A stretch of 64,000 nt of DNA from Candidatus Thiodiazotropha sp. LNASS1 (lineage in GTDB: Bacteria > Pseudomonadota > Gammaproteobacteria > Chromatiales > Chromatiaceae): contig NZ_OZ156465.1 in NCBI RefSeq assembly GCF_964212655.1, forward strand, positions 1,550,001 through 1,614,000, in the 5' to 3' direction. Position numbers and translations under genes: made by a program. This document shows positions 1-64,000 of the stretch, one piece after another; the first letter of the stretch is position 1; each line of letters starts with the position of its first letter. The notes beneath the pieces were generated by a model. That model saw only the letters and a list, made by a program, of their open reading frames with translations. It did no database searches and was not told the origin of the DNA.

Positions 1-152
1 ATACCTTCATCCGAGCTGCAAAGCAGGATCTTATTGGTGATGGGAATGACCTTTTGTTGTAAATCGCCGCTCACATCAGCATTGCGATTTTCATTCCCAT
101 CTGAACCAATACCTGAAATCTCGTCAGTATTAGGATTGATCGATAACTGCAT
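1..152 (-). CDS. N-terminal fragment of an unidentified protein, cut by the window edge
   Basis: An open minus-strand frame begins with ATG at 152, four bases after the TAA stop of the upstream membrane fusion gene, and runs off the left edge without a stop. About 50 residues are visible; they are polar at first (Asn/Asp-rich) and then become more hydrophobic (VIPITNKILLC). The tight spacing suggests translation coupled to the type I secretion genes. I do not recognise the family. It shows neither the start of a typical LapA-type adhesin nor an outer-membrane TolC signal peptide. Whether it belongs functionally to the Lap module cannot be judged from this fragment. Confidence 0.5.
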   Translation of the reverse strand, partial: MQLSINPNTDEISGIGSDGNENRNADVSGDLQQKVIPITNKILLCSSDEG

Positions 153-156
153 CACC

Positions 157-1545
157 TTATCGTTCTCTCAGTGCCCTGCCTTTCGCGCGCAATAATGGTT
201 TAAAAAGATATTCGAGAACACTCTTTTTCCCGGTAAGAATATCGACCTCTGCCTGCATTCCGGGGATGATCGGCAATGCCTTCTCTTGGGTACCCAGGTC
301 TGTTTTATCGGTTCTTACCCGTACAAGATAAAAACTCTCCTGTTCGTGCTCCTCCTTGATAGTATCGGCACTGATATGCTCAACTTTACCCGTAAGCGCT
401 CCATAGATGGCAAAGTCATAGGCTGTCAGTTTTACAATCGCTTTCTGGCCTGGGTGTAAAAATGCAATGTCTTTTGGACCAACCTTCGCCTCAACGAGCA
501 AGGAATCGTCCAATGGCACAATTTCCATCAATTCCATACCAGGCTGTATGACGCCACCCAGGGTGTTGATCATGACCTGTTTGACCGTACCCTTCACAGG
601 TGAACGGACTGCGGTACGGGTTACCCTGTCTTCCAGCGCTACGCTGGTCTCCTTAAGCTTAGAGAGTTCCGCAAGTACATCATTCAGTTCAGCGTGCGCT
701 TCATTTTTGAAACGAATTAAAATCTCAGAGACCTTCTGTTCTGCCTCTTCGAGGCGGGATTTCATACGAGGGATAGTTAATTTAGTTGTCTCGAGTTCCC
801 CTTCCAGTTCGCTGACCTCCCTTTCAAGCCGCAGGATTTCAACTTCAGAAATGGCACCTGCTTCCAGGAGCGGTTTTGACAAGTCCAACTCTTTGGTTAC
901 TAATGACAGGTTCCGTTTCAATCTTACACTTTTTACCTCAAGTCCTTTTATCTCCTGGCTAATCTGTTCAACCTGCTTGGACAGAATTGAACGGTTGGTC
1001 TGCAACTCTTTCTGCCGTGAATTGAACAGACCCTGTTCCTGATCTACCAAAGTTGGATACTTTTCAGCCATACCCGACGGCGCCTCGAATGCCATACTGT
1101 CGGTCTCCGCCTGTAGCCTGGCAGCTTTGGCTTTCAGCGCCCAGAACTGTAATTGTGTTTCCCTCAAGGAAGAGGAGAATCGTGTGTCATCTATCTGTAG
1201 TAGAACCTGCCCCTGCTCAACAGTATCTCCATCCTGTACGTATAATGCAGAAAGTATTCCCCCCTCTAGATTCTGAATAACCTGTATTTGACTGGAGGGT
1301 ATTACCTTACCAACTCCCCTTGTCACCTCGTCCAACTCGGCCCAACTTGCCCAAACAATGGCCAGAATGACTATCAAAAACACCACCCACAGAATAGTCC
1401 GCCCACCCCGGGGGGCCTGCATCAACAGTGCGGCAGTCTTATCATCCATGAAATCGTTGTCGCCATTACCTGGTTTTTCAGACTTAAACGACAAAGGATC
1501 TGCCTGTCTTTCGACTTCTATTGTTTGAGACTCAGTGTCCATCAT
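157..1545 (-). CDS. lapC: type I secretion membrane fusion protein, HlyD/LapC family
   Basis: This 462-residue protein is the periplasmic adaptor that links an inner-membrane ABC exporter to an outer-membrane pore. The N-terminal 45 residues are cytoplasmic and polar. One membrane helix follows (about 50-70, ILWVVFLIVILAIVWASW), then the beta-barrel strand that opens HlyD proteins (GVGKVIPSSQIQVIQNLEGG). A long Glu/Lys/Leu-rich alpha-helical hairpin fills the middle, and a lipoyl/barrel half (VRSPVKGTVKQV) precedes the C-terminus. Length is normal for the family. It lies 36 bases after the ABC transporter gene on the same strand. The lapC name is inferred from the nearby LapD- and LapG-like genes. 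No TolC-like gene is present in the window. Confidence 0.85.
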   Translation of the reverse strand: MMDTESQTIEVERQADPLSFKSEKPGNGDNDFMDDKTAALLMQAPRGGRTILWVVFLIVILAIVWASWAELDEVTRGVGKVIPSSQIQVIQNLEGGILSALYVQDGDTVEQGQVLLQIDDTRFSSSLRETQLQFWALKAKAARLQAETDSMAFEAPSGMAEKYPTLVDQEQGLFNSRQKELQTNRSILSKQVEQISQEIKGLEVKSVRLKRNLSLVTKELDLSKPLLEAGAISEVEILRLEREVSELEGELETTKLTIPRMKSRLEEAEQKVSEILIRFKNEAHAELNDVLAELSKLKETSVALEDRVTRTAVRSPVKGTVKQVMINTLGGVIQPGMELMEIVPLDDSLLVEAKVGPKDIAFLHPGQKAIVKLTAYDFAIYGALTGKVEHISADTIKEEHEQESFYLVRVRTDKTDLGTQEKALPIIPGMQAEVDILTGKKSVLEYLFKPLLRAKGRALRER

Positions 1546-1581
1546 TCAATTCAAGTGTCTCAGCATCTGAACTTACGCCAT

Positions 1582-3792
1582 TCATTTAGATACCTCTGCC
1601 GGCTTGGCGGAATTGTCACCCCGGCTCTGTTTCAAGGCCTCAAGCACTTGTGCTTTAGGACCGTCGGCAATCACCCTGCCCCCATCGATAACGATCAGTC
1701 GATCCACCAGTTCGAGCAATGATGAACGATGGGTCACCAGAATCAAGGTCTTATCCTCTGCATATTTGGAAAGCTGGCGTTTCAGGATCGCTTCGGTGCT
1801 GTTGTCCATTGAATTGCTGGGCTCATCCAACATCAGTACAGGAGGATCGAGTAAAAGAGCTCGTGCTATGGCTATGGCTTGACGCTGTCCTCCTGAAAGA
1901 TGTTCGCCACGCTCTCCCACTTGCATATCAAAACCATGTGGGTGCTGATTGACAAAATCCATCACACCGGCAATTTGTGCCACTTGTAGAATATCGTTGT
2001 CATCCGCGTAGGGCGCCCCTAGAACAATATTGTCCCTGACACTGCCATAAAAGAGCATGATGTCCTGAGGCACGTAACCGATGCTGCGCCGGAGATCTGC
2101 AGGATCTACCTGTCTTAGATCAGCCCCATCAATACGCACTGCGCCGGAATCAGGATCGTAAAGCCCCTGCATAAGCTTTTCGATTGTGGTCTTCCCGGAA
2201 CCCACCTTACCGATAATGGCGACCTTCTCACCGGACGAAATCGACATGGAGACATTTCTCAATGTCGCCTTTTCCTCACCAGGATAGGCGAATGTGACAT
2301 CATCCAGTTCAATATCACCCTGGAATTGCTCACGGCTGAGAAATGATTTTCCTTCCGGTCGTTCAACTGGCAGTTCCATCACACTGTTGAGACTTCCGAG
2401 CGCAGTCTTCGCCTGGTAGTAACGCACAGCAAGATTAGCCACCTGAGCCATTGGAGCCAAGGCTCGTCCCACCAAAATGACTCCGGCTATCAAGGCCCCC
2501 ATACTGAGTTCTCCTTCAGCAATCAGATAGACCCCGAGGACCACAATTCCCACCTGTGACATCTGTTGAAAGAAAGTTGCCACATTGGAAACCGAAGCAG
2601 ACAGCAAACGTGAACGAACCCCCCACTGTGCGATGTGACCAGTCAGCTGTTCCCACTTTCGCTGCACTTCACTCTCGGCACCAAGATGCTTAATGGTTTC
2701 GACTGCGGTCAAGGATTCGATCAATGTCGCTCCCTTTTGTGCCGATGCACGATACGTGGCTTCAACCGATCGCCTGAGTGGAGACTGGATCAGTATCCCA
2801 TAAAGAATCACGATTGGAATACAGACTACAGGCACATATACCAATGGCCCGCCAATAAACCAAATAACCAGGATAAACAATAAAACAAAGGGCAGATCGA
2901 CCAGGGTCACAACTGTCGCCGACGTAATGAAATCCCGGATACTCTCAAATTCACGCAGATTGTTGGCGAATGCACCAACAGAAGGTGGACGCGCCGCCAT
3001 TTTAATACCGAGAACGCGCTCGAACAGCATGGAAGAAAGCAATATATCCGACTTTTTACCGGCAACGTCAATAAAGTAACCACGGAGGCTCCGCATAATC
3101 ACATCAAATGAATAGACTATGAAGATACCAATCGCCAACACCCATAGAGTCTCAATTGCATTATTCGGCACCACCCGGTCATAGACGTTCATGATAAATA
3201 GTGGACTTGCCAAGGCGAACAAATTGATAAGTAGTGACGAGACAAGCACGTCTCTGTAGATTCGCCATGATTTTACCAGTGTTCCCCAAAACCAATGGCG
3301 GGTGTTTAGTCTCAAAACCTCGGGAGTCCGGTCATCAAAGCGATGTTCCAAGCGGATAAAGATTGCATACCCCGAGTACTGTTGCTCAAGGTCATCGATG
3401 GCTATTTGATGTGTACCCTCCCCACTCTCAGGTTGCATAATGGTCAATTGATTGCCATCTGCACTACGCTCCATCAAGACACAACTCTGCCTGTTCTTGA
3501 GCAACAATACGGCGGGGAGCACCAGGGAATTGATTTTTTGTATGGAACGCCGAACAATCCTTGCACTGAGTTGAGCACGTTCAGCCGCACGCAGAAAAAG
3601 TTCAGGTGTCAGGCGATGATTCTCCAGCGGCAATCCGGCACGCAAGGCATCATGTGAGTGAACACGTCCATAATAGCGGGTTAGAAAAACCAGACAATCC
3701 AGTAGCGGATCATCAAATGCAGATCCATCTGTGGGGTGTTTCCACTCCTCTATCACATCCTGTTGCTGTTGTTGTGCTTTAATATCTGACAT
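1582..3792 (-). CDS. lapB: type I secretion ABC transporter with C39-like domain, LapB type
   Basis: This 736-residue protein is the inner-membrane ATPase and permease of a type I secretion system. The first 150 residues form a C39-peptidase-like domain. The usual active-site context is degenerate (DPLLDCLVFLTRYYG), so it probably recognises substrate rather than cuts a leader. Residues about 170-450 hold the six-helix membrane domain. The nucleotide-binding domain follows with Walker A (GKVGSGKTT), signature (LSGGQRQAIAIARALL) and Walker B (VLMLDEPSNSMDN). The order exporter then membrane fusion protein, together with LapD/LapG next door, points to a large surface adhesin as cargo. The adhesin gene is not visible here. 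Confidence 0.87.
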   Translation of the reverse strand: MSDIKAQQQQQDVIEEWKHPTDGSAFDDPLLDCLVFLTRYYGRVHSHDALRAGLPLENHRLTPELFLRAAERAQLSARIVRRSIQKINSLVLPAVLLLKNRQSCVLMERSADGNQLTIMQPESGEGTHQIAIDDLEQQYSGYAIFIRLEHRFDDRTPEVLRLNTRHWFWGTLVKSWRIYRDVLVSSLLINLFALASPLFIMNVYDRVVPNNAIETLWVLAIGIFIVYSFDVIMRSLRGYFIDVAGKKSDILLSSMLFERVLGIKMAARPPSVGAFANNLREFESIRDFITSATVVTLVDLPFVLLFILVIWFIGGPLVYVPVVCIPIVILYGILIQSPLRRSVEATYRASAQKGATLIESLTAVETIKHLGAESEVQRKWEQLTGHIAQWGVRSRLLSASVSNVATFFQQMSQVGIVVLGVYLIAEGELSMGALIAGVILVGRALAPMAQVANLAVRYYQAKTALGSLNSVMELPVERPEGKSFLSREQFQGDIELDDVTFAYPGEEKATLRNVSMSISSGEKVAIIGKVGSGKTTIEKLMQGLYDPDSGAVRIDGADLRQVDPADLRRSIGYVPQDIMLFYGSVRDNIVLGAPYADDNDILQVAQIAGVMDFVNQHPHGFDMQVGERGEHLSGGQRQAIAIARALLLDPPVLMLDEPSNSMDNSTEAILKRQLSKYAEDKTLILVTHRSSLLELVDRLIVIDGGRVIADGPKAQVLEALKQSRGDNSAKPAEVSK

Positions 3793-3865
3793 GGATTGTA
3801 TCGTGACACTTGCTTTTCAATAGATGACTACCAGGATCTAAAGAATTACTTGTCGAGGAATCTCT

Positions 3866-4204
3866 ATGTTGTATGCGAAACGTGATAATGATGGCAATAT
3901 CATCAATCTCTCGGACACCCCTTCTTCTGGCGCCGATGAGGAGGTAAGTGCCACAGATGACGAGGTTATCGGATTTATATTCAACAACAGTTCCACCACT
4001 CTTTCGAAAAAGTTACTCTCTGAGACCGATGCAGGGATGATCCGCATCGTCGAGGATCTGATCGAGTTGCTTATTCAGAAAAACCTGATTATGTTCACTG
4101 ATCTGCCTAATGCCGCCCAGCAAAAAATCTTGATGCGAAACCAGATTCGATCAGTATTTCAACCCGGTGATCCACTTCTCGTCGACGATGACGAACTCCT
4201 TTAA
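3866..4204 (+). CDS. conserved small acidic protein of Lap/type I secretion neighbourhoods
   Basis: This 112-residue acidic soluble protein begins MLYAKRDNDGNIINLSDTP and has no signal peptide or membrane segment. A helical middle part (DAGMIRIVEDLIELLIQKN) precedes a basic stretch and an acidic tail (LLVDDDELL). From memory, similar proteins of about 110 residues occur beside Lap-type secretion genes in Pseudomonas and related bacteria. They are sometimes mislabelled tryptophan synthase beta subunit-like; nothing here resembles that PLP enzyme. The gene is divergent from lapB and convergent with lapD. GAGGAA lies just upstream of the ATG. Its role is unknown; a cytoplasmic part in adhesin secretion is only a guess. 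Confidence 0.65.
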   Translation: MLYAKRDNDGNIINLSDTPSSGADEEVSATDDEVIGFIFNNSSTTLSKKLLSETDAGMIRIVEDLIELLIQKNLIMFTDLPNAAQQKILMRNQIRSVFQPGDPLLVDDDELL

Positions 4205-4283
4205 TTCCTTAGCGTCACATGAAGTAAATTCTTTAATTTTCCTAGTGTTGCAGAACAGAGAGAGTAATACCTGGTAGCGGCGA

Positions 4284-6242
4284 CTACACTGGCTTGCCTA
4301 AAAAGTAGCCCTGCCCACCCACTAGATTGAGTCGTTGCAGAATTTCCCAAGTCTGTTCCGCCTCCACGTTCTCTCCAACCACTTTTATCTCTAGTCCGTG
4401 CGCAATATAGACCAACGCCTCAATAAAAAACTGGTTCTCGGCACTTGCCTGGAGTTCCCTGAGATAACTGCCATCGATCTTCAGAAAATCAACTTTTATT
4501 GTCTTTAAATAGCCAAATGCACTTTGGCTGCGGCCAAAATGATCAAGGGAAAAGGCCGCTCCATAGCGTTTGATCAATTGAATAAACCGGCTGACGTCAT
4601 CCAGCTGCGCCACAGCACCATATTCCGGCATCTCAAAGATCAAGCGTTGTGAAAGCTCCGAATTATCACCCAGCTGCCGTTCAAGCCAGGCAAAAAATGA
4701 ACTGTTTTTCAAACATATAGGAGAGATATTAATGGCATAATGGGTATTGTCGTCAACCTCTTCCCGCAAACGTTCAAGAATTTTCACGATTACCATCTTA
4801 TCGATCTCAGACGTCAAGCCGAGTCTATCCGCATGTGGAATAAACAGGCCTGCAGACAAGAGTTGAGCTTCACCCTGCTCATTCTCCTCCCTGATTCGCA
4901 CATAGACCTCCTGGTGGAGGATTGTATTGTCACAACAAGCAAATACCGGCTGGAATTGCAGGACAAATTTATCGGATGCCAATGCGCTTTTTATCGTTGT
5001 ATGCCAATCGGTCGCCCCCTTGATCCTGGCGTTATCCAATTCACCGGGCATATAGAGATGCCATGAATTTGGCCCCTCGCTTTGCGCGGTCCGAAGTGAC
5101 ATATCCGCTTGCGAGAACAATTCCGAAAGATCCTGAGAGCCGTTGAAAGCGGCCAATCCGATATGCCCCACATCCTGAGTGAGCGCATGGCTGGTATCGG
5201 CAAGTCCGGACAGCGCGCTTGACAAGGCCTGGCCCAGTTTGGCTGCCTCGACCACGTCCATGTCTTCGACAAACAGCGCAAAATCACCGCCATTCAAGTG
5301 TGCCAGATAACTTTTGTTTAGCGACTTGCTTACCGACCGCAGCACCTCTGCGGTCTGTATCAGCAGTTCATCACCGGCCTGATAACCGTGATTCTCATTT
5401 ATCTCCTTGAGATTCTTGAGTTCTACCAGTGCCAGTAAACCACTGGAGCACTCCTCTGGCGATGCCAGAAGATTTTTGATGGTGTTGTTGAAAAAACGTT
5501 TATTGGTAAGATTGGTAACCGGATTGCGGGATGCCTGGCGGTGCAGGCCCTCGGTCAACCGTTCCAGCCTTTCGATCATCCCCTTGACCTTTGTGGACAT
5601 CCGATTCATTGCCAGGACGATGCGGCGTAGGTCTAAGGTCCTGGGTAGCCTCTCAATTATCGGAAACTCCCGATTGACGATGGCATTCGCCTGCTGTTCC
5701 ACCTCTCTCAACGGCTTGAGCACCAATTGCAGTGAGAGTAAACCCAAAAGCAGGACCACCAGTGCACTGACCAGAAACCACCTGAAGATTTCGACACTAT
5801 TCTGCCACAATTGTCGATGGGCAAAACCGGGATGACTCTGCACGACCACTTTTCCGGCCTGTACCCAACCTGACATTACGATAGCCTCACCTATCGGCGT
5901 GCTGAGTGGAAATTGCTCTATAAACCACGAAGGCACGCCTTCAAGTGTGACTGCCAGTTTGCGTTCAACCAGTGGCGCCCCTTGCATATCCTGTACTACG
6001 ACAAGACGGTAGTATCCCCGATCGAAGATCGCATCGGTCATGGATGTGACCGTGGCAAGATCCTTTTCGGCCATATGCTTTGAAATCGACAAACCCAGAG
6101 ATGTTGCCGTGTCCTGTGCGTGGGACTCCAATTGTGATTCAAGATAGGCACGTGTGTTTTGCACACTGATGTAGAAGGTACCGGCGAAGACCAGAACCAG
6201 CAGTACAGTGATCAAAATTATCAATTGTCGCGACAACGTCAT
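4284..6242 (-). CDS. lapD: LapD-like c-di-GMP receptor with degenerate GGDEF and EAL domains
   Basis: This 652-residue inner-membrane receptor should couple cytoplasmic c-di-GMP to the periplasmic protease LapG. Residues 5-25 form the first membrane helix, about 30-150 the periplasmic LapD/MoxY domain and about 155-178 the second helix. HAMP, GGDEF-like and EAL-like domains follow. The cyclase signature reads NGGDF, and the EAL motif is replaced by EVYVR, so both catalytic activities are probably lost, as in LapD. Gly125-Trp126 falls where LapD of Pseudomonas fluorescens carries Trp125, the LapG-docking residue. lapG lies directly upstream on the same strand, 95 bases away (more if lapG starts late). 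Confidence 0.85.
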   Translation of the reverse strand: MTLSRQLIILITVLLVLVFAGTFYISVQNTRAYLESQLESHAQDTATSLGLSISKHMAEKDLATVTSMTDAIFDRGYYRLVVVQDMQGAPLVERKLAVTLEGVPSWFIEQFPLSTPIGEAIVMSGWVQAGKVVVQSHPGFAHRQLWQNSVEIFRWFLVSALVVLLLGLLSLQLVLKPLREVEQQANAIVNREFPIIERLPRTLDLRRIVLAMNRMSTKVKGMIERLERLTEGLHRQASRNPVTNLTNKRFFNNTIKNLLASPEECSSGLLALVELKNLKEINENHGYQAGDELLIQTAEVLRSVSKSLNKSYLAHLNGGDFALFVEDMDVVEAAKLGQALSSALSGLADTSHALTQDVGHIGLAAFNGSQDLSELFSQADMSLRTAQSEGPNSWHLYMPGELDNARIKGATDWHTTIKSALASDKFVLQFQPVFACCDNTILHQEVYVRIREENEQGEAQLLSAGLFIPHADRLGLTSEIDKMVIVKILERLREEVDDNTHYAINISPICLKNSSFFAWLERQLGDNSELSQRLIFEMPEYGAVAQLDDVSRFIQLIKRYGAAFSLDHFGRSQSAFGYLKTIKVDFLKIDGSYLRELQASAENQFFIEALVYIAHGLEIKVVGENVEAEQTWEILQRLNLVGGQGYFLGKPV

Positions 6243-6337
6243 GAGCTTTTCACCCTATACCCATCGATGATGACAGCATCGATGGCCTATTGGAACCATA
6301 AATTCGTAATCAACCATGTATGTTGCATTTTTTCCCA

Positions 6338-7024
6338 TCAACGCTTCGCCTCCTGCAGCATTCTTTGTTTTAGCTCCTGCCAAAGGCTAAGTCGGGTTGA
6401 AGAACCGACCTTCTTTCCCCTGCCCAGGCTTTTTGCCAACCATAAACCATCGGCATTAAAGCTATATACCGGTGTGAGATCGAGGCGGTTACTGGCTGAC
6501 AGCAACTGAGGATTGAGATTATCCAACACCTTGGGTATGGAGGAGGGCTCAGGATAGTAGGTCAGCACCATGTGGGATTGATTCAACTTGACCGATTTCA
6601 CATACATAATGCGCAACTTCTCTTCCGCGACGCCCATCTCCTTCAAGGTGAAATACTTGGCGATGGAGTAATCCTCACAGTCCCCTCCCTTTCGCACCAG
6701 CAGTTCCAATGGGGTTGCCCAATAATCTTCCTTGCCCCACAGGTCGGCATCGGACTGGTAGGGGATTTGATTAAAGAAGTCGTTGACACGCCGTAACTTC
6801 TCGATTTCATCGATATGATTGCTTTCCAGCATCAATCGGCGCCAGGATGCGACTCGATCCCCCGCCTGATCACCAAAATTCTGTTTCGCCCAGGTAACTG
6901 CCTCATCCGTCAGATCGATGCTTTCAGCAAAGGCAATCGCTACTCCCAGCCAGAGTATCGCAGAGATCAGAAAGGCTGGAATCGACCGTTGTCTATGTTC
7001 CTTAAAACGCAAATAACCCGTCAC
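6338..7024 (-). CDS. lapG: LapG-like periplasmic cysteine protease (BTLCP transglutaminase fold)
   Basis: This protease cleaves the N-terminus of a LapA-type adhesin to release cells from a biofilm when LapD does not hold it. Counting from the chosen start, the catalytic triad is Cys116 (GGDCEDY), His151 (QSHMVL) and Asp168 (LDNLN), with spacing very like that of the known enzyme. Residues about 14-33 (IPAFLISAILWLGVAIAFA) form the export signal. I chose GTG at 7024, with AGGTG upstream, because it gives 228 residues and an N-terminal signal. The frame stays open to a TTG at 7114, which would add 30 unrelated residues. It sits upstream of lapD, probably co-transcribed. Confidence 0.83.
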   Translation of the reverse strand: MTGYLRFKEHRQRSIPAFLISAILWLGVAIAFAESIDLTDEAVTWAKQNFGDQAGDRVASWRRLMLESNHIDEIEKLRRVNDFFNQIPYQSDADLWGKEDYWATPLELLVRKGGDCEDYSIAKYFTLKEMGVAEEKLRIMYVKSVKLNQSHMVLTYYPEPSSIPKVLDNLNPQLLSASNRLDLTPVYSFNADGLWLAKSLGRGKKVGSSTRLSLWQELKQRMLQEAKR

Positions 7025-7116
7025 CAATACACCTGCATTCCAGCGGTTGGCGGTAGGGTGGCTGTATTCAATCCACTTGAAGGCCACCTCATCCCGGTAT
7101 TTCCCGAGATGCAAGA

Positions 7117-7128
7117 CCTGTTAACAGG
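7117..7128. repeat. core copy of the GGGCCTGTTAACAGGCCC palindrome family
   Basis: CCTGTTAACAGG followed by CCCC matches the core and right arm of the palindrome seen at 22704, 24134, 30716 and 51132. The left GGG arm is missing here. It lies between lapG and ppdK, within the gap upstream of lapG. Confidence 0.55.
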
Positions 7129-7290
7129 CCCCTGGGAAGACTAGTGAATGACCGGAATTTATCAGGAAGGCTTGTAGAGGTTCTCTCTGAGCCACGACAT
7201 GAATGGCCAAGAATCTCCCATGGGTACACTCCGGTACTTCTTTATCTTCCATAGGATTATGTCGACTGTTTGGCCGATATCTTGACCAGG

Positions 7291-7314
7291 TGGGCCGGAG
7301 ATTACCCCGGCCCA
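7291..7314 (-). terminator. stem-loop just after ppdK
   Basis: TGGGCCGG (7291-7298) pairs with CCGGCCCA (7307-7314), an 8-bp G+C-only stem apart from one pair, with an 8-base loop. It begins 13 bases beyond the ppdK stop on the minus strand. No clear U-tract follows, so termination strength is uncertain. Confidence 0.45.
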
Positions 7315-7326
7315 CAGAATGCAAAA

Positions 7327-10092
7327 CTACTGCTGTTGGAGACTGGCATGGGCCGCCGCCAATCTGGCGACAGGCACCCTGGGTGCGGAGCAGGAGACGT
7401 AATTGAGCCCGGCACGATGACAAAATGCGATCGAGCTGGGATGCCCGCCGTGCTCGCCACAGATGCCGACGCTGAGGCTGTTGTTTTTTTGGCGTCCCCA
7501 GTCCACAGCCAGTTGCATGAGCTTGCCTACACCCTTCTCATCCAGTACTTCGAAGGGATTGTCCTTGAGAATGTCGTTCTGGTTATACATCGGTAGGAAT
7601 TTATTCTCGGCATCCTCCCGGGAGAAAGAGAAAGTTGCCTGGGTCAGATCATTGGTGCCGAAGGAGAAGAATTCCGCCTCCTCCACCAGCGAATCGGCCC
7701 GCATGCAGGCGCGCACCACTTCAATCATGGTGCCGAAACGGAAGTTGATCTTCTGCCCATATTTCGCCTCAACATCTGCGCGAATCTCATCCACCATGGC
7801 CTTGACACGCTTCAACTCCTCGGCGGTACAAACCTGTGGCACCATCATCTGGGGATGCACCTCAAGGTCTTTGGCGGCACACTCCGCAGCCGCTTCCAGG
7901 ATGGCACGGATCTGCATGCTATAGATCTCGGGGAATGTGATGCCGAGACGGACACCGCGATGGCCCAGCATGGGATTGGTCTCTGTCAGTGTCCGCACCT
8001 TGCGCAGCATCGTCTCTTTCTTCTCGATAGCCTGCTCCACCAGACTCTCATCAACCATATGGCGCAGTGAATCGGCCTCCTGCCTGGCAAGTTCCGGATC
8101 CTGCAACAGCATCATGCTGCCGGCAAGCACATTCATGCCACGCACCGAATTGCGCAGATGATGCAATTCACTCAAATCGCTCAACAGCTGTTGCTCAGTG
8201 GGTAAGAACTCATGGATGGGGGGATCGAGAAGCCTGATGGTCACCGGCTTGGGCGACATCACCTCAAGAATCTCCTTGAAGTCGCTGCGTTGCATCGGCA
8301 GCAGTTTATCCAGGGCGGCCTGGCGCTGAGCAGGTGTCTCAGCAACGATCATTTCTATCACCACCGGCAGGCGGTCGACCGCATTGAACATCCGTTCTGT
8401 TCGACACAGACCGATCCCCATGGCGCCATACTTCAATGCCCGGCTTGCATCTGTCGCCGTATCCGCATTCGCCATGACACGCAGATAGGCTGCCTCATCG
8501 GCCCATCTCAACAATCTGTTCAGCTCTTCGGTAAAATCTGGCTCGACCATGGGAATCTGTCCCAGAAAGACGTTACCGCTGCTACCGTCGATGGTGATCA
8601 TGTCGCCCTCGCGGATCACAGTGCCCTTGGCCACAGCCTCCCGGCGCTGTACATCGACACTTATTCCCTCTGCACCGGCCACACAGGGCTTACCCATGCC
8701 CCGTGCCACCACTGCCGCATGGGAGGTCTTACCGCCACGACTGGTGAGTATCCCTTCCGAGGCGAAGAAACCGTGTATATCCTCTGGCTTGGTCTCTTCC
8801 CGCAACAAAATCACTTTCTGTCCCTGCTCTTTGCCCATCAACTCCGCCCGGTCGGCGTCGAACACCGCCAATCCGCTGGCTGCACCCGGCGATGCAGGCA
8901 GACCCTGAGCCACTGGTTCAGCCTTGTTTTCATTGTTCAACCGGGGATAGAGCATCTGTTCAAGATAGATCGGGTCGATCCGCAGTAACGCCTGCTCCTT
9001 GCTGATCAAACCCTCCTCAACCATCTCCACGGAGGTGCGCACCATGGCCGTGGCGTTCATCTTGCCGTTCCGTGTCTGCAGACAGTACAGGGTGCCGCGT
9101 TCGATCGTGAACTCGAAATCCTGCACCTCTTTGTAGTGACTCTCCAGTTTCTGACGCAGCTCCTCGAGCTGTTCTGCCATTTCCGGCATCTCTTCCGCCA
9201 GACGGGCAATCGGCTTGGGGGTACGGATACCGGCTACTACATCTTCTCCCTGGGCATTCACCAGATACTCGCCGAACAGCTTGTTCTCACCGGTACCCGG
9301 GTTCCGGGTGAAGGCCACCCCGGTGGCGGAATCATTCCCCCTATTGCCAAACACCATGGTACAGACATTTACTGCCGTACCGTTGGCCATCTCCGGGGTG
9401 ATATTAAATTGACGCCGGTAGTCGACGGCACGCTTGCCCATCCAAGAGCCGAATACTGCCTTGATAGCGATCTCCAGCTGATCATAGGGGTCTTCCGGAA
9501 ACGGCCGGCCGGTATGCTTTTCGAAGACCGTGAGAAAACGATCACAGATCTCCTTCAGGTCATCCGCAGAGAGTCCTACGTCCTCGGTGACATGGGCATT
9601 CTGTTTGACCGCCTCAAACTCCTCGTCAAAGGCCTCATCCGGAACACCGAGTGCAACCTTACCGAACAGCTGGATGAATCGGCGATAGGCATCATAGCCG
9701 AAACGTTGATCCCCGGTTTGTTCGATTACACCCTCGAGGGTATTACTGTTGAGCCCCAGATTGAGAATGGTGTCCATCATACCGGGCATGGACATTGCCG
9801 AACCGGAACGTACAGAAACCAACAGGGGATTCTCCGCATCGCCGAACCCTTTGCCGGTGGCTGCTTCCACCTGCTCCATGTGGCTGCGCACATCTTTCAT
9901 CAGATTATCGGGCAGGGTCTTGGACTCATTGGCCAGGTAATCGAGACACGCCTCTGTACTGATCACAAATCCGGGTGGCACATTCAACCCAAACTGTGTC
10001 ATTTCACAAAGGTTTGCCCCTTTTCCTCCCAACAGTTTCTTATTCTTGCCATCTCCCTCGTGAAATGCATAGACATGTCGTTTTTGACTCAT
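7327..10092 (-). CDS. ppdK: pyruvate, phosphate dikinase
   Basis: PPDK interconverts pyruvate, ATP and phosphate with PEP, AMP and pyrophosphate in the cytoplasm. The direction can be gluconeogenic or glycolytic. The 921-residue length fits the family. The N-terminal ATP-binding domain starts with LLGGKGANLCEMTQFGLNVP. The swivelling phosphohistidine domain carries GGKTSHAAVVARGMGKPCV. The C-terminal PEP/pyruvate barrel shows GLCRTERMF, FGTNDLTQ and the terminal GLNYVSCSAPRVPVARLAAA with its catalytic Cys. A family member from plants or clostridia typically reads GEHGGDP where this one has GEHGGHP. It is divergent from valS, with 165 bases between the starts. The gene stands alone on its strand. 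Confidence 0.93.
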   Translation of the reverse strand: MSQKRHVYAFHEGDGKNKKLLGGKGANLCEMTQFGLNVPPGFVISTEACLDYLANESKTLPDNLMKDVRSHMEQVEAATGKGFGDAENPLLVSVRSGSAMSMPGMMDTILNLGLNSNTLEGVIEQTGDQRFGYDAYRRFIQLFGKVALGVPDEAFDEEFEAVKQNAHVTEDVGLSADDLKEICDRFLTVFEKHTGRPFPEDPYDQLEIAIKAVFGSWMGKRAVDYRRQFNITPEMANGTAVNVCTMVFGNRGNDSATGVAFTRNPGTGENKLFGEYLVNAQGEDVVAGIRTPKPIARLAEEMPEMAEQLEELRQKLESHYKEVQDFEFTIERGTLYCLQTRNGKMNATAMVRTSVEMVEEGLISKEQALLRIDPIYLEQMLYPRLNNENKAEPVAQGLPASPGAASGLAVFDADRAELMGKEQGQKVILLREETKPEDIHGFFASEGILTSRGGKTSHAAVVARGMGKPCVAGAEGISVDVQRREAVAKGTVIREGDMITIDGSSGNVFLGQIPMVEPDFTEELNRLLRWADEAAYLRVMANADTATDASRALKYGAMGIGLCRTERMFNAVDRLPVVIEMIVAETPAQRQAALDKLLPMQRSDFKEILEVMSPKPVTIRLLDPPIHEFLPTEQQLLSDLSELHHLRNSVRGMNVLAGSMMLLQDPELARQEADSLRHMVDESLVEQAIEKKETMLRKVRTLTETNPMLGHRGVRLGITFPEIYSMQIRAILEAAAECAAKDLEVHPQMMVPQVCTAEELKRVKAMVDEIRADVEAKYGQKINFRFGTMIEVVRACMRADSLVEEAEFFSFGTNDLTQATFSFSREDAENKFLPMYNQNDILKDNPFEVLDEKGVGKLMQLAVDWGRQKNNSLSVGICGEHGGHPSSIAFCHRAGLNYVSCSAPRVPVARLAAAHASLQQQ

Positions 10093-10216
10093 TTTCTTAG
10101 ATATCCTCTATTTATTATCTGAACTGACCCGTACCGAATTCATTCTGAAAATACCGACTACCTTGCCTGCCGCATGATTAATACACTGGATAACTACCCA
10201 CATTCGTACCAAGCAG

Positions 10217-10222
10217 TATAAT
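10217..10222 (+). promoter_or_regulatory. candidate -10 box for valS
   Basis: A perfect TATAAT lies 35 bases before the valS ATG. No good TTGACA is seen at 16-18 bases upstream, so the promoter is only half supported. Confidence 0.4.
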
Positions 10223-10257
10223 ACTCCCTTTTTGTTGCCGAACCATTAACGAGATCC

Positions 10258-13122
10258 ATGGAAAAAACCTACGACCCCCACGCCATTGAGCAACGCTGGT
10301 ACCAGACCTGGGAAGAACGCGGCTATTTCGCCCCAGGCCAGACCGGCAGTGACAGCTACTGCATCATGATTCCACCTCCCAATGTCACCGGCAGCCTGCA
10401 CATGGGACATGGTTTCAACAACACAATCATGGATACGCTGATCCGCTACCACCGTATGAAGGGCGACAAAACCCTGTGGCAGGCGGGTTCCGACCATGCC
10501 GGAATCGCCACCCAGATGGTGGTCGAACGCCAGCTGGAGGCGGAGAACAAAAAACGCCACGATCTGGGAAGGGAACAATTCATCGAACGGATCTGGGAGT
10601 GGAAGGGAGAGTCTGGCGGCAATATTTCCCGCCAACTGCGCAGGCTCGGCTCATCACTGGATTGGCAGCACGAACGCTTTACCATGGACGAGGGACTCTC
10701 CGATGCAGTCAGGGAGGTCTTTATCCGGCTCTATGAGGAGGGCTTGATCTATCGCGGAAAGCGTCTGGTCAACTGGGACCCCAAGTTACACACCGCAGTC
10801 TCCGACCTGGAGGTCCTGTCGGAAGAAGAGTATGGCCACATGTGGCATATGCGCTATCCCCTGACAAATGGCCAGGGCCATCTAGTCGTCGCTACAACCC
10901 GTCCCGAGACCATGCTCGGCGACTGTGCAGTGGCGGTAAACCCCAGTGACGAACGCTATAAACACCTGATCGGTGAACTGCTCGAACTGCCCCTTACCGG
11001 ACGCCGTATCCCAATCATCGCCGACGAAGAACATGTGGATCCGGAGTTCGGTACTGGCTGCGTCAAAATCACCCCCGCCCACGACTTCAATGACTACGCG
11101 GTCTGGCAGCGCCACCGGGATGAGATCACCATCAGTGAACAGATCCACGGCGGTCTGATCAATATCTTCACCGTGGATGCCTCGATACGTGAAAATGGCG
11201 AGACTGAAGGCAGCCTGATCCCGGAAAAATATATCGGCATGGATCGCTATGATGCACGGAAGCAGATCGTTGCCGATCTTGAGGAACAGGGATTACTGGA
11301 GAAGATCGATGATCACAAACTGGTGGTGCCCAGAGGAGACCGCTCCGGGGCAGTCATCGAACCCTTCCTGACGGATCAGTGGTACGTCAAGATCGCCCCC
11401 CTGGCCAAGCCCGCCATCGAAGCGGTGGAGCGCGGCAAGATCCGCTTCGTCCCCGATAACTGGAAAAACACCTATTACGAATGGATGCGCAACATCCAGG
11501 ACTGGTGCATCAGCCGCCAGATTTGGTGGGGACACCGCATTCCTGCCTGGTATGACGATCAGGGCAACGTCTATGTCGGTCGTTCTGAGGCGGAGGTCCG
11601 CGCTCGTCACAATCTTGATGACGACTACCCCCTACAACAGGACGAGGATGTCCTAGACACCTGGTTCAGCTCCGCACTCTGGCCCTTCTCCACGCTGGGT
11701 TGGCCGCAACAGACCGATCGTCTCAAAGATTTCTACCCCACCAGCGTCCTGGTCACGGCCTTTGACATCATCTTCTTCTGGGTCGCACGCATGATCATGA
11801 TGGGCATCAAATTCATGGGAGATGTCCCCTTCCATGAGGTCTATATCCATGGTCTGATCCGCGATGGTCACGGGGACAAGATGTCAAAATCCAAAGGCAA
11901 TGTACTCGATCCCATCGACCTTATCGACGGCATCGAACTGGAAAAGCTGGTGGAAAAGCGCACCAGCGGCATGATGCAGCCACAACTGGCTAAAAAGATT
12001 GAAAAGCAGACCCGCAAGGAGTTTCCCGACGGCATACCCAGCTTCGGCACAGACGCCCTGCGTTTCACCTTTGCCGCTCTGGCCGCCACAGGTCGTGATA
12101 TCAAGTTCGACCTGGGTCGTATCGAGGGTTACCGCAACTTCTGCAACAAACTGTGGAACGCCACCCGCTATGTGATGATGAATGTGGAAGGGCAGGATTG
12201 CGGTGTGCAGGGGGTAACAACCGGTCACTCCGAGCCGTCTGCCAAACTGGAACGATCGGTCGCCGACCGCTGGATCATGTCGCGCCTGCAAAAAACCAAG
12301 CAGACAGTAACGGGAGCCATCGAGGGTTACCGCTTCGACCATGCCGCCCAGGCAATCTACGAGTTCACCTGGAACGAGTATTGCGATTGGTACCTGGAAC
12401 TGAGTAAACCGGTACTCAATGACGAGAATGCAACTGCCGAAGCGAAGCGCGGAACACGACGCACCCTGGTCAGGGTACTGGAGAATCTGTTGCGCCTGAC
12501 TCATCCGATCATGCCATTCATCACTGAAGAGATCTGGCAGCGTGTTGCCCCCATCGCCGGTGTCATCGGAGAAGAACAGGAGGGGGCCACGATCATGCAA
12601 CAACCCTTTCCCACACAACGTAAATCCTTGATCGATGATGAAGCGGAGATTGAAATGGCCTGGGTGATGCAGTTCATACTGGGCATTCGAAAGATCAAGG
12701 GTGAACAGAACATCTCGCCGGGAAAACCGGTACCGGTACTCCTGGCCGATGCCAGTGAGCATGACAGGGCCCTGGCAGAGCAGCATCGACATTATCTCGA
12801 CTTCCTTGCCAAAACCGAATCTATCGAAGTGTTGGCTGATGACGAACAAGGACCTGAATCGGCCACCGCTTTGGTGGGTGAGATGAAGGTATTGATTCCT
12901 CTGGCGGGCTTGATCGACAAGGAAGCTGAAATCAAGCGCCTGGAAAAGGAGACCGGACGTCTGCAATCCGATGTGGACCGCATCGAAAGGAAACTGGCCA
13001 ATGCCAGCTTTGTCGATAAAGCACCGCAAGCCGTGGTAGAGAAGGAGCGCGAAAAACTGGCGGAGGCCAAAGGCGCCCTCGAAACCCTGCGCGTGCAGCT
13101 GGAAAAAATCAGAAACCTGTAG
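10258..13122 (+). CDS. valS: valyl-tRNA synthetase
   Basis: This class I synthetase charges tRNA-Val in the cytoplasm. The 954-residue length is normal. The N-terminus reads [20 protein letters not shown]. The HIGH motif appears as HMGH in [15 protein letters not shown], and the KMSKS loop as DKMSKSKGN with the start of a DPIDLIDG run after it. The inserted editing domain lies between them. The anticodon-binding helix bundle follows, and a C-terminal coiled coil (about 890-954, Lys/Glu-rich) closes the protein, as in bacterial ValRS. A 413-codon frame on the opposite strand is a composition artefact. The gene is monocistronic as far as can be seen. Confidence 0.96.
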
Positions 13123-13160
13123 CAACTCCCCCCCTTCCTACTTATGGGGGGTATTGTGAA

Positions 13161-13221
13161 AGCAAGCCGCAAATGCTCGAGAATGTTTTATCCGCAAATG
13201 AACGCGAATAAACGCAAATTT
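13161..13221. repeat. solo end of the CCGCAAATGAACGC repeat family
   Basis: TCCGCAAATGAACGC continues at 13191 into GAATAAACGCAAATTT, the arm seen at both ends of the elements at 38517, 41970 and 43234. A degenerate GCCGCAAATG copy sits at 13166. No matching inverted partner was seen within about 250 bases, so this looks like a lone arm. It lies between valS and the tautomerase-like gene. Confidence 0.6.
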
Positions 13222-13276
13222 AATTAATAACTCTGCAACACGGTACAACTTGGGTTTTACCCTATCGCATTGACTA

Positions 13277-13315
13277 TACCCTCTAATGAAGGAGGGTAGG
13301 CAACCAAACCCTCCT
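13277..13315. other. two overlapping, mutually exclusive stem-loops
   Basis: TACCCTC (13277-13283) pairs with GAGGGTA (13292-13298). AGGAGGGT (13290-13297) can instead pair with ACCCTCCT (13308-13315). The shared GAGGGT arm means only one stem can form at a time. It lies about 100 bases before the tautomerase-like gene. No ligand-binding fold was recognised. Confidence 0.4.
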
Positions 13316-13418
13316 AGGTCTTGTTGCCACATTGCCACTTTCCCCTTCTCTTCCTATATTCAAATATTCACCAAAACCGGATGTTTAGCATTTAAGACTA
13401 CTGAGATGAGGTGAGTTA

Positions 13419-13817
13419 ATGCCGCATTTACAATTTGAAATAAACAAAGAGATTACAGACATAGAGAAGCAGGCAATCGCTTCCCAGGTGTGCTCGCTTT
13501 TTGCCGCGGTTATGGATACAGGCACAGATCATATTGCAGTTTCGATTCGTGAGCTCGGTACTCACAATCTCTCAATTGGACGCGTTAAAGAACCGGAGAA
13601 AGGCGTTGCCGTTATCAATGCAGATATCAGAGACGGTCGCAATATTGAGCAACGAAGAACCCTGGCGTTAGGCTTTATGGAGATATTGCATAAAACCCTT
13701 GATATTCCTAAACAGCATATTTACGTCACCTTTACCGAGCATAAAGGAGAGGATTTCCATCTTTTCGAAAAATACCTGGCCAATTGGCGACAGGGAGAAA
13801 ATCCCCTGGCGGAATAG
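13419..13817 (+). CDS. tautomerase/MIF-superfamily protein
   Basis: This 132-residue protein starts Met-Pro-His-Leu. Processing of Met would expose Pro1, the general base of the tautomerase/MIF superfamily. The body has two short beta-alpha-beta units (INKEITDIEKQAIASQV and RRTLALGFMEILHKTLDIP) followed by a strand HIYVTFTEHKGEDF. This is the layout expected for the fold. No signal peptide is present. The substrate cannot be told; the family includes oxalocrotonate tautomerases, phenylpyruvate tautomerases and dehalogenases. The start is clear (ATG at 13419 with GAGGTGAG upstream). It precedes the AidB-like gene by 156 bases and may not be co-transcribed with it. Confidence 0.7.
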   Translation: MPHLQFEINKEITDIEKQAIASQVCSLFAAVMDTGTDHIAVSIRELGTHNLSIGRVKEPEKGVAVINADIRDGRNIEQRRTLALGFMEILHKTLDIPKQHIYVTFTEHKGEDFHLFEKYLANWRQGENPLAE

Positions 13818-13973
13818 ACATATTATTCTCTGGATTCATGCCGTCTTACCATGGCAGAGCATCATGGGTGATCGGGAACCATTATCCCTGGAAAAACATC
13901 CCTTTCGTTAAGTTGTCGTAATTTTCAAGGATTGGAAGCCGGGAACGGTGTCCGGGTAAGCGAGGTGCAAATT

Positions 13974-15626
13974 ATGCAACAACCTAAAGTGACGTTCGAT
14001 ACACACGCGGTCTTGAACCAACCACCCCCCCTGGAAAAATATAACGCTTACCGATCAGACGCCATATTGCAGCACTATATAAAAACACTTGGTGGTGAAT
14101 GGGGAGAGCAGAGACTACAGGCGTACGGTCAACTTGTCGGAAACGAGCTGCAAGAGGCGGGGTTTGACGCCAATGCCTATAAACCCGAGTTTCATAGCCA
14201 TGATCGCTTCGGTCATCGGCTCGATTTTATAAAATACCATCCCGCCTATCACCGCCTGATGACAGCGGCAATCGATGCGGGACACCATAACCTGCCATGG
14301 GTTGTGCAAAAAACCGGTGCGCATGTGGTCAGGGCCGGGATCGAATATCTACACACACAAGCGGACCCGGGCAGCGGATGCCCACTGACCATGACCTTCT
14401 CTTCCATACCCACCATCAGACATCAACCCGATATCGCACAAGCGTGGATACCGAAGATCACAGCAGCTCTCTATGATCCGAGAAACCTGCCCTATTATGA
14501 AAAACAGGGCTTGACCATCGGCATGGCGATGACGGAGAAACAGGGAGGTTCGGATGTCCGCACCAACACCACCAGAGCCTTCCCCATTGGCGCACCCGGT
14601 CCGGGTGAAAGCTATGAACTTGTGGGTCACAAGTGGTTCTGCTCGGCACCCATGTCAGACGCCTTTCTCACGCTCGCCAATACGGATAGCGGTCTGACCT
14701 GCTTTCTGCTGCCGCGCTGGCGCCCGGACGGTACGAAAAATGCCATCCATATTCAACGATTGAAAAACAAGATGGGTAATGTATCGAACGCATCGGCTGA
14801 AATCGAGTATGGCGGCGCCTTTGCCTGGATGATCGGTGAGGAGGGCCGGGGTGTCAGGACCATTCTGGAAATGGTCGCCATGACACGTTTTGATTGCATG
14901 ATCGGATCATCGGCGATAATGGGGCATGCGACCGCGCAAGCGCTGCATCACACTGGTGCACGCACAGCCTTTGGACGAAATCTCCAAGACCACCCCCTGA
15001 TGCAAAACGTCCTGGCCGATCTGGCAATTGAAGCGGAGGCCGCACTGGCCATCGGCATGCGGCTGGCCCACGCGCTGGACAAAGATAGTGATGATGAACG
15101 CCTGCTGTTTCGCATCGGGACTGCAATCGGCAAGTATTGGATATGCAAGCGTGCTGCTCAGCACACCTATGAAGCCATGGAATCGGTAGGCGGTGTGGCC
15201 GTAGTGGAAGACAATGTTCTCGCTCGTCTCTATAGGGAGTCACCCATTAACGCCATATGGGAGGGTTCGGGAAACATCCAATGCCTGGATGTCGTCCGTG
15301 CCCTGGAGAAGAACCCGAATACACTCGATATTTTTCTTATCGAACTCGAGAAAGCGAAAAATCATCTTGATCTCTATGACGAAGCACTGGGTGAATTCAA
15401 ACAACAGCTGTTGATGAAAAGCCAGAATGAATACGCACTGCGCCGATTTGTCGAAAGCATGGCACTGCTCTGGCAGGCTGCTACGCTGATTCAGTTTTCG
15501 GATGCAACCATCGCAGAGTCATTTGTCCTCAGCCGATTAGCTTATAACCATAGTTATATGTACGGCACGCTACCCGAACATATCCCCTTCAGAACCATCA
15601 TACAACGCGCCAAACCCAAGATTTGA
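13974..15626 (+). CDS. aidB: AidB-like acyl-CoA dehydrogenase family protein
   Basis: This is a FAD-dependent acyl-CoA dehydrogenase-fold protein related to Escherichia coli AidB, an alkylation-response protein with DNA-binding ability and weak isovaleryl-CoA dehydrogenase activity. The AidB-like start THAVLNQPPPLEKYNAYRSD is diagnostic. The acyl-CoA dehydrogenase core follows with GMAMTEKQGGSDVRTNTT and the flavin region near VGGVAVVEDNVLARLYRESP and AIWEGSGNI. From the chosen ATG the protein has 550 residues. I chose 13974 because GAGG lies seven bases upstream and the homology begins there; a TTG at 13932 would add 14 residues. No Ada-type regulator is next to it, so control by alkylation is unproven. 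Confidence 0.85.
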   Translation: MQQPKVTFDTHAVLNQPPPLEKYNAYRSDAILQHYIKTLGGEWGEQRLQAYGQLVGNELQEAGFDANAYKPEFHSHDRFGHRLDFIKYHPAYHRLMTAAIDAGHHNLPWVVQKTGAHVVRAGIEYLHTQADPGSGCPLTMTFSSIPTIRHQPDIAQAWIPKITAALYDPRNLPYYEKQGLTIGMAMTEKQGGSDVRTNTTRAFPIGAPGPGESYELVGHKWFCSAPMSDAFLTLANTDSGLTCFLLPRWRPDGTKNAIHIQRLKNKMGNVSNASAEIEYGGAFAWMIGEEGRGVRTILEMVAMTRFDCMIGSSAIMGHATAQALHHTGARTAFGRNLQDHPLMQNVLADLAIEAEAALAIGMRLAHALDKDSDDERLLFRIGTAIGKYWICKRAAQHTYEAMESVGGVAVVEDNVLARLYRESPINAIWEGSGNIQCLDVVRALEKNPNTLDIFLIELEKAKNHLDLYDEALGEFKQQLLMKSQNEYALRRFVESMALLWQAATLIQFSDATIAESFVLSRLAYNHSYMYGTLPEHIPFRTIIQRAKPKI

Positions 15627-15665
15627 GACAGTATAGATATTGATATCCAATGAGTTATGATTTCC

Positions 15666-15694
15666 TATTTGCAATTATTCGCATTCATTTGCGG
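15666..15694. repeat. solo end of the CCGCAAATGAACGC repeat family
   Basis: Read on the minus strand, GCCGCAAATGAATGCGAATA begins at 15694. It matches the arm of the dispersed inverted-repeat elements. The partner arm is not seen. It occupies the gap between the convergent aidB-like and dioxygenase-like genes. Confidence 0.5.
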
Positions 15695-15729
15695 CAAAAA
15701 AATCTGTACCAAAAACGCTGTTTATCATG

Positions 15730-16389
15730 CTACATGGAGGGATGAAGCCCTAACACGATATCAAAGCGGCCGGCCAGGGCACCCGACTCGATTTCCGGTG
15801 CCGGTTCGAGCGGTACGATTACTGAGGCGCGGGATTGTGGATTCCGCACTCTGTTGAGAATGAAATCAGTGTCGTTTCCCGACTCATTCGCCACATACAT
15901 CTGCGTGGTGAAACCCTCTATACCGTCGCCGATCACACGAAAGTGGATATGCGGCGTCCGCCCCGGATAGGAGACGGGACGGATGGTACGGAACCGATAG
16001 CCACCGTTACCGTCAACGACAGTACGGCCGAATCCCTGAAAATCCGGATCAGCAAGTCCTCCCCGATCACGTGCATGGTGGTAATAACCAAAAGCATCAC
16101 ACTGCCAGATTTCGACTTGGGCATCAGTTAACGGTTGACCGTTGGAATCAAGCAGGCGGCCGAAAATGTGCGTGATCTGCCCCCTGGCGGGACGGCTCCT
16201 GCCCTCGACATCGACCAGGTTGTTATCGCTGTCCAATGGGATACGGGTAGGGTAGAAAGGCCCGGCGGTCTGATAGGGTGTGGGTATTAGCGCAGCAGCG
16301 ATAGCCGCACCCGGCAGGACCGATAGTGAGGCAAGCGAAATAGTGTCCAGTAGCAGTTCGCGCCGATTGCAGTTGTCATTCAGCTTCAT
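15730..16389 (-). CDS. exported intradiol dioxygenase-like protein
   Basis: This 219-residue protein has the intradiol ring-cleavage dioxygenase fold, which uses Fe(III) to open catechols. Candidate iron ligands are visible: Tyr in DAFGYYHHARD, Tyr in SYPGRTPHIHF, and two His in the same motif. Enzymes of this family from catechol pathways are cytoplasmic. This one begins with NCNRRELLLDT and a hydrophobic run (ISLASLSVLPGAAIAAAL), which looks like a twin-arginine export signal. It therefore belongs to the exported, substrate-unknown branch. It stands alone and convergent with the AidB-like gene. No other aromatic catabolism gene is near. Confidence 0.8.
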   Translation of the reverse strand: MKLNDNCNRRELLLDTISLASLSVLPGAAIAAALIPTPYQTAGPFYPTRIPLDSDNNLVDVEGRSRPARGQITHIFGRLLDSNGQPLTDAQVEIWQCDAFGYYHHARDRGGLADPDFQGFGRTVVDGNGGYRFRTIRPVSYPGRTPHIHFRVIGDGIEGFTTQMYVANESGNDTDFILNRVRNPQSRASVIVPLEPAPEIESGALAGRFDIVLGLHPSM

Positions 16390-16979
16390 GTTGTCTATCT
16401 CCTGAGATGCAATGAGTCACACTGAATCAGAATGACCCTGAGAAATCCTCTAATACCTTATGATTTCGATTTCTCAGCCGGGAAAGAATTCATCACCGAT
16501 CAAGATCCACTGAGCTGTTTGCAGAAGATATTCAGCGAATCAGTAGTCCACCAGCACTGCCAAACCCTAGCGAAGCCCATTTAAATTCATGTCTTTCAAT
16601 AACTTATTTACGGCCTGTCAGCACAAAACCAATCAACTCCGTGGTGGCTGCAGAAATGAGGTTATTTTTTTGCCCGGCGGCGCTCTCATTCGCTCATTTA
16701 GAATAACCACAGTGAATCACTCTTCCTTGCTTGACGGAAAAAACACAACAGTACCGACTGTATTTGTGTCGACCGGCCCCAGCTGCCACACATGGACACA
16801 CCAGATTGTGCCGCAAAAAGACAGGGCAACGATCCGTTGTCGGGTGATGAAGCGATGCCAGCCAGATCCCGGATCCGGATATCGCCATCGAACACCCTGC
16901 ATCAGGGCGGAAAAGCGGAACTACTTGCTATATGCGCAAATATACTGATAATGGCGGATTTTTATCTCGGGCGCTGTGC
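16390..16979. other. intergenic stretch without a recognisable gene
   Basis: The 590 bases between the dioxygenase-like gene and the infA promoter hold no open frame with a good start or family resemblance. The longest frames here are below 120 codons and overlap each other on both strands. I saw no tRNA and no repeat copy. It must contain the upstream region of the minus-strand dioxygenase-like gene. Confidence 0.5.
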
Positions 16980-16985
16980 TATAAT
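16980..16985 (+). promoter_or_regulatory. candidate -10 box for infA
   Basis: TATAAT lies 35 bases before the infA ATG. The -35 region is A+T-rich (ATTTTTA) but does not match TTGACA well. Confidence 0.45.
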
Positions 16986-17019
16986 CCGCCCGGTTTTTTT
17001 AAAATGATTGAGCATTAGT

Positions 17020-17238
17020 ATGGCGAAAGAAGACTTTATTGAGATGGAAGGCACTGTAATCGAGACGTTGCCGAACACCATGTTCCGCGTGGAACTGGAG
17101 AACGGTCACGTAGTGACAGCCCATATCTCAGGCAAGATGCGCAAGCACTACATCCGTATCCTCACCGGGGACAAGGTCACTGTACAGTTGACCCCTTACG
17201 ATCTGACCAAAGGACGTATCACCTATCGCGCCCGTTGA
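17020..17238 (+). CDS. infA: translation initiation factor IF-1
   Basis: IF-1 binds the ribosomal A site during initiation. The 72-residue OB-fold protein runs from [18 protein letters not shown] to KGRITYRAR and is close to the standard gammaproteobacterial sequence. I chose ATG at 17020; an in-frame ATG four codons earlier would add MSIS, which the family lacks. The stop lies only six bases from the clpA stop on the opposite strand. The two genes are convergent with no room for a separate terminator. Confidence 0.97.
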
Positions 17239-17244
17239 GAACAA

Positions 17245-19518
17245 TCAGTTATCATCCAGGGTGGCATCGGGTACCTGCTCCCCGACAATATCAAACTGCA
17301 GCTTGTCATTCGCGACATCGACCTTAACCACCCCTCCACCGGCCAGCTTACCAAACAGCAGTTCTTCCGCCAGGGGCTTTTTGATCTCATCCTGAATCAA
17401 CCTTGCCATCGGCCGGGCGCCCATCTTCGGATCATAGCCATGCTCTGCCAGCCATACCCTGGCTTCCGGTTCAACCACCAGGTTGACATGTTTCTCCTGT
17501 AGCTGCCCTTCCAATTCGAAAATGAATTTATCGACCACCTTAGCGATATGCTCTGGTGAGAGGCCAGCGAACTGAATGATTGCATCAAGACGATTTCTGA
17601 ACTCGGGGGTGAACATTTTCTTGATTACTTCCATGCCGTCGCTGCTATGATCCTGCTTGGTGAATCCGATGGACGAGCGGCTCATCTCCTGGGCGCCGGC
17701 ATTGGTGGTCATGATGATCACAACATTGCGGAAGTCCGCCTTGCGGCCATTGTTGTCGGTCAGGGTGCCGTGATCCATCACCTGCAGCAGTAAATTGAAG
17801 ACATCCGGGTGCGCCTTCTCGATCTCATCGAGCAACAACACACAATGAGGATGCTTTGCAATCTCCTCAGTCAGCAATCCCCCCTGGTCAAAACCGACAT
17901 ACCCTGGCGGTGCGCCGATCAACCTGGATACTGTGTGGCGTTCCATATACTCGGACATATCGAAGCGGATCAGCTCCATACACAAGATCCTCGCCAGCTG
18001 ACGACTGATCTCAGTCTTGCCGACACCGGTGGGACCGGTGAAGAGAAAGGAGCCGACCGGCCTGCCTTCATTGACCAGTCCGGATCGATTCATGCGTATG
18101 GCCGCTGTCAAGGCATCGATGGCCGGATCCTGGCCAAATACGACCAGCTTCAGGTCACGTGTAAGGTTGCGCAGGGCCTCGGTATCGGAAGTGGAGACCT
18201 TCTTCGGCGGGATCCGCGCAATCTTCGCCACAATAGCCTCGACCTCATCCACGTCGATGACCTTCTTACGCTGTTCCAGCGGTTGCAGTTGCACATTCGC
18301 ACCCGCCTCATCGATGACATCGATGGCCTTATCGGGCAGATGGCGGTCGTTGATGTATTTGTCAGAGAGTTCTGCGGCGCTGTTCAAGGCATCCTGTGTG
18401 TACTCGATATGGTGATGCTCCTCGAATCGGGACTTCAGGCCCTTCAGGATCTCCACCGTCTCTGCCACGGTGGGCTCTTCCACATCGATCTTCTGGAAGC
18501 GCCGTGCCAGGGCGCGGTCTTTTTCAAAAATCCCCCTGAACTCCTGGTAGGTTGTGGAACCGATACAGCGCAGCTCCCCTGATGCGAGCACAGGCTTGAT
18601 CAGGTTCGAGGCATCCATAACCCCACCGGATGCAGCCCCTGCTCCGATAATGGTATGTATCTCGTCGATGAACAAAACCACATCCTTTTCCCGTTTCAAC
18701 TCGGCAAGAACCGCCTTCAGGCGTTTCTCGAAGTCACCACGGTATTTCGTACCCGCAACCAGCGTCCCAAGATCAAGGGCATAGATTGTTGCATTGGCAA
18801 GTACGTTAGGTACCTCTTTGTCAACGATTTTCTTGGCCAATCCCTCTGCGATAGCGGTTTTGCCTACACCGGCCTCTCCCACCAGCAGCGGGTTGTTTTT
18901 GCGCCGCCGGCAGAGTATCTGAACGGTACGTTCAACCTCTTGCAAACGACCGATCAGGGGATCGATCTTACCCTGTTCCGCCAGTTGATTGAGATTCGTG
19001 GCATAGCTCTCCAACGGACTTGTCTGACCATCCCCTTTGGATTCACTGGACAGTTCGGCTGGCGCCTCATCCTGAATCGTGCCGTCAACCTTGGAGATGC
19101 CGTGAGAGATATAGTTGACCACATCCAGCCGACTTACATTTTGCTCGTTCAGAAAAAAGACCGCCTGTGAGTCCTGTTCATTGAATATCGCCACCAGCAC
19201 ATTGGCGCCGGTAACCTCATTTTTCCCCGAGGATTGGACATGAAAAACTGCCCTTTGCAGCACCCGTTGAAATCCTAAGGTGGGTTGAATCTCCCTCTCA
19301 TCACCATCCGGAATTAGTGGTGTTGTCTCTTCAACAAAGCTGCTGATATTCTTACGCATGCTCTCGATATCCGCCCCACAGGCACGCAGTACCGCGACGG
19401 CGGTGGGATTGTCCAACAAGGCAAGCAAGAGATGATCCACCGTCATGAACTCATGATGTCGTTCTTTGGCATTCTTGAATGCTTGGTTCAGGGTAAATTC
19501 CAACTCTTTATTCAACAT
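17245..19518 (-). CDS. clpA: ATP-dependent Clp protease ATP-binding subunit ClpA
   Basis: ClpA unfolds substrates and feeds them into the ClpP peptidase chamber. The 757 residues show the N-domain ([19 protein letters not shown] onward), AAA-1 with Walker [16 protein letters not shown], and AAA-2 with Walker [16 protein letters not shown]. The SSIGFTKQD loop near residue 620 is the IGL/IGF-type ClpP contact. The adaptor gene clpS lies 24 bases upstream, the usual pairing. clpP itself is not in the window, as is normal. Confidence 0.96.
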
Positions 19519-19542
19519 CTCAGGAACTCCATATAGCGCCGC

Positions 19543-19863
19543 TTATGTCTCCTCCATGGTGCACATCAGCGGGTGCTGGTTGCTGCGAGAGTAATCATTG
19601 ACTTGTGACACCTTTGTCTCAGCCACGTCTTTAGTAAACACGCCACACACACCCACACCGCGGGTATGAACATGAAGCATCACTCGGGTCGCCTTTTCCC
19701 TGTCCATGTCAAAAAAGGTTTCCAAAACCAAAACCACAAATTCCATCGGTGTATAGTCATCATTCAGAATAATAACCTTAAACAATGGAGGTTTTTTAAG
19801 TTTTGGCACTGCCTCCTTTAATGCTAGACCGTCTTCGTGTGATGTTTGTTCTCGATTACTCAT
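19543..19863 (-). CDS. clpS: Clp protease adaptor ClpS
   Basis: ClpS delivers N-degron substrates to ClpA. The 106-residue protein has a loose N-terminal tail and the conserved core [20 protein letters not shown], then [19 protein letters not shown]. The [10 protein letters not shown] segment forms the N-degron pocket. It is the first gene of the clpS-clpA pair. The gap upstream is long and shared with the cold-shock gene on the other strand. Confidence 0.95.
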
Positions 19864-20176
19864 AATGGCTGATTCTAGCAGGCCTAAACGGCCTGAAAAG
19901 CGGAATTATATTCGGGATATTTGTTTAGCTCAGAAGGATAGTGTAAGCAGATTACAAGTTTCCATTTTACCTATATTGAGGAGCTGATTTGAATACCAAA
20001 CCGTCAAAAGTCGCTAGTTCCAACAAACGACACACTCACATTTTCATCAGGCAGAAAATCTCTAACTATCTCGTAATGGGTATAAGCTAACTAGGGATTC
20101 TTCGTATTAACAGACACCCATTATTAGGGTAATTACCAATACAAGCGTGGAAAGTTTGTGAAAATTTACATATTTG

Positions 20177-20204
20177 TTGACCGACAACGATAGAGCACTA
20201 TACT
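20177..20204 (+). promoter_or_regulatory. sigma-70 promoter for a long leader or small RNA before csp
   Basis: TTGACC (20177-20182) and TATACT (20199-20204) are spaced by 16 bases, a good housekeeping promoter. Transcription would start near 20211, about 320 bases before the csp ATG. The A+T-rich region upstream (19864-20176) holds no gene that I can support. Confidence 0.6.
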
Positions 20205-20424
20205 TTCTCCTACAGTGTTGATAATGGTTCCCATTTTAGAAGGAACAGGAACACTGGAATTCGGGCTGTTATGTTGACGCCCACTGTTTTTTTTTAATGG
20301 CTGGTACTTGGGCAGGTGGACAGAGCAGTTTTGAGCCTCTCTGCAGAATAAAAGGTAGCGGTAAACGTTGAGTGTATGGACTAAAGTGAGGCATTGCGTG
20401 GAGATTCTCGAATATCCCGTACAG

Positions 20425-20447
20425 AACCGATCTTCATGTCGGTTTTT
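20425..20447 (+). terminator. terminator-like hairpin inside the csp leader
   Basis: AACCGA (20425-20430) pairs with TCGGTT (20439-20444) and is followed by TTT. It lies about 85 bases before csp and 215 bases after the candidate start site. It could end a small RNA or act as a leader structure. Confidence 0.4.
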
Positions 20448-20530
20448 GATCTCTCCAATCCTCCAAATCTCAACCATTTCGTTACTACCACTCCACCCTC
20501 CCGGGTCATCGATAGTGAGGAGTAATAGCT

Positions 20531-20746
20531 ATGGCGACTGGAGTCGTAAAGTGGTTTAACAACGCCAAGGGCTACGGTTTTGTAACCCCGGAAGATGGAG
20601 ACCAGGACGTTTTCGTCCATTTTTCATCCATTGAGATGGATGGATACAAAACCCTGAAGGAGGGTCAAAAGGTCCAGTTTGAGATCAGTCAAGGACCTAA
20701 AGGACTTCATGCAACCAATATCCAACGGGTTGCAGCAAGCGAATAA
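20531..20746 (+). CDS. cold-shock domain protein, CspA family
   Basis: This 71-residue single cold-shock domain protein binds single-stranded RNA and DNA. RNP1 appears as KGYGFV (13-18) and RNP2 as VFVHF (27-31). The protein starts [20 protein letters not shown]. It could be a CspA-, CspC- or CspE-type RNA chaperone, or the stationary-phase CspD type that often neighbours clpS. The location next to clpS favours a cspD-like name, but paralogues are hard to separate by sequence. AGGAGTAATAGCT gives a strong ribosome binding site. A strong terminator follows. Confidence 0.92.
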
Positions 20747-20771
20747 AGCTGGTCCCTGAATCAGTAAACGC

Positions 20772-20804
20772 AAAAGCCGGTTCGGTGATCCCGATCCGGC
20801 TTTT
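20772..20804 (+). terminator. intrinsic terminator of the csp gene
   Basis: AAAAGCCGG (20772-20780) pairs with CCGGCTTTT (20796-20804), giving a 9-bp stem ending in a T-run, 25 bases after the csp stop. Confidence 0.8.
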
Positions 20805-21024
20805 CTATTTCCAATACACTGATACCTCTGCAACGCGGTAAACAAGGGAGGTTTGACCCGGCCCTTGGATTCAACATGTGTATCCTGTCTATTGCGGGGT
20901 AGCGTGCCGATATGCCTGCCCTGTTTCCAAACAGCGAAGATCGTCAGGTTCCAGTTTAACCGCCGGGATACTATGATAGCGCCTTTTATCAGAACGAATT
21001 GGAATCCAACGCGGTCATTCTTGA

Positions 21025-21606
21025 ATGCTGATTCTTTTCAACAAGCCTTATGGCGTTCTCACTCAATTTTCAGATAGCGAGGGGCGTGAGACCCTCGCCG
21101 ACTACATCACCATGAAAGGGATCTATGCCGCTGGACGGCTTGACCGTGACAGTGAGGGCCTGCTGCTGCTCACCGATGACGGTAAACTGCAGCACCGTCT
21201 TACGGATCCCGGTCGCAAGCGTTGGAAACGATACTGGGTCCAGGTTGAGGGTATACCGGATGCCAACGCCCTGGCACGACTTCGAAAAGGTGTTCAGCTA
21301 AAGGACGGACTGACACTGCCGGCAAAAGTCAGGCAGCTCGAGGAACCGAAACTTTGGCCCAGAAATCCGCCCGTTCGCTATCGGGCGTCAATCCCCACAT
21401 CCTGGCTCGAGATTCAGCTTCGGGAGGGGCGTAATCGTCAGATTCGCCGTATGACGGCAGCTGTCGGATACCCTACTCTGCGCCTGATCCGTGTAGCCGT
21501 GGACCGCTGGCGTCTGAAGAATATCCAACCTGGAGAATGGCTCATCGTCGATGGTGCCCGTGAAGAACCGGATCAAGGAAGAAAGAGGCCCCATCATGGC
21601 AGATAA
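21025..21606 (+). CDS. rluE: 23S rRNA pseudouridine synthase RluE
   Basis: RluE converts U2457 of 23S rRNA to pseudouridine (E. coli numbering). The 193 residues show the family start [16 protein letters not shown] and the catalytic Asp40 in [16 protein letters not shown]. The later [20 protein letters not shown]-type segment is also present (here [13 protein letters not shown]). There is no S4 domain, as expected for RluE. It overlaps the start of mnmA by 11 bases. The order rluE, mnmA, hflD, purB is the same as in E. coli apart from nudJ. Confidence 0.9.
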
Positions 21607-22702
21607 AGGCAGAGTCATCGTCGGTTTGTCAGGTGGTGTGGACTCATCCGTCGCAGCCTTACTGTTGCAACAGCAGGGCTATCAGGTCGAAGGCTTGTTC
21701 ATGAAGAACTGGGAGGAAGATGACAGCGAAGATTACTGTTCCGCAGCCGAAGACCTGGCAGATGCCCAGGCGGTAGCTGAATGTTTAAAGATTCCACTCT
21801 ATACGGTCAACTTTTCTACCGAGTACTGGGACCGCGTATTTGCCTATTTCCTCGAAGAGTATGGTGCAGGCAGAACGCCCAATCCCGATGTGTTATGTAA
21901 CCGTGAAATCAAGTTCAAGGCCTTTCTCGACCATGCAATCGATCAGTTGCAGGCATCCATAATCGCCACCGGGCACTACGCCGCAGTGGTAAAGGATGAC
22001 GAGGGCTATCATCTGCACAGAGCCAAGGATGAGGATAAGGATCAAACCTATTTTCTCTATATGTTGGGACAAAGAGCCTTGAGTCACAGCCTGTTTCCCT
22101 TGGCACAGCTGAATAAGCACCAGGTCAGGGAGATTGCACATAAGGCGGGATTTCCAAACCACAAAAAGAAGGACAGTACAGGGATCTGCTTTATTGGGGA
22201 GCGTAAGTTTCGAGACTTTCTGCAACGCTTTCTCCCGGCTCAGCCAGGCGACATCGAGGATCCCCAGGGTAATCTACTGGGCCGGCACCACGGTTTGATC
22301 TACTACACTCTCGGCCAGCGGCAGGGATTGGGCATAGGCGGCCGACGCGACACAATCGAGGCGCCCTGGTTCGTGGCAGCAAAGGATCTTCGTCGAAACG
22401 TCCTGATTGCAGTACAGGGTCATGATCACCCCATGTTGATGTGTCAGGAACTGACCGCCAATCAGATGCACTGGGTGGCGGGTCGTCCACCATCCGGTCC
22501 CTTGCAGGGCCTGGCAAGAATTCGTCACCGTCAGCCCCTCCAGTCCTGTCGCATCCTTCCCCGGGACGATCGACGCTATCAGGTAGTATTCGATTCGGCT
22601 CAACGGGCGGCAACCCCCGGGCAGTCGATTGTGTTCTATCACAACAATAGATGTCTTGGTGGGGGTATCATTGTAGATAGCGAGAGTATCAGGAATCAAT
22701 AA
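21596..22702 (+). CDS. mnmA: tRNA-specific 2-thiouridylase MnmA
   Basis: MnmA adds sulfur to U34 of tRNA-Lys, tRNA-Glu and tRNA-Gln, using sulfur from the Tus relay. The PP-loop is [12 protein letters not shown]. The two catalytic cysteines are Cys101 ([12 protein letters not shown]) and Cys198 ([11 protein letters not shown]). I chose ATG at 21596, which gives 368 residues and has GAAAGAGG upstream. A frame open to 21551 would add 15 non-homologous residues. It is translated from within the tail of rluE. An interspersed palindrome begins two bases after its stop. Confidence 0.95.
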
Positions 22703-22703
22703 A

Positions 22704-22727
22704 CTAGGGCCTGTTAACAGGCCCTAG
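22704..22727. repeat. perfect 24-bp palindrome, GGGCCTGTTAACAGGCCC family
   Basis: CTA-GGGCCTGTTAACAGGCCC-TAG is a perfect inverted repeat placed right after the mnmA stop and 34 bases before hflD. Further copies occur at 24134 (22 bp), 30716 (split), and partly at 7117 and 51132. Confidence 0.75.
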
Positions 22728-22761
22728 GCTCAGCAATTCAGCCCCAGTAGTGTGAAAAGAA

Positions 22762-23394
22762 ATGCAATATAGAGACAGCGATCGCGCAATAGCCCTATCG
22801 GGCATATATCAGGCAGCCAATCTGGTACAACAGGTTGCGCGTCGTGGATTGGTCGATGCAGACAGCATTGCGGCGAATATTCATAGCCTGTTTCAGATCG
22901 ATGCCGAGAGTGTGCAGGATGTGTATGGAGGCCTGGAAGGAATCGCACCCGGCCTGCGACTGGCCTATCGGCAATTGAGCGGTGAAGAGGCGCGTGACGA
23001 TGAGCTGACACGCTATCTGCTTGGCCTGGTACAACTGGAAAGAAAACTCAGTCGTCATCTGGACCGACTGGAAAGGATAAAGCAGGGTATCACTACAATT
23101 GCCCAAAGACTGGCCCACTTTCCCGCCACACACAGCAATATTCTCGGTGCCCTGGCGGAGATCTATGCAGACAATATCAGCCAGCTCTCACCTAGAATCA
23201 TGGTAAGCGGTGAGCCCGTTTACCTGCAGAACAACGACAATGTAAATAAAATCCGTGCCCTGCTGTTGTCAGGCATCAGAGCGGCTACCCTTTGGCGGCA
23301 GACAGGGGGTAGAAGGAGACAATTGCTGTTTGTGCGCAAGCGTTACATCCAAGCATGTAGAACTCTCCTAGACGATCTGCATCAAGACATTTAA
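22762..23394 (+). CDS. hflD: high-frequency lysogenization protein HflD homologue
   Basis: This 210-residue helical protein has the HflD pattern: IALSGIYQAANLVQQVARRG, then NIHSLFQIDAESVQDVYGG, and a C-terminal VNKIRALLLSGIRAATLWRQ. In E. coli HflD lies at the membrane and binds phage lambda CII, but its cellular role is unclear. The family is almost always between mnmA and purB, as here. No signal peptide is present. A palindrome separates it from mnmA, so it may be transcribed together with mnmA by read-through. Confidence 0.9.
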   Translation: MQYRDSDRAIALSGIYQAANLVQQVARRGLVDADSIAANIHSLFQIDAESVQDVYGGLEGIAPGLRLAYRQLSGEEARDDELTRYLLGLVQLERKLSRHLDRLERIKQGITTIAQRLAHFPATHSNILGALAEIYADNISQLSPRIMVSGEPVYLQNNDNVNKIRALLLSGIRAATLWRQTGGRRRQLLFVRKRYIQACRTLLDDLHQDI

Positions 23395-23400
23395 TCAAAT

Positions 23401-23421
23401 ATTCAATCAGATTGATTGAAT
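23401..23421. terminator. stem-loop after hflD
   Basis: ATTCAATCA (23401-23409) and TGATTGAAT (23413-23421) form a 9-bp stem with a three-base loop, six bases after the hflD stop. The stem is A+T-rich and no T-run follows, so it is only a possible terminator or operator. Confidence 0.4.
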
Positions 23422-23581
23422 GAGTCACACCTGATCGATTCCTTTCACCAAACCAATGTGAAAAAACGTTAACTCGGCATACTAAGTGACAGAAAACAGA
23501 CAGCATTTCAATGTATAAAGAGTAACCGCTGCAGAGCCGCAGTGGAATATATAACTTACAACACATTGAGAGGATACGAAT

Positions 23582-24025
23582 ATGAGCAATACCAAGCTTG
23601 TCATTGCCCTGAGTGGACTGTTCACCCTGGCAGCCTGCAGCCAATCCGACAACCAGCAAAGCGCCACCACATCTCAGGAGACCCAAGGTTCTTCAACCAG
23701 CATGGTTGACAAAGTCTCTGAGGCCGGCAGTAAGGCGGCGGATACCATTGCCACCACAAGCAAGGAGGCTTACGAGGGAGCAAAACAGATGGGGAGTGAT
23801 GCTGCCGATGCCGTTGTCGATACCAGCAAAGAGATCTATGAAAATACGAAACAGGCCGCAAGCGAAGCGGGTAGCACGATAAAGGAAGAGACAGAAGAGA
23901 TCGTTTCTGCTGTGGGTGAAAAGAGTGCTGAGGTCTATGATGCGGCAAAGACCAAAACAGGTGAGATGGTAGACGCTACGAAAGAGACAGGGACTGAAGT
24001 CATGGATAATATGAAAAACGAATAG
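23582..24025 (+). CDS. LEA-like repetitive lipoprotein
   Basis: This 147-residue predicted lipoprotein has a signal peptide ending in a lipobox (LFTLAACSQ), so Cys19 would be lipidated. After a Ser/Thr/Gln-rich linker, the rest is a low-complexity amphipathic helix. It has repeating units of roughly 11 residues rich in Ala, Lys, Glu and Thr (SKEAYEGAKQMGSDAADAV, SKEIYENTKQAASEAGSTI and AAKTKTGEMVDATKETGTEV). This pattern resembles LEA proteins and YtjA/YqjD-type stress proteins. A role in envelope or desiccation stress is inference. It has no obvious partner and lies between hflD and purB on the same strand. Confidence 0.75.
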   Translation: MSNTKLVIALSGLFTLAACSQSDNQQSATTSQETQGSSTSMVDKVSEAGSKAADTIATTSKEAYEGAKQMGSDAADAVVDTSKEIYENTKQAASEAGSTIKEETEEIVSAVGEKSAEVYDAAKTKTGEMVDATKETGTEVMDNMKNE

Positions 24026-24133
24026 TAACAGATTGATTATCCAATGGCGGGAGAACACTGCCAATCTCTTTACGGGAACGCAGACCGGTCGTGAAGCCCG
24101 GATATCGGCCTGGTCTGCCAATGGCATTCACTC

Positions 24134-24155
24134 TAGGGCCTGTTAACAGGCCCTA
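24134..24155. repeat. perfect 22-bp palindrome, GGGCCTGTTAACAGGCCC family
   Basis: TA-GGGCCTGTTAACAGGCCC-TA lies between the LEA-like lipoprotein and purB, just upstream of the purB -10 box. It is almost identical to the copy at 22704. Confidence 0.75.
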
Positions 24156-24200
24156 ACACAGCGGAGGCGCTTTTCTGTGCAACTGTCGCCCGCGATCGGG

Positions 24201-25609
<1,409 letters not shown>

Positions 25610-25649
25610 ATCTCGGTGGGCGCTTCATTTGGATCATGAAAATCGATCA

Positions 25650-25862
25650 GCCGCAAATGGACACAAATCACCGCGAATGTTCGCAAATACTTAGTTCTAT
25701 GATTGCGCATTAATTATATAGATTAGGTAATGAATCTACATATTGTGATTAGGTGAGAAAGGTTTCACATATCCGGGTTGTTTATGATCCCTGTTATTTA
25801 GTAGTGACTTTGCTCATCAAGTCATTTGCGTAAATTAGCGGTGAATTGCGTCCATTTGCGGC
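25650..25862. repeat. 213-bp inverted-repeat element, subfamily B
   Basis: The left end reads GCCGCAAATGGACACAAATC then ACCGCGAATG. The reverse complement of the right end reads GCCGCAAATGGACGCAATTC then ACCGCTAATT. The arms match over about 40 bases with few differences. The core is A+T-rich and has no frame. It fills the purB-roxA gap. The same subfamily occurs at 44899. Confidence 0.75.
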
Positions 25863-25912
25863 ATAAAATAAGCCTTATAAAATAGTGTATTGAACGGACA
25901 GAGCGTGATTCG

Positions 25913-27091
25913 ATGCAAAACCTGCATTTTCCCAATGGCTTGAATGCGGAAAAGTTTCTTGCCGAATACTGGCAACGGAAACCCCTGCTGTTTCGCAATC
26001 CGCTGGCCGAATTTCAATGCGGCCTCGAAGCGGATGAACTGGCCGGTATGGCCTGTGAAGAAGCGATTGAATCTCGCCTGGTGCTTGAGAAACATGGCGC
26101 CACACCCTGGGAGGCGCGCTATGGACCTTTCGATGAGGATGACTTCTCAGATCTGCCCGACAGTCGCTGGACGCTTCTGGTACAGGATGTAGACAAGCAT
26201 CTGCCCGAGATAGCCAAGCTGCTGGACTATTTTCGTTTTATTCCGGACTGGCGGCTCGATGACGTGATGGTGAGCTACGCCGTTGACCAAGGCTCTGTCG
26301 GACCCCATATCGATGACTATGATGTATTTCTCTTCCAGGCCAAAGGCAAACGCCGCTGGAAAATCCACTCACGCCCCGTATCAGAGGACGAGTTCATACC
26401 CGACCTCGATCTGCGCATCCTTCCTGAGTTCAAAGCGGAACAGGAGTGGCTGCTCGAGCCGGGTGACATGCTCTACCTCCCCCCCAATGTCGCCCACTGG
26501 GGGATAGCCGAAGGTGAGTGCATAACCTGTTCAGTCGGTTTCCGCGCACCCACGCTGCATGAGATGGCGACCGCCTGGTTCGAGGCTGCGCTTGAATCTC
26601 GCATGCCTCGACAGCGCTACCGGGATCCCCCTCTGAAACCCCAGTCCGCACCGGGAGAGATACTCCCCCCCTCGTTGAATGAGTTCAAGGCCATGCTTGA
26701 AGAGTGCATCAGGCATGGGCAGGAAAACGATCGTTGGTTCGGCCGTTTCGTGACGGAAGCAAAGGAGCATCTGCAGATCTACCCGCGCTCTGAGCAGCTG
26801 ACTGATAAAGAGTTTCACAACCGTTTTCGGGAACAGGCCGTTATCCACCGTCACAGTTATGCCCGCATGGCCTTCAGCCGCAATGAACATGACGGTTATG
26901 ACACCTTGTTCGTGAACGGACAACACTATACGCTGCCCAGCGACTCCGGTGATTTCCTACCGGTTGTTACCCACTATCGAGTGCTCCATTTCGGCTATCT
27001 GCAGGAGTGGCTCGAACAGCCAGTGTATCTCTCCCTGCTGTGCCGGCTCTACAACGACGGACATATAATATTTAAAGATGACACAGAGTGA
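25913..27091 (+). CDS. roxA: ribosomal oxygenase RoxA (50S L16 arginine hydroxylase), JmjC/cupin
   Basis: RoxA (YcfD) hydroxylates an arginine of ribosomal protein L16 using Fe(II), oxygen and 2-oxoglutarate. The HxD...H iron triad is visible: His132 and Asp134 in GPHIDDYDVF, and His195 in PPNVAHWG. EYWQRKPLLFRNP at the start is typical. The C-terminal winged-helix part completes the 392 residues. In E. coli the homologue also lies near purB. It overlaps the next gene by 14 bases, which suggests coupled translation with the GNAT fusion. Confidence 0.9.
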   Translation: MQNLHFPNGLNAEKFLAEYWQRKPLLFRNPLAEFQCGLEADELAGMACEEAIESRLVLEKHGATPWEARYGPFDEDDFSDLPDSRWTLLVQDVDKHLPEIAKLLDYFRFIPDWRLDDVMVSYAVDQGSVGPHIDDYDVFLFQAKGKRRWKIHSRPVSEDEFIPDLDLRILPEFKAEQEWLLEPGDMLYLPPNVAHWGIAEGECITCSVGFRAPTLHEMATAWFEAALESRMPRQRYRDPPLKPQSAPGEILPPSLNEFKAMLEECIRHGQENDRWFGRFVTEAKEHLQIYPRSEQLTDKEFHNRFREQAVIHRHSYARMAFSRNEHDGYDTLFVNGQHYTLPSDSGDFLPVVTHYRVLHFGYLQEWLEQPVYLSLLCRLYNDGHIIFKDDTE

Positions 27092-28031
27092 CTACACGAT
27101 CAGAAAGGCGAAATGGCCTGAAGAACGGGAGTTGCTGCGTCAGGTCAGAGAGCCTGTCTTCGTTGAGGAACAGGGCGTCCCGCTTGCCATGGAGTGGGAT
27201 GATGATGACCTCATGGCCCATCACCTGCTTGCACTGGACCAGCACCAAAGACCCATCGCAACCGCACGCTTGCTGGGTAACGGACAGATAGGGCGCATGG
27301 CGGTAGTCCCCGAGTGGCGCAATCAGGGTATTGGTACGGCGCTGCTGTTAAACCTGATTCAGCATGCTGACTCAATCGGCTTGCAGACCCTCTTCCTACA
27401 TGCCCAGAGCAGCGCTGAACCCTTCTACGCCAAAGCAGGTTTCACAGCCAGCGGCGAGCCTTTTATGGAGGCCGGAATCGAACATCAGATGATGGTCTTA
27501 TCTCTCAACAAGGACTTAGCCGAGGAACTCTTTCTGGCTCAGCTTGGTATGACCACTGAGCTCTATCATCTGCATACCATCGAAGATCACCAGATACATG
27601 CCACAAGCATGGTGAGACAGGCCAAACGCCACCTGGCAATCTTCAGTCAGACACTCGATCCACAGATTTTCGATACCCCTCCCTTTATCGACGCCACCAA
27701 ACAGTTGGCAATGCGATCCCGTTTCAGCCGTATCCGCATCTTATTGCAAGACAACACTCTGGTGGTGCAACAGGGCCATCGGTTGGTCGAATTGGCGCAG
27801 CGCCTGTCCACAACCATCGAAATCCGTATACCCGGAGAAGAATATCTGGAGTATGCGGAAAATTTCATACTGGTCGATGAACTGGGCTACCTGCATAGAA
27901 AACAGGCCGAAAATCTACTTGGCACCGCTTGCTACAACGACCGCCATAGAGTCAATAGAATGCAAACCATCTTTGATGAAGCCTGGGAATTCGGTATACC
28001 GGACCGTGAATTGGCCAGACTTCACCTCTAA
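27078..28031 (+). CDS. GNAT acetyltransferase fused to a C-terminal PLD-like domain
   Basis: This 317-residue protein has two parts. Residues 1-150 form a GNAT N-acetyltransferase of the ElaA/YitI-like kind, with acetyl-CoA loop RMAVVPEWRNQGIGTALL and HAQSSAEPFYAKAGF. Residues about 165-317 form a second domain (ATSMVRQAKRHLAIFSQTLD, then RIRILLQDNTLVVQQGHRLV) resembling the domain of unknown function often labelled DUF7931, phospholipase D-like in pattern but without an HKD motif that I can see. The acceptor substrate is unknown. The overlap with roxA suggests a shared operon and perhaps a link to protein modification, which is inference. Confidence 0.78.
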   Translation: MTQSDYTIRKAKWPEERELLRQVREPVFVEEQGVPLAMEWDDDDLMAHHLLALDQHQRPIATARLLGNGQIGRMAVVPEWRNQGIGTALLLNLIQHADSIGLQTLFLHAQSSAEPFYAKAGFTASGEPFMEAGIEHQMMVLSLNKDLAEELFLAQLGMTTELYHLHTIEDHQIHATSMVRQAKRHLAIFSQTLDPQIFDTPPFIDATKQLAMRSRFSRIRILLQDNTLVVQQGHRLVELAQRLSTTIEIRIPGEEYLEYAENFILVDELGYLHRKQAENLLGTACYNDRHRVNRMQTIFDEAWEFGIPDRELARLHL

Positions 28032-28252
28032 GGATGGTATTTTTTAACACTGTAGAGTATGGCAACAGGTTAGAATAACGACTATAAATGGGATTCTGAT
28101 CAATCCAGGAATGATCTGGAGGAACTCTGAAATAGTCAGAGCATTTCAAGAAAATTTGCCCCGAATGAATATTGTGGCATGATACTTTTTCATGCTGCTT
28201 ACAACCATTTCATAAGGACTTGCATTCTCATAACGCTTGCATTGGTATAATA

Positions 28253-29182
28253 ATGAAAAATCTGCCGACTGTAGCAAAAGTCCTGATAACACTTGCAGTA
28301 GTACTCTTCAGTGCCGAAGCCCTGTTGCGTTCAGTTGAAGGCTCCCTGTCCGGTAATATCTCCCATGTTATCGAGATACCTGAACTCTCAGAAAGATTTG
28401 ATCAAACAAACGAGCCTGGCCTGCTCGTTCTTGGAAACTCCTTAACCAATAATGGAATTGATGCCTCTCTATTAAAATCCGGCCTGGAAGCCCAGGGTCT
28501 TGCCTACCCAACCGTCGAGAAGATGGTACCGGATGCAACGACGATTTGGTCCTGGTCGTGCATCCTGCGCAATCGTATCTATGATCTCAAGAACAAGCCG
28601 AATACAGTGTTTATTGGGTTTGCCTGGAACCAGCTTGCAGATCAATCGCGATTACTGCCGACCCAGCTCGGCGGTTTCTTCTGCTCTTACAGTGATTTGA
28701 TGCATTTTACCGAACAGGCGAAAATGGGAAGTGCTGAAATCGGCGAGTTTCTAACTGCCTCGACTTTCCGTCTTTTTACGCATCGTGAAGCCTTTCGCAA
28801 TAGAATGCTGGGCATCCTGATTCCTCACTACATGAGCGCCACGCAGGAGATCAACCGAAGGATGCGAAATGCAGGCAATTCGGCAAGTGGTCCTGATTTG
28901 ACATACTGCGAGCTAAGCCAGGTCATCGAAAAAATGGAATCCTACAATAAGCATGTTGTATTGATGGCCATGCCGATCCGCGAAAACACCTATGAACTTG
29001 ACCCGGAATTACTCAATCTTGTCAAAAGCGAGGGCATTTCCTTACTGGATTATCGAAGCCTGGATTTTATTACAGACAATCTGTTTCTGGATGAAATGCA
29101 TTTGAATGAAAATGGCAGTGCCTTATTGACACAAAAACTCGTTGTCGATTTCGCAAAGGTACACTCAACTTTGCCGCAGTGA
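28253..29182 (+). CDS. SGNH/GDSL-like membrane-anchored protein, partner of the MBOAT gene
   Basis: This 310-residue protein has an N-terminal signal anchor (PTVAKVLITLAVVLFSAEALL). The remainder looks like an SGNH hydrolase or acyltransferase. The block I nucleophile region reads VLGNSLTNNGID, with Ser in GNS in place of GDS. The last block reads DEMHLNENG, where Asp and His would complete the triad. I chose ATG at 28253, since the frame open to 28172 adds residues without any signal logic. It lies 18 bases before an AlgI-like MBOAT gene. Such pairs O-acetylate extracellular polysaccharides: MBOAT carries acetyl across the membrane and SGNH transfers it. The glycan is not identified. Confidence 0.72.
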   Translation: MKNLPTVAKVLITLAVVLFSAEALLRSVEGSLSGNISHVIEIPELSERFDQTNEPGLLVLGNSLTNNGIDASLLKSGLEAQGLAYPTVEKMVPDATTIWSWSCILRNRIYDLKNKPNTVFIGFAWNQLADQSRLLPTQLGGFFCSYSDLMHFTEQAKMGSAEIGEFLTASTFRLFTHREAFRNRMLGILIPHYMSATQEINRRMRNAGNSASGPDLTYCELSQVIEKMESYNKHVVLMAMPIRENTYELDPELLNLVKSEGISLLDYRSLDFITDNLFLDEMHLNENGSALLTQKLVVDFAKVHSTLPQ

Positions 29183-29200
29183 TTAATAAGGCTTCAATGC

Positions 29201-30613
29201 ATGTTATTCAATAGTTATATTTTTTGGGCTTTTTTCGCTACTGTCATATTGATCTATTGGCGCCTTGGGCATCGCGGGCAGAATTTTTTGTTACTCGTCG
29301 CCAGTTATGTATTTTACGGCTACTGGGATTGGCGATTTCTAAGCCTGATCGCATTCTCAACAATCGTTGATTTTATCGTTGCCCAGAAACTGGAAAAGGA
29401 GACGAGACAACCCATACGGCAACGCTGGCTTTTACTTTCGCTATGCAGCAATCTGGGACTACTGGGTTTCTTCAAGTACTTCGGGTTCTTTTCGAAAGAA
29501 TTTGCTGTATTACTCGAATCATTGGGATTCCAGGCATCCATGCCGACTCTGAATATCATTCTTCCAGTCGGCATATCTTTCTATACCTTTCAGACATTGG
29601 CCTATACTATCGATGTCTATCGGGGTAAAACCAAACCGACGAACAATCTGCTGGATTTCGCTGTTTACGTATCGTTCTTTCCCCAATTGGTTGCCGGACC
29701 GATTGAACGCTCCAAGGATCTGTTACCGCAAATCGTAAACCCACGGAGTTTTACAAAAGGAAATTTTTCCGAAGGTCTCTATCACATCCTGATCGGCATG
29801 TTCAAGAAAGTCGTGATTGCCGACAATATGGCCCCGATTGTCAACCAGGTATTTTCCACCCCCGTCAGCGACCTGAACGGCACCGAAATTCTGATTGGCG
29901 TATATGCATTCGCGTTCCAGATCTATGGTGATTTCTCCGGTTATTCGTCTATTGCCCAAGGCATAGCCAAATGGTTGGGGATCAATCTGTCATGGAACTT
30001 CCGCATGCCCTATTTCTCCACAACGCCAAGCGAATTCTGGCGGCGTTGGCATATCACCCTCTCCTCCTGGCTCAGAGACTATCTCTATATAACCTTGGGC
30101 GGTAATCGTCACGGTCACTTCAACACATTCAGGAATCTTGTACTGACAATGTTTCTCGGTGGTTTATGGCATGGAGCCAACTGGACTTTCGCCGTGTGGG
30201 GGCTGGCGCATGGCTTCATTCTGGTTGTTTATCACGCATTGGAAGGTGTAACCAAAAAGATCCTGATTCCCGGCCTTGTCGGCAAGGTTATCGGTGCAAT
30301 TATATTCTTCCACCTGGTATGTATTACATGGCTGTTGTTCCGCGCTGAAAACCTGACTCAGGCGGTATCCATGTTCGCTCAATTGTTCCACAACTTTTCG
30401 ATGACCGAATTCTCTCTCTATTCGCTCGGGATGCTGGGCTTTTTCGCACTGCCGATTGTGATATTGGAATTGGTTATCGAACGCTCCGGCGATATGCTCT
30501 ATGTGTTGCGCACCCACTGGCTGGTGCAGGCGATGATATATAGCTACTTCATCTTTATGCTGATTATATTCCCGCCACTTACACCCCAGGTGTTTATCTA
30601 TTTTCAATTCTAG
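29201..30613 (+). CDS. MBOAT family O-acyltransferase, AlgI-like
   Basis: This 470-residue polytopic membrane protein begins LFNSYIFWAFFATVILIYW, as AlgI-type proteins do. Conserved blocks are SYVFYGYWDWRF, LPVGISFYTFQTLAYTIDVY, FPQLVAGPIERSKDLLPQI and FWRRWHITLSSWLRDYLYI. The catalytic His324 lies in GGLWHGANWTF. It exports acetyl groups for modification of a surface or secreted glycan, together with the SGNH protein just upstream. No alginate or cellulose synthesis genes lie nearby, so the glycan is made elsewhere. The two genes seem to form their own operon. Confidence 0.88.
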   Translation: MLFNSYIFWAFFATVILIYWRLGHRGQNFLLLVASYVFYGYWDWRFLSLIAFSTIVDFIVAQKLEKETRQPIRQRWLLLSLCSNLGLLGFFKYFGFFSKEFAVLLESLGFQASMPTLNIILPVGISFYTFQTLAYTIDVYRGKTKPTNNLLDFAVYVSFFPQLVAGPIERSKDLLPQIVNPRSFTKGNFSEGLYHILIGMFKKVVIADNMAPIVNQVFSTPVSDLNGTEILIGVYAFAFQIYGDFSGYSSIAQGIAKWLGINLSWNFRMPYFSTTPSEFWRRWHITLSSWLRDYLYITLGGNRHGHFNTFRNLVLTMFLGGLWHGANWTFAVWGLAHGFILVVYHALEGVTKKILIPGLVGKVIGAIIFFHLVCITWLLFRAENLTQAVSMFAQLFHNFSMTEFSLYSLGMLGFFALPIVILELVIERSGDMLYVLRTHWLVQAMIYSYFIFMLIIFPPLTPQVFIYFQF

Positions 30614-30715
30614 GAAAACTCTGATTAATTCAGCGTTACCCTATTATTCCTTCAGAAGGATCAGCAAATTCACATACCTGCGAGTATATAAGGCCTCATT
30701 CGGCTAGATGCAGGC

Positions 30716-30758
30716 TAGGGCCTGTCGACAATAATCCGATTAACGATAACAGGCCCTA
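30716..30758. repeat. split copy of the GGGCCTGTTAACAGGCCC palindrome
   Basis: TAGGGCCTGT (30716-30725) and ACAGGCCCTA (30749-30758) are the two arms of the palindrome family, here separated by 23 bases. The right arm overlaps the stop codon of the Nudix gene. The region lies between two convergent genes, so it may also serve as a bidirectional terminator. Confidence 0.65.
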
Positions 30759-31376
30759 AGTCAGCCACTTCTTCCTGATCCTCTCACGGTTCAATGCCAG
30801 CCACTGCAAGGCAATGATAATACTGGTCGAGTTGGCGCGTCCGGTATACAGTTCCGCAGCAGCCTTTTCTGCATCCATCACTACCACGCGGATATCCTCT
30901 CCCTCATGGTCGAGACCATGCACGCCCGCTGCATTGGATGCATCGACCTCACCGCAATAGAGAGATATACGGTCCACGGATATGCCCGGGCTGACCATGA
31001 ATTCACAGATATGCTCGATACGGCCAATCTCGCAATTAGCTTCCTCCAGCGCTTCTCGTCTGGCCACCGACTCATCGCTCTCCCCAGCCGGTGTAAAACC
31101 TCCCACCGTTTCCAGTATCCAGGGTATCTTCTCCTTACCCACCGCGCCGATTCTGAACTGTTCAACAAGCACCACCCGATCCAGATTCGGATCATAGAGC
31201 AGGACCGATACCGCACGCAGCTGTTCGAGCCGTTCACGTATCAGCTCTTCACTCTTACCCCCCAGATAGAGATCGTGCTGCAGACGATAGCGGTTGACCT
31301 TGAGAAATCCCCGATAGACCGGGTCAGACTCGATCAGTTCATATTGGTATTGCATCGAGCATCTACTCTTTATCAT
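30756..31376 (-). CDS. nudF: ADP-ribose pyrophosphatase, NudF-type Nudix hydrolase
   Basis: NudF splits ADP-ribose into AMP and ribose 5-phosphate. The 206 residues match the family layout: YRGFLKVNRYRLQHDLYLGG, a strand block VLVEQFRIGAV, and the Nudix box GGFTPAGESDESVARREALE then EANCEIG. The box normally ends EEXGU; here the Gly position is Asn. SPGISVDRISLYCGEVDAS and the late LDHEGEDIRVVVM support NudF over other Nudix types. No ribosome binding site precedes ATG at 31376; ATG at 31355 (MQYQYELIES) may be the true start. The gene is convergent with the MBOAT gene. Confidence 0.85.
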   Translation of the reverse strand: MIKSRCSMQYQYELIESDPVYRGFLKVNRYRLQHDLYLGGKSEELIRERLEQLRAVSVLLYDPNLDRVVLVEQFRIGAVGKEKIPWILETVGGFTPAGESDESVARREALEEANCEIGRIEHICEFMVSPGISVDRISLYCGEVDASNAAGVHGLDHEGEDIRVVVMDAEKAAAELYTGRANSTSIIIALQWLALNRERIRKKWLT

Positions 31377-31552
31377 GGAATGTTTGTGTAACCGTTAGGA
31401 TTTGGATTGTATCAGCAAATTGCTAAGACAATCCCCTTCAACCACCGCTTGGCGGCTTCTGCATAACTATTGGCGCGATCGGCTAGTGTCTAAACCAACC
31501 CCTGAAACTAACATTTTCATTACATGAACTGATACAAATCTGGAGACGAGAG

Positions 31553-32389
31553 ATGAAAGAAAACACTTCAAAACAACAGGTGGCATTGGTTACCGGTGCA
31601 TCTTCCGGCATGGGCAAGGACTTTGCGCAGGCGCTACTTGCGGAGGGATTGGTGGTCTATACAGTTGCCCGTCGTATCGAGAAAATGGCCAACCTGGAAC
31701 GGCTCGGGGCAATACCGCTGAAGATGGACATAACGGACAGGGAACAGATCGATGCCGTCATTGAAACTATCGAAAAAGACCATGGCGGCATCGATCTGCT
31801 GATCAACAATGCCGGATTCGGCATGTATGGGGCCATGGAAGAGACCAGCATAGACGATGCACGCTACCAATTCGAAGTCAACCTGTTCGGCTTGGCTTAT
31901 CTGACCCAGCGCGTCATACCATCCATGCGGACGAAGGGAAACGGAAAAATCATTAACGTTTCCTCTATCGGCGGCAAAGTCTATACGCCCTTGGGCAGCT
32001 GGTATCACGCCACCAAACACGCCCTCGAGGGCTGGTCGGACTGCCTGCGCCTGGAGTTGCGCCAATTCGGCATCGATGTGGTCATCATCGAGCCGGGCGC
32101 CATTAAAACGGAGTTTGGGGAAGTCATGACCGGACCCATGATAGAGCGATCAGGTCATGGCCCCTATGCCGGCTTGACGGAATCGATCGTCAAGCTGCAA
32201 CGAACCGAATATGAACAGGGAGGCGGATCGGAACCAGGCGTGATTACCAAGCTGGTACTCAAAGCGGTGCGTGCTAAAAAACCGAAAACACGTTATGCAG
32301 CGGGTAAATATGCAGCTACCCTGCTGTTTGTTCGCAAGTGGTTCAGTGACCGCAGTTTCGACAGACTGATCATGTCGATGGTGAAATAG
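31553..32389 (+). CDS. short-chain dehydrogenase/reductase
   Basis: This 278-residue classical SDR has the NAD(P)-binding TGASSGMG, the NNAG motif (LLINNAGFGMYG), the catalytic Ser in INVSSIGG and YxxxK in WYHATKHALEGWS. An Arg pair after the second strand (VARRIEKM) favours NADPH. The C-terminal extension (RAKKPKTRYAAGKYAATLLF) is like that of DltE/YqjQ-type oxidoreductases with unknown substrate. No signal peptide is present. GGAGACGAGAG lies upstream of the ATG. It precedes an AraC regulator and a lipase-like gene; a shared lipid or hydrophobic substrate is possible but unproven. Confidence 0.85.
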   Translation: MKENTSKQQVALVTGASSGMGKDFAQALLAEGLVVYTVARRIEKMANLERLGAIPLKMDITDREQIDAVIETIEKDHGGIDLLINNAGFGMYGAMEETSIDDARYQFEVNLFGLAYLTQRVIPSMRTKGNGKIINVSSIGGKVYTPLGSWYHATKHALEGWSDCLRLELRQFGIDVVIIEPGAIKTEFGEVMTGPMIERSGHGPYAGLTESIVKLQRTEYEQGGGSEPGVITKLVLKAVRAKKPKTRYAAGKYAATLLFVRKWFSDRSFDRLIMSMVK

Positions 32390-32524
32390 TCCACACTTGG
32401 CAGGGTTTGCGCCACTGGCACGATCCGAATAGACAGTGACGCAATTTGCAAGTGTATATTATCCAACCGAGACCTATCATTTAGTTAGACCGGACATGGC
32501 TATTAAACAGGCTGAACAACTAAC

Positions 32525-33517
32525 ATGCGAAAATTCATCATCGACCAAGGCTGGAATGCACTCTTCCATCAACACAATATCGATGCCAAGGAGATACTGA
32601 TCCGGGCAGACTTGCCGCAGGATCTATTTACCCGTATTGACGCATCCCTCTCGACCGCCGAATATTTCCGGCTCTGGGATGCACTGGCAGTCGTGATGCA
32701 AAATCCAACACTTCCAATTCATCTGGTTGAGAGCCTCTCTACTGACTTCTTCAGTCCACCGTTGTTTGCCGCTTACTGCAGCCCCAATCTTAACGTCGCC
32801 CTGGAAAGACTCAGTCACTACAAGCCATTGATCGGCCCCTGCCGCCTGATAATGACCCGCACCAGAAAACAGACTCGTCTCGAGGTGGAATTTCTAGAGA
32901 AAGGTTTGGTTATACCAACTGCCCTGGTCGCATCGGAACTCACATTTTTTGTGCAGTTGGCCCGCATGGCGACACGGGAACATATCAAACCATCGGAGGT
33001 GTTGACACCCATCGAACTGAAACCGAAGCAGGCCTACAACCGGTTCTTCGGCATCATCCCCAAACGCGCCAAAAAAATAGGCCTCAGCTTTCGCGCAACC
33101 GATGCTGAACGCCCCTTCATCAGCGCCAATGAGAAGATGTGGGAATTTTTCGAGTCCGGGCTCAATCAGCGTTTAGCGGATCTCTCGGCAGAGGATGACT
33201 TCACCACTAGGGTACGCAGCCTGTTGTTGGAACTGTTGCCCGCCGGCCAGTCATCCATAGAGGCTGTCAGCGATCGTTTACTGATCAGCAAGCGCACCCT
33301 GCAACGCCGCCTTAATCAGGAGGAGACCAATTTCCAGCAGGTGTTGAATGAGGTACGGGAGGACCTTGCCACCCATTACCTGAAAAATTCCGAACTCACC
33401 CATACCCAGATCTCCTTTCTGCTCGGCTTCAATGATCCCAACTCCTTCTTCCGTGCCTATCACGGGTGGACGGGGACCACACCGGAGAGTGCTCGCAACG
33501 ACCGGCTGCTAAATTAA
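32525..33517 (+). CDS. AraC family regulator with arabinose-binding-like N-domain
   Basis: This 330-residue transcription factor has an N-terminal domain of the OruR/ArgR-like AraC group (Arabinose_bd type, residues about 20-205). The C-terminal AraC DNA-binding domain has two helix-turn-helix units. The first is SIEAVSDRLLISKRTLQRRL, and the second is near HTQISFLLGFNDPNSFFRAY followed by GWTGTTPESARN. The ligand is unknown. It ends 18 bases before the lipase-like gene on the same strand, and follows the SDR gene. It probably controls one or both. Confidence 0.87.
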   Translation: MRKFIIDQGWNALFHQHNIDAKEILIRADLPQDLFTRIDASLSTAEYFRLWDALAVVMQNPTLPIHLVESLSTDFFSPPLFAAYCSPNLNVALERLSHYKPLIGPCRLIMTRTRKQTRLEVEFLEKGLVIPTALVASELTFFVQLARMATREHIKPSEVLTPIELKPKQAYNRFFGIIPKRAKKIGLSFRATDAERPFISANEKMWEFFESGLNQRLADLSAEDDFTTRVRSLLLELLPAGQSSIEAVSDRLLISKRTLQRRLNQEETNFQQVLNEVREDLATHYLKNSELTHTQISFLLGFNDPNSFFRAYHGWTGTTPESARNDRLLN

Positions 33518-33535
33518 TTAAACCGAGACCCTGGG

Positions 33536-34288
33536 ATGATTAAACGTCTACACAAGCCCAATGCATTGCTCCTCATCCTGACCGTTTTACTGATCACCGG
33601 GCTGGGTTGCTCGCTAGCTCCAATTACCGAAGCGGATGCGGATACGCCACAGAATCGAGAAACCGTGGTGGTGCTCCATGGGTTAGGGCGGAGCAAGGCA
33701 GCCATGTGGCTATTGGCTTCCCGTTTGGAAGATGCCGGTTACAATGCAGTTCGTATCGACTACGATTCATTTCGTACCACACCGAACCTGATTGTTGACG
33801 CTGTTACCCAAGATATCGAACGCTGTTGTGAAAACCGTCAGCACCCTATCCATTTCGTCGGACACTCTATGGGCGGGCTGATCATTCGCGCCTATCTGGA
33901 TCGTCAACGACCGGAAAACCTCGGTCGCGTCGTCATGATCGGTACACCCAACCACGGTACAGACTTTGTCGACAAATACCGCCACCGCTGGTGGCTGCAG
34001 ATTGCGGGTGAAGCGGCACTCGCTTTGGGAACAGACTCGGAAAGTTTCCCCAACACGCTACCGAGACCCGACTATCCCCTGGGCGTGATCGCCGGCTACA
34101 GGGAGGGCAGCATGCATGACGATCCGATTGCCGGCCCGGATGACGGATTGGTACCGGTGTATTCCACCCTGATTGAAGGGATGGACGATTTTATCCTCAT
34201 TGAATCGGGACACTCGGCCATGCGGTATGACAAAAACGTTGCCTTGCAAACCATATATTTCCTAAAACACGGACAGTTTGAACGGTAG
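33536..34288 (+). CDS. exported alpha/beta hydrolase, lipase-like
   Basis: This 250-residue alpha/beta hydrolase has an N-terminal signal (ALLLILTVLLITGLGCSLAP). A Cys sits at the end of the hydrophobic run but the lipobox is not canonical, so lipidation is uncertain. The oxyanion region is VVLHGLGRSKAAMW. The nucleophile elbow is FVGHSMGGLI, and PDDGLVPV and ESGHSAMRY supply the likely Asp and His of the triad. GTPNHGTDFVDKY is typical of triacylglycerol-lipase-like EstA proteins. The substrate is unknown. It follows the AraC regulator closely and could be its target. Confidence 0.8.
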   Translation: MIKRLHKPNALLLILTVLLITGLGCSLAPITEADADTPQNRETVVVLHGLGRSKAAMWLLASRLEDAGYNAVRIDYDSFRTTPNLIVDAVTQDIERCCENRQHPIHFVGHSMGGLIIRAYLDRQRPENLGRVVMIGTPNHGTDFVDKYRHRWWLQIAGEAALALGTDSESFPNTLPRPDYPLGVIAGYREGSMHDDPIAGPDDGLVPVYSTLIEGMDDFILIESGHSAMRYDKNVALQTIYFLKHGQFER

Positions 34289-34485
34289 TTCCTGGTGGGC
34301 TTTTGTCTTAGAACCGTTATGCCACGCACTGAAAAATAACAATAGCAGACCTAAGCAGCAAAGCGGCGCAATACCTTATGATTCCTATGTTGATTCAGTA
34401 GAGTGCTTGGTTGAAAAATCAGCGTTAAGAACAATCAGGTCTCTTGACTCGATTAACTACGCATCAGATCAATCGGAGAAACAAC

Positions 34486-34668
34486 ATGAGCGAGGTCCAA
34501 CATTTCACCCATGCACCCGAAACGTTGAAACAGGAGTACGTGAAGTTTTTGGATAAGACCGCTATCGAGATGGGACGCACCAACAGCCCCTCCGACCGGG
34601 TGGACTGGAGCGCCGTCAATGACAAGATGGTCGAGTGGTGGAAGGAGAAGGGTTACGTTTTTCCTTAA
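34486..34668 (+). CDS. small conserved-looking hypothetical protein
   Basis: This 60-residue acidic protein begins MSEVQHFTHAPETLKQEY and ends WWKEKGYVFP. It has no signal or membrane segment. GGAGAA lies seven bases before the ATG at 34486. The protein is Trp- and Lys-rich at its end and probably helical. I do not recognise a family. It has its own upstream gap of nearly 200 bases. Its stop abuts the hoxC stop on the opposite strand with no base between, so the two transcripts overlap. A link to the hydrogenase cluster is not shown. Confidence 0.55.
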   Translation: MSEVQHFTHAPETLKQEYVKFLDKTAIEMGRTNSPSDRVDWSAVNDKMVEWWKEKGYVFP

Positions 34669-36117
34669 CTAGTGCACCGTACAGACCATACAGGGGTCGA
34701 ATGACCTGACGATATGCTGTACAGATACCGGGTCCTTCTCCCCCGGTCTGAGCGGCGCATCCACCAGTGCGAGTTCCAGGACGCCAGGCTGACCCTGGTG
34801 ATCTCGGGGGGAGAAGTTCCAGGTTGTCGGGGCGATAATCTGGTAGTTGAGTATGTGACCGTTTTTAACCTTGATCCAATGTCCCAGGCTACCGCGGGCC
34901 GCCTCCACCAGGCCGTATCCCTGGGCCACCTGCGGGAAGGGTTTGTGATTGCAGAAGGCCTCGCCCGGCTTGAGCTCTCTGACCCAGGTCTCCATAAGCA
35001 TAACCACCCTGGCAATCTCCAGCAGACGTGCGATAACCCGGTTGCGCACATTACCGCCGCTCTCTGCGACCAGCGCTCTGACCAGTGACTGACCGTCCAC
35101 CTGCTGTCGCGCCAAGGCGCCAACCTCGACCACCCGCCCGTCCAGCCTCGGCGCCTTGCACCAGCTATAGGCATTTGCCACATCCGCATCGGGCAAGGTT
35201 ATGCCGTCGAACGGGTGCCTTGGGCTCTTCTGATGCACCATCCAGCTGTGGCTGAGATCTTCGGTGATGAGCGCTGTCTCCAACGGCTGCTCGGCATCAT
35301 CCCAGAGACCTTGACGAAATCTGGGCTCTCCCTGCTGCCGATAGACACCATAGCTCATAAAACGGTCATTACCGCGACCCAGCATGTGGAGGTCGAGCGC
35401 CCTGGCTACTTCGAGAAAACGCCTGAAATCGCTGCTACCTGGATCGTGTGCTTCGATCCATTTATCGAGTGCGGCAATCGAATTCAGGCTTGCGATATTC
35501 TCCAGGCTGTCGCCATAGAGGGTGCTTTCGAGAAAGCGCCGAAAGCCAAACAGGATCGCCTGCAGCCGTGCCCGCTCCTGCATCTCGACGGCCCGGGTGG
35601 TGCCCCCCGGCTGGATGGCCAGGCTGTGCGGCCACTTACCCGCCATCAATCCCATCAGGTGCATGAACTGCGCCCGGGCCGGCAGCATCTCCCTTGCGGC
35701 ACTGCCGCTCTGCGCCCTGAAGCGCGACTCGATCATGGGATACCAGGGCTCGTCGCGATAGGTCTCACGGGCGAAATCGGGCATGAAGAAGAGGTAAAAG
35801 TGGGTCATATGATCGGCCACGTTCTCATTGGCCAGGATCAGGTTGATGGCCAGCTCACCATTCAGCGGTGGCGTCACACCCTGCAGGGCCGCCAGCGCCT
35901 GGGCCGCAGCGACCGATTGGGAGACGGAGCAGATACCGCAGATTCTCGGTGTATAGACCAGGGCATCCCCCGGCTCCTTGCCCTGAAGCATCTGCTCGAA
36001 ACCGCGAAACAGGGACGAGGAGACCCGGGCCGACCTCACCCTCTCCTGCTCAATCTCCAACTCGACTTCCAGATCGCCCTCTACCCGGTTGAAGGGCCCA
36101 ACGATGCGACGGCTCAT
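34669..36117 (-). CDS. hoxC: regulatory [NiFe]-hydrogenase large subunit HoxC
   Basis: HoxC carries the NiFe site of the H2-sensing hydrogenase. The first Cys pair is in PRICGICSVSQS and the second in DPCMVCTVH; FNRVEGDLEVELE marks the family. The protein ends exactly at the His after the second pair, so it lacks the C-terminal peptide that maturation proteases remove from catalytic large subunits. This is the hallmark of group 2b sensors such as HoxC of Ralstonia and HupV of Rhodobacter. It is the last gene of the cluster and overlaps hoxB by four bases (ATGA). It acts with HoxB, HoxJ and HoxA. Confidence 0.92.
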   Translation of the reverse strand: MSRRIVGPFNRVEGDLEVELEIEQERVRSARVSSSLFRGFEQMLQGKEPGDALVYTPRICGICSVSQSVAAAQALAALQGVTPPLNGELAINLILANENVADHMTHFYLFFMPDFARETYRDEPWYPMIESRFRAQSGSAAREMLPARAQFMHLMGLMAGKWPHSLAIQPGGTTRAVEMQERARLQAILFGFRRFLESTLYGDSLENIASLNSIAALDKWIEAHDPGSSDFRRFLEVARALDLHMLGRGNDRFMSYGVYRQQGEPRFRQGLWDDAEQPLETALITEDLSHSWMVHQKSPRHPFDGITLPDADVANAYSWCKAPRLDGRVVEVGALARQQVDGQSLVRALVAESGGNVRNRVIARLLEIARVVMLMETWVRELKPGEAFCNHKPFPQVAQGYGLVEAARGSLGHWIKVKNGHILNYQIIAPTTWNFSPRDHQGQPGVLELALVDAPLRPGEKDPVSVQHIVRSFDPCMVCTVH

Positions 36118-37133
36118 GACTTACTACCCGGTCGCCGCCGGGGTGGCACCCGGATATGATCCGCCACGGCGTTCTCTTTCAAGCGTGTGGGTGTCGCCGC
36201 CTTCGCCAAGGATGCCAGTGCCACGAACCATGCCTTGGGCATATCGGTGGGCAGACCCACCGGGATACCGGCAATCTTCGGTGTTTCGGTGAAGGGGTGG
36301 CCCGGCTCCTCAAAGCCTGGGGCAGTACAGTTGATACAGGCATAGCCGCCACGCAGGCAGGAGCCTTCCCCGTTCCAGAGCCGAGTGTTGCAATCGGCAT
36401 GGGCCTGAGTGCCGAGGCAACCCATGTGCTCCATCATGCAGCCCAGGTCGGATGGCTTTTCCGCGCTCGCCTTGTACTCATAGAACTCGTTTCGTGGACA
36501 GCCGTGGTGGACCAGATGATCGGCATAATTGCGCGGTCTACCCCATTCATCGAGATGCTCCCGCTGCAGTTCACCGGAGGCGATCTGCAACAAGGTCTCG
36601 GTCACCCAGTTGGGATGCACGGGACAACCGGCGATATTGATCACCGGCAAGCCATGCTGCGTCAGGAACTCCTTGCCCAGAAGCCCGCCGATGACCGTTT
36701 CGTCATACTGTAGCCCACAGGATTCACTGGGATTGCCACCGGCGGCCGTGATACCGCCAAAGGCGGCGCAGCTTCCCACTGCGATGACATGACCGGCCAC
36801 AGCGGCAAGCTGCGCCAGCCACTTCATCATCGGTTCTCCCGTACCGGCAAGTCGGTGAAACTTTCCACTACCGTTGGGTCCACACACCACGGAACCCTCA
36901 AGGCAGAGCAAGTCGAGACGTTGCTCGCCAAGAATGATGGTTTCCAGCAGTTCGATGAACTCAGATCCCGAAGCCTCGCTGATGGAGGGATGCCAGAGGA
37001 TATGAATACCGGCACTCTCCAATGCGGTAAACAGGTCCGGCCCCTCTGCACAGAGCATCGAGAGTGAACAACCACCGCAACCGCCTGATTGCAGCCATAG
37101 CAGATTCAGGGGTTGCCTATCCACATCAGCCAT
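36114..37133 (-). CDS. hoxB: regulatory [NiFe]-hydrogenase small subunit HoxB
   Basis: HoxB holds the iron-sulfur clusters of the H2 sensor and passes electrons from HoxC. The proximal cluster cysteines appear in SGGCGGCSLSML, VGSCAAFGG and AGCPVHPNWV. Further cluster ligands lie in HHGCPRNEFYEYK, SDLGCMMEHMGCLG and GGYACINCTAPGFEEP. There is no twin-arginine signal peptide, so the protein stays in the cytoplasm, as sensor hydrogenases do. A C-terminal tail of about 50 residues (after TETPKIAGIPVGLP) matches the extension that docks the kinase in Ralstonia. It overlaps hoxJ by eight bases upstream and hoxC by four downstream. Confidence 0.92.
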   Translation of the reverse strand: MADVDRQPLNLLWLQSGGCGGCSLSMLCAEGPDLFTALESAGIHILWHPSISEASGSEFIELLETIILGEQRLDLLCLEGSVVCGPNGSGKFHRLAGTGEPMMKWLAQLAAVAGHVIAVGSCAAFGGITAAGGNPSESCGLQYDETVIGGLLGKEFLTQHGLPVINIAGCPVHPNWVTETLLQIASGELQREHLDEWGRPRNYADHLVHHGCPRNEFYEYKASAEKPSDLGCMMEHMGCLGTQAHADCNTRLWNGEGSCLRGGYACINCTAPGFEEPGHPFTETPKIAGIPVGLPTDMPKAWFVALASLAKAATPTRLKENAVADHIRVPPRRRPGSKS

Positions 37134-38496
37134 CGGCTTCCACCTTCAACGGCAGGGTTAAGGTGAATATGGCACCGCCATCGGCACTGTTTTCAGCCGA
37201 CAGGTCACCCCCCATATCCCGGGCCAGTCCATAACTGATATAGAGTCCCAAACCCGTTCCCTTTCCCACCTCCTTAGTGGTATAGAAGGGATCGAAGAGT
37301 TTATTCATGTCACCCTCAGCGACACCCGGTCCGCTGTCGTGAATACGAATCCGGACATCCTTGTCGTCTCTGTCGCAACCTATAGTGATCAGTTTCTCTG
37401 CCTGACGCTCCATCACATCGATGGCGTTCTGTATCAGATTGATCAGAATCTGATGCACCTGGCCCTGGCGCCCCCTGATCACACAGCTGTCAAGCAGTTC
37501 ATAACGCACCTCGGGTTTCTCCCTTGAGGCCTTAATCACCCACTCGGTTGCCGTCATCACCACATGCTTCAGCTCGAAGGGTTCCGGTTGCTCTTTCTGG
37601 ATACCTGAGTAACGACGCAGATCGAGCACGATATTACTGATGCGCTCCGCGCCCTCCATGGTCCCCTCGATCAACGGCCCCATATCGGATTCAATCTTGT
37701 CTATCCGATATTTTTCTCTCAGCTCCTTATGCAGATCCGGGTCGAGATGTTTATTCACATCCGCTATGTAGTTGTTGATACGCTCACCGTAGCGTTTCAG
37801 GGCGTGCATATTCCCGAATACCACGCTGATGGGATTATTAAGCTCATGCGCCACCCCGGCCACCAAGCGGCCAAGCGAGGCCATCTTTTCGGAGTGCACC
37901 AGGTGTTCCTGGGTCTGTTTCAGATCGATATGAGCCTTGTTCAGAGCCTCATAGGCACGACGCAGCTCGCCTACCGGCCGGCCGATCAGCACCATACCCA
38001 AGAGTTTTCCCTTGATGTCGTAACGGGAGGAGCAGTTCATCGCCAACGGCATGAATCCACCTCCCTGGGTAAGCAGATTGACCTCGCAATCGACAACGTC
38101 ATCATTGCCCAGTTTTTCCGAGAACTGTTCAACCAGCGGCTGTGATTCGAGGCCGAACAGTTCATTGAACGGACAATTCAACAGTTCCCTCTCCAGCCTC
38201 CCGGTAAGGTCTTCCAGCGCCTGATTCACTTGTAAAATCCGGCCGCCGGTATCGCAGACAATCAATACCTCCCTCATCGATTCGAGTACACTTCGAATAA
38301 ACTGCTGCGCCTCTTCCAATTCGGCGTTCTTCTGTTCCAACTCCACCTGGTAGTGAACCAGATCGGCATAAACCTTATCCATCTTCTGGATAACGTCGAT
38401 CCATGCACTCTCGGTGGTCTCATTCAACTGCAACGATTCATCCATGACAACCTTATCAATCAGGCTGTTTTTGAGGCGTGTTTTGGTTTCAGCCAT
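37126..38496 (-). CDS. hoxJ: H2-responsive sensor histidine kinase HoxJ
   Basis: HoxJ is a soluble kinase that receives the H2 signal from HoxBC and controls HoxA. The 456 residues show no membrane helix. A PAS domain (about 65-185, SVLESMREVLIVCDTGGRIL) is followed by the phosphoacceptor box with His217 (LVAGVAHELNNPISVVFGN). The ATPase domain has the N-box QILINLIQNAIDVM, G-boxes DSGPGVAEG and GKGTGLGLYIS. In Ralstonia the kinase silences HoxA when H2 is absent. The gene lies between hoxA and hoxB, whereas in Ralstonia hoxJ comes last. A 190-bp repeat element separates it from hoxA. Confidence 0.9.
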   Translation of the reverse strand: MAETKTRLKNSLIDKVVMDESLQLNETTESAWIDVIQKMDKVYADLVHYQVELEQKNAELEEAQQFIRSVLESMREVLIVCDTGGRILQVNQALEDLTGRLERELLNCPFNELFGLESQPLVEQFSEKLGNDDVVDCEVNLLTQGGGFMPLAMNCSSRYDIKGKLLGMVLIGRPVGELRRAYEALNKAHIDLKQTQEHLVHSEKMASLGRLVAGVAHELNNPISVVFGNMHALKRYGERINNYIADVNKHLDPDLHKELREKYRIDKIESDMGPLIEGTMEGAERISNIVLDLRRYSGIQKEQPEPFELKHVVMTATEWVIKASREKPEVRYELLDSCVIRGRQGQVHQILINLIQNAIDVMERQAEKLITIGCDRDDKDVRIRIHDSGPGVAEGDMNKLFDPFYTTKEVGKGTGLGLYISYGLARDMGGDLSAENSADGGAIFTLTLPLKVEADG

Positions 38497-38516
38497 GACT
38501 ACTCCCTGTATTGTGC

Positions 38517-38706
38517 GTCCGCAAATGAACGCTAATGAACGCTAATGGTTTTATGCTGCATTTGTCTGGCTCCTGCGTTCCTCCGCGGGAAACCACAATT
38601 TGTTCTGTTGTTTCGCTGAGATCTGCATTACCCAGCGGGAGCGTGGGAACCAGAAGAATCGACATATCATCTAAACATTTGCGTTTATTAGCGTTCATTT
38701 GCGGAC
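38517..38706. repeat. 190-bp inverted-repeat element, subfamily A, between hoxA and hoxJ
   Basis: The left end reads GTCCGCAAATGAACGCTAAT, then GAACGCTAATG. The right end, reverse-complemented, reads GTCCGCAAATGAACGCTAAT, then AAACGCAAATG. The core has a divergent form of the CTCCTGCG/GCGTGGGAAC hairpin found in the copies at 41970 and 43234. It fills nearly the whole hoxA-hoxJ gap. Confidence 0.8.
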
Positions 38707-38719
38707 TGAATAAACGCAT

Positions 38720-40201
38720 TCAACTACCCACCACGTCCTGGCTCTCGTGCAACTGCTCGATTTTTTCAAGCCCGTATCGTTCCAGTTTGCTGCGCAGTCC
38801 GACCCGGGACAAGCCCAGCTCTTTCGCCGCCTGGCTCTTGTTCCAACGATTGCGGATAAGGCACTCCTTGAGGATGCGCGCCTCCAGTGATTCGACCCGC
38901 TCCTTAAGTGTGCCGTCCAGTCCGTTCATAACTTTCAAGTCGGCTTCGTCCTCTTCCGGCGCCGCCTGCAGCACCCGAGGCGAGAGCATGTCCGCACTCA
39001 GCAGTTCACTATCGCTCATAACCAGCATATGCCGAATCTCATTTTGCAACTCACGGACATTGCCTGGCCAATGGTAGGCCTGCATACAGGCCAAGGCTTC
39101 TTCTGTGAATCCCTTTACATGCTTACCCAACTGCCCCATCGAGACCTCCAGGATGGACTGGGCGATCAACGGGATGTCCATCCTGCGTTCACGCAATGCG
39201 GGCAGATGTATGGTGACGGTGGCAAGCCGGTAATAGAGATCCTCACGAAAACGCCCCTCGCGCACCTCCTGCTCAAGATCCCGGTTGGTGGCGGCGATGA
39301 TCCGAATATCCACCTGCCGTGTCTGGCTGCTGCCCAAAGGGCGTATCTCACCCTCCTGCAATACCCGCAACAGTTTTACCTGAAAGGCTGGCGAGACCTC
39401 GCCGATTTCATCGAGGAATACCGTACCGCCGTTGGCCCGTTCGAAGATTCCCGCCCGGTCCTCCACCGCACCTGTAAAGGCCCCCTTCTTATAGCCGAAG
39501 AGTTCGCTTTCCAACAACTCATCCGGCAGCGCGCCGCAGTTCTCCACAACAAAGGGCTGGTCCCAACGCTGACTGTTGTAGTGCAACGCCCTTGCCGCCA
39601 GCTCCTTGCCAGTGCCCGATTCACCGGTGAGCAGTACCGAGACATCATATGGCGAAACCCTGCGAATCTTTTCACACACATGATTCATACCACTCTCGGG
39701 GCTGCGCACGATCTGATCGTCACAACGGTAGTCGTCACGCAGACGCTTGCGTTTCTGATCCATGGCGGACTGCAAGCGGCTCGGCGACATCTTCAGCTCA
39801 ACCGAGAGGATTTCATTCTTTCGCTGCAGTTCGAAGAGTTGGGCCGCATTCTTCAACAACAGAATCAGACTGTCAGGATGCCAGGGTTTGGTAACGAACT
39901 GGTAGATGCCTGCTTCGTTGACGGCACTGATGATATCTTCGGAGTCGGTATAACCTGAGATGATCATCCGAATCACCTCGGGCCACTGCTCACGCACCTG
40001 TTTGAGAAACTTCACACCGGTGATCTCCGGCATCCGCTGATCACAGAGGATAATCTGCACCCAGTCGGTCTCGAGGATCTTTCGCGCCTCAGTGACATTC
40101 TCCGCCGTCTTCACGTCAAACTCATCTTCCAGGATACGCTGCAGTGTCTCCAGACTGCGCACCTCATCATCCACGATCAGGACTGTGGGCAGCGTGTTCA
40201 T
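38720..40201 (-). CDS. hoxA: NtrC-type sigma-54 activator HoxA
   Basis: HoxA activates hydrogenase promoters together with sigma-54. The receiver domain has the acidic pair VLIVDDE and the phosphoacceptor Asp in LCDQRMPE. The AAA+ domain has Walker [19 protein letters not shown], the sigma-54 contact loop [14 protein letters not shown] and the FLDEIGE Walker B. A Fis-type helix-turn-helix ([20 protein letters not shown]) ends the protein. I chose ATG at 40201, overlapping the hoxX stop (ATGA) with AGGAGGGTG upstream; this gives 493 residues. In Ralstonia HoxA acts unphosphorylated. The sigma-54 promoter before hupD is its likely target. Confidence 0.92.
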
Positions 40202-41901
40202 GACACCCTCCTGACCGCTTTGGTCCAACGATGATTGGCGAGGGTCAGGGGTGTGCGAGACTTCGGAACTTTATAGACGAAGTTATAGCGGGCCACATGA
40301 TAGCTCGGGTCGAATCCGTAGAAATTGCGTTTCATCTGTTCCAATTCCTCCTCACGATAGCGGGCCAGCGGCTTGATCGCCTCATCGGCCTGCCTTCGTG
40401 CATTCTTGTAATGTAGACGTTCAGTAAATGCCGGAGTGCGGATCATGCTGGTTGCCAGTTGGCGAACAGATGAAACGAAACCGGCATCCGGTTCATCAAT
40501 TACTTTGTCGATCAGGTTCAACGCCTTTGCTTCATCGGCCCCGATAGGCAGGCGACTCTCGACAATTTGTGTCGCATTCTCATCGCCGCTATAGCGGGGC
40601 AACAGATAGGTCCAATACTCTGAACCGAAGAGATTGCCCATATCCTTGTAGTGAGGATTGAGTATCACTCCGCGACGTGCCCATACTTCATCGGCGGCCC
40701 TGGCCAGAAACACGCCACCGGCCCCGGCGTTACCCTGCAACGCGGCCACTGTAAGATGGTTTTCTGTCTGTATGATTTCACGCGCGAGATCATCGATGGC
40801 ATTGATATTGCGCCAAGACTCATCGGCAGCACTGGAGGCTGCCTCGATCATATTCAGGTGCATGCCGTTGGACCAGTAATCCGCTCCACCCATCAACACT
40901 ATCGCCCTTGTGTCCCGGCATTTCGCATCGCGCAAGGCCAACAACAACGCCTTACATTGGGCGCTACCCATGGCGCCGTTATAGAAGGGAAAATGGAGCA
41001 GCCCCACACCCTCCACCTCTTCATACCAGATTTCCCGGTAGCCGGAATCAGCATCGGCTTCGATCTCCGGCAGATCAGCGACCTCCTGTGCCAACAGATG
41101 GGTGGCGGGCAGCTTGAAAGGATGCTCGCCCTCCCTCTCCCGCAGATGCCCGATCCAGACTGCGCCATCAACTGACGCGCGGCAGATTGCCGGCCCGCAA
41201 CGGGCGATCGGTTCGCCGGGTTTACCCCTCAGGGTCGTCTCCGGCCAGGCATCGTAGAGATAGAACTGTCGCTTAAAGAGCTCATCCAGGACACCTGGGA
41301 CTCCATCACCGCTACGTATCTTGCGTAACACCTCCGCGGTAGTGTCACGTTGCCAATCGATGGCCCTGTCTGTCTGCCTGACCAGTGGTCGCCATCCACC
41401 CCGCTGTGTTGCATCAACCTGCTCCAGGGGTTGGGGTTGGTAGTCACCTGCCTGAAAACGCTCCACTGCCAATATGACAGCCTCAACGGCTGCCTCGGTT
41501 ACTTCGTTGCGATAGAGACTCCCTTTAGCCGTCTCGCGCATCTCGAACTCCACACTGGCCCAGATATCGCCCGCATCCATCTCCCCATTGGCCTGGAGTA
41601 CCGTAACCCCCCAACGTCTCTCACCCTTGAGGATTGCCCAGTCGAGTGATGTGGGCCCCCGGTCGCCCCTGATACCGGGGTGGACTACAAGACAGACATG
41701 ATTACGCCATATCGATTCGGGTATTGCCCGCTTGAGAAAGGGTGCGATGATCAGATCGGGCCGATGCAGACCAACTGCCTCCAACGCCACGGCATCGTTG
41801 ATGTCGAACTCAACCGATACCTCGTGCCCCATGGCCCGCAACTCCACGTGGAGCCGTTGACTGAGGCTGTTGAATGCGTGGGTGAGAAACAGAATGCGCA
41901 T
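40198..41901 (-). CDS. hypX: HypX/HoxX, CO-forming hydrogenase maturation protein
   Basis: HypX makes the active-site CO ligand of NiFe-hydrogenases from N10-formyl-tetrahydrofolate when oxygen is present. The N-terminal part (1-250) is a formyltransferase-like domain with the family motif HPGIRGDRGPTSLDWAI. The C-terminal part (270-510) is an enoyl-CoA hydratase-like domain with MGGADYWSNGMHLNMIE and ALQGNAGAGGVFLARAADE. The 567-residue length fits. Its presence suggests that hydrogenase is made under air. It is coupled to hoxA by a four-base overlap. A repeat element separates it from hypE. Confidence 0.92.
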   Translation of the reverse strand: MRILFLTHAFNSLSQRLHVELRAMGHEVSVEFDINDAVALEAVGLHRPDLIIAPFLKRAIPESIWRNHVCLVVHPGIRGDRGPTSLDWAILKGERRWGVTVLQANGEMDAGDIWASVEFEMRETAKGSLYRNEVTEAAVEAVILAVERFQAGDYQPQPLEQVDATQRGGWRPLVRQTDRAIDWQRDTTAEVLRKIRSGDGVPGVLDELFKRQFYLYDAWPETTLRGKPGEPIARCGPAICRASVDGAVWIGHLREREGEHPFKLPATHLLAQEVADLPEIEADADSGYREIWYEEVEGVGLLHFPFYNGAMGSAQCKALLLALRDAKCRDTRAIVLMGGADYWSNGMHLNMIEAASSAADESWRNINAIDDLAREIIQTENHLTVAALQGNAGAGGVFLARAADEVWARRGVILNPHYKDMGNLFGSEYWTYLLPRYSGDENATQIVESRLPIGADEAKALNLIDKVIDEPDAGFVSSVRQLATSMIRTPAFTERLHYKNARRQADEAIKPLARYREEELEQMKRNFYGFDPSYHVARYNFVYKVPKSRTPLTLANHRWTKAVRRVS

Positions 41902-41969
41902 GATTATATCCGACCGTTCATTGCCGCAACGTAATTGACAGAATGTGCCGCTTGCAACTTCTTTTGTTA

Positions 41970-42119
41970 GTCCGCAAATGAACGCTAATAAACACTAATG
42001 TTTTCATTTTCCCCGGTTCCCATGCTCCTGCGTGGGAACGAGAAATCCCGATCGGTGCGGCAAGCCGCACCCAACATCACGCATTAAACATTTGCGTTCA
42101 TTTGCGTTCATTTGCGGAC
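41970..42119. repeat. 150-bp inverted-repeat element, subfamily A, between hypE and hypX
   Basis: Arms GTCCGCAAATGAACGCTAAT (left) and GTCCGCAAATGAACGCAAAT (right, reverse-complemented) enclose two hairpins. The first, GTTCCCATGC/GCGTGGGAAC, is at 42016-42039; the second, GGTGCGGC/GCCGCACC, is at 42054-42071. The copy at 43234 shares both arms and core but has about 60 extra bases. Confidence 0.82.
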
Positions 42120-42150
42120 TTTTACTCTTAACCATTCACTCATATCAGTG

Positions 42151-43200
42151 TCAGCAGATTCGTGGCAACTGCTCGCCGGAGAGCCAATCGACCACCCGGC
42201 TGCCGCCGAACATGGTCTCCATCTGGACAAAGTGGTGTTCATCCTCGACCACCTCACCGATGATCCGGCTGTCACGCCCCAAGGGATCCTCCTGCATGAC
42301 CGGCAACAACCGGTCAGCATCCTCGGCTGAACAGATACAGATCAGTTTGCCTTCATTGGCCACATAGAGGGGATCGAGCCCCAGTAATTCGCAGGCGGAA
42401 GTAACCGCCGCTTTCATGGGTATCTCCGCTTCCACCAGATGCATGCCGACCGCAGACTGCATGGCCAACTCGTTGAGCGTGGTGGCGAGACCGCCGCGGG
42501 TCGGATCCCGCAGGCAGTGGATATCCGGGACAGTCTCTACCATTTTTTGTACCAATCCGTGGAGTGCTGCCGAGTCGGATTCGATCGTAGTCTCGAACTC
42601 CAGATTCTCACGGCTCGACATGATCGCCACCCCATGATCACCGATGCTGCCGCTGACGATGATCTTGTCGCCGGGTTGGGCGCGATCTCCCGATATATTG
42701 ATACCCTCCGGTACCACGCCGATGCCGGTGGTGGTGATAAAGACGCCGTCACCCTTGCCCTTCTCCACCACCTTGGTATCGCCGGTGACCACCGGCACGC
42801 CGGCCTCGCCGGCTGCGCTTCCCATACTGGCGACGATCCGATCCAGGTCGGCCAGGGGAAAACCCTCTTCCAGGATAAATCCTGCCGACAGATAGAGCGG
42901 CCGCGCACCGGACATGGCAACATCATTCAGCGTACCGTGTATCGCCAATGAACCGATATCGCCACCGGGGAAAAAGAGCGGTGAGATGACATGGCCATCC
43001 ACGCTCATGACCATGCGTCCTGCAGATACATCGAAGGCTGCCTGGTCGTTGCCTTGCCTCAGCAGCTCGTTATCGAAGTGTTTGAGAAACAGCTCTTCGA
43101 TCAGCTGCGCCATGGCCCGACCACCGCTGCCATGAGTCATATCGATCCTGGCACCGCGCGTGTCGAGGCGAAGGGGAAAGCGTTTTACCACAGCATTCAT
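42151..43200 (-). CDS. hypE: hydrogenase maturation protein HypE
   Basis: HypE dehydrates a carbamoyl group on its C-terminal Cys to form the cyanide ligand. The 349-residue AIR-synthase-like protein has DMTHGSGGRAMAQLIEELFL near the start, the ATP loops GDTKVVEKGKGDGVF and VSGSIGDHGVAIMSS, and the essential C-terminus PRIC with Cys as last residue. HypF, which supplies the carbamoyl group, is not encoded in this window. It lies in the maturation operon, between repeat elements at 41970 and 43234. Confidence 0.95.
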   Translation of the reverse strand: MNAVVKRFPLRLDTRGARIDMTHGSGGRAMAQLIEELFLKHFDNELLRQGNDQAAFDVSAGRMVMSVDGHVISPLFFPGGDIGSLAIHGTLNDVAMSGARPLYLSAGFILEEGFPLADLDRIVASMGSAAGEAGVPVVTGDTKVVEKGKGDGVFITTTGIGVVPEGINISGDRAQPGDKIIVSGSIGDHGVAIMSSRENLEFETTIESDSAALHGLVQKMVETVPDIHCLRDPTRGGLATTLNELAMQSAVGMHLVEAEIPMKAAVTSACELLGLDPLYVANEGKLICICSAEDADRLLPVMQEDPLGRDSRIIGEVVEDEHHFVQMETMFGGSRVVDWLSGEQLPRIC

Positions 43201-43233
43201 CGTTCCACTCCGTAGTAAGTCGGTATAAATGCA

Positions 43234-43441
43234 GTCCGCAAATGAACGCTAATAAACGCTAATGTTTTCATTTTCCCTGGTTCCCATGCTCCTGCGTGGG
43301 AACCCATACCTTGATCTAATGCTCTGCTTAGATCTGCATTCCCACGCAGGAGCGTGGGAACGAGAAATCCCGATCGGTGCGGCAAGCCGCACCCTACATC
43401 TCTTTTTAAACATTTGCGTTTATTTGCGTTCATTCGCGGAC
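43234..43441. repeat. 208-bp inverted-repeat element, subfamily A, between hypD and hypE
   Basis: The left arm GTCCGCAAATGAACGCTAAT continues AAACGCTAATG. The right arm, reverse-complemented, is GTCCGCGAATGAACGCAAAT. The core begins exactly like the 41970 copy (TTTTCATTTTCCCTGGTTCC), has an extra segment with a second GCGTGGGAAC hairpin, and ends with the same GGTGCGGC/GCCGCACC hairpin. The shared core shows a common origin. Confidence 0.82.
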
Positions 43442-43468
43442 TGATAACGCCTAATGACATATTCAACA

Positions 43469-44604
<1,136 letters not shown>

Positions 44605-44608
<4 letters not shown>

Positions 44609-44829
44609 GGCGTCACTCCAGCTTGAGCAAATAGCCGAAGGGTCTTCTCGGCCTCCTCTTCGCTCACCTTGTTGAGTGCATAACCCACATGGATCAGTAC
44701 AAAGTCATCCACTGAGACATCTTCGACCAGCGCCAGAGAGACCTCTTTTTTCACCTCACCCAACACCACGGTGGCGTTCTCACCCAGCTCGTCGATGGCG
44801 ACCACTTTTGCGGGTATAGCCAAGCACAT
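44605..44829 (-). CDS. hypC: hydrogenase maturation chaperone HypC
   Basis: HypC carries the Fe(CN)2CO unit from HypD to the large-subunit precursor. The 74-residue protein starts MCLAIPAKVVAIDELGE, with the essential Cys2 exposed after Met removal, followed by an OB-like barrel (DDFVLIHVGYALNKVSEEEA). It is translationally coupled to hypD. The gap upstream to hypB holds a 136-bp repeat element where hypF lies in the Ralstonia operon. Confidence 0.95.
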
Positions 44830-44898
44830 GTTCGGTCACTCCTCAGTCATTTTGTCATTGCAAATAAGGCGTAATGGATATTTTTTATCCTGCATCCT

Positions 44899-45034
44899 GC
44901 CGCAAATGAACGCGAATCACCGCAAATTTTCGCTAATCCTTGATCCTATATACTGTTATTACGATGTTACTGCGTCTCGACGACACCCAGATAATATCCG
45001 CGTTCATTAGCGGTGATTCGTGTCTATTTGCGGC
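44899..45034. repeat. 136-bp inverted-repeat element, subfamily B, between hypB and hypC
   Basis: The left arm is GCCGCAAATGAACGCGAATC then ACCGCAAATT. The right arm, reverse-complemented, is GCCGCAAATAGACACGAATC then ACCGCTAATG. It lacks the CTCCTGCG core hairpins and is closer to the element at 25650. It sits where Ralstonia-type operons carry hypF. Confidence 0.8.
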
Positions 45035-45041
45035 TAATCAT

Positions 45042-45890
45042 CTAAGCCGGCACCGCCGGATTCCCGACCTGCGCCATCTGCCGACTGGCGGCAATCCACT
45101 GATACCAGTTCTGCATCCCCTCACCGGTGGTGGCGGAAAGCTGTAATACCTTAATCTTGGGATTGATGCGTTTGGCATACTCGATACAGCGCTGCACATC
45201 GAAATCGAGATAGGGCAGCAGATCAATCTTGTTCAGCAACATCAGATCGGCGGCATGAAACATGTCGGGATATTTGATCGGCTTGTCCTCACCCTCGGTC
45301 ACGGAGAGAATCGCCACCTTATGCGCCTCACCCAGATCGAAAGCGGCCGGACAGACCAGGTTACCCACATTTTCGATAAACAGCAGACTCCCCCGATCCG
45401 GTTTCAGCGACTCCAGGGCATGGCCTACCATGTGACCATCCAGGTGGCACCCTTTACCGGTATTGATCTGTATTGCCTTCGCACCGGTAGCGCGTATCCG
45501 CTCCGCATCATTCGCCGTCTGTTGATCACCCTCGATGACACTGATGGCGTACTCCGCCTGCAGATCGCCGATGGTACGGGCCAATAGGGTCGTCTTGCCC
45601 GATCCCGGACTTGAGACCAGATTGAGACTCAATATGCCGTGCTGCTGAAAGTAGTTCCGGTTGGCAGCGGCATACTGATTGTTCTTACTGAGTATGTCCT
45701 GCTCGATCTGCACCATTCTCGACTGGGAGAGTCCCGGCGCATGGGCATGGGCCGGTCCCTGACCGTAGTCATGGGTATGTCCCTGCCTTCCATTCTCGTC
45801 ATGATGATGGTGGTGGTGATCATGATCGTGTTGATGATCCTGAGCCTCGATCTTTGTCTCACCTTCACCACAACCGCAAACCGTACACAT
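45042..45890 (-). CDS. hypB: hydrogenase nickel-insertion GTPase HypB
   Basis: HypB delivers nickel with HypA, driven by GTP. I chose ATG at 45890, which gives 282 residues starting [19 protein letters not shown]. The N-terminal CxxCGC motif is a high-affinity nickel site. A histidine-rich stretch follows (about residues 19-52, including a run of six His) and probably stores nickel. The GTPase has P-loop [15 protein letters not shown] and later [12 protein letters not shown]. The upstream extension to 45974 lies in repeat sequence and lacks family similarity. Confidence 0.95.
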
Positions 45891-45909
45891 AACAAACACC
45901 TCGAATAAT

Positions 45910-46014
45910 GAGTTTTGAGTTTTGAGTTCTTGGTTTTTAGTTAAGTGCACGCACCAAACCCTGCTACCTTCCAACTAAAAACTAAAAACTAAAAACTAAA
46001 AACTAGTAACTCAA
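45910..46014. repeat. heptamer tandem repeat with inverted flank between hypA and hypB
   Basis: Six heptamers run from 45973 to 46014: four AACTAAA, then AACTAGT and AACTCAA. On the other side, 45910-45942 reads GAGTTTTGAGTTTTGAGTTC then TTGGTTTTTAGTT, an inverted counterpart. The two flanks could pair into one long A+T-rich stem across the hypA-hypB gap. Confidence 0.75.
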
Positions 46015-46018
46015 TGAG

Positions 46019-46360
46019 TTACTCGACCTCCAGCTCCTTGATCCGCATCTCGTCACCACCGGTCACCTGCAACTGATAACTGCCGCACTCCGGACAGGCC
46101 TCATAGCGGGCCGTTACCTGAACCGGCTTACTGCACTGCATACACCAGGCCTCGCCAGGCAGATGGATTATCTCCAGTCGGGCACTGTCGGCGAGAGTGC
46201 CTTTCATCACCGCGTCGAAACCGAAACGCATCGCCTCGGGCTCCACACCCGATAGCGCACCGATCTCCAGCCATACCCGCTTGACCATGCTGTATCCTTG
46301 CGTCACGGCTTGTTCCTCCAGCACCTGCAGCACACCCTCACACAGGGACATCTCGTGCAT
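46019..46360 (-). CDS. hypA: hydrogenase nickel-insertion protein HypA
   Basis: HypA is the nickel metallochaperone partner of HypB. The 113-residue protein starts MHEMSLCEGVLQVLEEQA; His2 is the nickel ligand. The zinc site is formed by two CxxC motifs, WCMQCSKP and ACPECGSY. Length and layout are standard. It overlaps the stop codon of hupK by one base, so translation is coupled to the upstream hup genes. Confidence 0.95.
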   Translation of the reverse strand: MHEMSLCEGVLQVLEEQAVTQGYSMVKRVWLEIGALSGVEPEAMRFGFDAVMKGTLADSARLEIIHLPGEAWCMQCSKPVQVTARYEACPECGSYQLQVTGGDEMRIKELEVE

Positions 46361-47541
46361 CAGACGATCTCAAGCCGATAACCAACACAGGGATCGACTG
46401 CGTTGATGAAAAGGTCGGCATGCCGTTTCAATGCATCGATCTCTTGTGCAGGGAGACTCAGCAATCCCCTGGCGACTACCCCTCGGGGATGAAAATTCCA
46501 CTCCGTGGGCGCCACTATCTGATAACCGGAAATCATACCCTTATCCAGTACGGCACGGTGTATCAAACGCCCGCGTGCCGCTTCCACCTGGCCCAAACCC
46601 TCATCCACTCCCGATCCGGCCATCGGGGTGCCGCCATCAATTCGATCTTCGATCAATGCCTGCATCTGTTCGTTCAGCCTTGCCGGTATGGAAGCCAACT
46701 CCAATAACCTGGCCACCAGGCGTGTCATCAGGCCAAAGCCATACAGCTTCGTCAGTTGTCGCAACAGTGGATGGGAGGCCATTCGGGTCATTGGTGTCGT
46801 CTCGAAGACAGCGCCTTTCCACTCGGGGGCAGCGATAAATTGGTCGGCATCTTCCTCGGACAGACGCTGACATATCGCCTGCGGATCGATAGTGGGTAAA
46901 GGGTAGGAGCCACCATCCGCCAATTGTGCCAATTGTTCGTCCCTTATCCGCCGCAACAGTTTTGATGCGGGTGTCGCTGTCTGTTCGAGCCAAACATCGA
47001 AATCCTCGATATCAGCATATGCATACCAGTCGGCAGGCGCTAGTGCAAAGATCGAATCGGCAGCTGTTTTCGCGATCTGTTCAATGACTGTGGAGAACCT
47101 TTCCTGATCCACCACCAGACGTGGCTGCAGAGTGAACAGGTCACTGTCATTGAAGCACGCATGTTTTGCCATCGGCAGCAGATTTGAGAGAGATGCGACC
47201 AAAGCACGGTCGACCGCTGTATCGACAAAATTGGACCAGTCGATGAGGATACGCCACAAATGTTCCCGGGCGGTCTCCACCGTGACTAGCATACTCTCCG
47301 CCAACTCGATCCGGGCATTCCCATGCATACCCATCGCCTGGCGGCATGCCTGAGCCGCGGCCGATGCCTGGGCGGTGGCGCAGACACTGTAGAGCATGGG
47401 AAGCATGCCCAGCAGCTCCTTCACCGATTTGCCTTCGAACAGATGGGTTAACTGCAATGGACGAGTCGAGCTAATGGCGATTTTTTCTATTCGCGCCTGC
47501 CGGCGATATAGCTTAATGTGGATTTCACCCTCAACGTTCAT
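46360..47541 (-). CDS. hupK: hydrogenase assembly scaffold HupK/HoxV
   Basis: HupK (HoxV) is a large-subunit-like protein thought to carry the Fe(CN)2CO unit during assembly of the oxygen-tolerant uptake enzyme. The 393-residue protein resembles a degenerate large subunit. The first metal motif is reduced to CATAQASAAAQAC and the second to DPCVGYRLEIV. VAPTEWNFHPRGVVARGL is retained as in HupL. It cannot hold a NiFe site. Its place between hupJ and hypA equals hoxV in Ralstonia. It overlaps hupJ by four bases. Confidence 0.88.
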   Translation of the reverse strand: MNVEGEIHIKLYRRQARIEKIAISSTRPLQLTHLFEGKSVKELLGMLPMLYSVCATAQASAAAQACRQAMGMHGNARIELAESMLVTVETAREHLWRILIDWSNFVDTAVDRALVASLSNLLPMAKHACFNDSDLFTLQPRLVVDQERFSTVIEQIAKTAADSIFALAPADWYAYADIEDFDVWLEQTATPASKLLRRIRDEQLAQLADGGSYPLPTIDPQAICQRLSEEDADQFIAAPEWKGAVFETTPMTRMASHPLLRQLTKLYGFGLMTRLVARLLELASIPARLNEQMQALIEDRIDGGTPMAGSGVDEGLGQVEAARGRLIHRAVLDKGMISGYQIVAPTEWNFHPRGVVARGLLSLPAQEIDALKRHADLFINAVDPCVGYRLEIV

Positions 47542-48134
47542 GCATCTGCATCCAGGTTCTGTTTCGCCCCGCCGCGCAACAATTCACGACGACTCAGCGG
47601 TTGATCCAGGCGCTGGCTGATCGTCGGTCTTTCCTCTTGCACTGAACCGTCTTGCCCGTCGACCGCCTGCTCATCGGGCTCACCCTTCCAGATTCGTTCG
47701 ATTTCACTTTCACGTGTTGAAACCGAATCACGATGTTCAACCCGCATAAGGGCATCCATTACAGCCTCTGCCGTGGCCACCGCCGTGGCGTGGTCGGCAA
47801 ACTCGAAGACGGGCGAAAAAAGAGAACACATCTGGTAGCGGCCGATCCCCTCCTCTTCGCAAAGAATGAACTCGTAGGGACCGGAGGGCATTTGGTAGAG
47901 CTGTTTATCGCCAACCTTCGTGGCTTTCCAGCTATCCCCTTCCGGCGGCAACAACATCAGGTTCATGAACCAAGGGGTGACCAAGACACCGAGACAGAGG
48001 CCGTTCCATTCACGAAATCCCACTGCCTCCACGCGCAGGGCCGGATTGAGCAACGGCAGTCCTTCCATTCGTTCCTGCTGAATCCGCCGAAACTGTTTCT
48101 CGAGGCCTTGAATGAGATAGTCTGGACAGATCAC
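47538..48134 (-). CDS. hupJ: hydrogenase chaperone HupJ/HoxT, HybE family
   Basis: HupJ belongs to the HybE family that guards the small-subunit precursor before export. The 198 residues show LVTPWFMNLMLLPP, MPSGPYEFILCEEEGIGRYQ and SLFSPVFEFADHATAVATAE. The C-terminal end holds LSRRELLRGG, which looks like a twin-arginine motif although it is not at the N-terminus. The start is GTG at 48134, overlapping hupI by four bases (GTGA). An N-terminal location for export is excluded. Confidence 0.87.
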   Translation of the reverse strand: MICPDYLIQGLEKQFRRIQQERMEGLPLLNPALRVEAVGFREWNGLCLGVLVTPWFMNLMLLPPEGDSWKATKVGDKQLYQMPSGPYEFILCEEEGIGRYQMCSLFSPVFEFADHATAVATAEAVMDALMRVEHRDSVSTRESEIERIWKGEPDEQAVDGQDGSVQEERPTISQRLDQPLSRRELLRGGAKQNLDADA

Positions 48135-48358
48135 GATACATCCCTCACTACCATGAAGTCACGCTTGTTGCCGTCGCAATTCGGACAGCTCCAGTGTGAC
48201 GGCAACTGAGAGAAGGGTGTCCCGGGTGGTATTTGCCAATAAGTATCGCCCTCGGCGGGATCGTAGATATACCAACAGATCTTGCACTCCAACCGGCTGT
48301 CATCATGGAGCTTTTGGGCATTTCCACCGTAGGAACCGGCAAAGAAGGCATCGCTCAC
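48131..48358 (-). CDS. hupI: rubredoxin HupI/HoxR
   Basis: HupI is a hydrogenase-associated rubredoxin, needed for oxygen-tolerant uptake hydrogenase, probably for cluster assembly in the small subunit. The 75 residues carry the two iron-binding knuckles, CKICWYIYDPAEGD and CPNCDGNKRDFM. An N-terminal extension of about 23 residues is typical of the HupI type. The start is GTG at 48358 and overlaps hupH by four bases. The presence of hupI suggests that the missing catalytic hydrogenase is of the oxygen-tolerant membrane-bound type. Confidence 0.92.
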   Translation of the reverse strand: MSDAFFAGSYGGNAQKLHDDSRLECKICWYIYDPAEGDTYWQIPPGTPFSQLPSHWSCPNCDGNKRDFMVVRDVS

Positions 48359-49224
48359 CGGTAGGCCTCCATAATCTCGTTCAGACGCCGGGCACTCTCC
48401 TGAATGTCTTCTTTGGCGGCGGCAGCGACTGCCGGCACATCACCGATCTCCAGGGTATTGAGAATGTTTTTATCCTGAGAGTTGAAATATTGCACCCACC
48501 AGACGTTTTGTACTGCTGTGCTGGAGATGCGGCAGTTGCCGTAACCACGAGAGAGTATGGTGAGCGGTCCCTCGCCCAAACGATCAATCAGGAATGCCAG
48601 ATCCTGTTCTGTCTGCGGCAACAACGTAAGATTTATGACATGACTCTCCTTACCGGGTCGATACTCAGAGACCTTGTCATTGATCTCAGCAAGCAGCGGG
48701 GGCGCATTCAAGACCCCCTCGGGTATCGACTTGAGTTGGCTATCGACCCGATGCGCTGCCTGACTGAAGACATGGCGTCGACACAACCTGGGTACCCGCG
48801 CCACTTCAATCGTGTCTCCGGTGGTTTCTTCCTGCTGATTGAAATATCTGATGCGCCAGATTCCCGCCATGACCGATTCCTGTATTCTGGCGCTGGTATC
48901 AGCACTCCGGTAGACCATGCTTACCTCACCCTCACCGAGAACCTGATCGACCAGGCTGCTGTTCTCCCTGTCCAGGTGTGTGATATCGACAACCTCAGGC
49001 TTGATATCCCTCACTTTTGCCTGGTGTTGCAATACCGCATCCAGCTCGGTCAATGCCGACATGCCGCTATCGAGATCCTGCACCTGATCGGGTTCCGGCA
49101 TCTCAGGCATGGAGAAGGTAGACATCTCATCGGGGAGTTGCAGGATGTCGAGTGAAGCCCCATCATCTTCCGCCAGCTGCGAACCCGGACCGGTGACACT
49201 TATAGGTATGTCGATTTCATTCAT
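48355..49224 (-). CDS. hupH: hydrogenase assembly protein HupH/HoxQ
   Basis: HupH (HoxQ, HyaF-like) binds the uptake-hydrogenase small-subunit precursor. The acidic N-terminal third (EDDGASLDILQLPDEM) is followed by two related halves, each with an IWRIRYFN or VWWVQYFNSQ strand. GEGEVSMVYRSADTSARIQE and GEGPLTILSRGYGNCRISST are internal duplicates. I chose ATG at 49224, which gives 289 residues; ATG at 49251 would overlap hupG by ten bases. GGAG lies upstream of the chosen start. Confidence 0.9.
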   Translation of the reverse strand: MNEIDIPISVTGPGSQLAEDDGASLDILQLPDEMSTFSMPEMPEPDQVQDLDSGMSALTELDAVLQHQAKVRDIKPEVVDITHLDRENSSLVDQVLGEGEVSMVYRSADTSARIQESVMAGIWRIRYFNQQEETTGDTIEVARVPRLCRRHVFSQAAHRVDSQLKSIPEGVLNAPPLLAEINDKVSEYRPGKESHVINLTLLPQTEQDLAFLIDRLGEGPLTILSRGYGNCRISSTAVQNVWWVQYFNSQDKNILNTLEIGDVPAVAAAAKEDIQESARRLNEIMEAYR

Positions 49225-49241
49225 GTTGAATGTCACTCCAG

Positions 49242-49667
49242 TTAATGGCAATGCCCAACGGCACTAACGACAGGAACTTTGAAACCCGGTGTGGCAGAGG
49301 GTTGGGTATTCAGCAGGCGTTCAATCTCAGTGAGGTAGACATCCCAGTCCTGCATGCGGGAAATCGCACCGACATAAGCACCCTCACGCAACATTACCAG
49401 CGCAGGCCAGCCATCGAAGGGAAAGCGCGCATGCAATTGATGTTCACTGTCACGTTCGACGATGGCCACCTGAAAACGGCCACCGAATGTCTCCATCAGC
49501 AACGGCAACACCACTGCCACATCATTGCTTTCGGGAAACTGCACCGGATTCTCGGTGAAGAAGAGCAGACACTGTTTATGCGCTTTGACAAAATCCCCAA
49601 GCGAACGCTCATTGACCGTAGCGATACCTTTTTGCTCGATGAGGTCGTTGATCAGCGGTGAAGGCAT
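49242..49667 (-). CDS. hupG: thioredoxin-like hydrogenase chaperone HupG/HoxO
   Basis: HupG (HoxO, HyaE-like) works with HupH on the small-subunit precursor. It has a thioredoxin fold without the redox CxxC pair (KQCLLFFTENPVQFPESNDV) and the family end RMQDWDVYLTEIERLL. The 141 residues fit. It is separated from hupF by 12 bases and followed closely by hupH. Confidence 0.88.
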   Translation of the reverse strand: MPSPLINDLIEQKGIATVNERSLGDFVKAHKQCLLFFTENPVQFPESNDVAVVLPLLMETFGGRFQVAIVERDSEHQLHARFPFDGWPALVMLREGAYVGAISRMQDWDVYLTEIERLLNTQPSATPGFKVPVVSAVGHCH

Positions 49668-49679
49668 ATTTCTCTCCTG

Positions 49680-49982
49680 CTATTTATCCAGCCGAAGATG
49701 TTCCGGCAGTTGCGGTTCACGATTCACCAGATCATCAAACAGATAATCAATCTCCGTTTCACCCTGGATGGCCAGCTCAAGGGCCTGTAATGCCTGTTTT
49801 ATCTCCCTTGCCCTGGCCGGACTCAACACCTCGCGGGCGGTATCGAGAAATACCAATAACCAGGTACCAACCTGTTGCTCACCTACCAGCAGGGTATCCA
49901 CCCTGCGCCGCTCACCCAACCCCTCGCATACCGCCTGACCCGGGAACGTGGAGAGGACCCGCATCGGTATGCCGATACACAT
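49680..49982 (-). CDS. hupF: HypC-like chaperone HupF/HoxL
   Basis: HupF (HoxL) is a HypC paralogue used for oxygen-tolerant uptake hydrogenases. The 100-residue protein starts MCIGIPMRVLSTFPG with Cys2 as in HypC, and has a C-terminal helical extension (REIKQALQALELAIQG). I chose ATG at 49982, because Cys must be residue 2; a GTG one codon earlier is not likely. The start shares its A with the TGA of hupD (TGATG), so translation is coupled. Confidence 0.92.
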   Translation of the reverse strand: MCIGIPMRVLSTFPGQAVCEGLGERRRVDTLLVGEQQVGTWLLVFLDTAREVLSPARAREIKQALQALELAIQGETEIDYLFDDLVNREPQLPEHLRLDK

Positions 49983-50701
49983 CACAGATTCCCCTTGCTA
50001 CGGTATTTATCGAGATGCGCATCCACATCCACATGAATGGCGTGTTGTTCAAGCTGAACAGGACGAAAGGCCAGGTCAAATCGCGGTGATGTCAGAACCC
50101 TTGCATCACCAACCCGGCAGGCATGCTGCGCGGAGGGTCGTTCATTCTCATAGCGCCGGATGTCGGAAATCGCACCCTGTAAACCTGTGTCCGGTGATAA
50201 TGGCTTTTCTCGTCGTTGGGCCTCGATGCCAAATCCCTGAAGATAGTCCAGAACCATTGCGATCGCCGGTTCTATCTGTGCACGTACAGGTTCCCGTAAA
50301 CTGCCGCCATAGTCCTCCAGTTCAACAGGCTGTACACCCATCAGGAGAAGATGCCGGGGATAATCGCCGAGCATCTCCGCCATGGCGAGCACCTCTTGAA
50401 ACCCGGTCTGATGCAGGCTCACCTTCTTGGCGCCCATAAATTTGGGTACCTCATCATCCTCCACTCGCTTGAGGCTGCCGCCAGGCAGACCGTAGTCCAC
50501 AGCATCGAAGACCACCAGTATCTCAGCCTCGCGGATATGTTGAACCAGATAGATACCTTGGGTGCCCCCGTCCAGGAGACGAACATTGTCAGAAAATCGG
50601 TAATGACGCTGAAGTGATTCCAATGCACGAACACCGAAGCCCTCATCGGCCCACAGCAGATTTCCTATACCGAGGATCAGCACATTGGGAGGATTGGACA
50701 T
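49982..50701 (-). CDS. hupD: hydrogenase maturation protease HupD/HoxM
   Basis: HupD removes the C-terminal peptide of the catalytic large subunit after nickel insertion. The family core is VLILGIGNLLWADEGFGVRA, with Glu and Asp nickel ligands, and DAVDYGLPGGSL and LLMGVQPVELEDYGGSL follow. The 239 residues include a C-terminal tail of about 55 residues (after QGAISDIRRY) that is longer than usual and not recognised. I chose ATG at 50701 with GGAG upstream. It is the first gene of the cluster. HoxC here needs no cleavage, so the substrate is encoded elsewhere. Confidence 0.92.
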   Translation of the reverse strand: MSNPPNVLILGIGNLLWADEGFGVRALESLQRHYRFSDNVRLLDGGTQGIYLVQHIREAEILVVFDAVDYGLPGGSLKRVEDDEVPKFMGAKKVSLHQTGFQEVLAMAEMLGDYPRHLLLMGVQPVELEDYGGSLREPVRAQIEPAIAMVLDYLQGFGIEAQRREKPLSPDTGLQGAISDIRRYENERPSAQHACRVGDARVLTSPRFDLAFRPVQLEQHAIHVDVDAHLDKYRSKGNL

Positions 50702-50737
50702 TTCAGACTCCAACAGGGATCAGTGAAACCACTATCT

Positions 50738-50752
50738 GCAAACCACGCGCCA
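50738..50752 (-). promoter_or_regulatory. sigma-54 promoter of the hup-hyp-hox operon
   Basis: On the minus strand TTGGCGCGTGGTTTGCA carries GG at -24 and GC at -12 with the correct spacing. Only one base of TGGCAC-N5-TTGC differs (A to G). It ends 37 bases before the hupD ATG. HoxA, a sigma-54 activator with GAFTGA, is encoded in the same cluster. Confidence 0.8.
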
Positions 50753-51176
50753 AACTCTTCCGCATGGATTACCTATTGTTTTCGTTGAGAATTTACCGGA
50801 TGTGGAGGTAATATGGTCTATAGCAATGGATAATTGCTTATCAGTTTAGATGATTTTTGAAATATAACTATCCAATCTTCAGGTGCAGCAAACTGAAGTT
50901 AGTGTATATTTACACAAAAAAATTGAGGGTAATCTGCCAATCCGCCCCGCTATAGGTAAGCAGCTTTACACATCACATACACCCGTTCGGTGTTTGGAAT
51001 TCGACTGTGCCGGATCGATAAACCCGGACCACTACAGAATTTCGCGGGAAATTAAGGTGATTTCTTTCAGAATGTCCCATAATTTGGCAGAGTTGTTGAT
51101 GCATTTAAACAAGTTTGTGGAAAGAGCATCGGTTAACAGGCCCTAGCACAATAAATCATGCAATAGAGAGAACAAT
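50753..51176. other. upstream region between the hydrogenase operon and hemerythrin gene
   Basis: This 424-base A+T-rich divergent region should hold the HoxA activator site and an IHF site for the sigma-54 promoter; I could not identify either. One 87-codon plus-strand frame (50883-51146) has no family resemblance and is not called. A half copy of the palindrome family lies at 51132-51145 (GTTAACAGGCCCTAG). Confidence 0.45.
51132..51145. repeat. half copy of the GGGCCTGTTAACAGGCCC palindrome
   Basis: GTTAACAGGCCCTA matches the right half of the palindrome, 32 bases before the hemerythrin ATG. The left half is not conserved here. Confidence 0.5.
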
Positions 51177-51584
51177 ATGCCGATCGTTACGTGGAGCGAA
51201 GAATTCAGTGTCAACGTCAGAATAATAGACGACCAACATCAGGAAATGCTCAATATCGTTAATAGCCTCCACACCGCTGTGGAAAAGTGTGCTGATAAAG
51301 AGAGTTTGCAAAAACTGCTGGTTGAGCTGTATGAACATACGCAAACTCACTTCTCCACCGAAGATGAGTTGATGAAAAAGCATAACTATCCGGGGTATGA
51401 GCAGCATCTACACGAGCACCATGTATTACTGCAGCATCTGAACAATCTGGTTTCGGGTGTCACGGGCGGAAAAAGCCCGACCTTTCGCTCTGATTACGAT
51501 GTCTCATCCGATTGGGTGCTTATCCACATTTTCAAAAGCGATAAAGAACTCGGCACCTTTCTCAATGCACAAGGCGTCTACTGA
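51177..51584 (+). CDS. bacteriohemerythrin
   Basis: This 135-residue protein binds oxygen at a di-iron site. The ligands are visible: His in DDQHQEML, His and Glu in THFSTEDELM, His in HNYPGYEQHLHEHH, and the final His and Asp in VLIHIFKSDKELG. The four-helix fold and the start PIVTWSEEFSVNVRIIDDQH are classic. It may store, sense or buffer oxygen for the oxygen-sensitive enzymes next door. No fused signalling domain is present. It is monocistronic. Confidence 0.93.
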   Translation: MPIVTWSEEFSVNVRIIDDQHQEMLNIVNSLHTAVEKCADKESLQKLLVELYEHTQTHFSTEDELMKKHNYPGYEQHLHEHHVLLQHLNNLVSGVTGGKSPTFRSDYDVSSDWVLIHIFKSDKELGTFLNAQGVY

Positions 51585-51707
51585 TTTTACCAGATGCTTC
51601 AACGACGGGACGATTGCTCGTTATGACCCGGAACATCAGCCTGAAACCAAAGTATACACTTGGCATATCGGCGGCTTTTGAATCCGATCCGGGATCAAGC
51701 GGAAATT

Positions 51708-51737
51708 AAAAAGGCGGGAGAGCAACGCTCCCCCGCC
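51708..51737 (-). terminator. intrinsic terminator of the pqqA-like gene
   Basis: On the minus strand GGCGGGGGAGC pairs with GCTCTCCCGCC (one G-U pair) around a GTT loop and is followed by TTTTT. It starts 26 bases after the pqqA-like stop. The plus strand has no T-run after the stem, so the terminator is oriented for the minus strand. Confidence 0.82.
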
Positions 51738-51763
51738 CCATCATCTTCTACGCAAGACCGAAG

Positions 51764-51841
51764 TTATCGTACTTTCACATACAGATTGATTTCGAATCCA
51801 AATCGCATGTTTTGATACATCGGTTTTGACCATTTATGCAT
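51764..51841 (-). CDS. pqqA: PqqA-like coenzyme PQQ precursor peptide, orphan
   Basis: PqqA is the ribosomal peptide whose Glu and Tyr are joined to make pyrroloquinoline quinone. This 25-codon gene encodes MHKWSKPMYQNMRFGFEINL then YVKVR. The family pattern W-x-KP, R-x-G-x-E-x-x-x-Y is present, with Glu17 and Tyr21 in the right spacing. AGGAGTGAGAACAACG precedes the ATG, a strong ribosome binding site. It is too short for standard gene tables. No pqqBCDE follows; the gene ends in its own terminator. Three quinoprotein-associated genes lie 11 kb away. It could be a spare precursor gene for PQQ or a PqqA-like signal peptide; I favour the first. Confidence 0.8.
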   Translation of the reverse strand: MHKWSKPMYQNMRFGFEINLYVKVR

Positions 51842-52185
51842 CGTTGTTCTCACTCCTATCTGTTTTTTGAGGTTTATGAAAGTGTCACCCTGAATACCAC
51901 CAGAGGCAACAATGATCGACTATCAAGATACATACCAACAAAACACCCGCAACATCCAACCATATTATCTACAGTGATTTACCTATAAATGCCTAAATTA
52001 CAGATATATATATATGCGGTTATCGCCGATTTAAAAAAACCGTCAAAGCAACACCCACCTAAAGATGTGCAGTTTCTGAACAGAAACGCGTGAAATCCGT
52101 ACACTCAGGGAATCAATATCGATTTTTCTGCCGTTGAGTGCATATCCAACAGTAGTCGTTCGGATGGCGCGTCTGTCGTAACAGT
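51842..52185. other. leader and promoter region of the pqqA-like gene
   Basis: This 344-base A+T-rich stretch has no supported frame. On the minus strand a weak promoter (TTGACG at 52041-52046, GATAAC at 52019-52024, 16-base spacer) would give a leader of about 170 bases. An alternating TA run lies near 52005. Confidence 0.35.
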
Positions 52186-52935
52186 TCACTGCCTTGACGA
52201 ACCCATGCCCGCAGGTGGCTCCATGTGCCTAGGTACCCCTTTGGTATCGAGGGAGAGTATCCACTCTATCAGCCTGACACCATCCTCTCTTTTCAAGGCC
52301 ACATTCGGTGGCATGTAGAGCATATTGACGTTTTGCCATATTTTTTGGTTACCCTGGGTACCCTGCAGTATTGATTCCAGCAATCTGTCCTTATTGCCCG
52401 GTCGATCCTGATAGTGCGCGGCCACCTCCCTGAATGATGGCGCGAGAGGAATAACACGCGACACTTTGACCGGATCTATTCGATGACAGATCGTACAACC
52501 GCTTACGGTGGAGAGTGTAAGCATTCTGTCGTGATGCATAAGCCTCTCCGCCACTTGTGGATCAATATCCAGCTTAAGTATCCAGTGAACAAGCGAGGAT
52601 GCATCTTCTCGCGTGACATTCACATTCGGCGGCATGAACCGCATCCCGATTTCACCCTCCCATACCTGATCCTGATAGACCGTGCCATGCAGCACTCGAT
52701 CCAGCAAACGGCTGAATGCATCTTTATCACCTCTGTAGCGTAACGCGATCTCCTGATAACTCGGCGCGAGCGGCAGTTCATCACTACCTGCGTCAGGCGC
52801 TATCTTGTGACAGATAAAACAACCGGAAGCATTGGCCAGAGCCAACATTTGCTGATCCTTTGCATGCGCGGCAGAAACCGGAAAAATCACTACGAGCGCA
52901 AATAGTGTGGCTAAAGAGAACTTCAACCTTGCCAT
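52186..52935 (-). CDS. periplasmic cytochrome c with two haem-binding motifs
   Basis: This 249-residue exported protein has a signal peptide (LKFSLATLFALVVIFPVSAAHA) and two tandem class I cytochrome c domains. Each has one haem motif: GCFICHK near residue 40 and GCTICHR near residue 145. A later Met in RFMPPNVN and LYMPPNVA is the likely second axial ligand in each half. The halves are clear duplicates. I chose ATG at 52935 with GGGGAG upstream. It may pass electrons to a cytochrome oxidase or from a periplasmic dehydrogenase. It is divergent from the stator-like operon and has no other partner on its strand. Confidence 0.85.
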   Translation of the reverse strand: MARLKFSLATLFALVVIFPVSAAHAKDQQMLALANASGCFICHKIAPDAGSDELPLAPSYQEIALRYRGDKDAFSRLLDRVLHGTVYQDQVWEGEIGMRFMPPNVNVTREDASSLVHWILKLDIDPQVAERLMHHDRMLTLSTVSGCTICHRIDPVKVSRVIPLAPSFREVAAHYQDRPGNKDRLLESILQGTQGNQKIWQNVNMLYMPPNVALKREDGVRLIEWILSLDTKGVPRHMEPPAGMGSSRQ

Positions 52936-53270
52936 TGTTCGAATCTCCCCTGGTTGGTATGACACCGATATTTAATGAATTTGAATGAGTTAAGTAATAG
53001 CAACATTTGTGCCTGCTCTCGATAGTCATCGACATACAAGGCATCGGCTAAAAAGCCAACATCGGCAACACTTCCATATCTACCGAGGCCTTACAACCAC
53101 GATTGTTCAAAAAATGTCGACAATGCTCAATATATGAACACCTTTATCAGCCACAATCATGTGACAATTGACGGTGAGTAATATGGGTGCAATACAGGGA
53201 AATGGCACGGAGCATGCTTTTCATCTATACAACATGAAGCAGGATTCGATTCACCAGTGAGTACCTTGAA
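52936..53270. other. divergent intergenic region, cytochrome c versus stator-like operon
   Basis: No frame or repeat copy is supported in these 335 bases. TTGACG (53168-53173) with a weak AATACA at 17 bases could be a promoter toward the operon. An imperfect repeat around GCATCGGC (53042) is noted without a role. Confidence 0.35.
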
Positions 53271-54011
53271 GTGCGACATGCCAAAACACCCTATACCTTA
53301 GTTTTACAGTGGCTACTGTTGTTCGGCATCTTGTCGTTCATCAGTTGGTTGTTCTGGGATCAAGGTCTGCTGCAATCCGCTTTGCTGTCAGATCCCAGCC
53401 ACATCACACTGATCATCCTGCTGCTCTTTGTACTGGCTACCACTCATTGTGCTGCAAGGGCACTGTTTTTATCGCATGAAAACAGTGCACTCGACCGGAT
53501 CATTCGGTTCACGACCGCAAATCCACCCGGCCCAGGCAGCAATCGTTGGTGGATAGAAAACCAGCTACCCGTAAAAGATTCCCTCTCAGGTCAGTTTATT
53601 GCCGGGATAGCCGCAATGCGCGGTTCGTTGCAAGCGCATCGACCAAACCAGGATAGCCACCTGCTGGCACAGGTGATGGCAGAGCGTATGAGAGGTCAAC
53701 ACGAAGTTGGCTGGTTTATCTGCGGACTGCTCGTAAAACTCGGCCTGCTCGGTACTGTGATCGGATTTGTCATGATGCTGGCGCCAGTGGCTGAATTGAA
53801 ATCATTTGACCTGTCCGACATACAGGGCCTTCTGCAACGGATGACGACCGGTATGGGTGTGGCTCTGAACACCACACTGATGGGACTCAGCTGCAGCATG
53901 TTGCTCGGGATGCAGTACCTGATGCTGGATCGAGCCGCTGATCGCCTGGTGGCAGAGGCCGTAGAGTTCAGCGAAACACGCTTGCTCAAAGTGGCTGACA
54001 AGGAGCAGTGA
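53271..54011 (+). CDS. MotA/TolQ/ExbB-type proton channel subunit
   Basis: This 246-residue membrane protein has two N-terminal helices (about 10-30 and 44-64), a cytoplasmic part of about 85 residues, and two C-terminal helices in the ExbB/TolQ pattern (LLVKLGLLGTVIGFVMMLAP and TGMGVALNTTLMGLSCSMLL). GLLGTVIGF and MGVALNTTLMGL are hallmark segments of proton-driven stators. It is not clearly MotA, TolQ or ExbB. The start is GTG at 53271 with a weak ribosome binding site. It opens a four-gene operon with a MotB/ExbD-like partner four bases downstream. What the stator drives is unknown. Confidence 0.75.
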   Translation: MRHAKTPYTLVLQWLLLFGILSFISWLFWDQGLLQSALLSDPSHITLIILLLFVLATTHCAARALFLSHENSALDRIIRFTTANPPGPGSNRWWIENQLPVKDSLSGQFIAGIAAMRGSLQAHRPNQDSHLLAQVMAERMRGQHEVGWFICGLLVKLGLLGTVIGFVMMLAPVAELKSFDLSDIQGLLQRMTTGMGVALNTTLMGLSCSMLLGMQYLMLDRAADRLVAEAVEFSETRLLKVADKEQ

Positions 54012-54015
54012 TTCA

Positions 54016-54624
54016 GTGGCGATGTTTCGCAACAGCCGTCAGTTCGATGCGGATCCATTCACCGATCTGCTGTTCAACGCACTGCTTGCATTCACCTTTC
54101 TTTTTCTTGTCGCCTTGATGTTTTTAAATCCGCCGGCCAAGACCGGTACCATCAATCCCAAGGCCGACTTTCTGATCTCGGTAACCTGGACCGATAACAG
54201 TCCGGACGATATCGACACCTGGGTTGAGGGGCCAAACGGTGATCTGGTCTGGTTCAAGAATCCCCAGGCCAGTCTTATGCACCTGGATAGAGACGACCGA
54301 GGGATGGCCAATGATACGCTGCTGATTGACGGCAAAACGATAATCAATCCCCTTAACCAGGAGATAGTGACCATACGCGGCCGTCCACCTGGGGAGTATG
54401 TCATCAATATTCACTACTACAACAGCAAATCCCTGCAACCTGTTCCGGTAACCGTCTATCTTGCTGAGGTCAATCCCGCGCTTAAAGTTTTGCACTACGC
54501 AACCCTGATACTTGAACGGGTTGGCGAAGAGAAGACAGCGATACGCTTCACTATCGGCACCGACGGTCAAGTCAGTAATATCAACACCCTTGAAAAATCG
54601 ATTGTCCAGGTAGGTAAGATATGA
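54016..54624 (+). CDS. ExbD/MotB-like single-helix protein with YfaP-like periplasmic domain
   Basis: This 202-residue protein has one N-terminal helix (DPFTDLLFNALLAFTFLFLV) with Asp17 at its start, where ExbD and MotB carry the proton-binding Asp. The periplasmic part is not OmpA-like or ExbD-like. It resembles the YfaP/DUF2135 beta-sandwich (ISVTWTDNSPDDIDTWVEGP, later PGEYVINIHYY), a fold seen in adhesin- or protease-linked proteins. The start is GTG at 54016, four bases after the upstream stop. It overlaps the next gene by four bases. A stator pair with the preceding gene is strongly suggested. Confidence 0.65.
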   Translation: MAMFRNSRQFDADPFTDLLFNALLAFTFLFLVALMFLNPPAKTGTINPKADFLISVTWTDNSPDDIDTWVEGPNGDLVWFKNPQASLMHLDRDDRGMANDTLLIDGKTIINPLNQEIVTIRGRPPGEYVINIHYYNSKSLQPVPVTVYLAEVNPALKVLHYATLILERVGEEKTAIRFTIGTDGQVSNINTLEKSIVQVGKI

Positions 54625-55136
54625 GTGAATCGGTACTATTGATACTGCTCGCTTACGTTGCATTGGCCGCGCTTGTGGCCGCGGCGCTGATTGCAAGCAA
54701 TTTCCACTCCCTGATAAGACTGTTTATCGTTGTATTTGCAACGGCACTCTATTTCGTCAGTTATCAGGCATGGCAATCAGTGCAGGGCTGGCCTGCATGG
54801 ATTGAGGTTCCGGAACGGTTTCTGCTGCATGCATCGGTGGTTGATGAACCCGATAAAACGACAGGATCGCCCGGAACCATCACCATCTGGGCCACCGACC
54901 TCAGCAGTGGTGAGCCGGCGCATGATCCGCGTGCCTACAAGCTGGAGTACAGTAAGGTACTTCACACCGACCTGGAAGAAGCGCTACGCAATATGCGCAA
55001 CGGCATTATACAGCTTGGCAGAAGAGCCGCAGTCACCAGGAAACCGGGACAACCACTCGATTTCACCCGTATGGGTGAACAGCGGGAGAAGATTGAAATC
55101 TACTCCCTTCCCGATCCGGCGCTACCGGAAAAATGA
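54621..55136 (+). CDS. membrane protein of the stator-like operon, unknown function
   Basis: This 171-residue protein has two N-terminal helices (about 4-27 and 32-52, SVLLILLAYVALAALVAAAL and LIRLFIVVFATALYFVSYQA). A soluble tail of about 115 residues carries WAIEVPERF-like and TITIWATDLSSGEPAHDPRA segments. It has no recognised domain. The start ATG overlaps the previous stop (ATGA), and its own stop overlaps the next start in the same way. Such coupling suggests one complex. Confidence 0.6.
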   Translation: MSESVLLILLAYVALAALVAAALIASNFHSLIRLFIVVFATALYFVSYQAWQSVQGWPAWIEVPERFLLHASVVDEPDKTTGSPGTITIWATDLSSGEPAHDPRAYKLEYSKVLHTDLEEALRNMRNGIIQLGRRAAVTRKPGQPLDFTRMGEQREKIEIYSLPDPALPEK

Positions 55137-55834
55137 GATACATCCCCTTTCTTGGCCTGTTCGTCCTGGCTCTTCAATCCTGCTCGAATCAATCGCTGGA
55201 CAGCTCGAGCTATTTTCCCTTGCAGGAGGGACTGCAATGGGATTATCTGGTTACCACCAGCGTCGGGAACTCGGTCCGACACACCGATTTTTCCATCCGC
55301 ATGGGAGAGCGGGAGTCGATCAACAGTCTACTCCATGCAGTACGCATAACCAGTGACGGCACCCGCTATTATATCGCCGAGAACAGCGCCGGCATCTACC
55401 GCACTGCAAAGCGCACCCTGATCGAAAGTAAACCTGCTATCGATAACTCACCACACTGGGTACTCAAATATCCGCTCAGGAACGGTACTCAATGGAGCAA
55501 TCCAACATACCCGTTCGTACTGCGTCGCGTCTATCCCTATGAAGAGGGTCTGACCCGTGGGATGAATCTTAAGATGACCTTCCAGATCATGGCCGAGGAT
55601 GAAACGGTGGAGGTACCTGCCGGCCGTTTCGACAACTGTATCCGGGTTCAAGGCGAGGCAAATCTCACCCTCTACGCAGACGCCCGCAGCGGATACCAGG
55701 AGATACTGATCAACACCACAGAATGGTACGCACCCGGTGTTGGCCTGGTGAAGTTGCTACGGGAAGAGCCTTTGTCGAATGATGTGTTTGCCGGTGGCGA
55801 GGTGGTTTATGAATTGAAATCTCTGCGACGCTGA
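55133..55834 (+). CDS. predicted lipoprotein of the stator-like operon
   Basis: This 233-residue protein has a signal peptide with a lipobox (LFVLALQSCSNQ), so Cys17 is probably lipidated. The mature part is all-beta in appearance, with LQEGLQWDYLVTTSVGNSVR near the start and VPAGRFDNCIRVQGEANLTL later. This resembles the fold of proteins in which beta strands end in a YELKSL-type tail. No enzyme motif is seen. It is the last gene of the four-gene operon and could be the outer-membrane part of the machine. Confidence 0.68.
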   Translation: MRYIPFLGLFVLALQSCSNQSLDSSSYFPLQEGLQWDYLVTTSVGNSVRHTDFSIRMGERESINSLLHAVRITSDGTRYYIAENSAGIYRTAKRTLIESKPAIDNSPHWVLKYPLRNGTQWSNPTYPFVLRRVYPYEEGLTRGMNLKMTFQIMAEDETVEVPAGRFDNCIRVQGEANLTLYADARSGYQEILINTTEWYAPGVGLVKLLREEPLSNDVFAGGEVVYELKSLRR

Positions 55835-55843
55835 ATCAACAGC

Positions 55844-55867
55844 TGCTGCAAAAAAGCGTTTGCAGCA
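55844..55867. terminator. stem-loop between convergent operon ends
   Basis: TGCTGCAAA (55844-55852) and TTTGCAGCA (55859-55867) pair with a six-base loop, ten bases after the lipoprotein stop. Convergent transcription from the dsrE-like gene makes a bidirectional terminator likely. Confidence 0.6.
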
Positions 55868-55893
55868 TTAGCCCTTGTCACCGGAAGTTTCCG

Positions 55894-56412
55894 CTAAAAG
55901 ATGGGCACCAGCTTATGTCCCTGTGTCTGCCAGCCGATGAGCGAGATGAAGCCATCCCCTACCACATCCATTTCCGGCAGAGTAGTAGCGTTATCCACCT
56001 CGAAGACACGGTTGGCGATGGCACAGACCTCCATTCGCACCCCTTTTGCCTTCAGTGCCTTGGCGGTATCTGCAATTGAATCAAGCTGCTTGCCATATTC
56101 CATGGCCAGGACGTCGTCAGGTTCGGTTGAAAGATAACGCACCGTCTCACCGATGAAGACCAGTACCATGTTGGGTTTCACGCCCTGTCTCACCAGACCC
56201 TCATGGGTTCCACGGATGATGTCGAGATAGAATGCTGTCTTCTGGGGATTGGTGAAATCGATAAGAAAGACACTGCGGGTCTCCTTCACCCCATTCAGTG
56301 CCATTGCATCGTTGATCTTTTCCGCTGCATTGGCCGAGTCCATGCTGAACAGCAGGAGGCCCATCAGCAAACCCCACCACCCTCTTTTTTGTATCGACTT
56401 ATTTATCATCAT
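55894..56412 (-). CDS. periplasmic DsrE-family protein
   Basis: This 172-residue protein has a signal peptide (GWWGLLMGLLLFSMDSANAA) and a DsrE/DsrF-like fold (SVFLIDFTNPQKTAFYLDII, VLVFIGETVRYLSTEP and VRMEVCAIANRVFEVDNATT). One conserved Cys lies in MEVCAIA. Exported DsrE-like proteins accompany periplasmic sulfur and quinoprotein systems, and may bind sulfane sulfur. I chose ATG at 56412 because CACAGGTG precedes it. The gene ends the mto cluster and follows tlpA on the same strand. Confidence 0.78.
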   Translation of the reverse strand: MMINKSIQKRGWWGLLMGLLLFSMDSANAAEKINDAMALNGVKETRSVFLIDFTNPQKTAFYLDIIRGTHEGLVRQGVKPNMVLVFIGETVRYLSTEPDDVLAMEYGKQLDSIADTAKALKAKGVRMEVCAIANRVFEVDNATTLPEMDVVGDGFISLIGWQTQGHKLVPIF

Positions 56413-56481
56413 ATGCACCTGTGATTTGATCGAAATGAACTCTGACACTGTTCAGCCAAAGACTGGAATCCAAAAAAAAAA

Positions 56482-57177
56482 TCAGTCAAGCTTTCTTGAT
56501 TCCGGCTGCAGGGTCTGTAGCTGATGCAGCAGTGCTGCATCGTCCCACTCCCGCTCGCCGACTGCCCGGTAGACGATTTCACCTCGACGATTCAGCACCA
56601 AGGTCGTTGGCAATCCCCGAACCTGCCAGCGCTGACTGATCCGTCCCCGGTGATCCAGCAACACGGGAAAATCGATGGGGAAGTCATTCAGGAATTCCTT
56701 GACCGCCTCCGCATCATCCCCCAGGTTGATCGCCAGCATGACGATCCCTTTGGGCTTCAACACTGTCCAGGCCCGGTTCATCGACGGTAGCTCGCGACGG
56801 CAGGGCACACACCAGCTGGCCCAGAAATTGACTATCAACACCCTGCCCCTGTAATCATGAAGTTGATGGTTTCTCCCTTCCAGATCCTGCAGGCGGAAAG
56901 CAGGCGCGGGTAGCGGCCTGACTGCAGCAAGCAGACCCTCAGTGGCCGATGCCTTCAATACAACTGACATGAATAGCGCAAACGACAGGATCGACCAGGT
57001 TAAGCCGGTCAGACTGTGCCCGAGGTAGCTGAAGGGACTCGAAACCTGTGCAGCTTGCCCACAGCCATCGACCGGCCAACCCGTATGGTCGAACCGGGAT
57101 AAAGAATAGAATGAATGTTCATTTCTGTCAACCATTTCACCCAGCGTTTTTCTGGCCTGGGAAATCATATCAGCCAC
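56482..57177 (-). CDS. TlpA-like thioredoxin-family protein, start uncertain
   Basis: This redox protein has a TlpA/ResA fold with WASWCVPCRRELPS and later GLPTTLVLNRRGEIVYR. A hydrophobic run (LTWSILSFALFMSVVLKASA) could serve as signal or anchor. The longest frame begins at GTG 57177, coupled to the SCO gene stop. However, a promoter-operator lies inside codons 16-25 of that frame (57103-57131). If it is used, translation must begin downstream, probably near the hydrophobic run where no canonical start codon was found. It probably keeps cysteines of a partner reduced during copper or haem maturation. Confidence 0.8.
   Translation of the reverse strand: MADMISQARKTLGEMVDRNEHSFYSLSRFDHTGWPVDGCGQAAQVSSPFSYLGHSLTGLTWSILSFALFMSVVLKASATEGLLAAVRPLPAPAFRLQDLEGRNHQLHDYRGRVLIVNFWASWCVPCRRELPSMNRAWTVLKPKGIVMLAINLGDDAEAVKEFLNDFPIDFPVLLDHRGRISQRWQVRGLPTTLVLNRRGEIVYRAVGEREWDDAALLHQLQTLQPESRKLD
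57103..57131 (-). promoter_or_regulatory. promoter with spacer palindrome, second mto operator
   Basis: On the minus strand TTGACA (57131-57126) and TATTCT (57108-57103) are spaced by 17 bases. The spacer GAAATGAACATTCATTC is a near-perfect palindrome. It matches the promoter at 61383-61411 at 24 of 27 central positions. It should drive tlpA and dsrE under the same repressor. Confidence 0.7.
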
Positions 57178-57736
57178 TTTCAGCCAATAACCCTCGTACC
57201 AGATCGAGAATATGCTTTGGTGGCATACCGTAGGGCACTACCGCGGTGAGCTTTCCCTGGCGGTCAATCAGGTAGAGGTTGGCCGAATGGTCGATGCTAT
57301 AGCCGCCATCCTCTCTTTCGTGTCTTTTGTAATTGACACGGTATTGCCGGGCCACCTGCGCCACTTCGTCCTCACTTCCGGTCAGCCCGACCAACCCTTT
57401 GTTGAAATAGTGGACATAGTCCCGCATCACTTCAGGGGAGTCACGCCCGGGATCCAGGGATACAAACAATCCCTGCACCCGATCCCCCTGATCATCCAGC
57501 TCATTGAGTACCGCAGCCACATTCGCCAGCTCGGTTGGGCAGATATCGGGGCAGTAGGTGTAGCCGAAGAAAAGCAGCACCAGCTTGCCCTGAAGCTGGC
57601 GCAATTCAAAGGGATTGTTGTTATGATCGGTCAGACTGAATTCGCCACCCAGCTCCTCGGTGTTGGCCCAGGTCACCGTGACCGAGAGTGCGCTGAAGAT
57701 CAGTAGAAACAGCAAGTGTTTAGCGGGTATCACCAT
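57170..57736 (-). CDS. SCO1/SenC family copper chaperone
   Basis: This 188-residue exported SCO protein has a signal peptide (LLFLLIFSALSVTVTWA), the copper ligands in YTYCPDICPTELANV and the distal His in YSIDHSANLYLID. SCO proteins insert copper or reduce cysteines in the Cu(A) site of oxidases. In mtoX clusters a SCO protein is always close by, since methanethiol oxidase needs copper. It begins directly after the SCO-MauG fusion stop (TGAATG) and ends overlapping the tlpA frame. Confidence 0.9.
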   Translation of the reverse strand: MVIPAKHLLFLLIFSALSVTVTWANTEELGGEFSLTDHNNNPFELRQLQGKLVLLFFGYTYCPDICPTELANVAAVLNELDDQGDRVQGLFVSLDPGRDSPEVMRDYVHYFNKGLVGLTGSEDEVAQVARQYRVNYKRHEREDGGYSIDHSANLYLIDRQGKLTAVVPYGMPPKHILDLVRGLLAESG

Positions 57737-59686
57737 TCAGCGCACCTCCACATCTGTACCGTGCACCCAACTCGGATCACCCTTTCCCACATCACCAACA
57801 GGCGCGGCAAAGGCATCGGCCACCAGGGTGTCCACATTGCCGCCGGTGAGGGATCGCATAAAGGCGACCAGATCCTGTTTCTCAGATTCATTTAATCCCA
57901 ACGGCCTGATCAAGGGATCGAGCAGCTCGTTTGCGACGCCCCCCCCGTCATAAAACTCAACGACTTCAAGCAGGGTACTGAAGGAACCGTTATGCATGTA
58001 TGGTGCCGTGAGCGCTACATTGCGCAAACTGGGTGTCTTGTACTTCCAGCGGTCGTTGGGATTTTGCGTCACCTCATACAGACCCACGTCAGTGGGTGCC
58101 GGTTCGCCCACCTGTTCGATGACCGATCGATCGATCTGCAGGGTCACACCCGGCGCCACCGTCACTGGCTGCGTCTCGGGCACTATTCCCATCGATTCCC
58201 TGTACCCTATACCGGTATTGTGCAGGCCATCGTCACTGAAGAGGGCATGCTTGTCGCCTATATGGTGGCAGGCCACACATCCCGCCTTGCCGACAAAGAG
58301 CTCAAAACCCCGCTGCGCTGATGCTGAGAGTGCCTGTTTATCACCCCCATAGTACCAATAATCGAAGGGTGAGCCTGCGGAAACGAGGGCGCGTTCATAG
58401 CTGGCGATGGCCATGCCGAGCGTCTCCATACTCACTCCCCTGCCATCGAAAGCAGCCTCGAAGCTACCCTCATAGTCATCGATCTTGCGGATCTTCTCCA
58501 GAACGTAGCCGATCGATGGATTGGCCATCTCGTTCCTGGCCAGCAACGGACCCCAGACCTGCTGTTCCAGGGTCTGCTCGCGCCCGTCGTGAAACAGCAT
58601 GGCGGCATAGGCCGAGTTGTAGATGGTGGGCGAGTTGCGCCGCACGCTACGCCCCTCTATGCCTACCGCCATGGCCAGCTCGTTGCTGGTGAATCCCTGC
58701 TCAGGGACATGGCACATGGCACATGAGAAAGTGTCGTTGAGCGAGAGCCTGCGGTCATAGAAAAGCTTTCTGCCGAGTTCGATCTTTTCCCGGGTTATGG
58801 AATTATTCTCCGGTACCGGTACCGGGGGCAGCCCCAGTGGCGGCTGTTCGATAAAGGTCATCAGATCCGCAGCCTGGCCTTTCCTCAACTCCAGATCGAG
58901 GGATCGAGTAACATAGCTCTCCTGCTCGTAACCCTGTTTATCATCCCCCGGTTTGGATAATTTTGAAGGCTCGGGGAGGCTCAGAGCAGCCTTTAACAAC
59001 CGACCTTGATTCTCTTCCTGCATCAGCAGCGTCTTCACATCGTTGATGATCAGATCGTGATGGAGAAAATCGACACTGTAGATATTGCGTATACGCTTTT
59101 GCGGATCGATGAGGAAGACCCGCAGCACATGGCTGTAGCCCACACTTGCCTTTCCGCTGCTGTCGACCTCCCGCTGAATCACCTGATTATAGGATTGCAA
59201 TATGGGTTGTAGCGCCCGATGCGAAGCGGTGGTAATGAACTGCCACTCCCCTGAACTTCCGGCATAACGAAAATTATTGGCATAGAGTTTCATCACCTCC
59301 GGCGTGTCGACTTCGGGATCGAAACTCAGACTGATCAGCTTCAGCCTGTCGGCCAACATCGCATCCCTTTTCATCGCCGATTTGATCTTATAGAAGACAT
59401 GGGAAGAGAGCGGGCATCCGTTAACGTCGCTGCAAGTACTGTAGATAAACGCCAACAGGACATAGCGGTCATTGAAGAGGTCGTGCAGACGCTGCTGTTT
59501 CCCTTCGCTGTTGAGCACCAAACCATTCCCTGCCTCACCTAGCGGTGGCAGGGAATAACCGCCTATCGCCGGCAGTGTGTAGCCCAACTCACCATAGCCT
59601 GGCGCTGAATCGGATAACGGATCGGCTGACGCTGTTGAAATCAGGATGGCGGCAAGCCAGACAGATCTTATAAATAGATTATGCAT
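57737..59686 (-). CDS. fusion of a SCO-like domain with a MauG-type di-haem peroxidase
   Basis: This 649-residue exported protein joins two families. After a signal peptide (VWLAAILISTASA), residues about 60-225 form a SCO-like domain. Its cysteine pair is Cys85 and Cys91 (STCSDVNGCPLSS), spaced by five rather than three, and His186 (GYSHVLRVFLID) completes the site. Residues about 285-649 form a MauG/cytochrome c peroxidase domain with two haem motifs, SCAMCHVPEQG (322-326) and GCVACHHIG (470-474). In known mtoX operons SCO and MauG are separate genes. Here they are one, and a free SCO follows. It probably matures the MtoX cofactor and delivers copper in one step. Confidence 0.87.
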   Translation of the reverse strand: MHNLFIRSVWLAAILISTASADPLSDSAPGYGELGYTLPAIGGYSLPPLGEAGNGLVLNSEGKQQRLHDLFNDRYVLLAFIYSTCSDVNGCPLSSHVFYKIKSAMKRDAMLADRLKLISLSFDPEVDTPEVMKLYANNFRYAGSSGEWQFITTASHRALQPILQSYNQVIQREVDSSGKASVGYSHVLRVFLIDPQKRIRNIYSVDFLHHDLIINDVKTLLMQEENQGRLLKAALSLPEPSKLSKPGDDKQGYEQESYVTRSLDLELRKGQAADLMTFIEQPPLGLPPVPVPENNSITREKIELGRKLFYDRRLSLNDTFSCAMCHVPEQGFTSNELAMAVGIEGRSVRRNSPTIYNSAYAAMLFHDGREQTLEQQVWGPLLARNEMANPSIGYVLEKIRKIDDYEGSFEAAFDGRGVSMETLGMAIASYERALVSAGSPFDYWYYGGDKQALSASAQRGFELFVGKAGCVACHHIGDKHALFSDDGLHNTGIGYRESMGIVPETQPVTVAPGVTLQIDRSVIEQVGEPAPTDVGLYEVTQNPNDRWKYKTPSLRNVALTAPYMHNGSFSTLLEVVEFYDGGGVANELLDPLIRPLGLNESEKQDLVAFMRSLTGGNVDTLVADAFAAPVGDVGKGDPSWVHGTDVEVR

Positions 59687-59703
59687 AGGTGCTCCCAGAC
59701 AGC

Positions 59704-59739
59704 GGCAACCCTGACAGAGATCTATCCGACAGGGTTGCC
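59704..59739 (-). other. stem-loop between mtoX and the SCO-MauG gene
   Basis: GGCAACCCTG (59704-59713) and CAGGGTTGCC (59730-59739) form a 10-bp stem with a 16-base loop, about 40 bases after the mtoX stop. No T-run follows. It may stabilise the mtoX message relative to the downstream genes. Confidence 0.6.
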
Positions 59740-59778
59740 TCCCTCCGGATGCCTGTCAGACACCCGGAACTGCCTGTA

Positions 59779-61167
59779 TCACTTGACGATGGACTCCAGA
59801 CTGGCTACGGAGACCTCCTTTTCCTCAGGCCTGACTGCACCATAGAGGGAGTAAGCACCGAAACGCATCTGGTGGGCGCGGCCGAGTTTCTCTTTATTGA
59901 AGTCGATAGCGAATTTCTCCACCAGCTTTTTGCCGTCCCAGACATAGCTCTTGAAGAACTGTTCGTTATCCTCGCCCTTCTTATCCCAGTTGGCCAGCAG
60001 CGAAGAGGTGTAATAGATACGGGTACTGTCCCAGCTGGAGGAAGCCATATTGACCTGGCGGCCGATCTTCTTTTCATAGACCTGCTTGGGATTGTGCGGA
60101 TCGGTCATGTCGAAGAGCCGGGTCTTGCCGTCCATAAAGGTGTTGACCCAGAGCCGGCTATCGTCGGAACTGATGGAGATATCCACCGGCAATGGCACCT
60201 TGGAAGGATCGCCGATATCGGCCACGGCCTTGGCCTGCCACTCGCCGTTCTCATCCTCATAGATCAGGTGCAGCTTGGAGGTGAGTGCCGTGGAGGTGAT
60301 ACACCAGTTATGGTTCGGCTGCCAGGCACAACGGATCTCCAGCGGCGCACCGGGTACGTCGAAGACTTTTTTCGGCTTCTTGCTGTGCAGGTCCCACAAC
60401 ACCACGGTGTTACCGAAGCGTTTCATCGCCTCCTTGTCCTGCAGCATCTTGCCGAAGTCCATCATGTAGTTGGACCAACCTGTGAACGAGGAAGTGAGCA
60501 TGATGTTACGTCGCGGCAATACACGCACGTCATAGTTGTAGCCGTCAGCGTACTTGCCGGTCTTCTCCGCGCCGCGCAGGTTCTGATCCGTGGGCATCCA
60601 GTGGGTTGCCACATACTCTCCCTCGTTGGTGTATTCAACCAGGGCGGTGCGGCCGCCGTGGTCTTTGTTGTTGGAGAGACCGGTGATCATGATACGTCCC
60701 GGCAAGGCATAGGTAGTGTGGGGCCCGACCACGCCGCCGCTTTTCTCCACAAAATCGGTAACGACCTTGTGCAGCTTGGGCTTGGCCGGATCGCTGTGGA
60801 CGTCGAAGATGAAGAGTTTGTTGGTATCGAGACCGCCTGCCCAGAGATAGTGCCGGTCATCGGTGAAGCCGGAGTGATGGGCCTCGTTGCGACCGCCTAC
60901 CGACAGGCTGTGGACCACCTTGCCGTAGTTGGATGAGTTCGGATTGACGTCAATGGTCACCAGCTTGTCCTGACCGTCTCCCAATCCCTCGATGCCGAGG
61001 GTCCAGACATAGACGAAATCCTCCTGGCCGACAATCTTGGCCATGTAGGGTGACTGGCAGGTTTCATCGGCCTGCAGTGGCAGAACCGCACCGAAAAGGG
61101 TGGTCCCGAGAGCCAGGGCGGATGCCAAGGCAATGGACTTGGCGGGCTTTTTCTTGAATAGCCTCAT
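59779..61167 (-). CDS. mtoX: methanethiol oxidase, SBP56 family
   Basis: MtoX oxidises methanethiol to formaldehyde, hydrogen sulfide and hydrogen peroxide in the periplasm, using copper. The 462-residue protein has a signal peptide (SIALASALALGTTLFGAVLP), then DETCQSPYMAKIVGQEDFVY, the start of the SBP56 family. Conserved segments are GGRNEAHHSGFTDDRHYLWA, GPHTTYALPGRIMITGLSN, LSNNKDHGGRTALVEY and VPLPVDISISSDDSRLWVNT. The context of SCO and MauG genes downstream is that of Hyphomicrobium mtoX. The product sulfide suits a sulfur oxidiser. A clear promoter-operator lies upstream. An alternative reading as a human-type selenium-binding protein is the same family. Confidence 0.93.
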   Translation of the reverse strand: MRLFKKKPAKSIALASALALGTTLFGAVLPLQADETCQSPYMAKIVGQEDFVYVWTLGIEGLGDGQDKLVTIDVNPNSSNYGKVVHSLSVGGRNEAHHSGFTDDRHYLWAGGLDTNKLFIFDVHSDPAKPKLHKVVTDFVEKSGGVVGPHTTYALPGRIMITGLSNNKDHGGRTALVEYTNEGEYVATHWMPTDQNLRGAEKTGKYADGYNYDVRVLPRRNIMLTSSFTGWSNYMMDFGKMLQDKEAMKRFGNTVVLWDLHSKKPKKVFDVPGAPLEIRCAWQPNHNWCITSTALTSKLHLIYEDENGEWQAKAVADIGDPSKVPLPVDISISSDDSRLWVNTFMDGKTRLFDMTDPHNPKQVYEKKIGRQVNMASSSWDSTRIYYTSSLLANWDKKGEDNEQFFKSYVWDGKKLVEKFAIDFNKEKLGRAHQMRFGAYSLYGAVRPEEKEVSVASLESIVK

Positions 61168-61293
61168 AGTTTCAACCTCCGTTGGTATTAATTTTTACTG
61201 CTATCGTGCGTTACCTCAGCCCTCCTCCTGCAGTTGGCCTATTTTGACTGCGCGCTGCTCCGCACAGTCTGGAAATACTACTCGTTACGCTTA

Positions 61294-61312
61294 TTTGCCG
61301 ATGATCCTTCGG
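61294..61312. other. hairpin in the mtoX leader
   Basis: TGCCGA (61294-61299) pairs with TCGGCA (61307-61312) in the 209-base leader that runs from the promoter at 61383 to the mtoX ATG. A regulatory role is a guess. Confidence 0.35.
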
Positions 61313-61382
61313 CATGAAAACCGTCTTTACTCTTCCAGTCCCGCTGCGGAACAGCAGGTAGAGAGGTACGCGGCTAAAAGGA

Positions 61383-61411
61383 AAAATAGAATGAATATTC
61401 ATTCTTGTCAA
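61383..61411 (-). promoter_or_regulatory. mtoX promoter with TetR-type operator in the spacer
   Basis: On the minus strand TTGACA (61411-61406) and TATTTT (61388-61383) are spaced by exactly 17 bases. The spacer and flanks form the perfect palindrome AGAATGAATATTCATTCT (61388-61405). It lies 56 bases before the divergent TetR gene and is repeated at 57103. A repressor bound here would block both mtoX and its own gene. Confidence 0.8.
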
Positions 61412-61466
61412 ATTTTTTACTATGCTGGGTATAATTGCCGACAAAATAAACCTATTAGGAACCCGC

Positions 61467-62099
61467 ATGCCCCATCTTAAAAAAATCACCCCGGCCAACG
61501 CCCCAGTGGACTGCCGCATTCTGAGCACAGCCCTCGACCTTTTTGTCGAACGGGGTTTTCACAACGTCTCGATACACGACATCCAGAAACAGGCCAACGT
61601 CAGCATCGGCTCTATCTACAACCACTTCGGCGGTAAAGAGGGCGTTGCCAAGGCGCTCTTCTACCATCTGATCAGGGAGATGGAGGAGTTGGTGGAGGAT
61701 GTCATCACCGAGGATCTGAGTTTTCGGGAGAGCTGCAACCGCATCATCTACCTGCTCTTTGAATACACCGAAACAAAGCGCAATATCATCTCCTACGTAC
61801 TGCATGCCAAACACCATGAGTTTCTGCCCGATGAGCCCCCGATCTGCAGCTCCACCCCTTTCAAGACTATGCGTAACATCGTGCAGAAGGGGATAGAGTC
61901 GGGCGAGATCCGGCAAGGCGACCCCTGGGTCGTCGCCTCCAACATCTTCGGCGGCGCCATCCGCTTGATCCACCTGCGTCTGGACGGCGTGCTTAACGAG
62001 CCTCTGCCCAATCTGTACGAAGAACTGATCGACTGTATGTGGCATGGCATGATGCCGACTTCGGTGAGCGAGGTAGTGGCAATAAGACCTACGGGTTGA
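61467..62099 (+). CDS. TetR family repressor of the mto cluster
   Basis: This 210-residue TetR regulator has a helix-turn-helix (NVSIHDIQKQANVSIGSIYN, then HFGGKEGVAKALFYHL). The C-terminal ligand domain is all-helical (YVLHAKHHEFLPDEPPICSS). I chose ATG at 61467 because TAGGAACCCGC precedes it; the frame open to 61422 adds 15 residues overlapping the operator. It is divergent from mtoX. The palindrome between the two genes and its second copy before tlpA-dsrE make it the likely repressor of both promoters. The ligand may be a methylated sulfur compound, which is inference. Confidence 0.88.
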   Translation: MPHLKKITPANAPVDCRILSTALDLFVERGFHNVSIHDIQKQANVSIGSIYNHFGGKEGVAKALFYHLIREMEELVEDVITEDLSFRESCNRIIYLLFEYTETKRNIISYVLHAKHHEFLPDEPPICSSTPFKTMRNIVQKGIESGEIRQGDPWVVASNIFGGAIRLIHLRLDGVLNEPLPNLYEELIDCMWHGMMPTSVSEVVAIRPTG

Positions 62100-62285
62100 G
62101 CCTGAAAAATCGCCACTCGGCATTGCTCGTCGTCCATTTGGCACAATCGAATCCCTCTACTTGTGCTTTGATTGGCGCTTTGTTAGAGACAAAAGGGCCA
62201 ATTGGATGAGCGTTAACTGGCTCTGGATCGTGAACGCGATAGTGCGACAGTTTGTGATCGGAAATACCCGTCATTTTTCACTCAA

Positions 62286-62849
62286 TTAGAAAGGGACCGG
62301 AACGCCGGGGACGAGTTCCAACCCCGCCTCATACCATCCGTCACTGCCTTCCGGATACCAATAGAGATTTCTATAGCCCAGCGCATCTGCCCGCTTTACC
62401 GCGTTCCAGGACATCCAACAATCGACCACACAATAGAAGACCAACGCTCTATCCCTGTCACCCAGGGTGAGGCGTTCAAGGTTGGTTTGCATATAGGCAT
62501 GCATGCGTGAATCGAGATAGCCATATCCCACATTCGGCAACCAGGTGCTTCCCGGAATATGCCATCGCTGTCTGCTCGGCAGCCAGGCGATACCGAACTC
62601 CTCCGTCTCCGGACGCAGGGTGATTGCCTGGACATCCAATAACAACGGATTCTGCCGACGTATCAATTCGACAAGCAACCTGGTATCGAGGCGTTTTCCA
62701 GCGGGCGGCATCTCGGGCAGAGGTGCGCGATAACGGGCAATGCGGTAACCCTCCGGTGAAAAGAGCGGACTATCGGTCGCAAGCGTGACGGTAGGCTGTA
62801 GCGAAAGAATGGCGCATAGGATTGTCTCGGCAAAGGTGCGCATTCTCAT
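62286..62849 (-). CDS. PQQ-associated CXXCW-type rhodanese-like protein
   Basis: This 187-residue exported protein (signal ETILCAILSLQPTVTLA) belongs to the PQQ-dependent catabolism-associated CXXCW family, a rhodanese-like fold. The signature is Cys140 and Cys144-Trp145 in VFYCVVDCWMSWNAVKRADA; three residues separate the cysteines here. LLDVQAITLRP and GSTWLPNVGYG are also typical. Members are encoded with PQQ alcohol dehydrogenases and their cytochromes. It is the third gene of a minus-strand set whose first genes run off the right edge. The role is not known. Confidence 0.85.
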   Translation of the reverse strand: MRMRTFAETILCAILSLQPTVTLATDSPLFSPEGYRIARYRAPLPEMPPAGKRLDTRLLVELIRRQNPLLLDVQAITLRPETEEFGIAWLPSRQRWHIPGSTWLPNVGYGYLDSRMHAYMQTNLERLTLGDRDRALVFYCVVDCWMSWNAVKRADALGYRNLYWYPEGSDGWYEAGLELVPGVPVPF

Positions 62850-62855
62850 GCCGGG

Positions 62856-63800
62856 TCACTCTTGCACCACCCTGCCCCGGTCCAGCACCTTCGCCTCAAT
62901 CTCCGGAAACAGATGGATGACTGAGCGTTGATACTCCTCGAGAAAGACAGCCAGTTCCATGATCGATGGGGGTGCATCAGGTTGCAGTACTTCGGCCATG
63001 CTCATCCCCTGTTCCGCAGCCTTGTTCAGACGGGTTGTCAACCATTGCAGGTAATTTCGCGTCTGAGCGATTGCCCCGCTATCCGTGACCACACTGCCGT
63101 GCCCAGGTACCAGCAGCTTGAAATCAAGCCCGGCTATCGTATCAAGTGCCTGTAACCATTGTCCTACATCGGCATGGGGGGTGGTGGGTGTACGCCCATG
63201 AAACACAACATCCGCAGCAAACAACACCCCGGTCGCATGATCGAGAATCACCAGGTCGGCATGGGAGTGACCATCAAGCTCAATCAATTCAAGACGGTGA
63301 CCTCCGATCTCTACAAAACCCGGTTTAACGGTTTCGGTCGGCACCACTACCCGGGTACCCGCCATCCAGGCACCCGCCAGACGGTACATACTGTCGTTGA
63401 ACAGTTCACCCTGTTCACGGATACCTTCAACGGTACCCGCCAGGGCGGCTATGGGGATATCCTCGAAGGCCTGATTACCGAGGATGTGATCCGGGTGCAG
63501 GTGAGTATTGAAGAGCTTCAGAATCGGTCGGTCGGTAATCCTGCCAATGGCTGCGCGCAACTGTTCACCATAGAAGCGGGATGGCCCGCTATCGATCACG
63601 ATCACGCCATCGTCCGTCACGATAAAACCGACATTGACGATATTACCCCCGTTGCTGAAATTGAAATGTTCATTTTCACCCAGCAGCACATAGGTATCGG
63701 GTGCGATCTTAAGTGGTTTCAAGCCATAGTCCTTGGCGCCCCATACCGGTGTGAGGAAACACAGGCAGAATAGGAATATCACAATTCGCCGTGACGACAT
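62856..63800 (-). CDS. quinoprotein relay system zinc metallohydrolase
   Basis: This 314-residue exported metallo-beta-lactamase-fold protein has a signal peptide (IVIFLFCLCFLTPVWG). The zinc motif is FNTHLHPDHILGN, and further ligands lie in DGHSHADLVILD and LVPGHGSVVTD. It is related to SoxH. The family is found beside PQQ-dependent dehydrogenases with SoxYZ-like carriers and CXXCW proteins, and is thought to act on a carrier-bound species in a quinoprotein relay. Both neighbours here belong to that set. Its ATG overlaps the stop of the upstream gene (TAATG). Confidence 0.85.
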   Translation of the reverse strand: MSSRRIVIFLFCLCFLTPVWGAKDYGLKPLKIAPDTYVLLGENEHFNFSNGGNIVNVGFIVTDDGVIVIDSGPSRFYGEQLRAAIGRITDRPILKLFNTHLHPDHILGNQAFEDIPIAALAGTVEGIREQGELFNDSMYRLAGAWMAGTRVVVPTETVKPGFVEIGGHRLELIELDGHSHADLVILDHATGVLFAADVVFHGRTPTTPHADVGQWLQALDTIAGLDFKLLVPGHGSVVTDSGAIAQTRNYLQWLTTRLNKAAEQGMSMAEVLQPDAPPSIMELAVFLEEYQRSVIHLFPEIEAKVLDRGRVVQE

Positions 63801-64000
63801 TACATTTCCGCCTCATTCATGCCAGGCAAAAACCGCGCTTTGACTGGATTACCATTATTATCCGCCCCCACTACGGTTACGGAATCACGCCTCGGCAGAT
63901 CGAGTGTGAGAACGGGATTTTCAGAGACCGGTTCATGCAGGAACAGGCGGGAGAGTATCTCCCCTTTCGCATCGTGAAATTCCAGATGGTCGATATAGAA
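63800..64000 (-). CDS. C-terminal part of a quinoprotein-associated SoxYZ-like carrier
   Basis: The last 66 residues of a protein cut by the right edge end with LPRRDSVTVVGADNNGNPVK and stop at 63800. The pattern is that of the SoxZ half of SoxYZ-like fused carriers that accompany quinoprotein dehydrogenases. The DHLEFHDAKGEILSRLFLHE segment fits the SoxZ beta-sandwich. The SoxY part, with the Gly-Gly-Cys swinging arm, would lie outside the window. It is coupled by TAATG overlap to the zinc metallohydrolase. Confidence 0.72.
   Translation of the reverse strand, partial: FYIDHLEFHDAKGEILSRLFLHEPVSENPVLTLDLPRRDSVTVVGADNNGNPVKARFLPGMNEAEM

Follow-up and report, generated by a model that had tools for sequence, protein, structure and literature searches.

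Two nearly identical sequences in a 64,000-nucleotide stretch of the Candidatus Thiodiazotropha sp. LNASS1 genome (hereafter, the window) are very probably operators of the TetR-family regulator encoded at 61467-62099, which would repress the promoters of mtoX, tlpA-dsrE and its own gene until a signal releases it (probability roughly 0.88). We find that the sites are rare across the genome, are conserved among relatives, track their target genes and co-occur with the tetR gene; from these observations we infer TetR binding, repression and induction, as well as the transcription start sites. The locus, in window coordinates, comprises:

55894..56448, minus strand: DsrE-family protein (PF02635, 36.7 bits, cut-off 22.7)
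56482..56970, minus strand: TlpA/ResA-like thioredoxin-fold protein (PF00578)
57103..57131, minus strand: P2, composite promoter-operator of the tlpA-dsrE part, read directly from the sequence; -35 TTGACA 57126-57131, -10 TATTCT 57103-57108, operator core 57110-57123
57170..57736, minus strand: SCO1/SenC copper chaperone (PF02630, 162.9 bits)
57737..59686, minus strand: SCO1-MauG fusion protein (PF02630 and PF03150)
59779..61167, minus strand: mtoX, methanethiol oxidase, SBP56 family (NF052453, PF05694)
61168..61382, minus strand: mtoX leader, about 215 nt, conserved in part of the genus
61383..61411, minus strand: P1, composite promoter-operator of mtoX, read directly from the sequence; -35 TTGACA 61406-61411, -10 TATTTT 61383-61388, palindrome inside the 17-base spacer (core 61390-61403, perfect 16-mer 61389-61404)
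61398..61426, plus strand: probable divergent tetR promoter, from sequence with putative hexamers; -35 TTCATT 61398-61403 (within the palindrome), 17 bases, -10 TATGCT 61421-61426
61467..62099, plus strand: 210-aa TetR-family regulator in which C90 and C127 are conserved (PF00440, PF16295)

The gene names proposed in an earlier, sequence-only reading are upheld: mtoX scores 794 bits with the MtoX equivalog NF052453 (cut-off 650), and profile matches recover the TetR_N, DsrE and thioredoxin-like domains. As expected for MtoX, SCO1/SenC and MauG-type genes (PF02630, PF03150) are linked to mtoX, and the SCO1-MauG fusion is a probable MtoX maturation factor. By eye, the DsrE-family protein has an N-terminal signal-like segment. 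The mechanically called tlpA frame extends to 57177, across the operator; stops interrupt the frame between site and tlpA in 7 of the 14 relatives read, and the true tlpA start probably lies downstream of P2.

On the minus strand, positions 61411-61383 read TTGACA-AGAATGAATATTCATTC-TATTTT and positions 57131-57103 read TTGACA-GAAATGAACATTCATTC-TATTCT, each with a spacer of 17 bases, and in both copies the palindrome AATGAAYATTCATT sits between the hexamers of a TTGACA-17-TATTYT promoter. Direct reading bears out the original description of two 27-mers that differ at three positions and share TTGACA and the spacer length. The palindrome claimed for both spacers is perfect, over 16 bases, in the 61 kb copy; at 57 kb, 6 of the 7 pairs of the 14-base core match and one does not. 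The sequences placed at 57105-57131 and 61385-61411 are likewise correct, with the low ends needing adjustment, as the -10 hexamers reach 57103 and 61383. Of 26 relatives' loci, 19 have the TATGCT of the probable divergent tetR promoter at a distance of 17 or 18 bases from the operator, and TATGAT is found in 2 of the remaining 7. The placement of the operator, in a promoter spacer and partly across this probable tetR promoter, is in keeping with an autoregulated repressor.

The mtoX leader has a match in 13 of the 22 genus genomes, one in each, and an alignment of 12 sequences has a mean column identity of 79%. No Rfam family reached its gathering score in the window, and the leader region matched MicC only weakly (20.6 bits against 90). 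RNAalifold gave a covariation term of 0.37, with double changes in 3 of 33 pairs, a covariation too slight for us to propose a riboswitch.

Is the pair unusual? The window holds 30 pairs of 27-mers within three mismatches, of which 27 are dispersed repeats at 13187-45013, two are a repeated palindrome and one is the reported pair; dinucleotide shuffles of the window gave none in 38 of 40 cases and one in the other two. With this many near-identical pairs, repetition alone is weak evidence, and it is the genome-wide counts that decide. A search of all 4.75 Mb of the genome finds the exact core AATGAAYATTCATT at the two reported places only, and the 25-base composite, at up to three mismatches, at the same two (control, 0). 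Allowing one mismatch in the core adds one further place, as it does for the reversed control. Neither the bare 14-mer scan nor the composite scan of this genome found a third site, so that none lies at its gshA, its formate dehydrogenase or its second mtoX, and only two operons bear sites.

Across 22 Ca. Thiodiazotropha genomes, which are phylogenetically non-independent as members of one genus, the composite occurs 45 times, compared with 0 for the reversed control. Assigned by hand, each of these sites lies upstream of mtoX (19), of tlpA and/or dsrE after sco1 (15), of a relocated dsrE (6) or of gshA (5, three of them divergent from formate dehydrogenase). The bare 14-mer behaves similarly, with 44 of its 46 sites in the genus at mtoX, tlpA/dsrE, relocated dsrE or gshA targets. 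Of the 22 genomes, 19 have TetR, mtoX and the site together, and the other three have none of them. This co-occurrence, with sites that track mtoX and tlpA, supports the earlier proposal of a TetR regulon around mtoX.

Where a TetR ortholog (at least 53% identity) and mtoX occur together, a site lies upstream of mtoX in 25 of 25 loci; at two loci (L081 and L084) the aligned site has no TTGACA. A second site, with at most one mismatch, is present in 15 of the 19 relatives' loci with sequence beyond sco1 and was not found in the other four (L067, L083-L085). Extra sequence separates tetR from mtoX in L070-L074, and site 1 remains with mtoX; about 320-770 bases separate sco1 from site 2 in L076-L080, and site 2 remains with tlpA. 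The tracking that persists through these rearrangements agrees with the suggestion that one site serves mtoX and TetR and the other the tlpA-dsrE part. The -35, palindrome and -10 keep a constant register across unlinked loci, and the flanks differ. No site was found at 4 of 32 TetR loci (L064-L095), namely L087, L089, L090 and L095; in the first three, tetR lies downstream of metK and metF.

In relatives, this composite promoter-operator also appears at unlinked pathway genes. A site precedes adhC-fghA in L128, in L130 (with one mismatch) and in L164, each time with tetR on the same stretch; in L128 and L130 tetR lies beside adhC-fghA, and no mtoX is found on the stretch examined. The relatives' targets score above their family cut-offs: AdhC 663 bits (544), FghA 410 (282), GshA 478 and 460 (393) and Fdh-alpha 782 (666). 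With the same switch at follow-up steps in related genomes, the pathway probably answers to a single TetR-type regulator. We infer a regulon that would run from methanethiol through formaldehyde and formate to CO2, and would include glutathione and the sulfur-handling DsrE. The LNASS1 genome has gshA and formate dehydrogenase genes and no adhC over the cut-off; with no further sites, the wider regulon is one seen in relatives and not here, and we rejected adhC, gshA and formate dehydrogenase as members in this genome.

Across the family, scans with the bare 14-mer are noisier than in the genus: it occurs in 50 of 194 genomes, and the reversed control in 6 by our own count. Some of these sites, lacking TTGACA, lie at a ribosomal protein L10 gene (L157), sigma-54 regulator genes (L152, L155, L165 and L166) and nitrous oxide reductase genes (L154, with L159 and L160 assigned by likeness). 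Given the missing TTGACA context, these genes and those for DctP-type transporters were rejected as regulon members.

The regulator itself has a TetR_N helix-turn-helix (PF00440, 58.4 bits, cut-off 24) and a C-terminal TetR domain (PF16295, 30.5 bits, cut-off 28). In a Foldseek search with its AlphaFold model (pLDDT 87.5), the matches listed are TetR-type regulators (best E 9.8e-08); the model and PF16295 together give the all-helical TetR fold with a C-terminal ligand domain. As in TetR/AcrR systems, palindromic operators lie in or over the target promoters, as judged from sequence. These features are consistent with a model in which each operator occupies the spacer of a sigma-70 promoter and a TetR dimer on the palindrome would block RNA polymerase at three promoters: that of the mtoX operon (mtoX, the SCO1-MauG fusion and sco1), the separate one of tlpA-dsrE and the divergent one of tetR itself. 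Should the cell need to oxidise methanethiol, a small molecule or a thiol modification would free TetR and both operons would come on together. In relatives, the same operator would extend control to glutathione-dependent formaldehyde dehydrogenase, S-formylglutathione hydrolase, formate dehydrogenase and glutamate-cysteine ligase.

The least certain step is the signal, for which the likeliest candidate is a reactive sulfur species, either sulfane sulfur or some thiol such as methanethiol, that would act via C90 and C127; methanethiol is one of three candidate inducers. Among 51 distinct homologs, one of which ends before C127, C90 is kept in 47 and C127 in 49, so that the protein has the two conserved cysteines found in two-cysteine sulfane-sulfur sensors. 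In the sulfate reducers L132 and L133, dsrE follows tetR and no mtoX lies within the 20 kb examined. The conserved cysteine pair and the repeated company of dsrE suggest that the regulator senses a reactive sulfur species. Tentatively, we picture a TetR-family sulfane-sulfur sensor (C90/C127) with DsrE as its old partner, recruited in sulfur-oxidising symbionts and their relatives for a methanethiol-to-CO2 route via a promoter-embedded operator.

It is possible, if somewhat unlikely, that the regulator is instead a classical pocket-binding TetR with methanethiol itself as ligand and two structural cysteines. Methanethiol is a very small molecule for a TetR pocket, and this reading sits poorly with the dsrE-linked loci that have no mtoX nearby; however, mtoX has more of the composite sites than any other target (19 of 45), and in Ruegeria pomeroyi, where an IclR-type gene is the neighbour, mtoX is induced by methanethiol (PMC5739008, available portion). 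Formaldehyde or its glutathione adduct as the inducer, acting through the same regulator and operators in a formaldehyde-removal regulon that drew in mtoX as a formaldehyde source, is unlikely. It would explain the sites at adhC-fghA, formate dehydrogenase and gshA in some relatives and the tetR genes that accompany adhC-fghA without mtoX, and conserved cysteines could react with formaldehyde; yet the LNASS1 genome keeps two sites without an adhC over the cut-off, and dsrE, a target in many genomes and the TetR neighbour in the sulfate reducers, is left unexplained. That a different TetR-like protein of the cell binds the palindromes, the adjoining gene being a bystander, seems very improbable: the family does have paralogs, 42-48% identical, whose loci carry related sites, AACGAACGTTCGTT among them (L096-L100), and the 14-mer occurs in some genomes with no match to this TetR (G141), but the paralog loci possess their own variant sites, and presence of the neighbouring gene equals presence of the site in 22 of 22 genus genomes. 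A chance repeat resembling a promoter, which the 30 near-identical pairs in the window might have suggested, is already refuted by the genus-wide composite counts and the in-register conservation.

The locus bears on methanethiol oxidase, an enzyme central to organic sulfur cycling, whose substrate is a smelly sulfur gas. A candidate regulator, a 14-base operator and a target list would make mtoX control in this lineage directly testable. In animal symbionts, the regulon would connect the use of methanethiol with dsrE, tlpA and the glutathione and formaldehyde genes; for the sulfur-oxidising clam symbionts Ca. Thiodiazotropha, it suggests that organosulfur compounds are a substrate under regulation. 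The only linked mtoX regulator met in the literature searched is the IclR-type protein of Roseobacters (PMC5739008, available portion).

TetR operators are already known as a class, and this regulator was not found in the open-access literature searched. Among the matches listed there, judged by titles and the openings of abstracts, none describes a TetR regulator of mtoX, and by title none joining methanethiol with a TetR-family repressor concerns mtoX. The same literature yielded no TetR-family cysteine sensor of persulfide or sulfane sulfur and no joint mention of Thiodiazotropha and methanethiol; for Thiodiazotropha with formaldehyde and glutathione, nothing useful was among the matches listed, and the only match for the TetR family with DsrE and sulfur oxidation concerns Arthrobacter plasmids.

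Among the closest solved folds and sequences is the TetR-family repressor FadR of Bacillus subtilis (PDB 3WHB, 3WHC), whose palindromic operator has TGAATGA/TCATTCA as its basis, a motif on which the open-access literature searched yielded nothing. The two share the plan of a TetR repressor with a palindromic operator. Our regulator scores 41.7 bits with the FadR equivalog NF053878 (cut-off 200), FadR aligns no cysteine opposite C90 or C127, and the targets are C1 and sulfur genes here compared with fatty-acid genes for FadR. Another TetR-type protein, AcuR, responds to an acrylate-type inducer and has other targets. As the repressor of DMSP genes (PMC3017554, available portion), it resembles our protein in being an organosulfur-metabolism regulator of the TetR family (named AcuR in NCBIfam); the equivalog NF051457 gives our protein 22.4 bits (cut-off 247).

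The R. pomeroyi mtoX operon, whose expression methanethiol raises, likewise has SCO1/SenC and MauG genes, and a regulator is linked to it as to ours, of IclR type there and TetR type here; no operator or wider regulon appears in the available portion of that paper (PMC5739008). A further parallel is with sHdrR and SoxR of Hyphomicrobium denitrificans, which act through a cysteine mechanism. They have an ArsR fold, compared with TetR here. Both are ArsR-family sulfane-sulfur repressors, and the mtoX of that organism responds to thiosulfate outside both of their regulons; the likeness lies in repressors that respond to reactive sulfur, as we propose for this TetR (PMC12423496, available portion).

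Two promoter-operator copies, one at 57 kb and one at 61 kb, differ at 3 of 27 positions and carry the palindrome AATGAAYATTCATT inside their 17-base spacers. The sequence-only reading had described two near-identical 27-bp copies with three differences, one before mtoX and the TetR gene and the other before tlpA-dsrE, and had proposed a TetR regulon around mtoX. Our reading of the sequence agrees with the first statement, and the gene families behind the second are confirmed by Pfam and NCBIfam. The finding holds, and is larger than first stated; in relatives the operator marks pathway genes beyond mtoX.

Features of the window around the two copies
57131-57103, minus strand: promoter-operator on the tlpA-dsrE side; TTGACA, 17 bases, TATTCT (sequence read)
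61411-61383, minus strand: promoter-operator on the mtoX side; TTGACA, 17 bases, TATTTT (sequence read)
61168-61382, minus strand: mtoX leader, ~215 nt, before mtoX
59779-61167, minus strand: mtoX; MtoX NCBIfam, 794 bits, cut-off 650
61467-62099, plus strand: TetR gene; TetR_N and TetR_C_10 (Pfam/NCBIfam)
57170-57736, minus strand: sco1; SCO1 family confirmed (Pfam/NCBIfam)
Near mtoX: SCO1-MauG fusion gene; family confirmed (Pfam/NCBIfam)
Downstream of the 57 kb copy: TlpA/ResA-type thioredoxin-fold gene; family confirmed (Pfam/NCBIfam)
Downstream of the 57 kb copy: DsrE-family gene; family confirmed (Pfam/NCBIfam)

The genes mtoX (minus) and TetR (plus) flank the 61 kb copy, and the 57 kb copy directly follows sco1, ahead of the TlpA-like and DsrE-family genes. 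Read mechanically, the tlpA frame extends to 57177 and spans the second operator. Stops interrupt this upstream frame in 7 of the 14 relatives compared, so the operator is most probably not part of the gene. Adjoining tetR, at 62286-63800 (minus), are a PQQ-linked CXXCW protein and quinoprotein relay metallohydrolase 1, found in some genus loci only.

Taken alone, repetition within the window would not have been convincing, because it contains 30 pairs of 27-mers that differ at no more than three positions (27 from dispersed repeats); of 40 shuffled windows, 38 held no such pair and 2 held one. One dispersed repeat, with the core TCCGCAAATGAACGC, lies near 13187, 38509, 41962, 43232 and 44899, and in inverted orientation near 38669, 42084 and 43404. 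Two copies of a palindrome, TAGGGCCTGTTAACAGGCCCTA, separated by 1.4 kb, lie near 22704-22727 and 24133-24156 and are perhaps terminators. The bare operator core is present at two places only in the 4,746,093-base genome. When the 25-base composite TTGACANNAATGAAYATTCRTTCTA was searched with up to three mismatches, the 22 genomes of the genus (Candidatus Thiodiazotropha) that were searched gave 45 matches, 2 of them in the own genome, and the reversed control gave 0. Targets, assigned by hand, were mtoX (19/45), tlpA and/or dsrE after sco1 (15/45), a relocated dsrE whose neighbour encodes an SRP54-type GTPase domain (6/45; FlhF-like by likeness, the domain tested in one of the 6) and gshA (5/45, three facing formate dehydrogenase genes too); at locus L143 the gshA match is split into two separate pieces. 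The bare 14-mer yielded 46 sites in these genomes, 44 at the same targets. Of the other two, one belongs to a TetR paralog linked to DsrE, and one precedes a DctP-type transporter gene but has no promoter context.

TetR ortholog, site and mtoX each occur in 19 of the 22 genomes, and the 19 are identical; G377, G434 and G449 are without all three. Wherever TetR ortholog and mtoX occur together, the site stands ahead of mtoX (25/25 loci). It remains at mtoX where extra sequence separates tetR from mtoX (L070-L074), and the second site remains at tlpA where ~320-770 bases separate it from sco1 (L076-L080). Among 19 loci with sequence beyond sco1, the second site is present in 15 and was not found in L067, L083, L084 and L085. 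As counter-evidence, four of 32 TetR loci have no site (L087, L089, L090, L095); in the first three, as in L129, a TetR homolog (66-68%) follows metK and metF with no operator copy. At family level the bare 14-mer occurs in 50 of 194 genomes and its reversed control in 6 (hand count), several of the sites being at unrelated genes and without TTGACA. A further 28 mtoX loci were compared at class level (L006-L033, flank up to 1.5 kb): an exact site precedes mtoX in L007, L011 combines a 49% TetR with two sites of one mismatch each, and none of the remaining 26 shows a site at one mismatch or fewer. This mode of control is therefore confined to a lineage. The same TetR recurs at 97% identity in Candidatus Thiodiazotropha endolucinida and at 99% in a metagenome assembly of symbionts of the clam Ctena orbiculata, which places the window in Candidatus Thiodiazotropha, sulfur-oxidising symbionts of lucinid clams.

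Downstream of the tlpA promoter in L144-L146, all on one strand with it, come tlpA, S-(hydroxymethyl)glutathione dehydrogenase, S-formylglutathione hydrolase and dsrE; these loci have another site between gshA and a NuoF-like gene, itself followed by formate dehydrogenase alpha. The site also precedes a formate dehydrogenase pair without gshA (L151, L161) and, on stretches that include tetR as well, adhC-fghA (L128, L130, L164; one mismatch in L130). Taken across relatives, the operator marks the route from methanethiol through formaldehyde and formate to CO2, together with glutathione supply and DsrE/TlpA. Because a profile search of the own genome gave no adhC over the cut-off, and no site beyond the two was found there, its own predicted regulon is the two operons plus tetR. 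An H4MPT route for formaldehyde handling is reported for a related symbiont (PMC11171427). A second mtoX of the same genome lies outside the window (L103:8908-10287; G000:C1 ~1651908-1653287), with no operator and no match to the window TetR within its 19 kb stretch.

As the palindrome fills the spacer of both the mtoX and tlpA promoters, a TetR dimer bound there would keep RNA polymerase out. The plus-strand element TTCATT-17-TATGCT is probably the tetR promoter; of 26 loci in relatives, 19 have TATGCT at 17 or 18 bases from the operator. Since the -35 of this element lies inside the mtoX operator palindrome, one operator would control mtoX and tetR jointly, and repression with autoregulation by TetR is predicted from position. 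Thirteen of the 22 genus genomes have a single copy of the mtoX leader, with a mean column identity of 79% (12 of the 13 aligned), a folding z-score of -2.6 and no matching Rfam family; it may be a regulatory RNA, but its covariation is slight. The other six mtoX-bearing genus genomes have ~44-50 nt between site and gene.

The TetR model has a good TetR fold (pLDDT 87.5), close to FadR-type proteins. Two cysteines, C90 and C127, are kept in 47/51 and 49/51 distinct homologs (54/58 and 56/58 before duplicate removal), whereas Bacillus FadR has no counterpart to either in the alignment. In Thermodesulfobacteriota loci L132 and L133, TetR homologs of 54% identity have a perfect GAACGAACGTTCGTTC ahead of tetR and a DsrE-family gene immediately after it, which scores 23.0 bits in L132, barely above the cut-off of 22.7, and 29.8 bits in L133. 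More distant TetR genes (L096-L100, L132, L133), reaching into Thermodesulfobacteriota, mostly adjoin dsrE and have palindromes of a related type, such as AACGAACGTTCGTT. Rhodobacteraceae MtoX enzymes are reported to release sulfane sulfur (PMC10936201), and Hyphomicrobium denitrificans mtoX is described as thiosulfate-responsive, yet outside both known sulfane-sulfur regulons (PMC12423496). Given the conserved cysteines, the tetR-dsrE pairing and these MtoX reports, our tentative preference for the signal is a reactive sulfur species, at roughly one chance in three, with methanethiol and formaldehyde close behind.

No mtoX-linked TetR regulator or regulon was found in the open-access literature searched and, as far as that literature can tell, both are new; a promoter spacer that houses a TetR operator is a device of an already known kind.
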